From: Comamonadaceae bacterium
GTDB taxonomy: Bacteria > Pseudomonadota > Gammaproteobacteria > Burkholderiales > Burkholderiaceae_C
Reading direction: 5' to 3'
NCBI GenBank assembly: GCA_008080595.1
Contig: VIKI01000083.1
Coordinates: 1-48,921 of the forward strand
Length of the DNA: 48,921 nt
Under the pieces are notes generated by a model that worked only from the letters and a program-made list of their open reading frames with translations, ran no database searches and was not told where the DNA came from. This document shows, one piece after another, positions 1 to 48,921 of this stretch. Within the stretch, counting starts at the first letter, position 1, and each line of letters starts with the position of its first letter. The position numbers were made by a program, and so were the translations under genes.

Positions 1-1
1 C

Positions 2-430
2 TTTGATGAGCCGCACCGAGGACACGGCGAGCTCCTTGATTTCGTCCTTGCTCATGCCAAACACGATCTCACGAAACGCGGGTGAGGTGGCGTTGTAGAC
101 GTGCACGATGGCGCGGCGTGCGCCTTTGAGTGATTCGAGGGTGCGGCGGATCAGGTGTTCGCGTGACTGGGTCAGCACCTCGATGGTCACATCGTCGGGG
201 ATGTTGCCGCCTTCGATCAGGGCGCGCACAAAGTCAAACTCGGTTTGCGAGGCGCTGGGGAAGGCGACTTCAATCTCTTTGAACCCGACCTGGCACAGGG
301 TGCGAAACATGCGCATCTTGCGCTCCACGTTCATCGGCTCAAACAGCGACTGGTTGCCATCACGCAGATCAGAGCTCATCCAGATCGGGGCTGCGGTGAT
401 GCTGCGTGAGGGCCATTGGCGGTTGGGCAA
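2..430 (-). CDS. leuA: 2-isopropylmalate synthase, N-terminal part (runs off window)
   Basis: Reading the minus strand from about 481 towards base 1 gives an open frame containing [32 protein letters not shown] and [19 protein letters not shown]. These are hallmarks of the long LeuA type, which condenses acetyl-CoA with 2-oxoisovalerate in leucine synthesis. DLRDGNQ carries the metal-binding Asp and catalytic Arg. The rest of the enzyme lies outside the window. The start is odd: the frame opens after a TAA at 482-484 and holds no ATG or GTG before the conserved region. The only usual alternative is the TTG at 430, inside the IDLPN motif and without a clear ribosome site. The ORF track misses the gene for that reason. 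Identity is confident, the start is not. Confidence 0.85.
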
Positions 431-682
431 GTCGATGCTGGGGAAGGCCTCTGGAAGCGATAAGGGACAGTGAGGGTTATCTTAGGCTTGGAGGCGGGGT
501 GGATGATTGCGTTTTTGCTCTTTAATTCAATAATTTAGACAAACTATTGCTGAGTTTTATCTATTCTGGCAATTTTCAATAACTCAATGAGATTCATTGG
601 ATGTTGGTCTGCTTGCGGGTGGAGTCGGCGTAGTGCTGTGGTGGTCGGTCGGATTTTTAAATCCTGGCATCCGCGCATCGCT

Positions 683-1720
683 CTACCATCTAGGACGCGT
701 CCCTAGTCCCTTGATCCATATAGCTGGATGATCCTCGCCGGGTGGTGATCCAATACCGACATCTACACGAGGCAGCCATATAGTCCCCGTCAAGTTAAGC
801 GGCTCCGTTGTCTTTCGCAGCAGGTCTGCACGGCTGCCGATTACATAGCGGCAACAGTCGGCCGCAATCGTTGCGTTTAATCGCTTCACTTGTTCTTTTC
901 TTGCGTCCGTATGCCTTGTGCGTCGTCCGTTGCCGTTCATGACAAGCGCTGCATTGCTTGACAGCGGAAAAAGGACATGCGCGTGAAGCGATCCGTAACC
1001 CAGCGGGAGGTCTTCTGTGCCCAACAAGGGGGACAACACGACAGGCGAATCAGAGGTAATGTATTCAACGCCATCTCCTGGCGCGTGAACGATTGTCCAG
1101 TCTCTGTCAAAAAGCGTCGCCGCTATCGTCGACCATGTCTTGAGAGACGTTGCACGTGCCATTTCGTCAGGGATGTTGATGCGGAAATGTTCACCGCTGA
1201 CCATTTCAAGCATCTGCTCCGCGAGTCTGCGAAGCTCTGCCTCAGACGTGTTGGCTGGCTTCGATTTTTTGACCAACTTGTATGCAGCTTCTTCATTCGG
1301 CACGGCCAGCTTCAGTTTGGTTCGCTCAGCCTTCTCACGCACGCTACGGGACTCCGCAAGGGCGGCAGGTGTTCGTATCGCGTGCATCGCGACGAACAGC
1401 GCAAGGTATTCCCGATCCTCGTCGCTGAGTGGCATCTTGGAAACTGCGGACTTCAAAGCCGATCCTGCTCGACTTTCAACAATTCCGAATAGCGCTTCGA
1501 GTTCGAATCGCTGTCTATCGCTGCCGTCGATGAAGGTGTAGATGTGCTCTTGGACGACTGCCTTCTTCGGGGGCAACGAAAAAAGGCTACCGTTCGTTCG
1601 GTCGTAAACCGCTACGCGCTTATTCTCGGCGAAACCATTGAGATAAAACCTTGACACGTAGTGCTGCTGAGCCGGTCCATGAGTGATTGGTTTCGCGAAG
1701 AGACGATCAAATGCGTTCAT
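683..1720 (-). CDS. DUF4238 domain protein
   Basis: A 345-residue protein. Its N-terminus, QQHYVSRFYLNGFAENKRV, is the signature of DUF4238, a widespread family of unknown function often found in accessory regions. No signal peptide or membrane segment is seen. The core is charged and helical, with a KAERTKLKLAVPNEEA stretch, followed by a conserved TSDSPVVL segment. The start at 1720 overlaps the stop of a small upstream ORF (1717-2010) as ATGA. Base composition is somewhat less GC-rich than the housekeeping genes around it and there is no functional partner nearby, which fits an accessory gene. I do not assign a function. Confidence 0.75.
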   Translation of the reverse strand: MNAFDRLFAKPITHGPAQQHYVSRFYLNGFAENKRVAVYDRTNGSLFSLPPKKAVVQEHIYTFIDGSDRQRFELEALFGIVESRAGSALKSAVSKMPLSDEDREYLALFVAMHAIRTPAALAESRSVREKAERTKLKLAVPNEEAAYKLVKKSKPANTSEAELRRLAEQMLEMVSGEHFRINIPDEMARATSLKTWSTIAATLFDRDWTIVHAPGDGVEYITSDSPVVLSPLLGTEDLPLGYGSLHAHVLFPLSSNAALVMNGNGRRTRHTDARKEQVKRLNATIAADCCRYVIGSRADLLRKTTEPLNLTGTIWLPRVDVGIGSPPGEDHPAIWIKGLGTRPRW

Positions 1721-2010
1721 AACCGCAAAGGTATGTCAAAACAGAAGCGAACGCAATACGTAGCGGTTAAAGCTCTGGTGGGGTCACTCTCAGATCGGAT
1801 TCTGGTAGATGAGTGATCCGCCAAATGGGCGAAGCGTCCTAGTGTCAGTGTCTGGTTTTCGCCCATGACTTTGAGGCTGCGGGCATCCGGTATAGCGAGA
1901 ACCGGCACAGCGTTCAGTCCGATGACTCTGGCTGTCAAGTAGACGAAGGAAACCAACAAGGTAAACCAAATCGTGGTGCGCGTTGTGTTGCCCGATAAGA
2001 GCGCATTCAA
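1717..2010 (-). CDS. Possible small ORF upstream of the DUF4238 gene
   Basis: A 97-residue open frame with one hydrophobic stretch (TIWFTLLVSFVYLTARVIG) that could be a membrane segment. Its stop overlaps the DUF4238 start by ATGA, which would allow coupled translation. Against it: no recognisable family, no convincing ribosome site, an unusual C-terminal composition, and a second overlapping frame of similar size. It may be a decayed fragment. I keep it only because the 4-base overlap is suggestive. Confidence 0.2.
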   Translation of the reverse strand: MNALLSGNTTRTTIWFTLLVSFVYLTARVIGLNAVPVLAIPDARSLKVMGENQTLTLGRFAHLADHSSTRIRSESDPTRALTATYCVRFCFDIPLRL

Positions 2011-2033
2011 AAAAGAACACGCGGACTCAATTA

Positions 2034-2078
2034 CAAATTGCTCTTCAGTTTTTATGAATATTGCGCAAGCAGCAATTT
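2034..2078 (-). repeat. Dispersed repeat copy 1
   Basis: Minus-strand reading AAATTGCTGCTTGCGCAATA followed by TTCATAAA matches the TAGCTGCTTGCGCAATA core shared with the copies at 3549, 24136 and 28032. The ends AAATTGCT and AGCAATTT can pair into a hairpin in this copy. Confidence 0.5.
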
Positions 2079-2281
2079 AAAAAAACAGGAAACCCAAACC
2101 TGCAAGACTCATGATGTCGCTTGAATCCGTGCGATGTGTTTTGATGCGCACCATCTTGAACCGTCCCAACGAGACCTTCCGCCAACTCAAGACATAGCCC
2201 GAGCACAACGGTGTCAAGCTCAAAGAATCACTCACCCAACTGAAGCAGCCCAGTGTTCAAGTCAGTAGCCGAAGCAGCAAT

Positions 2282-2397
2282 ATGACCGATAGGTCATTTC
2301 CACCCCCAGCTCCATCCCAACCCACCCCAAAATGACCGAACGGTAAGTACCAGGGCAAATCATGGACGAAAGCAGCAAAATCATCCCGAGCGGTCAT
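2282..2397. promoter_or_regulatory. Cluster of operator-like palindromes
   Basis: Three related sites lie within 115 bases: ATGACCGATAGGTCAT (2282-2297), ATGACCGAACGGT (2332-2344) and GGTCAT (2392-2397). The first two are palindromic with a 2-4 base centre, the style of a TetR-type operator. No regulator of that kind sits beside them, so the role is open. Confidence 0.3.
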
Positions 2398-2467
2398 TTT
2401 TTGACATCCACCGGCAAGGTAATCCAGACCACCGCCGAACTCGGCCAGCTCCTCGTCCAACCCAGTT

Positions 2468-3199
2468 TCAAACTGGCGCATAAGCCCCTGTGCCGCCAGG
2501 CCAAGATGTCAGCACCTCATACCCTGAAGGCGTGACAGCCACCATGTGTTCAAACTGGGCGGACAGAGACCTGTCCTTGGTCACAACCGTCCACTTGTCG
2601 GGTAGTTGCTTGGTTTCGCGTTGGCCTGCGTTAAGCATCGGCTCGATGGTGAAAACCATCCCGGCCTCCAGCTTGACCCCTTGCCCGCAGTATTCGCGCA
2701 CCACGCTGAAACGCGCCGCCTGAGCGACTGACTGGATGGCGTGGCCAATATCTCCCAGCGTCGCGCCCGGCTTGACTTGCCGGATGCCGGCCAACAATGC
2801 TTCGTAAGTCGTCTCAACCAAACGCCGGGCCAACACGCTGGGGGTGCCGACGAAAAACATGCGGCTGGTGTCGCCAAACCAGCCATCCTTGAGGACGGCC
2901 ACATCGATGTTGACGATGTCTCCTTTCTTCAGAATCTTGGTCGCAGAGGGGATGCCGTGGCACACCACTTGGTTGACGGAGGTGAGGATGGTTTTGGGAT
3001 ATCCGTGATAACCCAGGTTTGCCGGAATGGCATCCTGGACATTCACGATGTGGTCGTGGCAGATTTGGTCAAGCGTCTGCGTGCTCACCCCCGGCACGAC
3101 ATGCGCCTCGATCATGCCGAGTACTTCTGCGGCAAGCCTGCCGGCCCGCCGCGCCATCTCGAGTTCGTCGGCGCAGTGGATGGGAACGCCGTGCGACAT
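2468..3199 (-). CDS. map: Type I methionine aminopeptidase paralogue lacking the active-site His
   Basis: A 243-residue MetAP-I fold protein; the family removes the initiator Met from new proteins using two metal ions. Four of the five metal ligands are visible: Asp in NIDVAV, Asp in GDTSRMF, Glu in FTIEPM and Glu in SAQFEHMV. The segment that normally reads CGHGIG..FHEEPQVLHYG is gone: VVREYCG runs straight into QGVKLEAGMVF. About 20 residues are missing in frame, including the metal-ligand His and the substrate-contacting His of FHEEP, which explains the length of 243 against about 264. Activity is therefore unlikely. The start overlaps the stop of the ParD-like gene by ATGA, so the two are translationally coupled. 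It could be a truncated pseudogene or a repurposed binding protein; an assembly gap is also possible. Confidence 0.88.
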   Translation of the reverse strand: MSHGVPIHCADELEMARRAGRLAAEVLGMIEAHVVPGVSTQTLDQICHDHIVNVQDAIPANLGYHGYPKTILTSVNQVVCHGIPSATKILKKGDIVNIDVAVLKDGWFGDTSRMFFVGTPSVLARRLVETTYEALLAGIRQVKPGATLGDIGHAIQSVAQAARFSVVREYCGQGVKLEAGMVFTIEPMLNAGQRETKQLPDKWTVVTKDRSLSAQFEHMVAVTPSGYEVLTSWPGGTGAYAPV

Positions 3200-3453
3200 C
3201 AGTTTTCTCCAACTGAGGATGCGCCGGACTTGCCAAGTTGGCCTGAGGCAGCCATGGTGATGTCCAGCCCCCCCGCGAGTTCAGCCTGTATCAACAGTTG
3301 GCAGATTTCCCGGTAGTCCAACTCCGGGTGCATCTCCGTCAGCATGCCAACACGCATCCAGTGCTCAGCCTGAGCATTGATAGACCGGCTCAAGGCACTC
3401 CCTGCCACGCGCAGGTTCTCGTGCATCTGGTCTGAAATTTTGACAATACCCAT
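3199..3453 (-). CDS. ParD-like antitoxin-family protein
   Basis: An 84-residue protein beginning MGIVKISDQMHENLRVAGSA, typical of the ParD_like family (predicted ribbon-helix-helix DNA binder). The middle contains NAQAEHWMRVGMLTEMHPELDY and an ICQLLIQAEL helix. It is the first gene of a two-gene operon with map (4-base overlap) and has a double palindromic operator just upstream. As I recall, ParD_like genes next to a second map copy occur in other Proteobacteria; no ParE-type toxin is present here. The likely role is autoregulation of the pair. Confidence 0.75.
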   Translation of the reverse strand: MGIVKISDQMHENLRVAGSALSRSINAQAEHWMRVGMLTEMHPELDYREICQLLIQAELAGGLDITMAASGQLGKSGASSVGEN

Positions 3454-3464
3454 CAGCCACCTAT

Positions 3465-3499
3465 ATATGAAACATATATAAATTGTATATGTTTCATAT
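3465..3499. promoter_or_regulatory. Tandem palindromic operator of the ParD-like/map operon
   Basis: Two 13-base palindromes, ATATGAAACATAT (3465-3477) and ATATGTTTCATAT (3487-3499), lie 22 bases centre to centre, two helical turns apart on the same DNA face. Together they also form a larger perfect inverted repeat. They sit 12-46 bases upstream of the ParD-like start in an AT-rich patch, where ribbon-helix-helix autoregulators usually bind. Confidence 0.7.
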
Positions 3500-3548
3500 G
3501 GTTTTTAAGGAAACCATTCCCGCAAAGCCTGGGGATGATCTGTTTTAT

Positions 3549-3610
3549 TGATGAAAATCAGGCTGTAGCCCTTATGGATATTGCGTAAACAGCTATCATT
3601 TTTATATCAA
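3549..3610 (-). repeat. Dispersed repeat copy 2
   Basis: Minus-strand core ATAGCTGTTTACGCAATA, then TCCATAAGGGCTACAGCC. It lies just downstream of the hpaR stop codon. This copy shows the full two-part consensus: TAGCTGCTTGCGC, a short spacer, then a GGGCTACAGCC block. Confidence 0.7.
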
Positions 3611-3627
3611 AATACAGAAGCACACCT

Positions 3628-4101
3628 TCAACCCACCGGAAGTTCAACCCGCTGAACCACACTCTCCTGGGCAGCAATGAACGCATCAAGGGTAGTGAAC
3701 AGGTTTTCAAGCATGTCCTTGCCCAGCGCCTGTTGCAACAACAAATACTGCGCATCAATGAGCGGTGCCATTTGGCTGATCAACTGGTCGCCCTGGGCTG
3801 CCAGACGCACCGAAACCCGCCGCAGATCACCTTCAACGCGGCTGCGCTGAATCAGCCCCAGGTCTTCCATGCGGGCCAGCATGCCGGCCATGCTGGCGCT
3901 GTGGAACTGGCACTGGTCACAAATCTCACGGGGCTCAAGCTGCCCATACTCATCCAGCAGCCGCAAGATTCGCCACTGCTGCTCGGTCAGCCCAAAGTGA
4001 TTCAGGATCGGCCGAAAGTGGCCCATGAGACATTCGCGGGCCTTTAACAGGTGTTGCGGCAAATTGTGGTGGCTAACCCGCGGCTTTGGTTGGGAGGTCA
4101 T
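3628..4101 (-). CDS. hpaR: MarR-family regulator, HpaR type
   Basis: A 157-residue winged-helix regulator. LLKARECLMGHFRPILNHFG and GLTEQQWRILRLLDEYG are characteristic of the HpaR branch, which in other bacteria represses homoprotocatechuate degradation and responds to aromatic acids. The recognition helix is in CQFHSASMAGMLARMEDLGL and the wing in RVEGDLRRVSVRLAAQG. No hpa genes are nearby. Instead the gene is divergent from a bestrophin-like channel gene across 86 bases holding two near-identical palindromes, so autoregulation plus control of the channel is the plausible role. The effector is unknown. Confidence 0.82.
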   Translation of the reverse strand: MTSQPKPRVSHHNLPQHLLKARECLMGHFRPILNHFGLTEQQWRILRLLDEYGQLEPREICDQCQFHSASMAGMLARMEDLGLIQRSRVEGDLRRVSVRLAAQGDQLISQMAPLIDAQYLLLQQALGKDMLENLFTTLDAFIAAQESVVQRVELPVG

Positions 4102-4116
4102 GGCGTGCCCGATGAC

Positions 4117-4154
4117 ACTAATATATTAGTGATTAAAATAACTAGCATGTTAGT
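4117..4154. promoter_or_regulatory. Paired MarR-type operators between hpaR and the bestrophin gene
   Basis: ACTAATATATTAGT (4117-4130) is a perfect 14-base palindrome. ACTAGCATGTTAGT (4141-4154) is the same site with one mismatched pair. They are 24 bases centre to centre in the divergent promoter region. Size and symmetry fit a MarR dimer site, and the flanking HpaR-type protein is the obvious candidate to bind. Confidence 0.7.
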
Positions 4155-4187
4155 AATTAAAACGACAATTCCAAGAGAGCATCCGAG

Positions 4188-5129
4188 ATGATCGTCCGAG
4201 ACCGTCCTTCTGGACTCAAGATGTTCCTGCTTTTGCGGGGTTCCATCCTGCCAAAGATTTTGCCATCCCTGGTAGCCACCACCCTCATTGCCGTCCTGGT
4301 GACGGTATCCCATGGTGATCTGTTTGCCCTCAAGATCACCTTGACCACGATTCCCTTCAGTTTGATCGGGTTGCCGATTGCCATTTTTCTGGGGTTCCGC
4401 AACACGGCGGCTTACGACCGGTTTTGGGAAGGCCGCAAGCTGTGGGGCGAGTTGGTGCTGCGCACACGCAATTTGTCACGTCAATGCTGCAGCCTGATCG
4501 CAGATAAGCAGCCCGCCACGGCCCCGCTTGGCCTGGCCGATGTCCGGGTGCGCATGGTTTTCCGTGCCATTGCGTTCGCACACGCCCTGCGCTTGCTGTT
4601 GCGCGACGAAGCAGAAGTGCATGAATTTGAGGGACTGCTGGTCGCAGCTGAGCTGGCGGGCATTCGTCAGGCAAGCAATCCACCCGACTACTTGATGAAA
4701 AAAATGGGCGAAGACTTGGCCCTTTGCCTGCGGGAAAAGCGAATTGACTCTTGCCTGGCCAGCAACGTGGATGCCACGCTGTCTGGCATGTGCGCCGCAG
4801 CCGCCAGCTGTGAGCGCATCAAAAGCACGCCCATTCCCTTCTCGTACACCTTGCTGTTGCACCGCACGGCCTACTTGTATTGCTTTCTGCTGCCTTTCGG
4901 CTTGGTGGACTCGGTTGGCTTCATGACCCCTTTTGTCGTCGCCATCGTGGCCTACACCTTCTTTGGCCTGGATGCCTTGGGTGATGAAATTGAAGAACCG
5001 TTTGGCGTGGATGCCAACGATCTGCCCCTCAATGCCATTTGCCGCGCCATCGAGATCAATCTGCGGGAGTCCCTGGGAGACGTGAACCTGCCCAAGCCGC
5101 TGACAGCTAGCAACTATTGCCTGACCTGA
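4188..5129 (+). CDS. Bestrophin-family anion channel-like membrane protein
   Basis: A 313-residue protein with the bestrophin/YneE pattern: MIVRDRPSGLKMFLLLRGSILPKILP, hydrophobic helices at about residues 25-45 and 50-70, the conserved GFRNTAAYDRFWEGRKLWGELV segment, and a later pair of helices (TAYLYCFLLPFGLVDSVGFMTPFVVAIVAYTFFGLDALGDEIEEPFG). Bacterial members form pentameric ion channels in the inner membrane. It is divergent from hpaR and followed at once by a CoA-transferase gene whose start lies 29 bases after its stop, so they may be co-transcribed. Length matches the family. Confidence 0.85.
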   Translation: MIVRDRPSGLKMFLLLRGSILPKILPSLVATTLIAVLVTVSHGDLFALKITLTTIPFSLIGLPIAIFLGFRNTAAYDRFWEGRKLWGELVLRTRNLSRQCCSLIADKQPATAPLGLADVRVRMVFRAIAFAHALRLLLRDEAEVHEFEGLLVAAELAGIRQASNPPDYLMKKMGEDLALCLREKRIDSCLASNVDATLSGMCAAAASCERIKSTPIPFSYTLLLHRTAYLYCFLLPFGLVDSVGFMTPFVVAIVAYTFFGLDALGDEIEEPFGVDANDLPLNAICRAIEINLRESLGDVNLPKPLTASNYCLT

Positions 5130-5158
5130 AACCACCACCCACCGAAAGCAAGCCAACG

Positions 5159-6685
5159 ATGCAGAACCCACTTCAAGACCGAATCCGACTCCCCGCACTG
5201 CGTGAGCGTGTGACCACTGCCGAGGCCGCCGCGCAGTGGATTCAAGATGGCATGACCATTGGCATGAGTGGCTTCACCCGTGCCGGTGATGCCAAAGTCG
5301 TCCCCATGGCCCTGGCCAAACGGGCCAGCACCGAAGACCTTAAGATCACCCTGATGACCGGGGCCTCGCTGGGCAGTGATGTCGACAAGACCCTGACCGA
5401 GGCCGGTGTGCTGGCGCGCCGCCTGCCTTTTCAAGCCGACCCGGTGCTGCGTGCGGCCATCAACCGTGGCGACGTGATGTTTGTCGACCAACACCTGTCC
5501 GAGACGGTGGAGCTGCTGCGCACCCGGCAAATGGCGCCGATTGACATTGCCGTCATTGAAGCGGTGGCCATCACCGAAACCGGGGCACTCATTCCCACCA
5601 CCTCGGTGGGCAACAGCGCCAGCTTTGCGATTCTGGCCGACAAGGTGATTGTGGAGATCAACCTGACCCAGTCGCTGGAGTTGGAAGGCCTGCACGACAT
5701 TTTTATCCCCAAACACCGCCCGCAACGCGAACCGATGCCGCTGATGTCGGTGCAGGATCGCATTGGCAGCAGCGTGATCGAGATTCCCCCTGAAAAGATC
5801 GTGGCCATCGTCATCACCGAAAAGCTCGACAGCGCCTCCAACATCCTCCCGGCCGATGCCGAAACCGCCGCCATTGCTGCGCACCTGGTGGAGTTTTTCA
5901 AAGGCGAAGTGGCGCAAGGCCGTTTGAGCAAGAGCCTGCTGCCGATGCAAGCCGGTATTGGCACCATTGCCAACGCCGTCATGCAAGGCTTTATTGACAG
6001 CCCGTTCGAGCACCTGAGCATGTATTCCGAGGTGTTGCAGGATTCCACCTTTGACCTGTTTGATGCCGGCAAGCTCGACTTTGCCTCTGGCTCATCCATC
6101 ACCCTGTCACCCCAGAAAAGCCGGGAAGTGTTTGGCAACATCGGCAAGTACAAAGACCGCCTGGTGCTGCGCCCGCAAGAGGTCAGCAACCACCCAGAAC
6201 TGATCCGCCGCCTGGGCATCATTGCCATCAACACCGCACTGGAAGCCGACATCTACGGCAACGTCAACTCCACCCATGTGCTGGGCACTCACATGATGAA
6301 CGGCATTGGCGGCTCAGGCGACTTTGCACGCAATGCCTACCTTTCGGTGTTTGCCACCAAAGCCACCGCCAAAAACGGCCTGATCTCCAGCATCGTCCCC
6401 ATGGTCTCGCACGTGGATCACACCGAGCACGACGTGGACATCATCGTCACCGAAGTGGGCCTGGCCGATTTGCGCGGCCTGGCCCCACGCGAGCGTGCCC
6501 AAGTCATCATCAACCGCTGCGTGGCCGAGCCCTACCGCGCCATGCTGAATGACTATGTGGCGCGCGCCAACCAAGGCGGCGGACAAACACCCCATGTACT
6601 GCAAGAGGCGTTTGCCTGGCATCAGAATTTCAGCCAAACCGGGTCGATGTTGCCAGTGAATGCCCCTGTGCCCGGGCAACCCTGA
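5159..6685 (+). CDS. Acetyl-CoA hydrolase / succinate CoA-transferase
   Basis: A class I CoA-transferase of the acetyl-CoA hydrolase/transferase family (AarC/ScpC type), 508 residues from the ATG at 5159. The ORF track start at 5117 lies inside the bestrophin gene. Family segments include DGMTIGMSGFTRAGDAK near the N-terminus, QAGIGTIANAV in mid-protein, the likely catalytic Glu in MYSEVLQDSTFDLFD, and GGSGDFARNAYLSVFATKA. The enzyme moves CoA between acetyl- or propionyl-CoA and succinate in the cytosol. Acceptor choice cannot be read from sequence. Functionally it could help dispose of acetate made by the ethanolamine pathway, but the genes are 20 kb apart. Confidence 0.88.
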   Translation: MQNPLQDRIRLPALRERVTTAEAAAQWIQDGMTIGMSGFTRAGDAKVVPMALAKRASTEDLKITLMTGASLGSDVDKTLTEAGVLARRLPFQADPVLRAAINRGDVMFVDQHLSETVELLRTRQMAPIDIAVIEAVAITETGALIPTTSVGNSASFAILADKVIVEINLTQSLELEGLHDIFIPKHRPQREPMPLMSVQDRIGSSVIEIPPEKIVAIVITEKLDSASNILPADAETAAIAAHLVEFFKGEVAQGRLSKSLLPMQAGIGTIANAVMQGFIDSPFEHLSMYSEVLQDSTFDLFDAGKLDFASGSSITLSPQKSREVFGNIGKYKDRLVLRPQEVSNHPELIRRLGIIAINTALEADIYGNVNSTHVLGTHMMNGIGGSGDFARNAYLSVFATKATAKNGLISSIVPMVSHVDHTEHDVDIIVTEVGLADLRGLAPRERAQVIINRCVAEPYRAMLNDYVARANQGGGQTPHVLQEAFAWHQNFSQTGSMLPVNAPVPGQP

Positions 6686-6920
6686 ATCCAGGCGCATCGC
6701 CGCTGGACGGATTTCGGTCTTGAACAGAATTGCGCAGATCGAAGCAAGTTTCTTCGGAATAAGGCTGTTCTTGGGGGGGATGCCACGGAACTTGCCCCTG
6801 CCGCAGCTTTCAGTGGCTGTCCCGTGACAGCGCTGGTGCTTGTCTGAGGCATCACCAATGCTGGGACAATGATCTTTTTGTAGGCGGCTAATTGGTTTTT
6901 ACGGCTACGAAGGAGACCCT

Positions 6921-8864
6921 ATGAGTACCCCAAGTCCACCCCCTGAAAAATCAGCCACCTCATTGACGGCCCGCGCCCTGCGCCTTGCCTTGTTTCGCAT
7001 CGGGCTGGTATCGGTGTGCGCTGGCCTGGTTTCGTATTACGTCAATCAAATGTCGATTGAAGACGATGTACGCAAGCGGCTGGTGCTGTCGGTGGAGCAA
7101 ACCTTGCAGCGTGAATCCCTGCCGTTTCAAGAGATCATGGACGCGCAACGCAATTTTCTGGCCGAGTTCAAGGACATCTATGCCCAGCCGGATGAAAAGC
7201 AAGCACTGGTGCGCGATTTCGATCACATCTTTTATCGCCACGAAGATGGCTCCTACACCCAGCGCCCAGGTTTGTTTGAAGGCCAGGCGCTGCCAGATGG
7301 GCGGCGCTTCAAGGAAATGTCGGCCACCTATGCCCCCGACATGGCACCCACCGACGACACCAAGGCGCGATTTGCCCTGTCTTACATCCTGTCTCACAAA
7401 TACGGCAGCAGCGCCAAGGGGCGTTTGTTCAATTTCTATGGCGTGGTGCCTGAGAAGGGTTTCCCGATCTTTCAGGCGCAGGACATTGCCAAGGTGTTTA
7501 CCTACTCCGGCCCGGACGCACTCAAGCTCGAGACCTTCGAGTTTTACCAACGGGGTTTTGCTTCCGCCAGCCATGACCCTTTTTTTACGCTGATGTATTG
7601 GGATCCGTCCAACAAAGCCTGGATGACGACCATCGCCACACCGGATGTGGCCGATGCGTCTGGCCAACACAAAATAATGGCCTGTGTGGATGTGCTGTTG
7701 GACGAGTTGATGACTCGCACTGCCAAACCGTATCTGCCGGGCGCACATAGCACCCTGTTTCTGGCAGATGCCGACGGAACACTGATCTATCACCCGCAGT
7801 TTCTGGAATCCATCAAAAGCACGGAAGGCAAGGCCTCCATCAAGTCGCTCAACATCACCAACGACTATCCCCTGCTCCAAGCGGCCCGAGACCTGTCACC
7901 AGGCAAAGCCAGACTGGTTGAAACACACGACGACATCATGGCCATGGGGCTGATTCCCGGCACACCCTGGGTGCTGGCCGTGCACTACCCCAGGGCCTTG
8001 ATGATCCCCTCGATCATTGAGAATTTGGTGATTCTGGCCGCGCTTGGCCTGGTCACCTTGCTGGTTGAAATCTTTGTACTGCGCTCAATTCTCCAGAACC
8101 AGGTGGCGCTACCCCTGTCTCGCCTGATCCAGGCCACACGCACGGTCAGGCTGTTCAAGGAACGCCTGAACCACGATGTCCTGCCCATTCAATCCGCCGA
8201 TGAAATTGGCGAACTTGCACGGGAGTTTTCTCAAATGGCAGATCACATCTACGAAGCGCACGAGCAATTGGAGAGCAAGGTTCAGGAGCGCACCGCCGAA
8301 CTTGAAGCGGCGAACCGTCAACTGCAGGCACTGTCCAGCACCGATGGCTTGACCGGTATTGCCAACCGCCGCCGTTTCGATGAGGTGCTGGAGACGGAAT
8401 GGCAACGTGCTCAGCGTGCCGGTGGTTTTTTGTCGCTGGCCATCGCTGATGTGGATTGGTTCAAAAGGTATAACGACCACTACGGCCATCAGGCGGGCGA
8501 TGATTGCCTGCGCAGTGTGGTCAACGCGCTGCAATCGAATGTCCTGCGGGCTGGCGACTTGGTGGCCCGGTATGGAGGAGAGGAGTTTGCCGTGATCAGC
8601 ACATCGGTGGACAGAGCGCATGCGCTGGAATTTGCCCAAAGGCTGTGTAGCGCCGTACAAGCCAGGGCTTTGCCACACACAGCCTCGCCGCTGGGGTATG
8701 TCAGCATAAGCATCGGCATGGCCGTGACCCAACCGGTGCATGGCAGTGATGCAGCAGGCTTGTTGAAAAAAGCGGATGAGGCACTCTACCGAGCCAAGGC
8801 ACAAGGGCGAAATCAGGCGGTTCTGGCCGAGGATGAACAAAACCCTGAGGGAAATCAGTCTTGA
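6921..8864 (+). CDS. Membrane diguanylate cyclase (periplasmic sensor-HAMP-GGDEF)
   Basis: A 647-residue protein. One membrane helix lies at about residues 20-42, then a large periplasmic sensor region of about 310 residues (Cache-like by its position and length), a second helix at about 362-384, a HAMP segment with ADEIGELAREFSQMADHIYEAHEQLESKVQERTAEL leading into a coiled linker, and a C-terminal GGDEF domain. The active site reads GGEEF (near residue 550) and an RAGD inhibitory-site motif lies five residues upstream, so it should make cyclic di-GMP and be product-inhibited. AAGGAGACC just before the ATG is a good ribosome site. The ligand is unknown. It appears monocistronic. Confidence 0.92.
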   Translation: MSTPSPPPEKSATSLTARALRLALFRIGLVSVCAGLVSYYVNQMSIEDDVRKRLVLSVEQTLQRESLPFQEIMDAQRNFLAEFKDIYAQPDEKQALVRDFDHIFYRHEDGSYTQRPGLFEGQALPDGRRFKEMSATYAPDMAPTDDTKARFALSYILSHKYGSSAKGRLFNFYGVVPEKGFPIFQAQDIAKVFTYSGPDALKLETFEFYQRGFASASHDPFFTLMYWDPSNKAWMTTIATPDVADASGQHKIMACVDVLLDELMTRTAKPYLPGAHSTLFLADADGTLIYHPQFLESIKSTEGKASIKSLNITNDYPLLQAARDLSPGKARLVETHDDIMAMGLIPGTPWVLAVHYPRALMIPSIIENLVILAALGLVTLLVEIFVLRSILQNQVALPLSRLIQATRTVRLFKERLNHDVLPIQSADEIGELAREFSQMADHIYEAHEQLESKVQERTAELEAANRQLQALSSTDGLTGIANRRRFDEVLETEWQRAQRAGGFLSLAIADVDWFKRYNDHYGHQAGDDCLRSVVNALQSNVLRAGDLVARYGGEEFAVISTSVDRAHALEFAQRLCSAVQARALPHTASPLGYVSISIGMAVTQPVHGSDAAGLLKKADEALYRAKAQGRNQAVLAEDEQNPEGNQS

Positions 8865-8893
8865 AGAAACTTGCCAGATAGTCGCTCGCCCGT

Positions 8894-9178
8894 TCAAACC
8901 GTTCGGGTTCGGTGTGCCCAGGCCACCACATGTGACAACAGGTCAGATGCGGGGATCCGTGTGGTCTGCACCGGTGAGTGGTTCCTCAATTCGGCATGGC
9001 TCATGTACCACTGCCCCCAATAGGCATCAAAGTATTTGAACCAACACTCGTTTCTGTCATTTTGGGTCAGGTACACGCCGGATTTCGACGGGTTCGCATC
9101 GGGGGCTGTATTCCACTGCACCCGATAGATGCCGAGGTACGAATCACTCAATGAGCTAGTGTGGCTTGTGTTCGTCAT
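8894..9178 (-). CDS. Hypothetical protein, 94 aa
   Basis: Not recognised. I place the start at 9178 (MTNTSHTSS), which has GGAG at proper spacing, rather than the ORF-track ATG at 9217. The protein is soluble and rich in aromatic residues, with GVYLTQNDRNECWFKYFDA and WGQWYMSHAELRN resembling a small beta-rich domain. It lies 53 bases downstream of the chemoreceptor gene in the same direction and could be read from the same transcript. Confidence 0.45.
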   Translation of the reverse strand: MTNTSHTSSLSDSYLGIYRVQWNTAPDANPSKSGVYLTQNDRNECWFKYFDAYWGQWYMSHAELRNHSPVQTTRIPASDLLSHVVAWAHRTRTV

Positions 9179-9231
9179 GGTGAGTCTCCACTTTGGGGGT
9201 TCGAGCTGCGTAGGCAACGATGTCTTGCCAA

Positions 9232-10900
9232 CTAAAAACTTTCCCAGTCATCGGTGCCCGTCTTGCTTGTCGCACCGATGGCGATTTGTCTGGGCTTTTG
9301 TGGCACCGCTGATTTGGCTTGTATCCGGGCGACATTGGTGGCGCGATTCGGGCCTCTGCGCTCCCCGCCGGATGCGGTCTTTTGGCTGTCTCCAGCCATA
9401 CGGCTTGCGTGTCTTTCGAGCGCTCTGTCAGCTTGTGAATGCCCTGCAGGCAACATGAAAACGCTCACCGCCCGAACCAATTGCTGCGCCTGAGTCTTGA
9501 GACTGTCGGCGGCGGCGGCACTTTCCTCCACCAAGGCTGCGTTTTGTTGGGTGACCTGATCCATCTGCATGACGGCTTCACCCACTTGTGTGACACCGGC
9601 ACTTTGCTCGGTACTGGCGGCACTGATTTCGCCCATCAAATCGGTCACACGCCGGATGCTGGTGACCACCTCGGTCATGGTGGCACCCGCCTGGTTTACC
9701 AGTGTGCTGCCCTGTTCCACTCGCTCGACGCTGGCACCGATCAGGTTTTTGATCTCTTTGGCCGCCTCGGCACTGCGCCCTGCCAGACTTCTCACTTCGG
9801 TTGCCACCACCGCAAAACCACGACCCTGCTCACCGGCCCGGGCCGCTTCCACCGCGGCGTTGAGCGCAAGAATATTGGTTTGAAAGGCAATGCCATCTAT
9901 GACTTGAATGATGTCGGCAATCCGCTTGCTTGAATCGTTGATGCCTTTCATGGTGCTCACCACCTGGGCCACCACGTCGCCGCCCTGCACGGCCACGGTG
10001 GAGGCACTTTGCGCCAGCTGGTTGGCCTGGCGGGCGTTGTCGGCGTTTTGTTTGACGGTGGCGCTGAGCTGCTCCATGCTGGCGGCGGTTTGCTCCAGCG
10101 CACTGGCCTGCTCTTCCGTGCGGCCAGACAAATCGTTGTTGCCTTGCGAAATTTGCATGCTGGCCGTGGCCACACTCTCCGAGCCTTCGCGTACCTGCGC
10201 AACAACCTTTGCCAGGCTGTCACGCATATCCTTCATGGTGGCAAGCAGGCTGCTGTTGTCTCCGGCCCGCAGTTGCATCTCTACGGCCAGGTTGCCAGCG
10301 GCGATCTCGCGGGCCACGTTGGACGCGTAATCGGGTTCACCTCCCAGCTGGCGGGTGATGGAACGGCTTACGGCCATGGCAATCAAAGCACCCAGCACAG
10401 CGCAGTTCGTTCAGCGACTTGAAGTACGCCGCCTGCAACGGCCGGTTTTCCTTGATCAGCACATCACGGGCCTCTTCGTCCTTGTTAGCCAGGCTCAGCG
10501 CAACGGCCTTGTCAGTTGCGGCTCCATAAGGGCCACGGACCTCGGCGATATCTTTCAGAATGACACGACCTTTGTCGCTCTGGATCATCGGGTCAAGTTT
10601 TTTGAGCAGTTCAGCGTTGCTCGCGCGTGCTTCGTCAATCCGCTGTTTTTCTGCCTGCATGGCATCCACGTTGTTAAGCAGCGCAATGTTGCGCACGGCG
10701 CGGGCAGTGACATTCAAATTTTCCTTGATCTGATTGGCCAGCTCGACCTTGACCATACGGTCATCCACCAGATTCGTGACTTCTGTATTGACCTCTGCCA
10801 GTTGCAGGCTGCCAAAAATGGCCACCGCCAGACCCGCGAGAATGACCACGACAAAACCCAAGCCCAGACGGACTCCGACTTTCATGTTGACAAAATTCAT
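9232..10900 (-). pseudogene. Methyl-accepting chemotaxis protein, broken by deletion and frameshift
   Basis: Two minus-strand frames make one chemoreceptor. The first (10900 to about 10405) has the N-terminal membrane helix MKVGVRLGLGFVVVILAGLAVAIFG and a four-helix-bundle sensor up to [10 protein letters not shown]. The second (from about 10405 to 9232) begins mid-helix with [26 protein letters not shown], then HAMP, the signalling tip [21 protein letters not shown], and the C-terminus DDWESF, which resembles a CheR/CheB tether. At the join the reading frame changes and about 35 residues are missing, covering the end of the sensor and the first half of the second membrane helix. Correcting the frame alone would not restore a full helix, so this is more than a sequencing slip. 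As written no full receptor can be made. Confidence 0.88.
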
Positions 10901-11370
10901 GGTGCTTTTCCTTGGTTAATTTGTTTATTGAAGCGTTTGGCTGATCAGGCCCATCCCAGGACTGGGCAGCAGTTTTTCGATGGCCAGCAGGTGGTCGATG
11001 GCGGAAGAATAACGCATCGAAACGATCGTGTCAATCGATTTAATCGAATTTATGCTTTACATCGAATTTAACCTCGAAAGAAGCAGTTACTGGCGTTCTG
11101 GCCCCATCTTCGTTTTGAAATGTTGTGCCAGTGCCAATGGCATAGTGCACTCATGGCTTGAGTTGCATTGCGTCAACTGCGGCCTGATGTCTGTCGAGAT
11201 TGCCAAGTTCACCCACATTGCCCACAGGGTGCGTGTAAACCCCAGCTGTCTTATCGGAGCCAATTCTTCCTATACTGACGTAGGCGGCTCAGTTCCCATG
11301 TTGAATTGCCGCTTTACTTTAAGCAGCACGATTCATTCCCCGCAATTCGATTGACACCAAGGAAGGTTCA
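10901..11370. other. Intergenic region between divergent chemoreceptor and binding-protein genes
   Basis: About 470 bases with no convincing gene. The plus-strand ORF 11028-11354 has no family resemblance and an atypical composition. A near-palindrome TCGATTTAATCGA lies at 11035-11047, in an AT-rich patch where a promoter for the chemoreceptor could lie. The chemoreceptor ribosome site (AAGGAAAAG on the minus strand) is clear. I see no other structure. Confidence 0.4.
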
Positions 11371-12186
11371 GTGACTACTTCACCGATCAGTTTTTCCCCA
11401 GCCCAGCCAGCACCATCCATGCGCTCATGGCTATGGCGACAGTTGTGGGTGATGGGGCTGGCCATCTGCGGGCTATTGAGTGGTGGGCTGGCGTTGGCCA
11501 CACCACCCGAGAGGTTTGTTCTGGGTGCCGATGCCGACCCCAGTGCTTATGGCAGCCGCTGGACCGTGCTGGGCTATACCGAGGCTTTCCGGCGTCTGGG
11601 TATTCCTTTGCAGATCAACCACTATCCGCTGGCGCGTCGGACGGCACTGGGCGATACCGGTGAGATCGACGGTGATGCGGGTCGAATCTATGAGTATGGT
11701 GCAGCCCATCCCAACCTGGTGCGGGTGGAGGAGGCTTTCACCGAGCACAGTTTCGCGCTGTATTCGGCATTGCCAGAGTCGCGTTTGCGTGGTCTGGAAG
11801 ACCTGCGCTCATCCAACCTAACCGTCGAATTCCGGCGTGGCATCTTTTTCTGTGAAAACACGCTCAAACGCTGGGTGCCAGCGGAGCGGTTGTCAGATAT
11901 TTCCAGCGAAGAACAGGGCTTGAGCAAGCTTCTTGCCGGACGCACCGATTTGTATTGCGAACTCGAATATCCGGTGCGCACGGTACTGAATTCACCGCCC
12001 TTCAAGGGCGAGACGCGCATTCGACCCGTGCTTAACCTGGGCACCATCAAGACCTATCCCTATCTGCATCGCAAACACGCCGACTTGGCACCACGCCTGG
12101 CAGCCGTGCTCAAGCAGATGAAAGCCGAAGGTCTGATCGAAGCCTATCGCCTGCAGGTTGAAAAAGAACTGGGTTGGACACGCTAA
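11371..12186 (+). CDS. Periplasmic solute-binding protein, family 3-like
   Basis: A 271-residue secreted protein. Residues about 17-43 form a signal peptide (RSWLWRQLWVMGLAICGLLSGGLALA, cleavage near ALA-TPP). The mature part begins PERFVLGADADPSAYGSRWTVLGYTEAFRRLGIPL and continues with the two-lobed pattern of extracellular solute-binding protein family 3 (EIDGDAGRIYEY, then SALPESRLRGLEDLRSSNLTVEFRRG). No permease or ATPase gene adjoins it, so it may act with a distant transporter or be a sensor-type orphan. Ligand unknown. Confidence 0.7.
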   Translation: MTTSPISFSPAQPAPSMRSWLWRQLWVMGLAICGLLSGGLALATPPERFVLGADADPSAYGSRWTVLGYTEAFRRLGIPLQINHYPLARRTALGDTGEIDGDAGRIYEYGAAHPNLVRVEEAFTEHSFALYSALPESRLRGLEDLRSSNLTVEFRRGIFFCENTLKRWVPAERLSDISSEEQGLSKLLAGRTDLYCELEYPVRTVLNSPPFKGETRIRPVLNLGTIKTYPYLHRKHADLAPRLAAVLKQMKAEGLIEAYRLQVEKELGWTR

Positions 12187-12310
12187 CGCACAGGTTCTGC
12201 GCACTGGTCTGTCCTTCGCCACGGGGTGGCTCTGTGTGGCCGCCACGCGCTGTTTGAAGGCACGCTGGAAATGGCCTGATTTTTTTGGTTACAGGCTGTT
12301 TTTAGAAATT

Positions 12311-12964
12311 TCAATGGGCGATGTGCAGGCCACTCCACCCCGTCCACCCCGCCGCCAGCATCAGCAACACCCCTACGCCGCGCCCGATGGCGACTTGCGC
12401 TGCCGGGTTGCGGCGCAGCCACTGCTGGAGGCTGCCCGCACCCCAGGCAAAGCTGCCGTAAATCAGGATTTGTGTGCTGGCGATGATCAGGCCCATCAGC
12501 ACCGCTTGCGCCCCCAGCGGGCCGTAGTCGGGCCGCACAAACTGCGGGAACACCGCCACCATGAACACATAGGCTTTCGGGTTCATCAGGCAAGACATGG
12601 CCCCGCGCCAGACGGTTTGCCGCACCGTCAGCCGCGGCACTGCACCCACCTCACCCAGCGCCGCCGCCCCACGCCACAGGCTCCAGCCGATCCAGGCAAT
12701 GTAGAGCGAACCTGCCAGCAACAGCACGGTAAATGCCAGCGGGTACAGCGTCAGCAGCAGACCCAGGCCCAGCGTGGCCATGACCACATGCAGCATGCCG
12801 CCGCCCACAATACCGGCCACCGCCGCCAGCCCCAGTTTGCGCCCACCCGCCAGCGCACTGGCCACCACATAAGCCATGTCCATGCCGGGCACGGCGATGA
12901 TGCCCAGCACCATCAGGGTAAACAGCCAGAGGTGGCTGGTGTGGGTCAAAAGCAAGTTGTCCAT
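12311..12964 (-). CDS. LysE/RhtB-family amino acid exporter
   Basis: A 217-residue protein with about six hydrophobic helices and the LysE/RhtB pattern: VLGIIAVPGMDMAYVVASALAGGRKLGLAAVAGIVGG at the N-terminus and MNPKAYVFMVAVFPQFV in the middle. The family exports amino acids or homoserine lactones across the inner membrane. It is divergent from a WYL regulator gene across 110 bases, which suggests that the regulator controls it. Substrate unknown. Confidence 0.85.
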   Translation of the reverse strand: MDNLLLTHTSHLWLFTLMVLGIIAVPGMDMAYVVASALAGGRKLGLAAVAGIVGGGMLHVVMATLGLGLLLTLYPLAFTVLLLAGSLYIAWIGWSLWRGAAALGEVGAVPRLTVRQTVWRGAMSCLMNPKAYVFMVAVFPQFVRPDYGPLGAQAVLMGLIIASTQILIYGSFAWGAGSLQQWLRRNPAAQVAIGRGVGVLLMLAAGWTGWSGLHIAH

Positions 12965-13074
12965 GGGTCAAGTCCTTGATGGCCGCCAGAGGTGGCGGTA
13001 TGAAATGAACTTTAGGCGGGCATGCGGACAGAATTTGCCCTGATGAGGCGCAGTCAGGTTTTAAACTGATTCCC

Positions 13075-14070
13075 ATGTCATCCCCCACCAACCGCGTGCT
13101 GGCTCTGCTGGAGCTGTTACAAAACGCCGACGAACTCCCAGGCCCGGAACTGGCGCACCAGTTGGGGGTGGATGGCCGCACGCTGCGCCGCTACATCACC
13201 AGGCTGCAAGACATGGGCGTGCCGGTGCAGTCGGTGCGCGGGCGCTATGGTGCTTACCGCCTGCTGCCGGGCAGCAAGCTGCCGCCTTTGATGCTGACCG
13301 ACCAGGAAGCGGTGGCCATGTCGGTAGGCTTGTTGTTTGCCCGGCAGTTGGGGCTGGCCGACACAGTGGCCGGGGCCCACAGCGCCCAGGCCAAGCTGGA
13401 GCGGGTGATGCCACCCGTGTTGCGTGACAAGCTGCGGGCGGTGTCGAGTACGGTGCAACTGGAGCTGTCGCAGCCCGTAGCCACCCTGCACAGCGAATCG
13501 CTGCTGGAAATGAGTGCCGCAGCCCAGGGGCGCTACCGGGTGCGCCTGCACTACCAGGCCGCCAATCAGGAGCTGAGCGAGCGCGAGTTTGACTGCTACG
13601 GTCTGGCTTGGCGCAGCGGCCGTTGGTACGCGGTGGGCTATTGCCACCTGCGCAGCGGCTTGCGCTCGTTCCGGCTGGATCGCATCCTGTCCGTCACGCC
13701 GCTGAGCGTCAGCTTTTTGGCTCCGTTTGACTTTGATGCGGTTCGCCACCTGGCGCTGGGCCTGGCCACGATGCCGCGCAAACATGCCATTGTGGTACGG
13801 CTCAAGACCAGCCTGGCCACGGCGCAGCTTGAGTTGTTTGAGGCCATTGGCGTGTTCCGCCCGGTAGAAGATGCCGTCATGCTGTACAGCCAGGCCGATG
13901 ATTTGCCCTGGTTTGCCCGGCAATTGGCACGGGTGTCGTTTGACTTTGAGGTGCTTGAGCCCCCTGTGCTGCTGGAGGCCATCACAGCCTGTGCCCGGCG
14001 TTTGCTGGCGCAGGCGAAACCAGCCACAGAACAGGCTGTGTCCGAACGGGCAGATACAAGCACCGCATAA
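13075..14070 (+). CDS. YafY-type HTH/WYL transcriptional regulator
   Basis: A 331-residue regulator. The N-terminal DeoR-like helix-turn-helix (RVLALLELLQNADELPGPELAHQLGVDGRTLRRYITRLQDMGVPV) is followed by the YafY linker and a WYL domain (WYAVGYCHLRSGLRSFRLDRIL), then a C-terminal extension. WYL domains sense small molecules or nucleic acids. The gene is divergent from the LysE-type exporter, its likely target. Confidence 0.87.
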   Translation: MSSPTNRVLALLELLQNADELPGPELAHQLGVDGRTLRRYITRLQDMGVPVQSVRGRYGAYRLLPGSKLPPLMLTDQEAVAMSVGLLFARQLGLADTVAGAHSAQAKLERVMPPVLRDKLRAVSSTVQLELSQPVATLHSESLLEMSAAAQGRYRVRLHYQAANQELSEREFDCYGLAWRSGRWYAVGYCHLRSGLRSFRLDRILSVTPLSVSFLAPFDFDAVRHLALGLATMPRKHAIVVRLKTSLATAQLELFEAIGVFRPVEDAVMLYSQADDLPWFARQLARVSFDFEVLEPPVLLEAITACARRLLAQAKPATEQAVSERADTSTA

Positions 14071-14216
14071 AGCCATGAAAAGAGTTCCGACGACTGGTCG
14101 GGGCCAGATGCTCGAAAGTGTCTGCGACATGATCTTGACATGAATCAAAACCATGATTCATCGATTTGAAACAAAGCGATAGTCAAATTGCCCCACATGT
14201 TGGATGGATGGCGATC

Positions 14217-14777
14217 ATGAAACTTCAAAAAACCGATAAAGCACGTTTGGAACTACAACCGGGTGTACGCACCCTGGGGCAGCGTGAGCGTGCGCTCCTG
14301 CTGCTGTCTGATGGTCAAAAAACAATCCGTGATGTGAAGCCGTTTTTTGATGCTCAGCTGGAGCAGATGGTCACGCATCTGGTGAGTGAAGGCTATCTTG
14401 AACGTATTGAGCCAGAACGTCCTGCCGGTTCGGGCATTCGCCCAATCGCCAGCAAGCCAACTGCCAACAATACGGCGGGCAGCGTCGAGCCCATACCGGA
14501 GCCGGTCACGCCCAAGGTGTCCGCCGACCAGTTCGACGGCAAGCGTTCCTTGGCCACCACCCGGATGTTTTTGTTTGACATGAGTGAACGCATGTTTGCC
14601 CGGCGCGATCCTGTGATGGCGGATGAATTTCGCGAAGCCTTGCGTCATGCCAAAGACCGCGAATCGATGTTGGAGGTGAGTCGAAACATGATCACCGAAA
14701 TTGAAAGAGTCGCGGGCCACGAACGTGCCGACTCCATCAGTGAGCGCATAGCCATGCTGCTGCCTGTGGCTGCCTGA
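14217..14777 (+). CDS. Conserved hypothetical protein with small N-terminal helical domain
   Basis: About 186 residues from the ATG at 14217; ATG 14208 is an alternative, and the ORF-track start at 14166 is a TTG. The N-terminus, KARLELQPGVRTLGQRERALLLLSDGQKTIRDVKPFF, looks like a winged-helix-like unit that I recall from uncharacterised Comamonadaceae proteins. A Pro/Ala-rich linker and a helical C-terminus (FRVALRH-like REALRHAKDRESMLEVSRNM) follow. No signal peptide. Function unknown. Confidence 0.6.
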   Translation: MKLQKTDKARLELQPGVRTLGQRERALLLLSDGQKTIRDVKPFFDAQLEQMVTHLVSEGYLERIEPERPAGSGIRPIASKPTANNTAGSVEPIPEPVTPKVSADQFDGKRSLATTRMFLFDMSERMFARRDPVMADEFREALRHAKDRESMLEVSRNMITEIERVAGHERADSISERIAMLLPVAA

Positions 14778-14892
14778 GGGTCACCAGGCCGCAAACCTGG
14801 GCGGCATGGGGGCTGCCTGTGCTTGTGCACGCCCCACATTTGCGCACAACGTTTGCCGGAGCTGGTGAAATCACAAGCAGAATACACGGCTT

Positions 14893-16494
14893 ATGACCCA
14901 CACCGCCCCACGCATCATTCTGGCCACACTGAACGCCCGCTACATTCACGCCTCGCTGGGCCTGCGCTACTTGCTGGCCAATCTGGATCGGCATGGTGGT
15001 GCGGGGCTGCGGGCCCAAACCGTGCTGCGTGAATACACCATCAGCCGTGCGCCGCAGGAAGTGGTGGCGGATTTGATCACCACGCTGGGAGCCGCGTCCG
15101 GCGAGGTACAGATCATCGGCTTTGGGGTTTACATCTGGAACGTGACACAAACCCTTGAGGTGATCCGCCTGCTCAAAGCCGCCCGGCCCGATGCCCGGCT
15201 GGTACTGGGTGGGCCAGAGGTCAGCCACGAGGTGGATCAGCAGCCCATCACCCAGCTGGCCGACCATGTCATCACCGGCTGGGGTGATGTGAGCTTTGCC
15301 AAGCTGTGCCGTGCGCTGCTCGACGGCCCGCAACCGCTGATGAAAGTGATCTCCGGCGAGCAGCCCGCGCTGACCGAGATTGCGCTGCCCTATACCGAGT
15401 ACAGCGATGCGGATCTGGCGCACCGCCTGCTGTACGTGGAAGCCTCGCGTGGTTGCCCGTTCAAATGCGAGTTTTGCCTGAGCTCACTGGACAAGACTGC
15501 CTGGGGCTTTGAACTTGATCGGGTGCTGCTGGCATTGGATGGCCTGTACCGGCGCGGTGCCCGCAACTTCAAGTTTGTGGATCGCACCTTCAACCTGAAG
15601 ATGGATCATTCGGTGCGTATCTTGCAGTTTTTTCTGGATCGGCTGCCCGCTGCTGATGCTCCCCAAAGTGAGCCGCTGTCCCTGCATTTTGAAGTTATCC
15701 CAGACCATTTGCCAGAGCGTCTGCGCACGATGCTGGCCCAGTTCCCCCCTGGGGTGTTGCAACTGGAGGTGGGGGTGCAGAGTTTTAATCCGACCGTGCA
15801 GCACACCATCTCGCGCCGCCAGGACAATACCGCGACCGAGGCCAACCTGCGCTGGTTGCTGGACCACAGCCACGCGCACCTGCATGCCGACCTGATCTTT
15901 GGCCTGCCGGGCGAGACGCTTCAGAGTTTTGCCGATGGTTTTGACCGCTTGCTGGCCCTTGACCCGCACGAGATTCAGTTAGGCATTTTGAAGCGTCTGC
16001 GTGGTACACCCATTGCCCGGCACACCGAAGCCCATGGCATGGTGTACGCCACCGAGCCGCCTTACACCGTACAGCACACCGCTGTGGTCGATGCGGCCAC
16101 GCTCCAGCGCTTTGCCCGTTTCGCGCGGTATTGGGACTTGCTGGCCAACTCCGGGCGCTTTGCCCACACGCTGGTGCTGTTGCTGCAGCACATGCCGCAA
16201 GCCTCGGCCTTCTGGCGATTCATGGCCTTGTCTGACTGGCTGTGGCAGCACCTGGATGCCACCCACAAGCTGACCCCCGAGGTGCTGGTGGATGCCTTGT
16301 TTGAACACTTGAGCGCCCATATGCCGCCAGACACGGTGCGCCAGGCCTTGCTGGCCGACTACATGGCCAGCGGTGCGCGGGCCAACCCGAAAACCTTGCA
16401 GGGCTTGTTGCCACGGCAAGCTCCGGCCAGCCCCAGGTCGGCGAGAACGCTGGCGCTCAGACAAGATCGGCATCGTCAAGCGTCATTGGTCTGA
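14893..16494 (+). CDS. B12-binding-domain radical SAM protein
   Basis: A 533-residue protein. The N-terminal third is a cobalamin-binding-type Rossmann domain (RIILATLNARYIHASLGLRYLLANL, then IIGFGVYIWNVTQTLEVIRLLKAARP, VLGGPEVSHE). The radical SAM core has its Fe-S motif CPFKCEFC near residue 188, LHFEVIPDHLPERL and LQLEVGVQSFNPTVQHTISRRQ. The C-terminal 150 residues resemble DUF4080. The reaction is unknown; related enzymes carry out methylations or rearrangements. No partner genes adjoin it. Confidence 0.88.
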   Translation: MTHTAPRIILATLNARYIHASLGLRYLLANLDRHGGAGLRAQTVLREYTISRAPQEVVADLITTLGAASGEVQIIGFGVYIWNVTQTLEVIRLLKAARPDARLVLGGPEVSHEVDQQPITQLADHVITGWGDVSFAKLCRALLDGPQPLMKVISGEQPALTEIALPYTEYSDADLAHRLLYVEASRGCPFKCEFCLSSLDKTAWGFELDRVLLALDGLYRRGARNFKFVDRTFNLKMDHSVRILQFFLDRLPAADAPQSEPLSLHFEVIPDHLPERLRTMLAQFPPGVLQLEVGVQSFNPTVQHTISRRQDNTATEANLRWLLDHSHAHLHADLIFGLPGETLQSFADGFDRLLALDPHEIQLGILKRLRGTPIARHTEAHGMVYATEPPYTVQHTAVVDAATLQRFARFARYWDLLANSGRFAHTLVLLLQHMPQASAFWRFMALSDWLWQHLDATHKLTPEVLVDALFEHLSAHMPPDTVRQALLADYMASGARANPKTLQGLLPRQAPASPRSARTLALRQDRHRQASLV

Positions 16495-16602
16495 AAGTTT
16501 TTAAGACCATAATCGCCAAAGGTCTATTCACCCGGGTTGGACTCTGAGCAGGGTCAGAGGAGAAATTTCGGGGCCAATCACATTGTTGAAGGAAATGAAG
16601 CT

Positions 16603-17733
16603 ATGCGAATCATTCGGAAACTTCTTGCAGCGGTACTTTCATTGTCCGGTGTGCTGGCTATGGCGCAAACCGGTGTCACCGACAAGGAAATCCTGATTGG
16701 CCAGTTCGCCGCCATGAGCGGCCCGGCCGCACAGTTGGGTCAACGTATGCAGGTCGGCATGCAAGCGTATTTTGCGGCGGTGAATGCGCAGGGCGGTATC
16801 CATGGCCGCGCCATCAAACTGGTCACGCGCGACGATGGCTACGAGCCCGAAAAAGCCGTTGCTGCGGTGAAAGCACTGATTCAGGAAGACAAGGTGTTTG
16901 CCCTGGCCAGCGCGGTGGGTACCCCCACCGGGCTGGCGGCCTTGCCCATCGTGACCGAGCAGCAAGTGCCGCTGGTGGGCATGTTCACTGGCGCACAGGC
17001 CTTGCGTGAGCCGTTTCACAGGGAGATTTTTCATGTGCGGGCCAGTTATTTTGATGAAACCGAGCGCATCGTGCAGTACCTGACCACACTCGGAATCAAG
17101 AGAATTGCCGTGTTTTACCAAAACGACTCGTATGGCAAAGCCGGCCTGGAAGGTGTGGAACGCGCCATGACCAAACGCCAGCTCAAACCTGTCGCACTCG
17201 GTACGGTGGAGCGCAACAGCGTGGATGTGACCCAGGCCATGGCCAACATTTTGAAAGTGGAACCTGAAGCCATTGTGCAAATCAGTGCCTACAAATCCTG
17301 TGCCGCCTTCATCAAACAGGCCCGTGGCAAAGGGTTTAACGGACAGTTTTTTAATGTGAGTTTTGTCGGCTCCAGTGCGTTGGCACAAGAGCTGGGTGAT
17401 GCCGGTCAGGGCGTGGTGATCTCACAAGTGGTGCCGTTCCCGTTTGGTGCCAAAACGCCGATTGCGCGAGAGTACCAACAGCACATGCAGGCGGCGGGGC
17501 AAAAAGACTTTGACTTTTCCAGCATGGAGGGTTATCTGACAGCCCGTGTGCTGTCGGAAGGCCTGCGCCGTGCGGGCAAAACCCTGACCCGCGAAAGCCT
17601 GATCACCGGCCTGGAAAGTATGAACGATGTGAGCTTGGGCGGATTTACTGTCCACTACAGCGCCAAAGACCACCAGGGCTCCAATTACACGGATCTGACC
17701 TTCATTGGGCGCGGTGGCAAGTTCATGCATTAA
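16603..17733 (+). CDS. Branched-chain amino acid-type ABC substrate-binding protein
   Basis: From the ATG at 16603 (ribosome site GAAGGAAATGAA) this is a 376-residue protein with signal peptide MRIIRKLLAAVLSLSGVLAMAQ and a type I periplasmic binding fold: EILIGQFAAMSGPAAQLGQRMQVGMQAYF, GGIHGRAIKLVTRDDGYEPEKAVAAVKALI, IAVFYQNDSYGKAGLEGVERAM. This is the LivJ/K-like family, common as orphans in Comamonadaceae. The ORF-track start at 16537 adds a hydrophilic stretch before the signal peptide and is unlikely. No transport genes are nearby. Ligand unknown. Confidence 0.85.
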   Translation: MRIIRKLLAAVLSLSGVLAMAQTGVTDKEILIGQFAAMSGPAAQLGQRMQVGMQAYFAAVNAQGGIHGRAIKLVTRDDGYEPEKAVAAVKALIQEDKVFALASAVGTPTGLAALPIVTEQQVPLVGMFTGAQALREPFHREIFHVRASYFDETERIVQYLTTLGIKRIAVFYQNDSYGKAGLEGVERAMTKRQLKPVALGTVERNSVDVTQAMANILKVEPEAIVQISAYKSCAAFIKQARGKGFNGQFFNVSFVGSSALAQELGDAGQGVVISQVVPFPFGAKTPIAREYQQHMQAAGQKDFDFSSMEGYLTARVLSEGLRRAGKTLTRESLITGLESMNDVSLGGFTVHYSAKDHQGSNYTDLTFIGRGGKFMH

Positions 17734-17734
17734 A

Positions 17735-17790
17735 TGCTATTTATTTTATAGCTGTTACCGCTTTGTTAACGGGCTCTACAACCTTATTTT
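17735..17790 (+). repeat. Dispersed repeat copy 3
   Basis: ATAGCTGTTACCGCTTTGTT followed by AACGGGCTCTACAACC, immediately after the binding-protein stop and before the convergent deoA stop. It matches the two-part pattern TAGCTGCTTGCGC...GGGCTACA with drift. It is the only sequence between the two convergent genes, so it may also serve as a shared terminator-like element. Confidence 0.6.
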
Positions 17791-17791
17791 C

Positions 17792-19120
17792 CTAAGAATT
17801 TGAGAGAATGCGACGCACCATCACCGGCATCGGTGTGCAGGCTGCATCACCGATCTGAAGACTGACCAGCAGCGCTAGCCGGGCGCGTTCGGCGCTGGCT
17901 GCATCGGCCGCGTGTACCAGCGCCAGCACGTCACCGGTGTGCACTGGCTGGCCAATCTGGGCAAACTGGGTCAAGCCCACTCGGGCATCGATGGCATCAC
18001 TGGCCTTGCGCCGCCCACCACCGAGCTCCACCACGGCCAGGCCAATGTCGCGGGTCGCCATGCCACTAACCCAGCCGCTGCGTGGTGCGGTTACCGGCAG
18101 TTGCACCGGCGCTTGCGGCAGGTAGTGGCCCGGGCGGTCGGCAAAATCAGCCGGGCCACCCAGCCCGGCTACCATGCGAGAAAAATGCTCCAGCGCCCGT
18201 CCACTGGTCACAGCCTGCTCTGCTTTCTGTAAAGCCTCCGCCTCGGTGACGGCCAGGCTACCCATCAGCAACAGCTCGGCGCTCAGGCCCAGGGTGACTT
18301 GGCTCAGGCGTGGGTCTGCGTTGCCTTTGGCTTTCAAAAAGTCGACCGCCTCCAACACTTCCAGCGCATTGCCACAGGTGTGTCCCAGCACCTGGTTCAT
18401 GTCGGTCAGCCAGGCGCGGGTGGGCAGGCCGGCACCGTTGGCAACTTGCACCAAAGATTCGGCCAGGGTGCTGGCCATGTCCATCGAGTCGGCAAACGCA
18501 CCGTTGCCGACTTTCACATCCATCACCAGGCCTTGTAGCCCGGCGGCGAGTTTTTTGGACAGGATGCTGGCGGTGATCAGCGGCACCGATTCCACGGTGG
18601 CGGTCACGTCACGAATCGCGTACAGCCTGCCGTCTGCGGGGGCCAGATCAGCAGTTTGGCCAATGATGGCGCAACCGGCGGTCTTCAGTACCCGAAACAA
18701 GTTGGCCACGTGAGGCGTGCACTGGTAGCCAGGAATACTGCCGAGCTTGTCCAGCGTGCCGCCGGTGTGGCCCAGGCCGCGGCCCGAGATCATCGGGACG
18801 ATGCCACCACACGCCGCCACGATCGGGGCCAGCATCAGGCTGACCTTGTCGCCCACGCCCCCGGTGGAGTGTTTGTCCAGAACTGGGCCGCGCAGGTCTG
18901 CAGATGTCCAGTCCATCACCAGGCCAGAGTGGGTCATGGCTTGGGTCAGGGCCACGGTTTCATCACGGCTCATGCCTTTGATGAGCATGGCCATGGCCAG
19001 CGCGGCGATCTGGCCCTCGCTCCAGGTGCCGTTGACCAGACCACGGACGAAGTGTTCGATGTGGGTGCGTAACAGCGTGTGGCCGTCGCGTTTGAGGCGG
19101 ATGATTTCCTGGGCCAGCAT
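17792..19120 (-). CDS. deoA: Thymidine phosphorylase
   Basis: A 442-residue enzyme that splits thymidine or deoxyuridine with phosphate to the base and 2-deoxyribose 1-phosphate. KHSTGGVGDKVSLMLAPIVAACGG is the family signature, with SGRGLGHTGGTLDKL carrying the phosphate and base contacts. Length matches E. coli DeoA. The start is 2 bases after the deoC stop, the last gene of the cdd-pnp-deoC-deoA operon. The product would be converted to the 5-phosphate and cleaved by DeoC; no deoB phosphopentomutase is in the window. Confidence 0.95.
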   Translation of the reverse strand: MLAQEIIRLKRDGHTLLRTHIEHFVRGLVNGTWSEGQIAALAMAMLIKGMSRDETVALTQAMTHSGLVMDWTSADLRGPVLDKHSTGGVGDKVSLMLAPIVAACGGIVPMISGRGLGHTGGTLDKLGSIPGYQCTPHVANLFRVLKTAGCAIIGQTADLAPADGRLYAIRDVTATVESVPLITASILSKKLAAGLQGLVMDVKVGNGAFADSMDMASTLAESLVQVANGAGLPTRAWLTDMNQVLGHTCGNALEVLEAVDFLKAKGNADPRLSQVTLGLSAELLLMGSLAVTEAEALQKAEQAVTSGRALEHFSRMVAGLGGPADFADRPGHYLPQAPVQLPVTAPRSGWVSGMATRDIGLAVVELGGGRRKASDAIDARVGLTQFAQIGQPVHTGDVLALVHAADAASAERARLALLVSLQIGDAACTPMPVMVRRILSNS

Positions 19121-19122
19121 GG

Positions 19123-19920
19123 TCAGTAGCCGCTTGAGATGTTGGGTGTTGTACCACTATCGCCACTCAGCACGGCTTCAATGTTGTTGAGCAGGCTGCT
19201 GGCCCCGATGCGAAAACGCTTGGCGGTCAGGGCCTCTGCACCCAGGTAGTGTTGTGTCAACGCTTCAAAAACAATAGCTTCTTGCGCAGTCTTGATGCCG
19301 CCTGAGGCCTTAAAACCTGCATGATTTTGGGCGCAGGAGTGGTTCGCGATGCATTCCAGCATCACCCGCGCCGCCTCGGGCGTGGCGTTCACCGGGGTTT
19401 TGCCGGTGCTGGTTTTCAGGAAGTCGGCCCCAGCGTCCAGCGCCAGTTGGCTGGCGCGAGAGATCAGCTCGGGCGTTTGGAGTTCGCCGGTTTCCAGAAT
19501 CACTTTCAGTACCCGGCCGGGGCAGGCTTGGCGCACTGCGCTCAGCAGGCGGGTCACAGAAGCTTCATCTCCGGCCATCAGTGCCTTGTAGGGCAGCACC
19601 ACGTCCACCTCTTGGGCTCCGGCTTGCACGATCTGCTGGGTGTCACGCACTGCCGCATCCACATCAGTGTTGCCATGCGGAAAATTGGCCACGGCGGCCA
19701 CGGCAATGTGGGGTGGCAGTTGAGCGCGGGCAAAGGCGGCCAGCCGGGGCCAGACACAGACGGCGGCGGTAGGGCCAAACGGGCTTTGGGCACGTTGGCA
19801 GAGTTTGGCAATGTCGTCTTCGGTGTCAGCGTCGTTCAGGCTGGTGAGATCCAGGCAGGCCAGGGCGATGCGGGCGCTGCTGGAGAGGTCATGTGAGCAG
19901 GTGGGGGGTGTTGTGGTCAT
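19123..19920 (-). CDS. deoC: Deoxyribose-phosphate aldolase
   Basis: A 265-residue class I aldolase that cleaves 2-deoxyribose 5-phosphate to glyceraldehyde 3-phosphate and acetaldehyde. The Schiff-base Lys is in DFLKTSTGKTPVNAT and the second catalytic Lys in GFKASGGI; VILETGE is also conserved. It is two bases upstream of deoA. Its acetaldehyde product is also the intermediate handled by EutE in the BMC locus, though the genes are far apart. The stretch encoding TAQEAIVFEA resembles the dispersed repeat core on the other strand, probably by chance. Confidence 0.95.
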   Translation of the reverse strand: MTTTPPTCSHDLSSSARIALACLDLTSLNDADTEDDIAKLCQRAQSPFGPTAAVCVWPRLAAFARAQLPPHIAVAAVANFPHGNTDVDAAVRDTQQIVQAGAQEVDVVLPYKALMAGDEASVTRLLSAVRQACPGRVLKVILETGELQTPELISRASQLALDAGADFLKTSTGKTPVNATPEAARVMLECIANHSCAQNHAGFKASGGIKTAQEAIVFEALTQHYLGAEALTAKRFRIGASSLLNNIEAVLSGDSGTTPNISSGY

Positions 19921-19966
19921 GATGGGTTTGAAGATACGTTGTGGTTTTTACCCGCACAGCGGCAGT

Positions 19967-20166
19967 CTTTGGCGACTTCCTCATACTGGGGTACCAGAAA
20001 TCGTCAGCCGCCAAAGCCAGCCACTGCGCTGGCGTTCTTGATCATTCAAAAATCGAATCAATGGGTTTGATAAACGCTCGCCCGTCCAATATCTTGCGTG
20101 GCAACTGGTATGGGCGGCCCCCGATTTCTGGTACCCCAGTATGAGGAGGCCGCCCATACCGGTTGC
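19967..20166. repeat. REP/BIME-like pair of hairpins with a shared inverted core
   Basis: Two stem-loops lie in opposite orientation. The left has arms CTTTGGCG (19967-19974) and CGCCAAAG (20009-20016). The right has 19-base arms GCAACTGGTATGGGCGGCC (20101-20119) and its complement (20148-20166, one mismatch). Each encloses the same 25-base core (CTCATACTGGGGTACCAG within it), perfectly inverted between 19979-20003 and 20122-20146. The element fills the 287-base gap between the purine nucleoside phosphorylase pseudogene and deoC. The form recalls REP doublets or a small non-autonomous element; I recognise no named family. Confidence 0.7.
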
Positions 20167-20207
20167 CGCGCACGGCGACCCGAAACAAGAGGAACCAGCA
20201 GGCAGCC

Positions 20208-20902
20208 TCAGCATGGCAACTGACCAATGATGTCCGCCAGCAAGCGGCTGGCTTTGGCGCTACCTTCCTGCGCCTGGCTCAAGGTATGGGCATGGCTCAG
20301 GTGCTCTGCCGACAGGCCCGCCCCCAGGTTGGTGATGAACGACAGCGCCAGCACGCGCAGCCCCAGGTAACGCGCCAGAATCGTCTCGGGCACGGTACTC
20401 ATGCCCACCGCATCCGCGCCCAGCAGCCGGGCCATGCGGATTTCCGCCGGGGTCTCAAACTGCGGGCCCAGGAACCAGGCATACACACCTTCAAAAAGCA
20501 TAGCGCCTTGCGCTTGCGCCACCTGCGCTGCAAGGCGTTTTAACTCTGGATCATAGGCATCCACCATGTTGACAAAACGTTCCGACCCGGTGCGGCCCAC
20601 CAAGGGAGAGCGCTGCGGCAGGTTCAGGTGGTCGCTGATCAGCATCAGGCTTTGTGGCGGCATGTCGGTGCGCAAGCTGCCGGCGGCATTGGTTTGCACC
20701 AGCGTGTGGCAGCCCAGGGCGGAAAACCCGGCAGCTCGCTGTAGGGAATCTGGATGGCCCCGGTGAGGTGATCGGTCAAACCGCCCCAGCCCGAGCCCAG
20801 CACCACCGCAATGCGGGCTTGCAGATGAGGTGCGCGTTGGCGGATGGTGTGAATCGCATCAAGGGGGGTGTTCATGGGGCGTGATTCCTGTGGCGTTGTC
20901 AT
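20208..20902 (-). pseudogene. Purine nucleoside phosphorylase, internal deletion and frameshift
   Basis: Two frames form one trimeric-type purine nucleoside phosphorylase. The first holds ARIAVVLGSGWGGLTDHL, the phosphate-binding N-terminus, and IPYSELPGFP. The second resumes with HTLVQTNAAGSLRTDMPPQSLMLISDHLN and runs to VLALSFITNLGAG. Between ELPGFP and the HTLVQTNAAG segment about 45 residues are missing, including the GR.H.YEG loop that carries catalytic His and phosphate contacts, and the frame changes there. Total coding length, about 231 residues, falls short of the roughly 277 expected. Its start overlaps the cdd stop by ATGA. As written it is non-functional, which would break purine salvage in this operon. 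Confidence 0.88.
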
Positions 20903-21336
20903 GTATTGCCCAGATGTTCCGGCCCAAAACTCTCGGGCAACAGGGCACTCAAGGTGTGGCGCGGCCCCTGCGCAGTGTCGTTGGCGCTCAGGATCGGCAT
21001 GCTTGGCGCACCAAACTCGCGTAATTTTTGGCGGCAGCCGCCGCAGGGCATCGTCCAGGCGCTGTTGTTTTTACCGCCTGGGCCGACCACCAGCACCGCC
21101 ATGGCGCGGATGCTGCCGGCCAGCACCATGGCGGCCAAGGCCGCGGCTTCGGCACACAGGCCCTCCGGGTAGGCGGCGTTTTCGACATTACACCCGGCGT
21201 GGATGCGGCCTTGGTCGTCCAGCACGGCTGCGCCAACCGGGTAGCGGGAATAGGGCGCGTAGGCCTGGCGCTGGGCATGGCGGGCGGCATCCAGCAAGGC
21301 TTGTTGCTGGGTTTCGGTGAGGGTAAAGCGGCTCAT
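20899..21336 (-). CDS. cdd: Cytidine deaminase
   Basis: A 145-residue enzyme converting cytidine or deoxycytidine to uridine or deoxyuridine. The zinc site is CAEAAAL plus PCGGCRQ, and CNVENAAYPEGLCAEA is the substrate region, as in homotetrameric cytidine deaminases. It is the first gene of the nucleoside salvage operon and overlaps the phosphorylase gene by 4 bases. Deoxyuridine from this step feeds DeoA directly. Confidence 0.93.
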   Translation of the reverse strand: MSRFTLTETQQQALLDAARHAQRQAYAPYSRYPVGAAVLDDQGRIHAGCNVENAAYPEGLCAEAAALAAMVLAGSIRAMAVLVVGPGGKNNSAWTMPCGGCRQKLREFGAPSMPILSANDTAQGPRHTLSALLPESFGPEHLGNT

Positions 21337-21424
21337 GGCTGCACTTTACCGCGAAGCCGATTCTGATCTTTGATATCGTTCCATCTGCACGCTCACAGGT
21401 GGCGTGATTTAACAGGAGCAAACA

Positions 21425-22240
21425 ATGGCAATGGATGTGGTTGATTACGAGATTTTTGGCACCGACATGCAGTACATCGAGGTCGAGCTTGACCCCGGCG
21501 AAGCCGCCGTGGGTGAGGCGGGAGCCATGATGTACATGCAGGCGGGGATTCAAATGGACACGGTTTTTGGCGACGGCTCGCAGCAGGGCGGCTTCTTTGG
21601 CAAGCTCATGGGCGCAGGCAAGCGCCTGATGACGGGTGAAAACATGTTCACCACCGTTTTTCAGAACGCCGGATCAAGCAAGCAGCGGGTGGCTTTTGCC
21701 GCACCCTACCCCGGCAAGATCATCCCGATGGATTTGAGCACCCTGGGCGGCACACTGCTGTGTCAGAAAGATTCGTTTTTGTGTGCCGCCAAAGGGGTGT
21801 CACTGGGCATTGCCTTTCAGAAAAAGCTGGGCGTGGGTTTGTTTGGTGGTGAGGGCTTCATCATGCAAAAGCTCGAAGGTGATGGCCTGGCCTTTGTTCA
21901 CGCCGGTGGCACGCTGATGGAGCGCACGCTGGCCCCTGGCGAGGTCTTGCGTGTGGACACCGGCTGCGTGGTGGCCTACCAGCCCAGTGTGGACTTTGAC
22001 ATTCAGTACGTGGGCAAGATCAAGTCGGCCTTGTTTGGCGGCGAAGGGCTGTTTTTTGCCACCCTGAGCGGCCCTGGCAAGGTCTGGTTGCAGTCGCTGC
22101 CACTGTCGCGCCTGGCCAATCGCATCATCTTGTCCGCACCTGCTGCGGGTGGCCGTTCTGCCGAACAGGGCTCATTGCTCGGCGGCGGGGTGCTGGGCGG
22201 CAGCTTGTTGGGGGGGCTGGTGGGGGGGAATGACGACTGA
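21425..22240 (+). CDS. TIGR00266/AIM24-family protein
   Basis: A 271-residue protein of the AIM24-like family. It begins [36 protein letters not shown] and shows repeated beta-helical segments ([33 protein letters not shown]-like) with a Gly-rich C-terminal tail ([19 protein letters not shown]) that could insert in membranes. Function in bacteria is unknown. AGGAG lies a few bases upstream of the ATG. The next gene is 200 bases away, past a hairpin. Confidence 0.87.
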
Positions 22241-22242
22241 TG

Positions 22243-22286
22243 AGTTTGGAGTTTGACTACCAACTACCAACTCAACACTCCAAACT
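22243..22286. terminator. Stem-loop after the AIM24-family gene
   Basis: AGTTTGGAGT (22243-22252) pairs with ACTCCAAACT (22277-22286). The stem extends by TTGA/TCAA past a one-base bulge, around a loop of CTACCAACTACCAAC. It starts 3 bases after the stop. No long T-run follows, so rho-independent action is uncertain. A 17-base part recurs inverted after ackA. Confidence 0.5.
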
Positions 22287-22444
22287 AATGAGCGGGCAAT
22301 TTGTTTTCGTCGAATGATCAAACGGCAGCTTGACCAGACTGTGCTGACCACACCAGCCATACAGGTTCGGTCATCGACGGGGTAACTGTATCGGTATCGG
22401 GCAAATTTGTCCGATACATTCATACGCATCTACCCGAGCTGCCC

Positions 22445-23128
22445 ATGAACGATTTCACCAGACCTCAAAAAACACCCATCACACCACCGGTTGAAGCTCA
22501 TGCCAACGGGCTGCACATTTGGGGGCGCTTAAGCTCCATCAACGTGCGCAAAGTGGTATGGGCTGCGCAAGAAGTAGGGGTGCCGTTTGTGCGCACCGAC
22601 GCGGGTGCAGGGTTTGGCCTGGTCAACACGCCTGCCTATTTGCAGATGAACCCCAACGCCATGGTGCCGGTGCTGCAAGACGGCCCATTGACGCTGTGGG
22701 AGTCCAACACCATCGTGCGTTACCTGTGCGCCAAATACGCCCCAGGCACGCTCTACCCCGAGGCGCTGGCGGATCGTTTTGATGCCGAACGTTGGATGGA
22801 CTGGCAGCAAACTGCGCTCAACCCTGCAGGTCGGCATGCGTTTTTGCAGTTGATCCGCACACCGGTTGAACAGCGCAAGCCTGATGTGATCCAGACATCC
22901 AACCAGGAAACTGAGGCCTTGTTGAGCATCCTGGATACACAACTGGGCCAACACGCATTTGTCGCTGGCCCGCAGTTCACCATGGCGGACATTCCCGTGG
23001 CCTGCGAGCTTCATCGCTGGTTGGGCCTGCCCCAAAACCGTTTGCCACATCATCACATCGAACGCTGGTATCACACGCTATTACAACGCCCAGCCAGCCG
23101 TGGCGTGCTTGACCTCGCATTGAGCTGA
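22445..23128 (+). CDS. Glutathione S-transferase family protein
   Basis: A 227-residue GST. The thioredoxin-like N-terminal domain has LHIWGRLSSINVRKVVWAAQEVGVPF, with SSIN in the catalytic Ser position, NPNAMVPVLQDG and ESNTIVRYLCAKYA (glutathione-binding ES motif). The helical C-terminal domain includes FTMADIPVACELHRWLGL. Cytosolic. The gene lies 59 bases upstream of the dehydratase-like gene. Substrate unknown. Confidence 0.9.
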   Translation: MNDFTRPQKTPITPPVEAHANGLHIWGRLSSINVRKVVWAAQEVGVPFVRTDAGAGFGLVNTPAYLQMNPNAMVPVLQDGPLTLWESNTIVRYLCAKYAPGTLYPEALADRFDAERWMDWQQTALNPAGRHAFLQLIRTPVEQRKPDVIQTSNQETEALLSILDTQLGQHAFVAGPQFTMADIPVACELHRWLGLPQNRLPHHHIERWYHTLLQRPASRGVLDLALS

Positions 23129-23187
23129 CAGACCCGTCCCCCTGCCCCGCTCTTTCAAACGCCAAAAATCAACGGAACCGTGAACCT

Positions 23188-24147
23188 ATGAATCTGCACC
23201 TGCCCACCCTCCAGGACATCGAAGCCGCCGCCCAGGTGGTGTACCGCGAATTCCAGGCCACGCCGCAATACCGCTGGGCGCTGTTGAGCCAGCGCCTGGG
23301 CGCTGACTGCTGGGTCAAGCACGAGAACCACACCCCGGTAGGTGCCTTCAAGCTGCGCGGTGGACTGACCTACTTTGACCAGCTCAAGCAGCGCGGCGAA
23401 CTGCCCCGCGCCGTTATCAGCGCCACGCGGGGCAACCACGGCCAGAGCATCGGCTGGGCCGCACGGGCACACGGCGTGCCTTGCAGCATCGTGGTGCCAC
23501 AGGGTAACTCGCTGGAGAAAAATGCCGCCATGCGGGCCCTGGGCGTGACCCTGATCGAGGCGGGCGAAGACTTTCAGGAAAGCCGTGAGCACGCCATGCG
23601 GCTTGCCGGGCAAACCGGTGCCCACATGGTGCCCAGCTTTCACCCAGACTTGCTGCGCGGGGTCAGCACCTACTGGTGGGAGTTTTTCAAGGCCGTGCCA
23701 CAGCTCGACGTGGTTTATGTGCCCATCGGCCAGGGCTCGGGCGCGTGTTCAGCCATTGCCGCCAAGCTGGCGCTGGGACACCGCGCAAAAATCGTCGGCG
23801 TGGTGAGCGCCCATGCCACCACCTATGCCGACTCGCTGGCCGCAGGCCATGTGGTGCCCGCCCAGGTCAGCACCCTGCTGGCCGACGGCATGGCCTGCCG
23901 CGTGGCGGATCAGGCGGCGCTTGATGTGCTGGCCCCGCAGCTGGATCACATCGTCAAAGTAAGCGATGCCGAAGTGGCGCAAGCCATGCGCGACCTCTTC
24001 ACCGACACCCACAACGTGGCCGAAGGGGCCGGTGCTGCCAGCTTTGCCGCCGCCATGCAGGAGCGCCACCTGCTGGCAGGTCAGTGTGTGGGCACCACCC
24101 TGAGTGGGGGCAATGTGGATGCCAGCGTGTTTGTCAAAACGCTATAA
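23188..24147 (+). CDS. Threonine/serine dehydratase-like PLP enzyme
   Basis: A 319-residue fold-type II PLP enzyme. The cofactor Lys is near residue 55 in VGAFKLRGGL, SATRGNHGQSIGWAA binds the substrate, and GQGSGACSAI is the phosphate-binding Gly loop. It is the length of catabolic threonine dehydratases or serine racemase-like enzymes and has no regulatory ACT domain. It probably makes a 2-oxoacid and ammonia from a hydroxy amino acid. The stop codon lies inside a dispersed repeat copy. Confidence 0.85.
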   Translation: MNLHLPTLQDIEAAAQVVYREFQATPQYRWALLSQRLGADCWVKHENHTPVGAFKLRGGLTYFDQLKQRGELPRAVISATRGNHGQSIGWAARAHGVPCSIVVPQGNSLEKNAAMRALGVTLIEAGEDFQESREHAMRLAGQTGAHMVPSFHPDLLRGVSTYWWEFFKAVPQLDVVYVPIGQGSGACSAIAAKLALGHRAKIVGVVSAHATTYADSLAAGHVVPAQVSTLLADGMACRVADQAALDVLAPQLDHIVKVSDAEVAQAMRDLFTDTHNVAEGAGAASFAAAMQERHLLAGQCVGTTLSGGNVDASVFVKTL

Positions 24148-24196
24148 CTTTTGTAGTGCCTTGCGCATTATTGACGGAGGCTACATGGCAATTTGA
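24136..24196 (+). repeat. Dispersed repeat copy 4
   Basis: CGCTATAACTTTTGTAGTGC then CTTGCGCATTATTGACGGAG and GCTACATGG follow the same two-part plan as the other copies. The TAA within it is the stop codon of the dehydratase-like gene. Confidence 0.5.
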
Positions 24197-24307
24197 TGGA
24201 AATGTATGGGGTGCGTCGGCTAATGGGAATGGCTCAATACAAGACCTGCCCCTGAAACTCGCTTTCAGACATTAAGATTTCAGCCCCACCTCATTCTGTC
24301 ATTCCCC

Positions 24308-26183
24308 ATGCACGCCACCCTGCAGCGCGTTTTCGGCTACCCCCAATTTCGCCCCGGTCAAGAGACGGTCATGTCGGCCGTGCTGGCGGGGCGCTCGGCG
24401 GTGGCGATTTTCCCGACCGGTGCGGGCAAATCGCTGTGTTACCAGCTGCCGGCGCTGCTGCTGCCGCACCTGACCCTGGTGGTATCGCCACTGTTGGCCT
24501 TGATGCAAGACCAGCTCATCGCCATGCAGCGTCTGGGCATTGCGGCCGAGCGCATCGACTCGACCCAAAGCCGCGAACAAACCCAGGCGGTGATGGCACA
24601 AGCGCGCTCAGGGGCGCTGAAAATTTTGATGATCTCGGTGGAGCGGCTCAACAACGAGCGCTTTCGCAACTTCATCGCCCAGGTGCCGATCTCCCTGCTG
24701 GTGGTGGACGAGGCGCATTGCATCTCGGAGTGGGGGCATAACTTTCGCCCGGACTACCTGAAACTGCCCCGCTACCAGCAGCAATTGGCGATACCGCAAA
24801 CCCTGCTGCTCACTGCCACGGCGACTCCCCCGGTGGTGACCGACATGCAAGCCAAGTTTGGTATTGCGACCCCCGATGTGGTGTGCACCGGCTTTTACCG
24901 CCCCAACCTGAACCTGACGGTGGAGCCAGTCAGCAGCCAGCACAAACTGCCGCGCCTGCTGGCATGGTTGGCGCAGCGCCCACAGCAGCCCAGCATCGTC
25001 TACGTCACGCTGCAACACACGGCGGAACAGGTGGCCGAGCACCTCAGCCGCTACGGCGTGGCGGCCCAGGCCTACCACGCCGGACTGGGCAACGAACAAC
25101 GCGTGGCGATCCAGCAGCAGTTCATGGAAGGCCAGGTCAACTGCGTGGTGGCGACCATTGCGTTTGGCATGGGCATCGACAAAAGCAATATCCGCAACGT
25201 GGTGCATTTTGATTTGCCCAAGTCGATTGAAGGCTACAGCCAGGAAATTGGCCGGGCCGGGCGCGATGGGCTGCCGTCGGACTGCCTGGTACTGGCCAAC
25301 CGCGACAGCTTGCAGGTGCTGGAAAACTTTGTCTACGGCGACACGCCCGAACCGGCGGGCATCCTTGTCCAACCGCAGCAACATTCGCCTGCTGCCGCTG
25401 AAAACCCTGCTGGTGCAACTGGAGCTGCGCGGCATCATTGAATCGCGCTACGCCTATTTTGCCGAGTACCGGTTCCAGTACCGGGCAGAGCCCCAGGCCA
25501 TCCTGGCGCACTTCAGCGGTGAGCGTTTGCAGTTTTTGCAAGCGCTTCTGCACGCCGCGCCACGCGCCAAAACCTGGTGCACGCTGGACTTTGAGGCCTT
25601 GCACCAGAGCTACCCGGCCGAGCACAGCCGTGTCGTCAAGGCACTGGATTACCTGGCCGAGCAAGGCTGGATTGAGCTGGAAGCCAAGCAGATGACCGAG
25701 GTCTACGCGGTGCTGCAGCCGCACGTTGATGCCGAGGCGCTCGGCGCTGAACTGAGCCACTATTTCAAAACCAAAGAAGCCAGCGAAGTGGCCCGCATCC
25801 AGGGCGTGCTGGACTTGTTTGCCAGTGAATCATGCCTGAGCCAGCGCCTGGCGACGTATTTTGGTGACCAGGATGCACCCCAACAGTGCGGACACTGCTC
25901 GGTGTGCCTGGGGCAAACTGCATCCTGGCCAGAGCCGGACAAGCGGCCACCCCTGGCGGGCTTGGGGTTTTCAGCGCTGTGCGCTGAGCTGATGGCGCGA
26001 CACCAGTCGGTTCAGGGAAACGCGCCAAGTGCCGAGCTGTTGACCCGCTTTTTGTGCGGCATCAGCGCCCCGCTGCTCACCCGGCTGAAAGCCCGCAGCC
26101 TGAGCGGTTTTGCCGCGCTGGAGGACTACCCCTACGCGCAGGTGAGGGCCTGGGTACAAGACAGCATCAAGGCAGCCAATTAG
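24308..26183 (+). pseudogene. recQ: RecQ-family DNA helicase, internal deletion and frameshift
   Basis: Two frames make one RecQ. The first has FGYPQFRPGQETVMSAVLAGR, Walker A TGAGKSLCYQLPA, DEAH box LLVVDEAHCISEWG, LLTATAT and the motif VI region SQEIGRAGRDGLPSDC. It runs to YGDTPEPAGI. The second resumes with SLSNRSNIRLLPLKTLLVQLEL and carries the winged-helix region and the zinc site CGHCSVC. About 20 residues that normally join these parts are missing and the frame changes, near 25358-25370. The break falls just after the helicase core, so a truncated protein keeps the ATPase motifs but loses zinc and winged-helix parts. The stop is followed at once by a dispersed repeat. Confidence 0.88.
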
Positions 26184-26240
26184 CTATCAATTAAGTAGCT
26201 GTTTGTGCATGTTTTACAAGCGTTACAGCCTGTTTTTATC
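26182..26240 (+). repeat. Dispersed repeat copy 5
   Basis: TAGCTATCAATTAAGTAGCT, then GTTTGTGCATGTTTTACAAG and CGTTACAGCC. The leading TAG is the recQ stop codon. This copy keeps the AGCTG(C/T)TTG core and the final CTACAGCC-like block. Confidence 0.6.
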
Positions 26241-26300
26241 AATAAAGCCATCCGTGCTTTTGTCCCCTGCATGGCATTGCCCCATCAGGGCGACTCTCTA

Positions 26301-26329
26301 TTGACAGCGGCTGCTTCACTGCAAAGAAT
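26301..26329 (+). promoter_or_regulatory. Sigma-70-like promoter of the eutR homologue
   Basis: TTGACA (26301-26306), a 17-base spacer, then AAGAAT (26324-26329). The -35 is a perfect consensus. Predicted transcription start is at about 26336, the same place as the only homology-consistent start codon, so the message may be leaderless. Confidence 0.6.
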
Positions 26330-26335
26330 GCGCAT

Positions 26336-27382
26336 TTGCCCAACATCGGCATAAAAACTGCTTCAAGCAACCCACCCCCATTTCAACCCGAGCAGCTTCC
26401 TTTGGCCTCCACGCAAACCCCGTTGACGCAACCCGCCCCCCAGTGGCGGGCCACGCATTCTGCGGGCGTGGATCAGTTGGCGCAAAGTATTTCCGGCTGG
26501 GATCAGGTCTATGACCAAACCTCGCCGGGGCAGTTTCATGGGGCGCTGACCGAGCTGATGCTGGGCCAAGTGCAGTTGTTCATCGAATCGTCCAGCCACG
26601 CGCTGGTGCAAACCTGCAAGACCTGGGCCGGGGCCACCTGGTTTGGCATTCCGGTGCAACACCGGCCGATGGTGCGGGTCGATGGCACAGGGCTTGCGCC
26701 CGGCATGCTGGCACTGCATTCGGGCCAAGATGACTTTCAGTTGACCACGCCCGATGATTTTGGTTTTCTGGGCATCGTGGTGCAAACCGAATGGCTGCGC
26801 CAGTACGCCGCCAGCGAACACAGCGAGCTGCCGCCAGCGCTGCTGACCCAACGGGTGCTGCAACTGCCTGACGCTGCGCTGGAGGCCTTTCGCCACTGGC
26901 TGTGCCAACTGCTGATCGCGCAGCCCGCGCAGGTTCAGGGGCTCACGTCGCAGGGGCAGCAACTGCTGCTGGATGAGGCGGTGTCGGGCCTGGTACAACT
27001 GCTGACCCATGGCCAGCACGGCCCGCGCGAAAACGTGTCGGCGCAACATGCCCGGCGCATGCTGCGCCGCACCCGGGACTACCTGCAAGCCCATACCGAC
27101 CGCTGCGTCACGGTGCACGAGCTGTGTGAACAACTCGGCTCCAGCCCACGCGCCTTGCAGGACTGTTTTCGCAAGCACCTGGGTTTGTCACCCAAAACCT
27201 ACCTGAAAGCCCAGAAGCTCAACGAGGCCCGCCGGGAACTGCGCCGTGCCGATTCAAGCTGCGCCAGCGTCAGTGATGTGGCGGTGCGCTACGGCTTCTG
27301 GCATTTGAGTCAATTTGCCGCCGACTACCGCTGGCTGTTTGGCGAGCTGCCCTCGGAAACCTTGCGCAAGCGCAACGCTTGA
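26336..27382 (+). CDS. eutR: AraC-family regulator, EutR-like
   Basis: A 348-residue AraC/XylS-type activator. Its N-terminal half matches EutR: SISGWDQVYDQTSPGQFHGALTELMLGQVQLF, WAGATWFGIPVQHRP, LTTPDDFGFLGIVV. The C-terminal double helix-turn-helix is CVTVHELCEQLGSSPRALQDCFRKHLGLSPKTYLK plus VRYGFWHLSQFAADYRWLFGELPSETL. In enteric bacteria EutR senses ethanolamine together with adenosylcobalamin and activates eut; that role is inferred here from similarity and position. The start is TTG with almost no leader; overall length is close to the enteric protein (about 350). It lies upstream of the eut operon, separated by a toxin-antitoxin pair, whereas enteric eutR is the last gene of the operon. 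Confidence 0.88.
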   Translation: MPNIGIKTASSNPPPFQPEQLPLASTQTPLTQPAPQWRATHSAGVDQLAQSISGWDQVYDQTSPGQFHGALTELMLGQVQLFIESSSHALVQTCKTWAGATWFGIPVQHRPMVRVDGTGLAPGMLALHSGQDDFQLTTPDDFGFLGIVVQTEWLRQYAASEHSELPPALLTQRVLQLPDAALEAFRHWLCQLLIAQPAQVQGLTSQGQQLLLDEAVSGLVQLLTHGQHGPRENVSAQHARRMLRRTRDYLQAHTDRCVTVHELCEQLGSSPRALQDCFRKHLGLSPKTYLKAQKLNEARRELRRADSSCASVSDVAVRYGFWHLSQFAADYRWLFGELPSETLRKRNA

Positions 27383-27394
27383 GCGTCGAGATCA

Positions 27395-27409
27395 GAGGCT
27401 CCAAGCCTC
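27395..27409 (+). terminator. Stem-loop after eutR
   Basis: GAGGCT-CCA-AGCCTC forms a perfect 6-base stem 12 bases after the eutR stop, followed by CTCTTG. It is short with only a weak T-rich tail, so probably an inefficient terminator. Confidence 0.4.
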
Positions 27410-27467
27410 CTCTTGCCGATATAACGGTGTACCGGATGCATGTACCCCAGCCCAACTCTGCTCCTGT

Positions 27468-27496
27468 TTGCCGGTTTCATACCCCTTGCCTATAAT
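27468..27496 (+). promoter_or_regulatory. Promoter of the toxin-antitoxin pair
   Basis: TTGCCG (27468-27473), a 17-base spacer and TATAAT (27491-27496, perfect -10), ending 21 bases before the antitoxin ATG. TCAGGAG follows as ribosome site. The module therefore has its own promoter and could also feed the downstream eut genes. Confidence 0.65.
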
Positions 27497-27517
27497 TTTG
27501 ATCAGGAGTGCCACCTT

Positions 27518-27739
27518 ATGAATACCACTGCCACCCAAACCATTGAACTGCCCGAAGAACTGGCATCCATGCTGCATGCAGAGGCCAGGCGCAGCCGCAA
27601 AACCATTGCGCAGTACGTGGCCCAGTTGCTGGAGGATCAAGCCGATGGACGTGAAGCCGCCAAGGTCATGAAGCGCATCAAAGAAGGCAAGGAAAAGGTT
27701 TACCCGGCTTCTGAAGTCTGGGCAAAGCATGGCATTTGA
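27518..27739 (+). CDS. Type II antitoxin, ribbon-helix-helix
   Basis: A 73-residue protein (the ORF track adds 26 residues; the ATG at 27518 has the ribosome site). TQTIELPEELASMLHAEARRSRKTIAQYVAQLLEDQADGREA is a ribbon-helix-helix DNA-binding domain and the tail EVWAKHGI should bind the toxin. The stop overlaps the toxin start as TGATG. It neutralises the RelE-like protein and probably represses the pair. Confidence 0.8.
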   Translation: MNTTATQTIELPEELASMLHAEARRSRKTIAQYVAQLLEDQADGREAAKVMKRIKEGKEKVYPASEVWAKHGI

Positions 27740-27999
27740 TGGTGTGGCATCTCCATATTTCAGAAACCGCAGAAAAGCAGCTCTCGAAGCTCGACAAGGG
27801 CATTGAACGCAAAATCAGGAAGTACCTTGAAGAGGTTTGTGAGCTGGCAGACCCTGCCGACCGGGGCCATGCCCTCACCGGGCCATGGGCTGGGTTCCAC
27901 CGCTATCGGGTGGGACAGATCCGCATCATCACCCACATTGAGCGCCAGATCGTGACTGTGACCGTGGTCACCGTTGACCGCCGCGACTCGATTTATTAA
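27739..27999 (+). CDS. RelE/ParE-superfamily toxin
   Basis: An 86-residue protein starting MVWHLHISETAEKQLSKLDKGIERKIRKYLEEV, with the conserved core GHALTGPWAGFHRYRVGQIRIITHIERQIVTVTVVTVDRRDSIY. The Arg-rich strand (RYRVGQIRII) and terminal RRDSIY fit RelE-like ribosome-dependent mRNA interferases. It is coupled to the antitoxin by a one-base overlap. It separates eutR from the eut structural genes. Confidence 0.82.
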   Translation: MVWHLHISETAEKQLSKLDKGIERKIRKYLEEVCELADPADRGHALTGPWAGFHRYRVGQIRIITHIERQIVTVTVVTVDRRDSIY

Positions 28000-28031
28000 G
28001 CCACGTTCCAGCCAACCTGCTGGCAAAGCAC

Positions 28032-28095
28032 ATTTTTATATGCTTTTGGGGCTTGTAGCCCTTGTGTACATTGCGCAAGCAGCTATGTATTTTTC
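28032..28095 (-). repeat. Dispersed repeat copy 6
   Basis: Minus-strand ATAGCTGCTTGCGCAATGTA, then CACAAGGGCTACAAGCCCC. This is the best match to the consensus in the window. It lies between the toxin stop and eutS, so within the probable leader of the eut operon. Confidence 0.75.
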
Positions 28096-28212
28096 GGTGA
28101 ATCAAATTACGCCGATTTTTGCTAACGCTCACACCCCCTGTCTTCTCACAATCCGGCCAAGGGACTGGTGTGCGGGTGCACGCCAGCCCATCACTCACCC
28201 GAATCGAGCCAG

Positions 28213-28566
28213 ATGAACCGCCAGGACGTTGTGACCAAGGAAAGAATCATCCAGGAATTTGTGCCTGGTAAACAGGTCACGCTCGCCCATTGCATTGCCA
28301 ACCCAACTCCCGAGCTGTGCAAAAAAATTGGGGTGCCTGGGGCCGAGGCGATTGGCATCATGACCCTGACACCGGGCGAAACCGCCATGATTGCGGGTGA
28401 CATTGCCACCAAGGCGGCCAATGTCGAGATCGGCTTCTTAGACCGCTTCAGCGGGGCGCTGGTGATTTGTGGCTCGGTGGCCTCGGTGGACGAGTCCTTG
28501 CAGCAAGTCATCAACACCTTGCGCCGGCAAATGAATTACTCGGTTTGCGAGATTTCACGCACATGA
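28213..28566 (+). CDS. eutS: BMC shell protein, EutS/PduU type
   Basis: A 117-residue circularly permuted BMC-domain protein from the ATG at 28213 (the ORF track starts 15 codons earlier). [23 protein letters not shown] is the EutS N-terminus that forms a small beta-barrel on the hexamer. [49 protein letters not shown] is the BMC core. It is the first structural gene and overlaps eutP by ATGA. No clear EutR site was found in the 213-base leader. Confidence 0.93.
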
Positions 28567-29042
28567 GCCAGGCCGTCAAAGTGGGACGCTTCATGCTGAT
28601 TGGCCCCATTGGGGCGGGCAAGACCACGCTGTTCAACCGCCTGTTTGGCAAGGATGAAGTGGCCCGCAAAACCCAGGCGATGGAGTTTGAGGGCGATAGC
28701 GGCATTGACACCCCGGGCGAGTATTTCAGCCACCCGCGCCTGTACCACGCGCTGATCACCATGGCGGCCGATGTGGACCGGCTGGTCTATGTGCACCCGG
28801 CCGATGGGCTGGATTGCCGCCTGCCCTATGGCCTGCTGGAGGTGTATGCCGGCAAAACCATTGATGCCATCGTCACCAAGATGGACTTGCCCGAGGCGGA
28901 TCTGCGGCGCGTGACGCAGCTGCTGCGGGATGCGGGGGTGTCGGGGCAGATTTTCCCGGTGTCGATCCATGACCCTGCGGCGATCAAGCACCTGCGTGGT
29001 CACCTGCTGGGCCTTGAGCACAACCTGATGGAGCAAGCATGA
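28563..29042 (+). CDS. eutP: EutP/PduV-family small GTPase-like protein
   Basis: A 159-residue P-loop protein. Walker A is [10 protein letters not shown] (near residue 13), the switch region includes DTPGEY, and [12 protein letters not shown] carries the TKxD specificity motif. EutP/PduV is linked to microcompartment positioning or has acetate kinase-type activity in some reports. It overlaps eutS and eutQ by 4 bases at each end, so translation is tightly coupled. Confidence 0.92.
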
Positions 29043-29689
29043 GCAAAAAACAGTTGGTGGCGGCCGTCGATGTGCAAGCCGCAGCCAAAGCCGGTGTGAA
29101 AGTGATCCACCTGCACAGCCCGAATGCCCTGGTGACGGACGAGGCCCGCAGTCTGGCCAAAGAGCTGGGCGTGGCGCTGACCTTGACCCCGGCAACACCC
29201 GCCGCCAGCCCCGCGCCCACAGCGGATGCCACAGACCGGGAGGCGGTGCGCCGGGTCATTGAGGCGCAAACGCATGGCCCCGCCAGTGAGGCGATGCTGG
29301 CCGAGGTGCTGCGCCGCATTGCCCAGGAGCGCAGCCAGAGCGGCGCAGCAGCACAAGAGCTGAGCATCCGCAAACTCACCTCGCTGTGCCCCAGCCCGCA
29401 AACCAGCCCGAGCAGCGTCAACATGAGCCAGCTTGACCTGGCCTCGCTGGGCACCACCACCGCCACCCCGTGTGCCTGCGGCTTCATGGGTTGGTCGAAA
29501 AATGAGTTTCCCTTTACCCGCACCAGTGACGAAATCAACCTGGTGCTGGAAGGTGAGCTGCAATACCAGGTGGGTCAGACCCTCATCAGCGCCAAACCGG
29601 GCGACGTGATGTGGGTGCCCAAGGGGACGCAGGGCAAGATCGGTACGCCGACTTCCGTGCGCTATTTTTATCTGAGCTACCCGGTGTGA
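29039..29689 (+). CDS. eutQ: EutQ, cupin-fold acetate kinase-like protein
   Basis: A 216-residue protein. The variable N-terminal half (a helical, Ala/Pro-rich region) is followed by the conserved cupin: LASLGTTTATPCACGFMGWSKNEFPFTRTSDEINLVLEGELQYQVGQTLISAKPGDVMWVPKGTQGKIGTP. In enteric bacteria EutQ has acetate kinase activity and is needed for compartment assembly. The ATG overlaps the eutP stop; the stop overlaps the eutD GTG. Confidence 0.9.
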   Translation: MSKKQLVAAVDVQAAAKAGVKVIHLHSPNALVTDEARSLAKELGVALTLTPATPAASPAPTADATDREAVRRVIEAQTHGPASEAMLAEVLRRIAQERSQSGAAAQELSIRKLTSLCPSPQTSPSSVNMSQLDLASLGTTTATPCACGFMGWSKNEFPFTRTSDEINLVLEGELQYQVGQTLISAKPGDVMWVPKGTQGKIGTPTSVRYFYLSYPV

Positions 29690-30738
29690 CGGTGGGCCTG
29701 ATCCAATCCTGTGAAGACTGGGCCCGGGCGCATCCGGCCCGCGTGGTGTTCCCGGATGCCCTGGATCAGCGCGTGATCGAGGCCGCCTGCCACTTGAACC
29801 GCTGCGGCTGGGCGCGTCCCACCCTGCTGGCCAACCCGATGGCTTTGCGCGACCATTGCACCACCCATGGCATTGGTTACGGCGGGCTGCGGGTGGTGGA
29901 TCCGGCCAACGCGCCCAAGCTGGACGTGTACGCCGCCAGCCTGCGCGAGCGCCGCCCCGAGATGAGCGACGAGGATGCCAGAGCCAAGCTGGCCGACCCG
30001 CTGTGGCATGCCGCGATGATGCTGGTCAATGGCGACACCGACTACTGCATTGCCGGTAATTTGTCGTCCACCGCGTCGGTATTGCGGGCGGCGCTGCGGG
30101 TGATTGGCCTGAGCGCGGGCAACAAAACCCTGTCGTCAATGTTTTTCATGCTGCCGCCAGACCGCTCCCATGTGTTTGGTTTTGCCGATTGCGGTGTCGT
30201 GCCCAAGCCGACGGTGGAGCAACTGGCCGACATTGCCATCAGCACCGCCGAGACTTTTGCCAACGTCACCGGTGAGCAGCCGCGTGTGGCCATGCTGTCG
30301 TTCTCCACCCTGGGCAGTGCCCAGCATGCCTCGGCTGAGCTGGTGGCGCAGGCCACGGCCTTGGCCCAAAGCCGCCGGCCTGATCTGCTGATTGACGGCG
30401 AGCTGCAATTTGACGCGGCCTTTGTGCCAGCTGTTGCAGCCCGCAAAGCGCCGGACAGCCCGGTGGCCGGCAAGGCCAATGTATTCATTTTTCCGTCCCT
30501 GTCTGAAGGCAATATCGCCTACAAGATTGCCGAGCGCCTGGGGGGCTATACCGCCCTGGGGCCGATGATCCAGGGCTTGCGCCTGCCGATGCACGACTTG
30601 TCGCGCGGCTGTAGCGCCAATGACATTGTGCAGGTGAGTTTGCTGGCCATGAAGATGAGCCCCCAACCTCACCCGCCCCCCGCCACTGCCGTCAAGGCCA
30701 GTGAGACAGGCCGCACCAAGCGGCTCCTGTCCGTCTGA
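29686..30738 (+). CDS. eutD: Phosphotransacetylase, EutD type
   Basis: A 350-residue phosphate acetyltransferase converting acetyl-CoA to acetyl phosphate. I place the start at GTG 29686, a 4-base GTGA overlap with eutQ; the ORF-track start at 29611 lies inside eutQ. Family segments: ARVVFPDALDQRVIEAA, DYCIAGNLSSTASVLRAAL, LSSMFFMLPP, DGELQFDAAFVPAVAARKAP, ANVFIFPSLSEGNIAYKIAERLGGY. It pairs with acetate kinase to yield ATP and regenerates CoA for EutE. No obvious N-terminal targeting helix is seen. Confidence 0.94.
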   Translation: MTVGLIQSCEDWARAHPARVVFPDALDQRVIEAACHLNRCGWARPTLLANPMALRDHCTTHGIGYGGLRVVDPANAPKLDVYAASLRERRPEMSDEDARAKLADPLWHAAMMLVNGDTDYCIAGNLSSTASVLRAALRVIGLSAGNKTLSSMFFMLPPDRSHVFGFADCGVVPKPTVEQLADIAISTAETFANVTGEQPRVAMLSFSTLGSAQHASAELVAQATALAQSRRPDLLIDGELQFDAAFVPAVAARKAPDSPVAGKANVFIFPSLSEGNIAYKIAERLGGYTALGPMIQGLRLPMHDLSRGCSANDIVQVSLLAMKMSPQPHPPPATAVKASETGRTKRLLSV

Positions 30739-30774
30739 TTTTTATCGTTCCCACCTCACTTAAGGAGAAAGCAA

Positions 30775-31065
30775 ATGGAAGCACTTGGCATGATTGAAAC
30801 AAAGGGCATGGTTGCACTGATCGAGGCCAGCGATGCGATGGTCAAGGCGGCGCGTGTCAAGCTGGTCGGTTTCCAGCAAATTGGCGGCGGCCTGGTCACC
30901 GCCATGGTGCGCGGCGATGTGGCCGCCTGCAAGGCCGCCACCGATGCCGGTGCAGCTGCCGCCCAGCGCGTGGGCGAACTGGTCTCGGTGCATGTGATCC
31001 CGCGCCCACATGGCGACCTCGAATCCATCTTCCCGATCAAGGGTGACGGCAAGCCGATGGATTAA
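30775..31065 (+). CDS. eutM: BMC hexameric shell protein, EutM/PduA type
   Basis: A 96-residue single BMC domain: [63 protein letters not shown], ending [11 protein letters not shown]. This is the canonical hexamer that tiles the facets; the loop QIGGG lines the central pore. It has its own strong ribosome site (AAGGAGAAAG), fitting the need for many copies. Confidence 0.96.
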
Positions 31066-31085
31066 GCCCTAGACAGGAGCCCTCT

Positions 31086-31370
31086 ATGCAACTCGCAGTT
31101 GTGGTGGGGCAGGTGGTGTCCACCGTTCGTTGTGACGGACTGGGGAAAGACCGCCTGCTTCTGGTTGACTTCATCGATGCCAATGGCAAACCTTCGGGCC
31201 TGCGCCATGTGGCCGCCGACAGCGTGGGCGCGGGCAACGGTGAATGGGTGCTGGTGGTCACCGGCAGCTCGGCGCGCAAAGCCAATGGCGGTGATTTGCC
31301 GATTGACCTCAGTGTCATCGGCATCGTCGATCAAGTGGTCACCGAAGACCAGGTGACTTATCGAAAATAG
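31086..31370 (+). CDS. eutN: BMC pentameric vertex protein, EutN/CcmL type
   Basis: A 94-residue EutN/CcmL protein: MQLAVVVGQVVSTVRCDGLGKDRLLLVDFID, then VAADSVGAGNGEWVLVVTGSSARKANG and DLSVIGIVDQV. It forms pentamers that cap the vertices of the shell. CAGGAG lies 7 bases upstream of the start. The 20-base gaps on both sides place it firmly in the operon. Confidence 0.95.
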   Translation: MQLAVVVGQVVSTVRCDGLGKDRLLLVDFIDANGKPSGLRHVAADSVGAGNGEWVLVVTGSSARKANGGDLPIDLSVIGIVDQVVTEDQVTYRK

Positions 31371-31385
31371 CAGCAGGAGATGCTC

Positions 31386-32777
31386 GTGAATATTGCGAAT
31401 GCAGACATTGAGCGCATCGTCCGGGCGGTGGTGCAGTCGATGGATCAGAGTCACCAGCCCGCGCTGACACCCGCCAGGGCGGCCAGCGCTGCACCTCTGC
31501 CGATGGGGGTGTTTGCCAGCCTGGATGATGCTGTGGCCGAGGCTGACAAGGCCTACCGACAGATGCGCAGTGTCGCCATGCGCAGCCTGGCAGTCGCCGC
31601 CATTCGCCAAGCCGGTGAGAAACACGCCCAGGAACTGGCCGAACTGGCGGTGGCCGAGACCGGCATGGGCCGGGTGGCGGACAAATTCACCAAAAACGTG
31701 GCGCAAGCCCGCCACACGCCTGGCGTGGAATGCCTGGTGCCGACCGTGCTCTCAGGCGACCATGGCTTGACGCTGATGGAAAACGCCGCCTGGGGCGTGA
31801 TTGCCTCGGTGACCCCGTCTACCAACCCGGCGGCCACGGTGATCAACAACGCCATCAGCATGATCGCCGCAGGCAACACCGTGGTGTTCGCGCCGCACCC
31901 TGCGGCCAAAGGCGTGTCGCAACGGGCGGTCACCTTGATCAATGAGGCTGTGGTGGCTGCGATTGCCACCGCGCAGCAACTGTTCAGCTACCCCGGCATC
32001 AACTTGCTGACCGTCACCGGCGGCGAAGCGGTGGTGGAAGAGGCTCGCAAACACACCGACAAACGGCTGATTGCGGCCGGTGCGGGCAACCCGCCGGTGG
32101 TGGTGGATGAAACCGCCAACATCGAAAAAGCCGGGCGCGACATTGTCTGGGGCGCCTCGTTTGACAACAACATCATCTGCGCCGACGAGAAAGAGGTGAT
32201 TGTGGTCGACTCGGTGGCCGACCGCCTCAAACAAGAGATGGCCAAACACAAGGCCGTGGAGTTGTCACAAGACCAGGCCAAGCAGCTGGTCGATCTGGTG
32301 CTGGGCAAGATTGGCCTGGACAACAAAGGCACGGTGAAACGCGAATGGGTCGGGCGGGATGCCGCCAAGATTGCCGCCGCCATTGGCCTGAACGTGCCGT
32401 CAGACACCAAGCTGCTGTTTGTCGAGACCGCAGCCAATCACCCGTTTGCGGTGACCGAGTTGATGATGCCTATTTTGCCGATCATCCGCGTCGCCAATGT
32501 CGACGACGCGATTGCCATGGCAGTCAAACTGGAGGGCGGCTGCAAACACACCGCCGCCATGCACTCGCGCAATCTGGACAACCTGGATCGCATGGCCAAT
32601 GAAATCAACACCAGCATTTTTGTCAAAAACGGGCCCTGCCTGGCGGGCCTGGGTTTTGGCGGCGAAGGCTGGACCAGCATGACCATCACCACCCCCACTG
32701 GCGAGGGCGTGACCTCGGCCCGCACCTTTGTGCGGCTGCGCCGCTGCGTGCTGGTGGACAACTTCAGGATTGTCTGA
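31386..32777 (+). CDS. eutE: CoA-acylating acetaldehyde dehydrogenase
   Basis: About 463 residues. I choose GTG 31386 over ATG 31380 because AGGAG ends directly before that ATG but sits six bases before the GTG. The enzyme converts acetaldehyde, CoA and NAD to acetyl-CoA and NADH inside the compartment. The catalytic Cys is near residue 265 in FDNNIICADEKEVI; TPSTNPAATVINNAISMI and GNPPVVVDETANIEKA are family motifs. The N-terminal helix NADIERIVRAVVQSM looks like an encapsulation peptide and is followed by an Ala/Pro linker. No eutG alcohol dehydrogenase is present to recycle the NADH. Confidence 0.95.
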   Translation: MNIANADIERIVRAVVQSMDQSHQPALTPARAASAAPLPMGVFASLDDAVAEADKAYRQMRSVAMRSLAVAAIRQAGEKHAQELAELAVAETGMGRVADKFTKNVAQARHTPGVECLVPTVLSGDHGLTLMENAAWGVIASVTPSTNPAATVINNAISMIAAGNTVVFAPHPAAKGVSQRAVTLINEAVVAAIATAQQLFSYPGINLLTVTGGEAVVEEARKHTDKRLIAAGAGNPPVVVDETANIEKAGRDIVWGASFDNNIICADEKEVIVVDSVADRLKQEMAKHKAVELSQDQAKQLVDLVLGKIGLDNKGTVKREWVGRDAAKIAAAIGLNVPSDTKLLFVETAANHPFAVTELMMPILPIIRVANVDDAIAMAVKLEGGCKHTAAMHSRNLDNLDRMANEINTSIFVKNGPCLAGLGFGGEGWTSMTITTPTGEGVTSARTFVRLRRCVLVDNFRIV

Positions 32778-32782
32778 ACACC

Positions 32783-32971
32783 ATGGCGTGTAATGCGTGT
32801 CACAGCAGCTGCGGGGATTGCGCTGAGGGCGGCATCACCTTCAAGCGTGTGCGGCGCGCACCCGTGGCGGATCGCCCGCCACAGCCTTTGGTGCTGAGCG
32901 AAGAGCGACAAACGCTATTGTTTTCAGAGCTTCCTGCGCAAGTAAAACAAGCGCCAGAGGCACAAAAATGA
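32783..32971 (+). CDS. Unrecognised 62-aa Cys-rich protein inside the eut operon
   Basis: A small protein between eutE and eutA, in the place where enteric loci carry eutJ, eutG and eutH. It opens MACNACHSSCGDC: four Cys as CxxCxxxCxxC, which could bind a metal or Fe-S centre. A basic stretch (FKRVRRAP) follows. The last 20 or so residues are encoded by a copy of the dispersed repeat. The start is 5 bases after eutE; the stop overlaps the eutA ATG by 4 bases, so it is coupled at both ends. I know no family for it. It could be a remnant of a longer gene cut by the repeat. Confidence 0.55.
   Translation: MACNACHSSCGDCAEGGITFKRVRRAPVADRPPQPLVLSEERQTLLFSELPAQVKQAPEAQK
32909..32967 (+). repeat. 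Dispersed repeat copy 7, inside coding sequence
   Basis: CAAACGCTATTGTTTTCAGA, then GCTTCCTGCGCAAGTAAAAC and AAGCGCCAGAGGC. It matches the plan of the other copies. It makes up the 3' third of the 62-aa ORF and ends just before the eutA start, without breaking either frame. Confidence 0.6.
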
Positions 32972-34369
32972 CTAAAAAGTGCTTGCGCAGCATCGGCATA
33001 GACCTGGGCACGACCACGTCGCAGGTGATTTTTTCCGAACTGGAAATTGTCAATACCGCCGGGCCGACCAGCGTGCCGCACTACGAGTTCTCCCGGCGCG
33101 ACATTGTGTATGTCAGCCCGGTGATCTTCACGCCGTTTGTGGCCGATGGCAATGTGGATGTGGCGGCGCTGGAGGCGTTTATTCGCCAGCAATACGCGCT
33201 GGCCGGGTTGTCGATACAAGAGGTGGAGTCAGGCGCGATCATCATCACCGGTGAAACCTCCAAGGTGCGCAACGCGCGGGATGCCGTGATGTCGCTGGCC
33301 GCTGGCCTGGGGGACTTTGTGGTGGCCACGGCCGGGCCGCATCTGGAGTCGGTGATCGCAGGGCGCGGCTCTGGGGCGGGTGCCTATTCCGAGAAAAATG
33401 CCGCCCGTGTGCTCAACATCGATGTGGGTGGCGGTACCTCAAACTACGCGGTGTTTGAGGGTGGCCGGGTGCTCGATACCGCGTGTCTGAACGTGGGCGG
33501 GCATTTGCTGCAAACCGACGCTACGGGGCGCGTCAGCACCGTGCATGCGCCAGCCGCCCTCATCTTGCGCGAGTTGCTGGGGGCGGATCGCGCCGCCTCA
33601 ACGCTGTCCACCCAGGACTTGCAACAGGTGGCCGAGCGCATGGCAGCGCTGATTCTTGAAGTGATGCAGGCGCGGCCTTCCCCACTGGCGCAGCAGCTGC
33701 TGATGACCGATGCGTTGCGGGAGGCTTATCGGTTTGACGCGGTTTTTATCTCTGGCGGGGTGGGCGAATGTATGCAGCGCCCAAGCGCGGAGTCGCCCTA
33801 CCGCTTTGGTGACATTGGCCCGCTGCTGGCGCAAGCGTTTCCCGGTACGTGCACCAGCGCAAACCCTGCGGGCCACGGTGATTGGTGCCGGAGCCCACAC
33901 CTTGACGCTGTCGGGCAGCACGGTCTGGAACAAGTACCAGGGCGTGCCGCTGCGCAATGTGCCGGTGCTGCACCCACGCCTGCGCTGGCGCGAGTTTCGC
34001 CCCGGCGCACTGTCTGCGGCCTGGCAAGAAGCGGTCAAAGGCCATGACCTGGATGCAGTGGGTGATGTGTACGCGCTGGCCCTGCCGGACGATCTTCCGG
34101 TGACCTGCCAGACGGTCTGGCAAGCCGCGCTGGAATTGCAAAGTTTTGCGCGGGCCAAGCCCGGCAGCACGCATCCGCTGGTGGCGGTGACCTCGCAGGA
34201 TGTCGGCAAGGCGCTCGGTATGGAGCTGTTTCGGCTGGTGCCTGGGCGAGAGCTGCTGATCATCGACGAGGTGCACACCCGCGCTGGCGACTATCTTGAC
34301 ATTGGCAAGAGCTACTTCAACGGCGGCACGATTCCGATCACCGTCAAGTCGCTCGCTTTTCCTCATTGA
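32968..34369 (+). pseudogene. eutA: EutA, reactivating factor of ethanolamine ammonia-lyase (frameshifted)
   Basis: Two frames make one EutA, the chaperone that swaps damaged for fresh adenosylcobalamin in EutBC using ATP. The first has IGIDLGTTTSQVIFSELEIVN, GAIIITGETSKVRNARDAVM, FVVATAGPHLESVIAGRGSGA, LNIDVGGGTSNYAVFEGG and ends ISGGVGECMQ...FGDIGPLLAQA. The second resumes VRAPAQTLRATVIGAGAHTLTLSGSTVW and runs to IPITVKSLAFPH. At about 33836-33845 the frame changes and about 10 residues present in the enteric protein are absent. The truncated first frame continues to 34047. The gene overlaps the Cys-rich ORF and is followed 12 bases later by eutB. Confidence 0.88.
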
Positions 34370-34381
34370 AGGATTCACAAC

Positions 34382-35755
34382 ATGATGCTTTCCACCCGAT
34401 TGTTTGGACACGGCTACACCTTCAAAAGTGTCAAGGACGTGCTGGCCAAAGCCAACGAGGCCCGCTCTGGCGACCGGCTGGCCGGTATTGCGGCGCAGGA
34501 TGCCCGCGAACGGGTGGCGGCCAAGCAGGTGCTCTCGGAGCTGCGGCTGTCCGACCTGCGCAACAACCCGGTCGTGCCCTATGAAGAAGACTGTGTCACG
34601 CGCCTGATACAGGACAACGTGAACGAGGCGGTGTACCGGCGCATCCAGAACTGGAGCGTGGGTGAACTGCGCGAATATGTGCTGAGCGACACCGCCACGC
34701 TGGAAGAGTTGGAGGTGCTGCGCAAGGGTTTGACCTCGGAGATGACCTCGGAGATGGTGGCAGCAGTGGCCAAGATTTGCTCCAACGGTGACCTGATCTA
34801 CGGTGCCAAATTGTTGCCGGTGGTGACCAAGGCCAACACCACCCTGGGCCTGTCCGGGCGCTTCAGCAGCCGCTTGCAGCCCAATGACACGCGCGACGAC
34901 ATCCGCAGCATTTCGGCGCAGATTTATGAGGGCCTGTCTTACGGCTCGGGCGATGCGCTGATTGGGGTGAATCCGGTGACCGACAACGTCGAGTCGGTCA
35001 CGCGCATCCTGAATCAAATTTATGAAGTGATTGAGAAATACCAGATTCCGACCCAGGGTTGTGTGCTGGCGCACATCAGCACCCAGATGGAGGCGGTGCG
35101 CAAGGGGGCGCCGATTGGCTTGCTGTTCCAGAGCATTTGCGGCAGCGAAAAAGGCTTGAAAGAATTTGGCATTTCTCTGGAGATGCTTGACGAAGCCGCT
35201 GAAGTGGGGCGGCATTATTCCCGGGTGGCTGGGGGCAACTGCTTGTATTTTGAGACCGGCCAGGGCTCGGCCTTGTCGGCCAACGCCCACCATGGGGCGG
35301 ATCAGGTCACGATGGAGGCCCGCAACTACGGCCTGGCGCGGCATTACTCGCCGTTCATCGTCAACACGGTGGTCGGTTTTATTGGCCCCGAATACCTCTA
35401 CAACAGCTGCGAGATTTTGCGTGCTGGGCTGGAAGATCACTTCATGGGCAAGCTCTCGGGCATCTCGATGGGCTGTGACTGCTGCTACACCAACCACGCC
35501 GATGCGGATCAAAACTCGAACGAAAGCCTGCTGATGCTGATGGCCACGGCCGGCTGCAACTTTGTCATTGCCATGCCGATGGGTGATGACATCATGCTCA
35601 ATTACCAGACCTGCTCGTTCCACGACATTGCCACGGTGCGGCAAACGCTGGGCTTGCGCCCGGCCCCGGAGTTTGAACACTGGCTCGAAGCCCGTGGCTT
35701 GATGCGCCAGGGGAAGTTGACCCGGGCCGCCGGTGACGCATCCTTGTTTTTCTGA
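34382..35755 (+). CDS. eutB: Ethanolamine ammonia-lyase, large subunit
   Basis: A 457-residue catalytic subunit that with EutC and adenosylcobalamin converts ethanolamine to acetaldehyde and ammonia. Conserved segments: [123 protein letters not shown]. Length is 4 residues more than I recall for E. coli (453), and this is accounted for by a perfect 12-base tandem duplication that encodes TSEMTSEM after RKGL. Otherwise intact. Confidence 0.97.
34732..34755 (+). repeat. 12-base perfect tandem duplication in eutB
   Basis: GACCTCGGAGAT is present twice in a row (34732-34743, 34744-34755). It keeps the frame and inserts four residues before [18 protein letters not shown], where the enteric enzyme reads RKGLTSEVVAAV. 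Confidence 0.85.
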
Positions 35756-35766
35756 TCGGAGCAACC

Positions 35767-36639
35767 ATGAACGAAGCCCAAATTGCCGAGATTGTTCGCG
35801 CCGTGATGCGTGAGCTGGAACAAACATCCACCACGGTGGCCCAGCCAGAAACACCTGTGCCAGGCGAGTTGCCTGATTTGGGCAGCGATGAAGCCCGTCT
35901 CTGGGTCGGGGTTGCCGAGCCCAAGAGCGCGGATGTGCTGACCGAGCTGCGGCGCAGCACCCGCGCCCGGGTCTGCGCCGGGCGCAGCGGCCCACGCCCA
36001 CGCACCCAGTCACTGCTGCGCTTTCTGGCCGATCATTCGCGTTCCAAGGAAACCGTGTTGAGTGAAATTCCGCCAGAGTGGGTGCAACGCGCTGGCTTGC
36101 TGGAAGTGCAGACGGAAATCACCGAGAAAGGCCAGTACCTGACCCGGCCTGACCTGGGCCGCACGCTCAGTGCCAAGGGGCTGGAGATTGTCAAAACCCA
36201 GTGCATCCAGGCCCCCGATGTGCAACTGCTGATCTCGGACGGCTTGTCCACCGAAGCCACCACGGCCAATTTTGATGACATCGTGCCGCCGCTGATCCGT
36301 GGGCTGGAGTCTTTGCAGCTCAAGGCCGGCACGCCTTTGTTTGTGCGCTTTGGTCGGGTCAAGGTGGAAGACCAGATTGGCGAGCTGTTGCAGGCCAAGG
36401 TGGTGATTTTGTTGATTGGTGAACGCCCCGGACTGGGGCAGTCTGAAAGCCTGTCGTGCTACATGGTCTACAAACCCACCAGCCAGACGGTGGAGGCCGA
36501 GCGCACCTGCATTTCCAACATTCACCGGGGTGGCACACCGCCGGTGGAGGCAGCTGCCGTGATTGCCGAGCTGGCCGCCCGCATGCTCAAGGAGCAGGCC
36601 AGCGGCATTGCCCTGGGCAAGAAAATGGCGGGGAGTTGA
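35767..36639 (+). CDS. eutC: Ethanolamine ammonia-lyase, small subunit
   Basis: A 290-residue small subunit. The N-terminal helix [16 protein letters not shown] matches the eut encapsulation-peptide pattern and is joined by a Pro/Thr-rich linker. The core shows [68 protein letters not shown] and [20 protein letters not shown], which form part of the cobalamin site. It lies 11 bases after eutB and 2 bases before eutL. Intact. Confidence 0.95.
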
Positions 36640-36641
36640 AC

Positions 36642-37298
36642 ATGTCGACCTTCGAGAAAATCCCGGTGTCGGTCTGCGCCGTGCGCTTGATCTCATCGCT
36701 GCAAGAAGATTTCAAAAAAGAACTCCAGCTCGATGACAGCGTGTTCAGCCTGGGGCTGTTCACCGCCGACTCCGATGACGTGGCCTACATTGCCGCTGAC
36801 GAGGCCACCAAGCAGGCCAATGTGCGCGTGGTCTATGGCAACTCGTTTTATGCCGGGGCCAAACACGGGCCATCGAGTACCGCTGGTGAAGTGATTCTGA
36901 TGCTGGCCGGGCCATCCCCGGCCGAGGTGCGCTCAGGCCTGGATGCGGCGCTGGCCCATGTGCGTGACGGAGCGGCGTTCCAGTGGGCCAATGAGGCGCA
37001 CACGGTGGCCTTTTTGTCGCATGTGGTGTCGCGCTGTGGCTCCTATCTGGCCGAGGTGGCCGGGGTTAAGGAAGGCTATTCGCTGGCTTACCTGGTGGCC
37101 CCGCCGCTGGAAGCCGCCGTGGGGCTGGATGCCGCCCTCAAGGCCGCCGAGGTGCGGCTGGCGGGCTATGTGCGCCCGCCCTCTCCGACCAATTATTCCG
37201 GGGCGTATCTGCAAGGCTCACAGGCAGCCTGTCGCGCCGCCTGTGATGCGTTTGCCCGCACCGTGGCCGACATTGCGGCCCAGCCGCTGGTGTATTGA
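36642..37298 (+). CDS. eutL: BMC trimeric shell protein, EutL type
   Basis: A 218-residue tandem-BMC trimer protein from the ATG at 36642; the ORF-track start lies inside eut[24 protein letters not shown] starts the first permuted domain; [31 protein letters not shown] and [59 protein letters not shown] are hallmark segments. EutL has a gated pore thought to pass large cofactors. Confidence 0.95.
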
Positions 37299-37310
37299 GC
37301 TGAGGTAGAA

Positions 37311-37601
37311 ATGTTGATGTCCTACGGTTTTCTGGAGGTACGGGGCCTGGTCTGTGGCATTGAGGCTGCGGATGCCATGCTCAAGTCGGCCAGTGTGCGC
37401 CTGGTCAAGCAGATCACCACCAACCCAGGGTTGATCACGCTGGTGGTGGAAGGTGACATCGGCTCCTGTCGGGCCGCCGTCGATGCCGGGCGCAGGGTGG
37501 CCGAGCGTTTGGAAGCCATGGTCAGCGAGAAGGTGATCGGCCGCCCGGAGCCTGACCTGGCGGTGTTTTTGAGCCCACCGGGCCAGAGGAAAAAACCGTG
37601 A
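37311..37601 (+). CDS. eutK: BMC shell protein, EutK-like without its C-terminal HTH
   Basis: A 96-residue single BMC domain: YGFLEVRGLVCGIEAADAMLKSASVRLVKQITTNPGLITLVVEGDIGSCRAAVDAGRRVAERL, then EKVIGRPEPDLAVFL. Sequence and place after eutL fit EutK. The enteric protein is about 166 residues because of an added winged-helix nucleic-acid-binding domain, absent here; the ORF stops with a short basic tail, RKKP. It overlaps the next gene by GTGA. It could also be called a second PduA-type hexamer. Confidence 0.85.
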   Translation: MLMSYGFLEVRGLVCGIEAADAMLKSASVRLVKQITTNPGLITLVVEGDIGSCRAAVDAGRRVAERLEAMVSEKVIGRPEPDLAVFLSPPGQRKKP

Positions 37602-38911
37602 ACGAGATTGCGAACAAGGCCCGCGCGGCGGGTGTGGTGGGTGCGGGCGGGGCGGGCTTTCCGACCCATGTCAAGCTCATGAGCGCAGCCGAGATTTATT
37701 TGGTCAACGGTGCGGAATGCGAGCCTCTGCTCAAGGTAGACCAGCAATTGGCGGTCAAGTATGCGCCGCAGTTGGTGCGTGGCTTGCAACTGGCGATGCA
37801 GGCGGTGGGTGCGCGTGAGGGCATCATTGCCTTCAAAGCCAAGTATGTGGAGGCGATTGCCGCCGTGCAGCCGCTGCTGGCATCCAACATGCGCATCCAC
37901 ATCCTCAAAGACATTTATCCGGCGGGGGATGAGGTGATCACCATCTGGCTGGCGACCGGTCGGCGCGTGCCCCCTGCGGCACTGCCCAAGGATGTGGGTG
38001 TGGCGGTCAACAACGTGCTGACGCTGATCAACCTGGCGCGTGCGGTGGACGATAACGCACCGGTGGTCGACCGCACGCTGACCATCTCGGGCGCGGTGTC
38101 TGACCCGATCACGGTGACGGTGCCGATTGGTACATCGTTGCGCGAGGTGATGGCCAGGGCCGGCAGCATCACGGTGGCCAAACCTTATTTCATCAACGGT
38201 GGCCCGATGATGGGCAAGCTGCTGGACTCGATTGATCAACCCGTCACCAAAACCACTGGGGGCATCATCGTGTTGCCCGAAGACCATGTGGTGGTTCGCC
38301 GCCATCGGCAACCGATGCAGGATGTGCTGGCCATTGCCCGTGCGGTGTGTGAACAATGCAACCTGTGCACCGAGTTATGCCCGCGCCATTTGATCGGCCA
38401 TGAGCTGCATCCCGCGCTGATTGTTCGATCAGCCAATTACCGTGACATGGGCAAGCCCTCGGTGCTGTTATCGGCACTGACCTGCTCCGAGTGTGCGATT
38501 TGCGAGCAATGGGCTTGTCCGGTGAATATTTCGCCGATGCGCATCAATGTGGCGCTGAAAGCCCAATTTCGTGCCGAGGGGGCACGTTATGTGGGCGATT
38601 TGCGACCGCTGGACCCGATGGCCGAGCATCGCCTGGTGCCCACCTCCCGACTGGTCACGCGGCTGGGCATTGCGGCCTACAACAAAAAAGCGCCGCTGGA
38701 CGAGTCAAGCTACAGCCCGGCCAAGGTCGTGCTGAACCTGCGCCAGCATGTGGGGGTAGCTGCCGTGCCGGTGGTGCAGGTCGGTGACCCGGTGCAGCGC
38801 GGCCAGTTGCTGGCTGACATTCCTGCGGATGCCTTGGGCGCACGCCTTCACGCCAGCATCAGCGGCCGCGTGGCCGAGGTGACTGCGCAATCGATCACTC
38901 TTACTGCCTGA
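37598..38911 (+). CDS. pduS: PduS-like Fe-S flavoprotein (cobalamin reductase)
   Basis: A 437-residue RnfC/PduS-family protein starting with GTG. The nucleotide-binding N-terminus has AAGVVGAGGAGFPTHVKL and IYLVNGAECEPLLKVDQ. Two four-Cys clusters follow, CEQCNLCTELCP near residue 250 and CSECAICEQWACP near residue 295, for two [4Fe-4S] centres. A barrel-sandwich domain (VQVGDPVQRGQLLADIP) ends it. PduS reduces cobalamin to feed adenosylcobalamin repair in propanediol compartments. Such a gene is not part of the enteric eut operon. The neighbouring pduT-like gene supports a shell electron conduit. Confidence 0.9.
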   Translation: MNEIANKARAAGVVGAGGAGFPTHVKLMSAAEIYLVNGAECEPLLKVDQQLAVKYAPQLVRGLQLAMQAVGAREGIIAFKAKYVEAIAAVQPLLASNMRIHILKDIYPAGDEVITIWLATGRRVPPAALPKDVGVAVNNVLTLINLARAVDDNAPVVDRTLTISGAVSDPITVTVPIGTSLREVMARAGSITVAKPYFINGGPMMGKLLDSIDQPVTKTTGGIIVLPEDHVVVRRHRQPMQDVLAIARAVCEQCNLCTELCPRHLIGHELHPALIVRSANYRDMGKPSVLLSALTCSECAICEQWACPVNISPMRINVALKAQFRAEGARYVGDLRPLDPMAEHRLVPTSRLVTRLGIAAYNKKAPLDESSYSPAKVVLNLRQHVGVAAVPVVQVGDPVQRGQLLADIPADALGARLHASISGRVAEVTAQSITLTA

Positions 38912-38920
38912 AAGAAACCT

Positions 38921-39472
38921 ATGAGCCATCATGCCATCGGATTGGTTGAATTCACCAGCATCGCCCAAGGCATTGGCGCAGCCGATGCCATGGCGAAAAC
39001 CGCCAACGTTGAAATCCTGATTGCCAAGAGCATCTGCCCAGGCAAATACATCGTCATGGTGGGGGGCGATGTGGCTGCGGTGAATCAGTCGGTGGGCGCA
39101 GGCACAGAGCTGTGCCCGGATGTGGTGGTGGACAGCTTTGTCATTCCCAACATTCACCCCTCGGTGTTGCCGGCCATCAGTGGCGGCACCCACATCGAGA
39201 ACGTGCGGGCCATCAGCGTCATCGAAACCTATTCGGTGGCCGCCACCATTGAGGCCACGGATGCCGCAGTGAAGGCGGCATCGGTCGAGCCGATTCGCAT
39301 GCACCTGGCCTTTGGCATTGGGGGCAAGAGTTATGTGGTGCTGACAGGTGAGGTGGCCGATGTGAATGCCGCCACCGATGCCGGTGCGGCGATTGCCAGC
39401 GACAAAGGATTTCTGGTTTCCAAGGTGGTGATTCCTCGCCCCAGCAGGCAGCTCATCGACCAACTGCTTTGA
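38921..39472 (+). CDS. pduT: PduT-like tandem-BMC shell protein with Fe-S Cys
   Basis: A 183-residue protein with two BMC domains: HAIGLVEFTSIAQGIGAADAMAKTANVEILIAKSICPGKYIVMVGGDVAAV and RAISVIETYSVAATIEATDAAVKAASVEPIRMHLAFGIGGKSYVVLTGEVADV. The Cys at residue 39 in KSICPGK matches the PduT Cys (three per trimer) that holds a [4Fe-4S] cluster in the central pore. Placed after pduS, it probably passes electrons across the shell. Length matches PduT (about 184). Confidence 0.92.
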   Translation: MSHHAIGLVEFTSIAQGIGAADAMAKTANVEILIAKSICPGKYIVMVGGDVAAVNQSVGAGTELCPDVVVDSFVIPNIHPSVLPAISGGTHIENVRAISVIETYSVAATIEATDAAVKAASVEPIRMHLAFGIGGKSYVVLTGEVADVNAATDAGAAIASDKGFLVSKVVIPRPSRQLIDQLL

Positions 39473-39476
39473 AGCG

Positions 39477-39499
39477 GCACAAATAGGCATCGTTTGTGC
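39477..39499 (+). terminator. Stem-loop between pduT and the permease gene
   Basis: GCACAAA (39477-39483), a 9-base loop, TTTGTGC (39493-39499), then TTCTTTG. It lies just after the pduT stop, ahead of a 96-base gap to the permease. It is a plausible weak terminator or attenuator that separates shell from transport genes. Confidence 0.45.
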
Positions 39500-39595
39500 T
39501 TCTTTGATCGCGTGCTGGTGCAACCCACTGGCGCACTCCCAACCCGCTGGGCAAAACCTGGCGGATCACTCACTTAGTCAAAAGGAATTTTGAAT

Positions 39596-40951
39596 ATGAA
39601 TCCACAACAAAACCCCGGTTTGAGCAAGTCGCTGGGAACACTTGAGCTCTGGGGCATTGCCGTTGGTCTCGTCATCTCAGGCGAATATTTTGGATGGAGT
39701 TACGGATGGGCCTCGGCCGGCACCATGGGTTTTCTGGTCACCACCGCGTTTGTGGCCTTGATGTACACCACGTTTATTTTCAGTTTTACCGAGTTGACGA
39801 CCTCCATCCCGCATGCGGGCGGGCCGTTTGAATACAGCCGCCGCGCCTTTGGTCCTACCGGGGGCTACATTGCGGGTTTTGCCACCCTGGTTGAATTCGT
39901 CTTTGCGCCGCCTGCCATTGCGCTGGCGATTGGGGCCTATGTCAACGTCCAGTTCCCGGCACTTGACCCGAAACTGGTGGCGGTGGGGGCTTATGTGATT
40001 TTCATGGCGCTCAACATCATGGGCGTGCACATTGCGGCCATGTTTGAGCTGGGGGTCACACTGCTGGCGATTTTTGAATTGCTGGTGTTCATGGGTGTGG
40101 TAGCCCCAGGCTTCTCGATCACCAACTTTGTCAAAGGCGGCTGGGCTGGGCAAGACGGCTTCAGCATGGGGGCGGTGTCGGGCATTTTTGCGGCGATTCC
40201 CTTTGCGATCTGGTTCTTTCTGGCGATTGAAGGGGTGGCCATGGCCGCTGAAGAAGCCAAGACCCCGAAACGCTCGATCCCGATTGCCTACATTGGCGGC
40301 ATTCTGACCCTGGTGGTGCTTGCCACGGGGGTCATGGTGTTTGCCGGTGGTGCGGGCGACTGGACCAAATTGTCCAACATCAATGACCCTCTGCCACAGG
40401 CCATGAAACTCATTGTGGGTGAAAACAGTGGCTGGTTACACATGCTGGTGTGGTTGGGCCTGTTTGGGCTGATTGCCTCTTTCCACGGCATCATTCTGGG
40501 CTATTCACGCCAGATTTTTGCCTTGTCACGGGCTGGCTTTTTGCCGCAAGCGCTGATGCGGGTTCACCCAACCCGTCACACGCCTTACGTGGCCATTTTG
40601 GCCGGTGGTGTGGTGGGTATTGCCGCCATCTTCAGTGACTCTTTGATTACTCTGGGCGGCCAGTCCCTGACGGCCAATATCGTGACCATGTCGGTGTTTG
40701 GTGCGATTGTGATGTACATCATGAGCATGGCCAGCTTGTTCAAACTGCGTGCTGCTGAGCCCAAACTGGAGCGCTCATTCCGCGCCCCGATGTACCCCTG
40801 GTTCCCGGCGATTGCCTTGGCCGGTGCGGTGGTGTGCCTGGGGACTATGGTCTACTACAACACCTTGGTGGCTGGTTTGTTTGTCGGATTCATGGCCGTT
40901 GGGTATGCGTACTTTTTGACCACCCATACCCGCCAAATTTGCGGTGTTTGA
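39596..40951 (+). CDS. eat: Ethanolamine permease, APC family (3' end disturbed)
   Basis: About 451 residues from the ATG at 39596 (AAAGGA upstream). Some 12 hydrophobic helices and the ethanolamine permease signature: GTLELWGIAVGLVISGEYFGWSYGWASAGTMGFL, TELTTSIPHAGGPFEYSRRAFGPTGGYIAG, FAIWFFLAIEGVAMAAEEAKTPKRSIP, FGLIASFHGIILGYSRQIFALSRAGFLP. It imports ethanolamine and replaces the EutH carrier. The last residues, RQICGV, are read out of frame from what is really the start of acetate kinase (KFAVFDF), so the natural C-terminus is probably lost in a deletion that also took the ackA start. Confidence 0.9.
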   Translation: MNPQQNPGLSKSLGTLELWGIAVGLVISGEYFGWSYGWASAGTMGFLVTTAFVALMYTTFIFSFTELTTSIPHAGGPFEYSRRAFGPTGGYIAGFATLVEFVFAPPAIALAIGAYVNVQFPALDPKLVAVGAYVIFMALNIMGVHIAAMFELGVTLLAIFELLVFMGVVAPGFSITNFVKGGWAGQDGFSMGAVSGIFAAIPFAIWFFLAIEGVAMAAEEAKTPKRSIPIAYIGGILTLVVLATGVMVFAGGAGDWTKLSNINDPLPQAMKLIVGENSGWLHMLVWLGLFGLIASFHGIILGYSRQIFALSRAGFLPQALMRVHPTRHTPYVAILAGGVVGIAAIFSDSLITLGGQSLTANIVTMSVFGAIVMYIMSMASLFKLRAAEPKLERSFRAPMYPWFPAIALAGAVVCLGTMVYYNTLVAGLFVGFMAVGYAYFLTTHTRQICGV

Positions 40952-42101
40952 CTTTGCCAAATCACAAGCGCCGGTGTACAACGGCCTGATCGAGAAAATT
41001 GGCACACCCTCCAAGGTCAGCATTTCATTCAATGACCGCACACAACGGCAGCATTTCGAGATTGCGCCCTGTGCCCATCGGCAAGCCATTGAGTGGCTGA
41101 TTGCCAAATTTGGTGAGCTGGGTATTACCGCCACTCTGGATGGGGTGGGTCATCGGTTTGTGCATGGTGGCGAGCGCTTCAAGACCAGCACGCTGATCAC
41201 GCCTGAGCTGATGACCGCACTCAAAGCGTGTCTGGATCTGGCCCCACTGCACAACCCGGCCAATTACGAAGGGGTTGAGCTGATGCAAAAAGCGTTACCG
41301 CAGTTGCCCCAGTGTGTGGTGTTTGACACCGCCTTTCACGCCACCCTGCCAGACTATGCCTACCGCTATGCCTTGCCCGAGAAATACTATCTGGAGCACC
41401 AGATTCGGCGCTATGGCTTTCACGGCACCTCGCACAGCTTTATCGCCCAGAAAGCCGGGCAGGTCTTGGCGCAACAGAGTTTGCCGTCCAGCGGGTTGAT
41501 CAGCTTGCACTTGGGCAATGGTTGCTCAAGCTGTGCCATTTGGGATGGGAAAAGTGTCGATACCAGCATGGGGTTCACCCCGCTTGAGGGGCTGGTCATG
41601 GGCACCCGATCTGGAGACATTGATCCAGGGGTGTGCATTTATCTGGCGGAAAAATGCCAGATGACAGCGCAGGAAATGTCTGATCTGTTGAACAAAAAAA
41701 GTGGCTTGCTCGGTGTTTCCGGGGTCTCCAACGACCTGCGGACGCTGCTTGAGAAAGAACAAGAGGGGCATCGCCCCAGCCTGCTGGCGCTGAATATGTT
41801 CGCCTACAAAGTGGCGCAAAGCGTCGGGAAAATGATGGTCGCCCTGGCGCGACTCGACGCGATTATTTTCACCGGCGGCATTGGCGAAAACTCGGCGCTG
41901 ATGCGTGCGCGGATCGTGCACCATCTTCAGTGCTTTGGTCTGACGCTGGATGATGCGGCCAACGCAAGCCATGGCAAAACGGCAGACGGTTTGATTCAAG
42001 GCCCCAACTCACGGGCGAAAATTTTGGTGATCCCGACGCAAGAAGAATGGCTGATTGCGCAGGAAACGGCCAAGCTCATTGGTGTGGCCCAACCGGCTTG
42101 A
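40944..42101 (+). CDS. ackA: Acetate kinase, N-terminus missing
   Basis: 385 residues from GTG 40944; acetate kinases are about 400. The enzyme makes ATP and acetate from acetyl phosphate. Present: GHRFVHGG, FDTAFHATLP, RRYGFHGTSHSF, LGNGCS, GTRSGDIDPG, FTGGIGENS, PTQEEWLIAQE, so most active-site residues are kept. The usual opening (VLVINCGSSSLKF) is not: just before the GTG the frame reads KFAVFD and then runs into permease coding sequence with an in-frame TGA at 40917. The Asn/Ser phosphate loop is therefore absent. Activity is doubtful as written. EutD is its expected partner. Confidence 0.9.
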   Translation: MFDFAKSQAPVYNGLIEKIGTPSKVSISFNDRTQRQHFEIAPCAHRQAIEWLIAKFGELGITATLDGVGHRFVHGGERFKTSTLITPELMTALKACLDLAPLHNPANYEGVELMQKALPQLPQCVVFDTAFHATLPDYAYRYALPEKYYLEHQIRRYGFHGTSHSFIAQKAGQVLAQQSLPSSGLISLHLGNGCSSCAIWDGKSVDTSMGFTPLEGLVMGTRSGDIDPGVCIYLAEKCQMTAQEMSDLLNKKSGLLGVSGVSNDLRTLLEKEQEGHRPSLLALNMFAYKVAQSVGKMMVALARLDAIIFTGGIGENSALMRARIVHHLQCFGLTLDDAANASHGKTADGLIQGPNSRAKILVIPTQEEWLIAQETAKLIGVAQPA

Positions 42102-42102
42102 A

Positions 42103-42129
42103 TGTTGAGTTGGTAGTTGAACTCACAAC
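42103..42129 (+). terminator. Stem-loop after ackA
   Basis: GTTGAGTT pairs with AACTCACAAC around GGTAGTTG, directly after the ackA stop. TGTTGAGTTGGTAGTTG (42103-42119) is identical, inverted, to 22261-22277 in the hairpin after the AIM24-family gene. No strong T-run. Confidence 0.45.
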
Positions 42130-42135
42130 GCACAA

Positions 42136-42222
42136 CTATTCCGGCTCGTCCGGCGTAGGTTTTGACACGGTGAGGTCACTGGTGGTCAGTTTGCGCACAG
42201 CCTCTAAAGTGGCTTGACTCAT
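42136..42222 (-). CDS. Tiny ORF coupled to the DUF1778 antitoxin
   Basis: 28 residues (MSQATLEAVRKLTTSDLTVS and a Pro/Glu-rich end). Its ATG overlaps the antitoxin stop by ATGA, exactly where a GNAT toxin gene would start. The sequence does not look like a GNAT N-terminus. It may be the scar of a deleted toxin gene or chance. Confidence 0.25.
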   Translation of the reverse strand: MSQATLEAVRKLTTSDLTVSKPTPDEPE

Positions 42223-42497
42223 CCAAGCAAGCCGGGCGCGTTGAGCAATTTGGCCAGTTGGGGTTTGGCTCGCACCGGTCGGTCTAGCGCCTGCTGAAAC
42301 TCATCCCTCTGCGCCGGTGACAACTCAAACCGCAGACGATCCGCCAGCGTCTGGTTGGCAGCGTTGATGCCAGCCTCAAGCAAAAATTCGCTGACATTTT
42401 TTTGCACCACTCTCTCCGCAGCCTGCAACAACTGCTTGACGGGTGCGCTGGCGCACACATCAATGCGCTCGGACTTGGTCTGAAGGGCTGCGGTCAT
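42219..42497 (-). CDS. DUF1778/TacA-type antitoxin, orphan
   Basis: About 92 residues from the ATG at 42497 (MTAALQTKSERIDV); the ORF track starts 21 codons earlier. KSERIDVCASAPVKQLLQAAERVVQKNVSEFLLEAGINAANQTLADRLRFELSPAQRDEFQQALDRP is the DUF1778 pattern: a ribbon-helix-helix DNA-binding N-terminus plus a toxin-neutralising tail. The usual partner, an overlapping GNAT acetyltransferase toxin, is not there. Confidence 0.78.
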   Translation of the reverse strand: MTAALQTKSERIDVCASAPVKQLLQAAERVVQKNVSEFLLEAGINAANQTLADRLRFELSPAQRDEFQQALDRPVRAKPQLAKLLNAPGLLG

Positions 42498-42636
42498 GGG
42501 AATTCTTTGAATGAAGTGGCATCGTATCGTTCGGATGATGCCCTGACAACACCGATTCACTTATTCCGATGGTGGCTTGGTTTTGAGTACGCCATGGCAT
42601 TGATTTGGCTCAAGAAAAATAGCGCATTCGCACAAA

Positions 42637-42654
42637 ATCCCCCAAATGGGGGAT
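42637..42654. promoter_or_regulatory. Perfect palindrome upstream of the lipoprotein gene
   Basis: ATCCCCC-AAAT-GGGGGAT, a perfect inverted repeat in an AT-rich 290-base gap between the divergent antitoxin and lipoprotein genes. C5-N4-G5 symmetry suits a dimeric regulator. It could equally be an RNA hairpin, though no T-run follows. I see no other feature in this gap. Confidence 0.4.
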
Positions 42655-42846
42655 GCCGCAATGCGGAATCAAACTGCGACAATCTGACCCGTTTGACTGG
42701 TGTTCGTGACAAGAGACAATCAATTTAAACAATTGATTAAACTTTGTTCGGCATAGTCAAATCATTACCTGGGATAGCATTTTTGCGTTCTCAGGTGGTT
42801 TCAATATCGCAATAAAGCGTTCATCAAGAATTCAAAAAGGAAATTT

Positions 42847-43290
42847 GTGCATAACTTTAAATTAACAATTTTGGGAACGCTCATCGTACTTACTACAGGT
42901 TGTGCTTCGATAACTGGAAGTGAAATGCAACAACTGTCTCTCACCGCGAAAGGTGAAGATGCAAAGAATGTCGAAGGTGTGAAATGCAAGCTTCAAAATG
43001 ACAAAGGAACTTGGGAGGCCGTAACTCCGAGTTTTATCAATGTCCGTCGCTCATCTGAAGACTTGACGGTTGAATGCAAAAAAGACGGAGAAAAAGATGG
43101 TTTACTCAAGGCCATTTCCAGAGCTGCAGGTAGCATGTGGGGCAACATTGTCTTTGGGGGTGGTATTGGGGCCATCATTGATCATAACAAAGGTACCGGC
43201 TACAACTATCCAGATGCTTTGCCAGTGCAAATGGGCAGCTCAGTGATCATTGATCGGAAAGCACAAGAGACCACCACGGCATCCAAGTAG
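42847..43290 (+). CDS. Putative lipoprotein
   Basis: 147 residues starting at GTG (AAGGAAA upstream). The signal peptide KLTILGTLIVLTTGCAS has a lipobox ending at Cys19, so the protein should be lipid-anchored. The mature part (GVKCKLQNDKGTWEAVTPSFINVRRSSEDLTVECKKDGEKDG) is a small beta-rich domain, then a Gly-rich hydrophobic segment (SMWGNIVFGGGIGAIIDHNKGTGYNYPD). The codons are clearly more AT-rich than those of the neighbours, which suggests recent acquisition. Function unknown. Confidence 0.75.
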   Translation: MHNFKLTILGTLIVLTTGCASITGSEMQQLSLTAKGEDAKNVEGVKCKLQNDKGTWEAVTPSFINVRRSSEDLTVECKKDGEKDGLLKAISRAAGSMWGNIVFGGGIGAIIDHNKGTGYNYPDALPVQMGSSVIIDRKAQETTTASK

Positions 43291-43346
43291 CTTGTTTCAA
43301 TACCGCAGGTTCCACTCCCAACCTTCAGGCAGTGAGTTCATCACAC

Positions 43347-44219
43347 TCAGTCTGAAGTGTCAGACACTTTGGACTTGGAACCCCGCATCATGGTCAGCGC
43401 CAGCACGGCGGATGCCACCATCAACAGCAGGCTCACCGCGTTGAGCACCGGGGTGGCTCCTTCGCGCATGCGGCCATACATCATGACCGTGAGGGGGGCA
43501 TCTGAGCCGACCAGCATCAGTGTGGTGTTGAAGTTCTCAAAACTCATCAGGAACGAGATGGCGGCCGAGCCGATCAGTGCGGGTTTCAGGTAGGGCAGGG
43601 TGATGGTCCACAACACGGCGGTACGCGAGGCTCCCAGGTTGTAGGCGGCTTCTTCCAATGTGATGTCAAAGCGCTTCAGGCGGGCGGTGATGGTCAGCGT
43701 GGCAATCGACACGATGTACGAGAACTGCCCCAGCACCACCAGCGGCAAACCGGGGCGCAAAAACTCCAGCTCCACCCCCCACAGGTCGTCCGCCAGGTTG
43801 GCAATGCGGCTGGCAAAGGCCAGGATCGAGATGCCCAGAATCACCCCAGGGATCACCAGCGGGGCCAGCATCAGCATGCTCAGGGCCTGCTTGCCGCGAA
43901 ACTGGGTGCGTTCGATCAGAAATGCATTGGCGGTGCCGACCAGTACCGACAGCAGCGTGACCCAGCAGGCCACGATGACGCTGGTCCAAAGGCTGCCCAG
44001 CATGACACTGTCGGCAAACAAGCCGGTGCGACCCGTGCCGTCATGGCCGACAAACCAGTCCAACGTGAAACCGCGCCAGGGTGGGGCCGGGTAAGGTGCG
44101 TCGTTGAAGGCAAACACCGCTACGATGAGCAGCGGCAGGAACAGGAACGCAAAAAAAGCCACGGCGTAAACCACTGTGCTGGTGCGTAACCACAGCGGGC
44201 GGGGCAGCGAGGCAATCAT
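43347..44219 (-). CDS. Polyamine-type ABC transporter permease, PotI-like
   Basis: 290 residues, about six membrane helices. RTSTVVYAVAFFAFLFLPLLIVAVFAFND at the N-terminus and the EAAYNLGASRTAVLWTITLPYLKPALIGSA loop, which contacts the ATPase. It is the last gene of the binding protein-ATPase-permease-permease operon on the minus strand. The substrate is probably putrescine or spermidine by family. Confidence 0.9.
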   Translation of the reverse strand: MIASLPRPLWLRTSTVVYAVAFFAFLFLPLLIVAVFAFNDAPYPAPPWRGFTLDWFVGHDGTGRTGLFADSVMLGSLWTSVIVACWVTLLSVLVGTANAFLIERTQFRGKQALSMLMLAPLVIPGVILGISILAFASRIANLADDLWGVELEFLRPGLPLVVLGQFSYIVSIATLTITARLKRFDITLEEAAYNLGASRTAVLWTITLPYLKPALIGSAAISFLMSFENFNTTLMLVGSDAPLTVMMYGRMREGATPVLNAVSLLLMVASAVLALTMMRGSKSKVSDTSD

Positions 44220-44235
44220 GCAGCACCCTTGTCTG

Positions 44236-44310
44236 TTTTCAAGACAAATTGACCTCTAGCCCAATAAATACATGCGAAAGCAGCTATTAATTCAATAGTA
44301 ATTGAAGGTA
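44236..44310 (-). repeat. Dispersed repeat copy 8
   Basis: Minus-strand TAATAGCTGCTTTCGCATGT, then ATTTATTGGGCTAGAGGTC. It fills most of the gap between the two permease genes of the polyamine-type transporter. Confidence 0.65.
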
Positions 44311-44313
44311 TCT

Positions 44314-45177
44314 TCATGATCGTTGCATCACTTCACCAAATTTTTGACCGCTTAAGCGAAGGCCGGCCCAGACGATGGCGGTGCTCAAGCCCAGCAGCAA
44401 GAAACCAAACGCCGCGCCCTGCTCCCAGTTGAAGCGGGTGATGAACTGGGTGTAGATCTGCTCGGTGAACCACTGCGAGTTTTTGCCACCCAAGAGCGTG
44501 GGTGTGAGGTAGTTGCCCAGTGTCAGCATGAACACCACAATACAGCCCGCCACGATGCCGGGAGCGGCGTGTGGAATGACGATCTGGCGCAGGATCGACC
44601 AGCCGTTGCCACCCAGGTCGTAGGCGGCTTCAATCAGCGAGTCGTCCAGGCTTTCCAGGGCGCTGATCAGCGGGATCACCATGAACAGCATCGAGGTGTA
44701 GACCAGCCCGACCAGGATGGTGGCATCGTGGTAGAGCATTTCCACCGGCGCGGGCGTGACCCCCAGCCAGACCAGAAAGGCGGGCAACACACCGGATTCG
44801 CGCAGCAAAATCATCCAGCCCAGGGTGCGCACGGTTTCACTCACCCAGAACGGGATCAGGCACATCACAAACAGCATGGATTTGGACTTACCCTTGACCA
44901 GTTTGGCAATCGTCCAGGCGATGGGAAAGGCCATCAGCAGCGTGATGGCGGTGGCCAGGATCGACATCAGCGCGGTGCGCATGAAGGTGTGCCAGTACAG
45001 CGGCTCTTCATAAAACGTGCGGAATTGCGCAAAGCTGGGCTCATACACGCGGGGGGCGACACGTTCGCGCAGCGACAAGATGCTCAGTTCCACATGCGGC
45101 AACACAATCAGGCCAATAAGCCACAGCAGCGCCGGAGCCAGCAGCAACAAAAGCATCAAGCGAGCCTGTGTTTTCAT
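44314..45177 (-). CDS. Polyamine-type ABC transporter permease, PotH-like
   Basis: 287 residues from the ATG at 45177, which overlaps the ATPase stop by 4 bases; the ORF-track start at 45195 is six codons upstream. Membrane helices include LMLLLLLAPALLWLIGLIVLPHV; the EAAYDLGGNGWSILRQIVIPHAAPGIVAG loop contacts the ATPase. It pairs with the PotI-like permease to form the inner-membrane channel. Confidence 0.9.
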   Translation of the reverse strand: MKTQARLMLLLLLAPALLWLIGLIVLPHVELSILSLRERVAPRVYEPSFAQFRTFYEEPLYWHTFMRTALMSILATAITLLMAFPIAWTIAKLVKGKSKSMLFVMCLIPFWVSETVRTLGWMILLRESGVLPAFLVWLGVTPAPVEMLYHDATILVGLVYTSMLFMVIPLISALESLDDSLIEAAYDLGGNGWSILRQIVIPHAAPGIVAGCIVVFMLTLGNYLTPTLLGGKNSQWFTEQIYTQFITRFNWEQGAAFGFLLLGLSTAIVWAGLRLSGQKFGEVMQRS

Positions 45178-46253
45178 GCTTGGGCGGCAAAACACACGGC
45201 GCGTTGCGGATCAAATCCAAACGCCACCGTTTCACCCACCGCGAGGTCGGCAAACTCGCCGGTTTGTGGCAAAGCAATGCGGAATTCGGTGCGGGACTGT
45301 GCCTCGTTCAAGAGCACCGCAGAGTTGGCACCGTCAAACAGCAAGCTGGCGACCGTGGCTTGCCAGTGTGGCAGGCCGGCATGGGCAAACACCGTAGCGC
45401 TGCGTGCCAGTCGCGCCACTTCGGGGCGCATGGCGCGTGCCGGAAGCACCAAACCTTGTGCACTGGTGACAGTGACCAGGCCGTCATGGATCTCAGTGGC
45501 GTGGCCTGCGATGCGGTTGTTGGCCCCGACAAAACCCGCCACAAACGGGGTTTGGGGTTCGTAATACAAAGCTTGAGGGGTGCCGACTTGCTCAAAGTGG
45601 CCATGGTTCATCACCGCCACATGGTCAGACAGCACCAAGGCCTCCGACTGGTCGTGGGTGATGTAAACAAAGGTGGTGCCAAAGGCGGCTTGCAATTGCT
45701 TGAGCTCGATCTTCATGTGCTCACGCAGCTTCAGGTCGAGGGCACCCAGCGGTTCGTCCAGCAGCAGCAAGGTGGGCTCCAGCACCAGGCTGCGGGCAAT
45801 CGCCACACGCTGTTTTTGCCCGCCAGAGAGTTGGTCTACCCGCTTGTTTTGGGCTCCGGGCAGGCTGACACGCTCCAGCATCTCGCCGACACGGCGCTGA
45901 ATTTCGTCTTTGGCAATGCCCCGACGCGCCAGGCCGTAGCCGACGTTGTCGCCGACACTCATCATCGGGAACAGGGCCAGGTGTTGAAACACCATGTTCA
46001 CCGGTCGCCGATTCGGTGGCACGCCGTTCATGGGCTTACCACCAATCAGAATGTCGCCAGAGTCGGGGCTTAAAAAGCCCGCAATCATGCGCAACAGGGT
46101 GGTCTTGCCGCAGCCCGACGGCCCCAGAATGGAAAAGAAACTGCCGCGTGCCACCGAGAACGACAAGTCGTCCACCGCGTGAAACGCGCCGTAGTGTTTG
46201 GCCACGCGTGTGGCTTGCAGGTCAGGCTGCGCAGCAGAAGGTGTTGAATTCAA
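45174..46253 (-). CDS. ABC transporter ATPase, PotA/PotG-like
   Basis: 359 residues. Walker A GPSGCGKTTLL, signature LSGGQKQRVAIARSL, Walker B LLLLDEPLGALD, switch His in YITHDQSEA, then a C-terminal TOBE regulatory domain. It powers the polyamine-type importer. It lies 92 bases after the binding-protein gene, past two hairpins, and overlaps the PotH-like gene by ATGA. Confidence 0.93.
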   Translation of the reverse strand: MNSTPSAAQPDLQATRVAKHYGAFHAVDDLSFSVARGSFFSILGPSGCGKTTLLRMIAGFLSPDSGDILIGGKPMNGVPPNRRPVNMVFQHLALFPMMSVGDNVGYGLARRGIAKDEIQRRVGEMLERVSLPGAQNKRVDQLSGGQKQRVAIARSLVLEPTLLLLDEPLGALDLKLREHMKIELKQLQAAFGTTFVYITHDQSEALVLSDHVAVMNHGHFEQVGTPQALYYEPQTPFVAGFVGANNRIAGHATEIHDGLVTVTSAQGLVLPARAMRPEVARLARSATVFAHAGLPHWQATVASLLFDGANSAVLLNEAQSRTEFRIALPQTGEFADLAVGETVAFGFDPQRAVCFAAQA

Positions 46254-46271
46254 GTGATGTCTTGTGTAAGA

Positions 46272-46325
46272 GCCCAGTTCGCTGGGCCGTTGGATGGGTA
46301 GGAGCCCAGTGGGCTGGGCTCCTAC
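46272..46325. repeat. Two tandem hairpins between binding-protein and ATPase genes
   Basis: GCCCAG-TTCG-CTGGGC (46272-46287) and GTAGGAGCCCAG-TGGG-CTGGGCTCCTAC (46298-46325; 12-base perfect stem, 4-base loop). In the transcript they lie just after the binding-protein stop. In transporter operons such REP-like stems protect the upstream message and lower expression of the membrane parts. Confidence 0.65.
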
Positions 46326-46345
46326 GGTGTCATCCCGATCAAACC

Positions 46346-47413
46346 TTAATTGGCTGCCTTGATGCGATCCAGCACGCGGCCTTCGATGTCCTCAATGCCA
46401 GCGGGCACAGCGGGGTACCACTTGACGTTTTTCAGCGCAGCTTCAGGGAAGCTGGCGGCAAACTGGGCCTTCAGCTTGGCATCGGCCAATTGATCGGCCC
46501 CTTTGGAGGCGGTGAAGTTGCCTGCCTTGGCCCCTACGCGGGCAGCGATTTCAGGGCGCATGTTGAAGTTGATCCAGGCGTAGGCTGCGGCATCGTTCTT
46601 GCCTTTGGCGGGAATGGCAAAAGTGTCGATCCAGCCGAGTGCGCCGGATTTGGGCGCGATGAACTGGATTTCAGCCTTTTCGCCATTGAGCTTCCAGCCG
46701 CCGGTGTCCCACATCATGGCCCCGACAATTTCGCCAGAACGCATGCCGTTGAGCAATTGGTCTTTGTTGTCCCAGAAGAGTTTCAGATTGCCCTTGCAAG
46801 CAATCATGGTCTTGCCGACTTCATCCATCAGCGCACCGTAGGCTTTGGCATCGCTGTACAGCGCAAATGGGTCTTTGCCAGCCGCAAATGCGAAGGCCAG
46901 CAAGGTTGGGCGTTTCAGGCGCACAGCGGTTTTGCCTTTGACATCGGCACGGCACAGGTCGGGGTAATCAGCCATTTTGGTCAGGCTGGTGTTGACCACC
47001 AAGCCGTCCGTACCCCAGATGTGGGGCAGACCGTAGACCTTGCCAGCCAGCGTGGTGTTTTTCTTGGTGGCTTCCAGCATGGAGGGGATGAACAGTTCGG
47101 CCTTGAGTTTGCTCAGATCCATCGGTTTGTAGATGCCGAACTCTTGCTGTGGGCCGGTGATGCGGTCTTGCGAGGGCTGGGCCAGATCGAAACCGGCACC
47201 GCCGGTGGCACGCAGCTTGGAAATCATTTCTTCGTTGTTGGACAGGGTGATTTCAACTTTGTAGCCACTTTCTTTCTCAAACTGCGCCACCACGTCAGCA
47301 GGTGCATAGTCGGCCCAGGTGAGCAGGCGCAGGGTTTTCTCTTGTGCGCAGGCTGTGCCAACGGTGCCCAGGGCAACGATACCAGCAGCAATCAGTGAGT
47401 AGCGAATTTTCAT
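46346..47413 (-). CDS. Periplasmic spermidine/putrescine-type binding protein
   Basis: 355 residues from the ATG at 47413, where the signal peptide KIRYSLIAAGIVALGTVGTACAQ begins; the ORF-track start is 57 codons upstream. Mature part: KTLRLLTWADYAPADVVAQFEKESGYKVEITLSNNEEMISKLRATGGAGFDLAQPSQD, typical of PotD/PotF. First gene of the importer operon; divergent from the ParA gene. Ligand inferred from family only. Confidence 0.9.
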   Translation of the reverse strand: MKIRYSLIAAGIVALGTVGTACAQEKTLRLLTWADYAPADVVAQFEKESGYKVEITLSNNEEMISKLRATGGAGFDLAQPSQDRITGPQQEFGIYKPMDLSKLKAELFIPSMLEATKKNTTLAGKVYGLPHIWGTDGLVVNTSLTKMADYPDLCRADVKGKTAVRLKRPTLLAFAFAAGKDPFALYSDAKAYGALMDEVGKTMIACKGNLKLFWDNKDQLLNGMRSGEIVGAMMWDTGGWKLNGEKAEIQFIAPKSGALGWIDTFAIPAKGKNDAAAYAWINFNMRPEIAARVGAKAGNFTASKGADQLADAKLKAQFAASFPEAALKNVKWYPAVPAGIEDIEGRVLDRIKAAN

Positions 47414-47604
47414 GTTGAATGTCCTTGGATGAAGTGGAGTGACAGCAATAGGCTGCATCAGGCTCAGACGGCCTGAAGTCAGCATGTCAGTGCAAGATGG
47501 GGCGATGTGCTGGGTACTGGTATGCTGGGCGGAAATGACTGAGCACCCGCCGTGCCCGTCGGCATGTCCATCGGCGTTTTTCACTTGTATACAAGGAGTC
47601 CATC

Positions 47605-48231
47605 ATGCAGCTTGTTGTTGTTGCCAATCCGAAAGGTGGGGTGGGAAAGTCCACTTTGGCGACCCAGATCGCGGGGTACTTTGCCAGCCAAAAGCATGCG
47701 GTGATGTTGGGTGATGCGGATCGGCAGCAGTCCAGCAAGCTGTGGCTGTCATTGCGGCCCGACACCGCCCGGCCGATTGCCAGTTGGGAGATTGACCGAG
47801 ACAACATCGCCAAGCCACCCAAAGGCACGACCCATGTGGTGCTGGATACGCCCGCCGGGCTGCACGGCAAGCGATTGAAGGACATTCTGAAACAGGCGCA
47901 CCAGGTGGTGGTGCCGCTGCAACCCAGTGTGTTCGACATCTTTGCGACCCAGGATTTTCTCGATGAGCTGGCACAGAGCAGCCAGGCCGCCAAAACGCAG
48001 ATCGGCATTGTCGGCATGCGGGTCGATGAGCGCACCCGCGCGGCCGAGCAACTGCGCACTTTTGTCGAATCCACCGGGCTACCGGTGCTGAGCCACCTGC
48101 GCCCTACGCAAAACTACATCCAGCTCGCCGCCCGCGGCCTGACCTTGTTTGACCTGCCGCCCGAGCGGGTTCAGCGTGATTTGGCGCAGTGGCAGCCGAT
48201 TTGCAACTGGCTCGATACTCAAAAAAAGTAG
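47605..48231 (+). CDS. Short ParA/MinD-type ATPase
   Basis: 208 residues. The deviant Walker A KGGVGKST near residue 10, DADRQQSSKLW, and VVLDTPAGLHGKRL mark a small ParA-like ATPase of the kind found as orphans for positioning protein clusters or plasmids. There is no parB-like gene next to it. AAGGAGTCC precedes the ATG. Its cargo is unknown. Confidence 0.87.
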   Translation: MQLVVVANPKGGVGKSTLATQIAGYFASQKHAVMLGDADRQQSSKLWLSLRPDTARPIASWEIDRDNIAKPPKGTTHVVLDTPAGLHGKRLKDILKQAHQVVVPLQPSVFDIFATQDFLDELAQSSQAAKTQIGIVGMRVDERTRAAEQLRTFVESTGLPVLSHLRPTQNYIQLAARGLTLFDLPPERVQRDLAQWQPICNWLDTQKK

Positions 48232-48288
48232 CCCTTATCGCTTTGTCTTGGCAATGTCTGCGGTTCGATGCCCGCCTCTTGAGCCCCT

Positions 48289-48717
48289 CTACAGAACCAC
48301 CAGATTGTGCGGTTTGGCATGTTGCACAGCACTTAAGGGAATACGCTGATCAAAACTAACCAGACAAGCCTGATTTTTGACAGCCAGTCCCAGCAGATAC
48401 AAGTCGGTTAACTGGCGCGAACTGTGGATGTGTGTTTGATTAAACGTTGAGTCATTAATCAGGCTGATATCGTCTGGCCAAAATTGATGGAACAGAGTTT
48501 GCGTTGAACTTTGTAGCATCTGAAGCAACAGGGAAAGGGGCTGCGGATTGTTGTAGCCGTTTTGGCTCATGATGCGCAAAAAACCGTTTTGCGTGAGTGG
48601 GCAACTGGCCCAACCTTGTGCGCTGTGCGCCTCAAACCACTCTGCGGCACGGGTGTGATGCACGTGGTCACAGTCATGCAAGGCAATCAGAACGTTGATG
48701 TCAAGCAAAGCACGCAT
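48289..48717 (-). CDS. vapC: PIN-domain toxin, VapC-like
   Basis: 142 residues. Acidic residues of the PIN nuclease are in LLDINVLIAL (Asp6), TDLYLLGLA and LVSFDQRI; the second position reads TQNGFLRI, as in several VapC types. It cleaves RNA, often initiator tRNA. The start overlaps the antitoxin stop by one base (TGATG). Confidence 0.85.
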   Translation of the reverse strand: MRALLDINVLIALHDCDHVHHTRAAEWFEAHSAQGWASCPLTQNGFLRIMSQNGYNNPQPLSLLLQMLQSSTQTLFHQFWPDDISLINDSTFNQTHIHSSRQLTDLYLLGLAVKNQACLVSFDQRIPLSAVQHAKPHNLVVL

Positions 48718-48920
48718 CAGATGCCTTCAGCGTCACGAAGTCGATCAATCAACTCATTGCTGACGATGCCGCCGCGTTTGGGCAGCGGATGGATGCCAAA
48801 GTTGGCCAAACGTTCGGACATCTGGGGCTCAGCCATGGCTACACCTGCCGGATAAGCGCTGGCAGGGTTGGCAAAAGCGCGCCTGGCCAGCTCAGTGATG
48901 ACTTGCCCCAGTGATTTTTT
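48717..48920 (-). CDS. vapB: VapB-like antitoxin, C-terminal part (runs off window)
   Basis: An open minus-strand frame absent from the ORF track because its start is outside. It reads KSLGQVITELARRAF at the window edge and continues through AMAEPQMSERLANFGIHPLPKRGGIVSNELIDRLRDAEGI to a stop that overlaps the toxin ATG. The LGQVITELAR helix and the RGGIVSNELIDRLRD tail resemble antitoxins paired with PIN toxins. Confidence 0.7.
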   Translation of the reverse strand, partial: KKSLGQVITELARRAFANPASAYPAGVAMAEPQMSERLANFGIHPLPKRGGIVSNELIDRLRDAEGI

Positions 48921-48921
48921 C

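Follow-up and report, generated by a model that had tools for sequence, protein, structure and literature searches.

Hairpins sharing an inverted core between pnp and deoC belong to a dispersed, patchy repeat family of the Comamonadaceae

The window analysed here, a stretch of 48,921 nucleotides from a Comamonadaceae bacterium, contains a nucleoside operon on its minus strand in which a palindromic element separates two genes (order cdd, pnp, element, deoC, deoA). The question raised by this locus is why two hairpins with unlike stems should share one core and what such an arrangement is for. The first-pass annotation had described the same 25-base core in opposite orientation, perfect in both hairpins, between pnp and deoC, and this description was confirmed. 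A 24-base match with three or fewer mismatches was obtained in 0 of 100 shuffles of the window. Folded as DNA, the left hairpin reaches -25.7 kcal/mol on the minus strand and -18.7 on the plus strand (z -5.8 on the better strand), and the right hairpin -36.0 kcal/mol on the plus strand and -33.2 on the minus strand (z -9.1 on the better strand). The strand reading CGATTT..TATGAG, which is the minus strand of the left hairpin and the plus strand of the right one, gives the more stable fold in both cases and is the presumed folded strand. The coordinates of all features are collected in Table 1.

Table 1. Features of the paired-hairpin element and its neighbours, in positions of the window.
Feature	Position	Strand	Basis or remark
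Whole paired-hairpin element	19950..20177	.	about 230 bp, feet included; slightly longer than first reported
Left hairpin, beta-type stem GGCGRCTTC-core-TCAGCCGCC	19952..20031	-	fold, stem type at other loci and strand asymmetry
Core copy 1, CCTCATACTGGGGTACCAGAAATCG	19979..20003	+	sequence match
Middle segment between the hairpins	20032..20094	.	sequence varies from element to element
Right hairpin, alpha-type stem	20095..20173	+	arms 20095-20131 and 20136-20172
Core copy 2, inverted and identical to copy 1	20122..20146	-	sequence match
cdd	20899-21336	-	operon member
pnp (PNP_UDP_1 phosphorylase), upstream neighbour	20208..20876	-	PF01048, E 5.3e-36 for 20208-20699
deoC (deoxyribose-phosphate aldolase), downstream neighbour	19123..19920	-	PF01791, E 1.8e-29
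deoA	17792-19120	-	operon member

No intrinsic terminator, meaning a hairpin followed by a U tract, was found on the minus strand of the operon, and one weak candidate lies on the plus strand. A scan of the locus against Rfam returned no credible match near the element; a known RNA family was rejected since only miRNA matches at chance level, far below the gathering score, were obtained.

One explanation for a repeated core at a single locus would be a one-off local duplication in the operon, by chance or as an artefact. The source genome taken alone fits this, since its only copy is the one described here and the exact core is absent elsewhere (two cores, one element, in an assembly that is about 89% complete). 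A core unique in its genome and absent from relatives had been named in the first-pass annotation as a sign of such an event; the uniqueness stood, while the absence from relatives gave way to a wide distribution. The exact 24-mer occurs in at least 119 stretches of public species genomes, and more than 100 places in other genomes show the same architecture, which refutes the one-off duplication and leaves it with a negligible probability.

The hairpin family is dispersed, patchy and confined to some genomes of one bacterial family. Among the matches listed, only Rhodoferax, Polaromonas, Limnohabitans, Curvibacter and unnamed Comamonadaceae, Burkholderiales or betaproteobacterial records are represented. 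Within the source genus, whose genomes hold 0 to 43 cores each, 49 of 90 genomes carry the core, and an even sample of the Comamonadaceae contains it in 28 of 401 genomes and 14 of 141 genera. The sample of the order yielded three matching genomes, all of Comamonadaceae, and the core was found in 0 of about 290 genomes from the other families. Core-bearing genomes hold between one and 61 cores, the high-copy strains being G105 with 61 and G448 with 43. Carriage by viruses, phages or plasmids was rejected, as searches of viral contigs, phages and plasmids with the core gave no match in any of the three collections.

Where two cores lie close together, they follow the same order, (+) then (-), and are mostly 95-200 bp apart. 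Such pairs make up about half of the counted elements, and the remainder are single hairpins. Two stem types were distinguished, alpha (..ggccac-core-gtgac..) and beta (..ggcggcttc-core-tcagccgcc..), and these occur in the combinations alpha-beta, beta-alpha, alpha-alpha and beta-beta. The identity of the core in unlike stems, first noticed at pnp-deoC, is therefore true of the whole family as well. Stem pairing exceeds the 95th percentile of arm-swapped stems in 88% of 89 nonredundant hairpins. The ends differ between subfamilies, with ACCCGC or GCGCG-type ends at the source locus and GTACGC in G105. Rearranged versions were also seen in G105: some elements have the inner part that TACCGGTA inverted repeats enclose in flipped orientation (L303, L307 and L323 compared with L305, L313 and L319), and the hairpin types on the left and right sides come in new combinations (L161, L313, L323), which gives a mosaic structure.

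The history of the pnp-deoC junction can be followed in relatives of the source genome. A close relative, G010 (L006; deoC 83% identical), carries an orthologous element in which the beta core and one arm are deleted. In G472 and G438 the beta hairpin alone remains at this junction, in G008 and G021 only scraps of the element, and in many other relatives pnp lies almost directly beside deoC without any sign of it. Since empty, intact and deleted versions coexist, the element appears to go back to a single insertion in this clade that predates the divergence of G010, and to have been decaying by deletions since then. Separately from the element, the reading frame of pnp is broken near 20725, with the N-terminal part in one frame and the residues from ..GFSALGCH.. 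in another; this break is a one-base indel near a homopolymer and represents either an assembly error or a pseudogene.

The high copy number in G105 allows core and stems to be compared within one genome. An alignment of fifteen full elements spans 239 columns; the ends are sharp, with GTACGCAC on one side and CGCCCG near the other, and the elements are amplified full-length units. On this alignment, RNAalifold recovered both hairpins and a third, inner hairpin. Of 58 pairs in the two outer hairpins, 27 are changed on both sides, and 96.8% of cells pair; none of 500 shuffles reached the observed values, which also collapse if the partners are slid by 1-3 columns. Divergence from the consensus amounts to 0.3% in the cores, leaving out one variable loop position, 15.6% in the stems and 18.9% in the middle, so that divergence is roughly 50-fold lower in the core than in the stems next to it. 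Because these elements had been detected by their cores, G105 was also searched with the middle alone, which recovered 27 elements, all with both cores and one of these cores with a small indel. The constancy of the core in G105 is therefore no artefact of the search. The stems are free to change provided that pairing is kept, and the core stays constant.

The core itself contains an apical stem of 4 bp, CTGG/CCAG. In G448, about 20 cores have CGGG/CCCG at this position, and several cores of G447 have GTGG/CCAC; these are two independent compensatory changes. The mismatches of the lower stems point to the strand on which the fold is constrained. Read on the CTCATA strand, and with G.T and A.C scored alike, 82 nonredundant lower stems contain 133 A.C against 27 G.T (p 5e-18, a guide only, as the stems are not evolutionarily independent samples) and 122 C.T against 6 G.A. 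G105 alone shows the same asymmetry (77 to 16). On the opposite strand, these mismatches are G.T and G.A, which a helix tolerates, and the constrained strand is therefore 5'-CGATTTCTGGTACCCCAGTATGAG. Since the two cores of an element are inverted, the constrained strands within it are opposite. It is thus shown that each hairpin is under constraint as a single-stranded fold, and on one strand in particular; the internal loop would be GATTT/TATGA with tandem G.A beside a closing C-G pair.

A pattern of this kind bears on the possibility that the hairpins are neutral palindromes, whose symmetry is kept up by hairpin template-switch correction and whose cores are homogenised by gene conversion, with no protein involved. 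The correction of quasipalindromes is a known mechanism, the modules are mosaic, and some middles are inverted between copies. Part of the stem covariation could stem from palindrome correction instead of selection, and gene conversion, which had been proposed for this locus, may contribute to the identity of the cores. Such processes nevertheless leave unexplained why the core alone is common to several genera, why it diverges so much less than the adjacent stems and why the mismatches are strand-specific, so that a purely neutral origin is considered very unlikely.

The constrained single strand could be RNA instead of DNA, in which case the hairpins would be functional elements of operon mRNAs that act in processing, stability or attenuation and are bound by an RNA-binding protein or an RNase. 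The strand-specific G.T wobbles and G.A pairs would suit RNA as well, and the elements lie mostly between codirectional genes (103, compared with 32 between convergent genes, 14 between divergent genes and 2 inside genes; raw counts from codon-usage gene predictions, with no genome-wide baseline). However, lone hairpins between codirectional genes have the constrained strand in the transcript in 14 distinct cases and outside it in 26 (22 and 32 when all are counted), where some of the lone hairpins may have undetected partners. Because there is no orientation bias towards a transcript-borne folded strand, this result favours single-stranded DNA over mRNA as the level of action. The first-pass annotation had suggested that the element could influence deoC and deoA expression; the orientation counts give no preference to such a role at the level of mRNA.

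The reuse of orthologous sites across genera is the other feature that an RNA function would accommodate. With gene names assigned by eye from translations, the same junctions are occupied across genera between aldehyde dehydrogenase and DUF779 genes and between parE and parC, and within fewer lineages between boxB and boxA and between rdgB and hemW. At the aldehyde dehydrogenase-DUF779 junction, the copies come from several genera, have differing stems and consist of lone or paired hairpins (L017, L059, L061, L069, L096, L139, L154, L155, L160, L163, L172, L173). In samples picked by protein instead of core, the element was present at 2 of 30 loci for DUF779 and at none of 30 for parC, and at least 5-6 gains or losses were counted on the aldehyde dehydrogenase tree. 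This patchy presence weakens the idea of an ancestral, vertically conserved RNA, and the source genome with its two cores alone is likewise hard to reconcile with a role in operon mRNAs, which we consider unlikely. Recurrence at the same site could reflect a retained function, the transfer of the locus, or insertion and loss that happened more than once. It is the main observation beyond a simple mobile-element model, since random insertion does not predict it.

Recognition by a protein had been proposed from the identical cores in unlike stems alone, and this proposal is strengthened by a core that is dispersed, invariant, structurally constrained and strand-specific. The candidate named for it, a REP-associated transposase (RAYT), found no support. 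According to this explanation, one of the Y1 transposases of the genome itself would recognise and spread the hairpins, possibly acting in trans. At least one Y1_Tnp gene is indeed present in all 23 of the 23 genomes examined, but these include core-free genomes as well as core-bearing ones. The source genome has two Y1-transposase genes, and no core lies within 1.5 kb of either. Likewise, no core was found at a distance of up to about 1.5 kb from any of 32 Y1_Tnp loci, some of which are shortened by contig ends. Instead, of 23 loci with the long, RAYT-like gene type, 22 are flanked by a different repeat, GGGGTCAGA, which also adjoins one of the two Y1 genes of the source genome. Inverted doublets with compensatory changes do correspond to the layout of REPINs (PMC3116915), and the RAYT-associated GGGGTCAGA repeat is no more than 120 bp away from 34 of 316 cores, some of which are nested inside it; yet the elements have no conserved GTAG foot, and their ends vary between subfamilies. 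Mobilisation by a RAYT is therefore regarded as improbable.

Two further observations concern these repeats. In Limnohabitans-like loci (L043, L064, L140), core hairpins are nested in the GGGGTCAGA repeat, which is a GGGGTCAGATC..GATCTGACCCC palindrome flanking RAYT genes. The other Y1 gene of the source genome, G000:C14 (L002), is flanked by GTAGGAGCGGC..CCGCGA palindromes and, judged from its sequence surroundings, resembles a classical RAYT that has a GTAG-type repeat of its own.

Neither a transposase nor a recombinase gene was found inside the elements or consistently beside them. An autonomous element was rejected, as the long stretches from core to core at L043, L056, L064 and L140 contain genes of an ordinary or cargo kind and no shared transposase. 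Named by eye, these are a DNA methyltransferase-like gene with a companion at L056, a small gene at L064 and a metallo-hydrolase-like gene at L043. The pair at L056 (5484-7440, parE-parC), probably a restriction-modification pair, lies inside the element; next to it are a truncated core and a hybrid hairpin that combines one alpha arm with one beta arm. A recurrent neighbour protein was rejected too, since the recurring clusters are orthologous housekeeping neighbours. A MITE is defined by terminal inverted repeats that match a transposase and by a target-site duplication. Of these features, no target-site duplication was seen by eye; the ends in G105 are sharp, and left and right ends differ.

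Taken as a whole, the source element is rather likely to be an old representative of a small, non-autonomous mobile element that is dispersed in the Comamonadaceae, and the family was probably spread by a protein that reads folded single-stranded DNA. The unit consists of two inverted hairpins around a variable middle. A putative trans-acting protein would recognise the folded single-stranded hairpin tip on each strand, presumably by the TACC loop, the CTGG/CCAG stem and the GATTT/TATGA internal loop. Recognition during replication or repair may then lead to the unit being copied or moved into intergenic DNA, a step modelled on the action of RAYT/TnpA on REPs. After insertion, copies would decay by deletions between or within the hairpins, and the copy at pnp-deoC would be an old one, a passenger in its operon. 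More tentatively, the family might form a separate class of paired single-stranded DNA hairpin elements that are read at their tips on opposite strands, mobilised by a Comamonadaceae enzyme which is neither a RAYT nor an integron integrase, and targeted recurrently to particular operon junctions.

Among known systems, the attC sites of integrons have variable stems and constant recognition features and are read as one folded strand. The hairpins described here share the variable stem, the constant features and the single folded strand, but their constant part is apical, whereas in attC it lies in the R boxes. No integron context was noticed around the hairpins.

The closest resemblance is to REP, REPIN and BIME elements. 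REPs are palindromes of 20-50 nt that follow a conserved tetranucleotide, mostly GTAG (or CGTC), and TnpAREP recognises the REP strand and not the complementary one (PMC8266576). The inverted doublets called REPINs are presumed to be mobilised in trans by RAYTs and show compensatory changes in the spacer hairpin (PMC3116915, Bertels & Rainey 2011). With REPINs, the Comamonadaceae family shares intergenic location, inverted doublets as the usual unit, hairpins with compensatory changes, non-autonomy and decaying singlets (PMC3116915). With REP/BIME elements and TnpAREP it shares alternating orientation, mosaic modules and intergenic location (PMC8266576, PMC3733652), as well as conserved mismatches and a strand-specific fold, which in the Comamonadaceae element suggests the recognition of folded single-stranded DNA. 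The differences lie in tag, size, conserved part and RAYT linkage. No conserved GTAG or CGTC tetranucleotide precedes the palindrome, and the hairpins measure about 80 nt with a variable foot and stem and a fixed tip. In REPINs, the conserved part is a terminal 16-mer and both halves of the doublet fold together into one hairpin, whereas here the conserved part is the tip and each half folds into a hairpin of its own. Physical association with a RAYT is absent at the 32 Y1_Tnp loci, and the number of cores per genome ranges from 0 to 61.

The core string was absent from the literature searched, and the beta-proteobacterial repeat element (BRE) is the only small repeat that was reported there from Rhodoferax and Polaromonas. 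BREs are intergenic, 75-91 bp long, and occur in Polaromonas, Rhodoferax and other betaproteobacteria; they form direct tandem arrays, are abundant in Bordetella and have been described as VNTR (PMC3110155). Both are small intergenic repeats with moderately conserved sites (PMC3110155). No hairpin or inverted pair is described for BRE, and its tandem layout and abundance in Bordetella differ from what is seen here; by this comparison of descriptions, the hairpin family may have been partly seen before.

Whereas the foot is what usually identifies REP-like repeats, together with a link to a RAYT, in this family the tip is fixed, the stem is free and the RAYT is not linked. For annotation, the elements account for many unassigned palindromes that separate operon genes in Rhodoferax, Polaromonas and Limnohabitans. 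In the high-copy strains G105 and G448, a binding protein can be searched for directly, and the strand asymmetry predicts that the putative protein binds the CGATTT strand.
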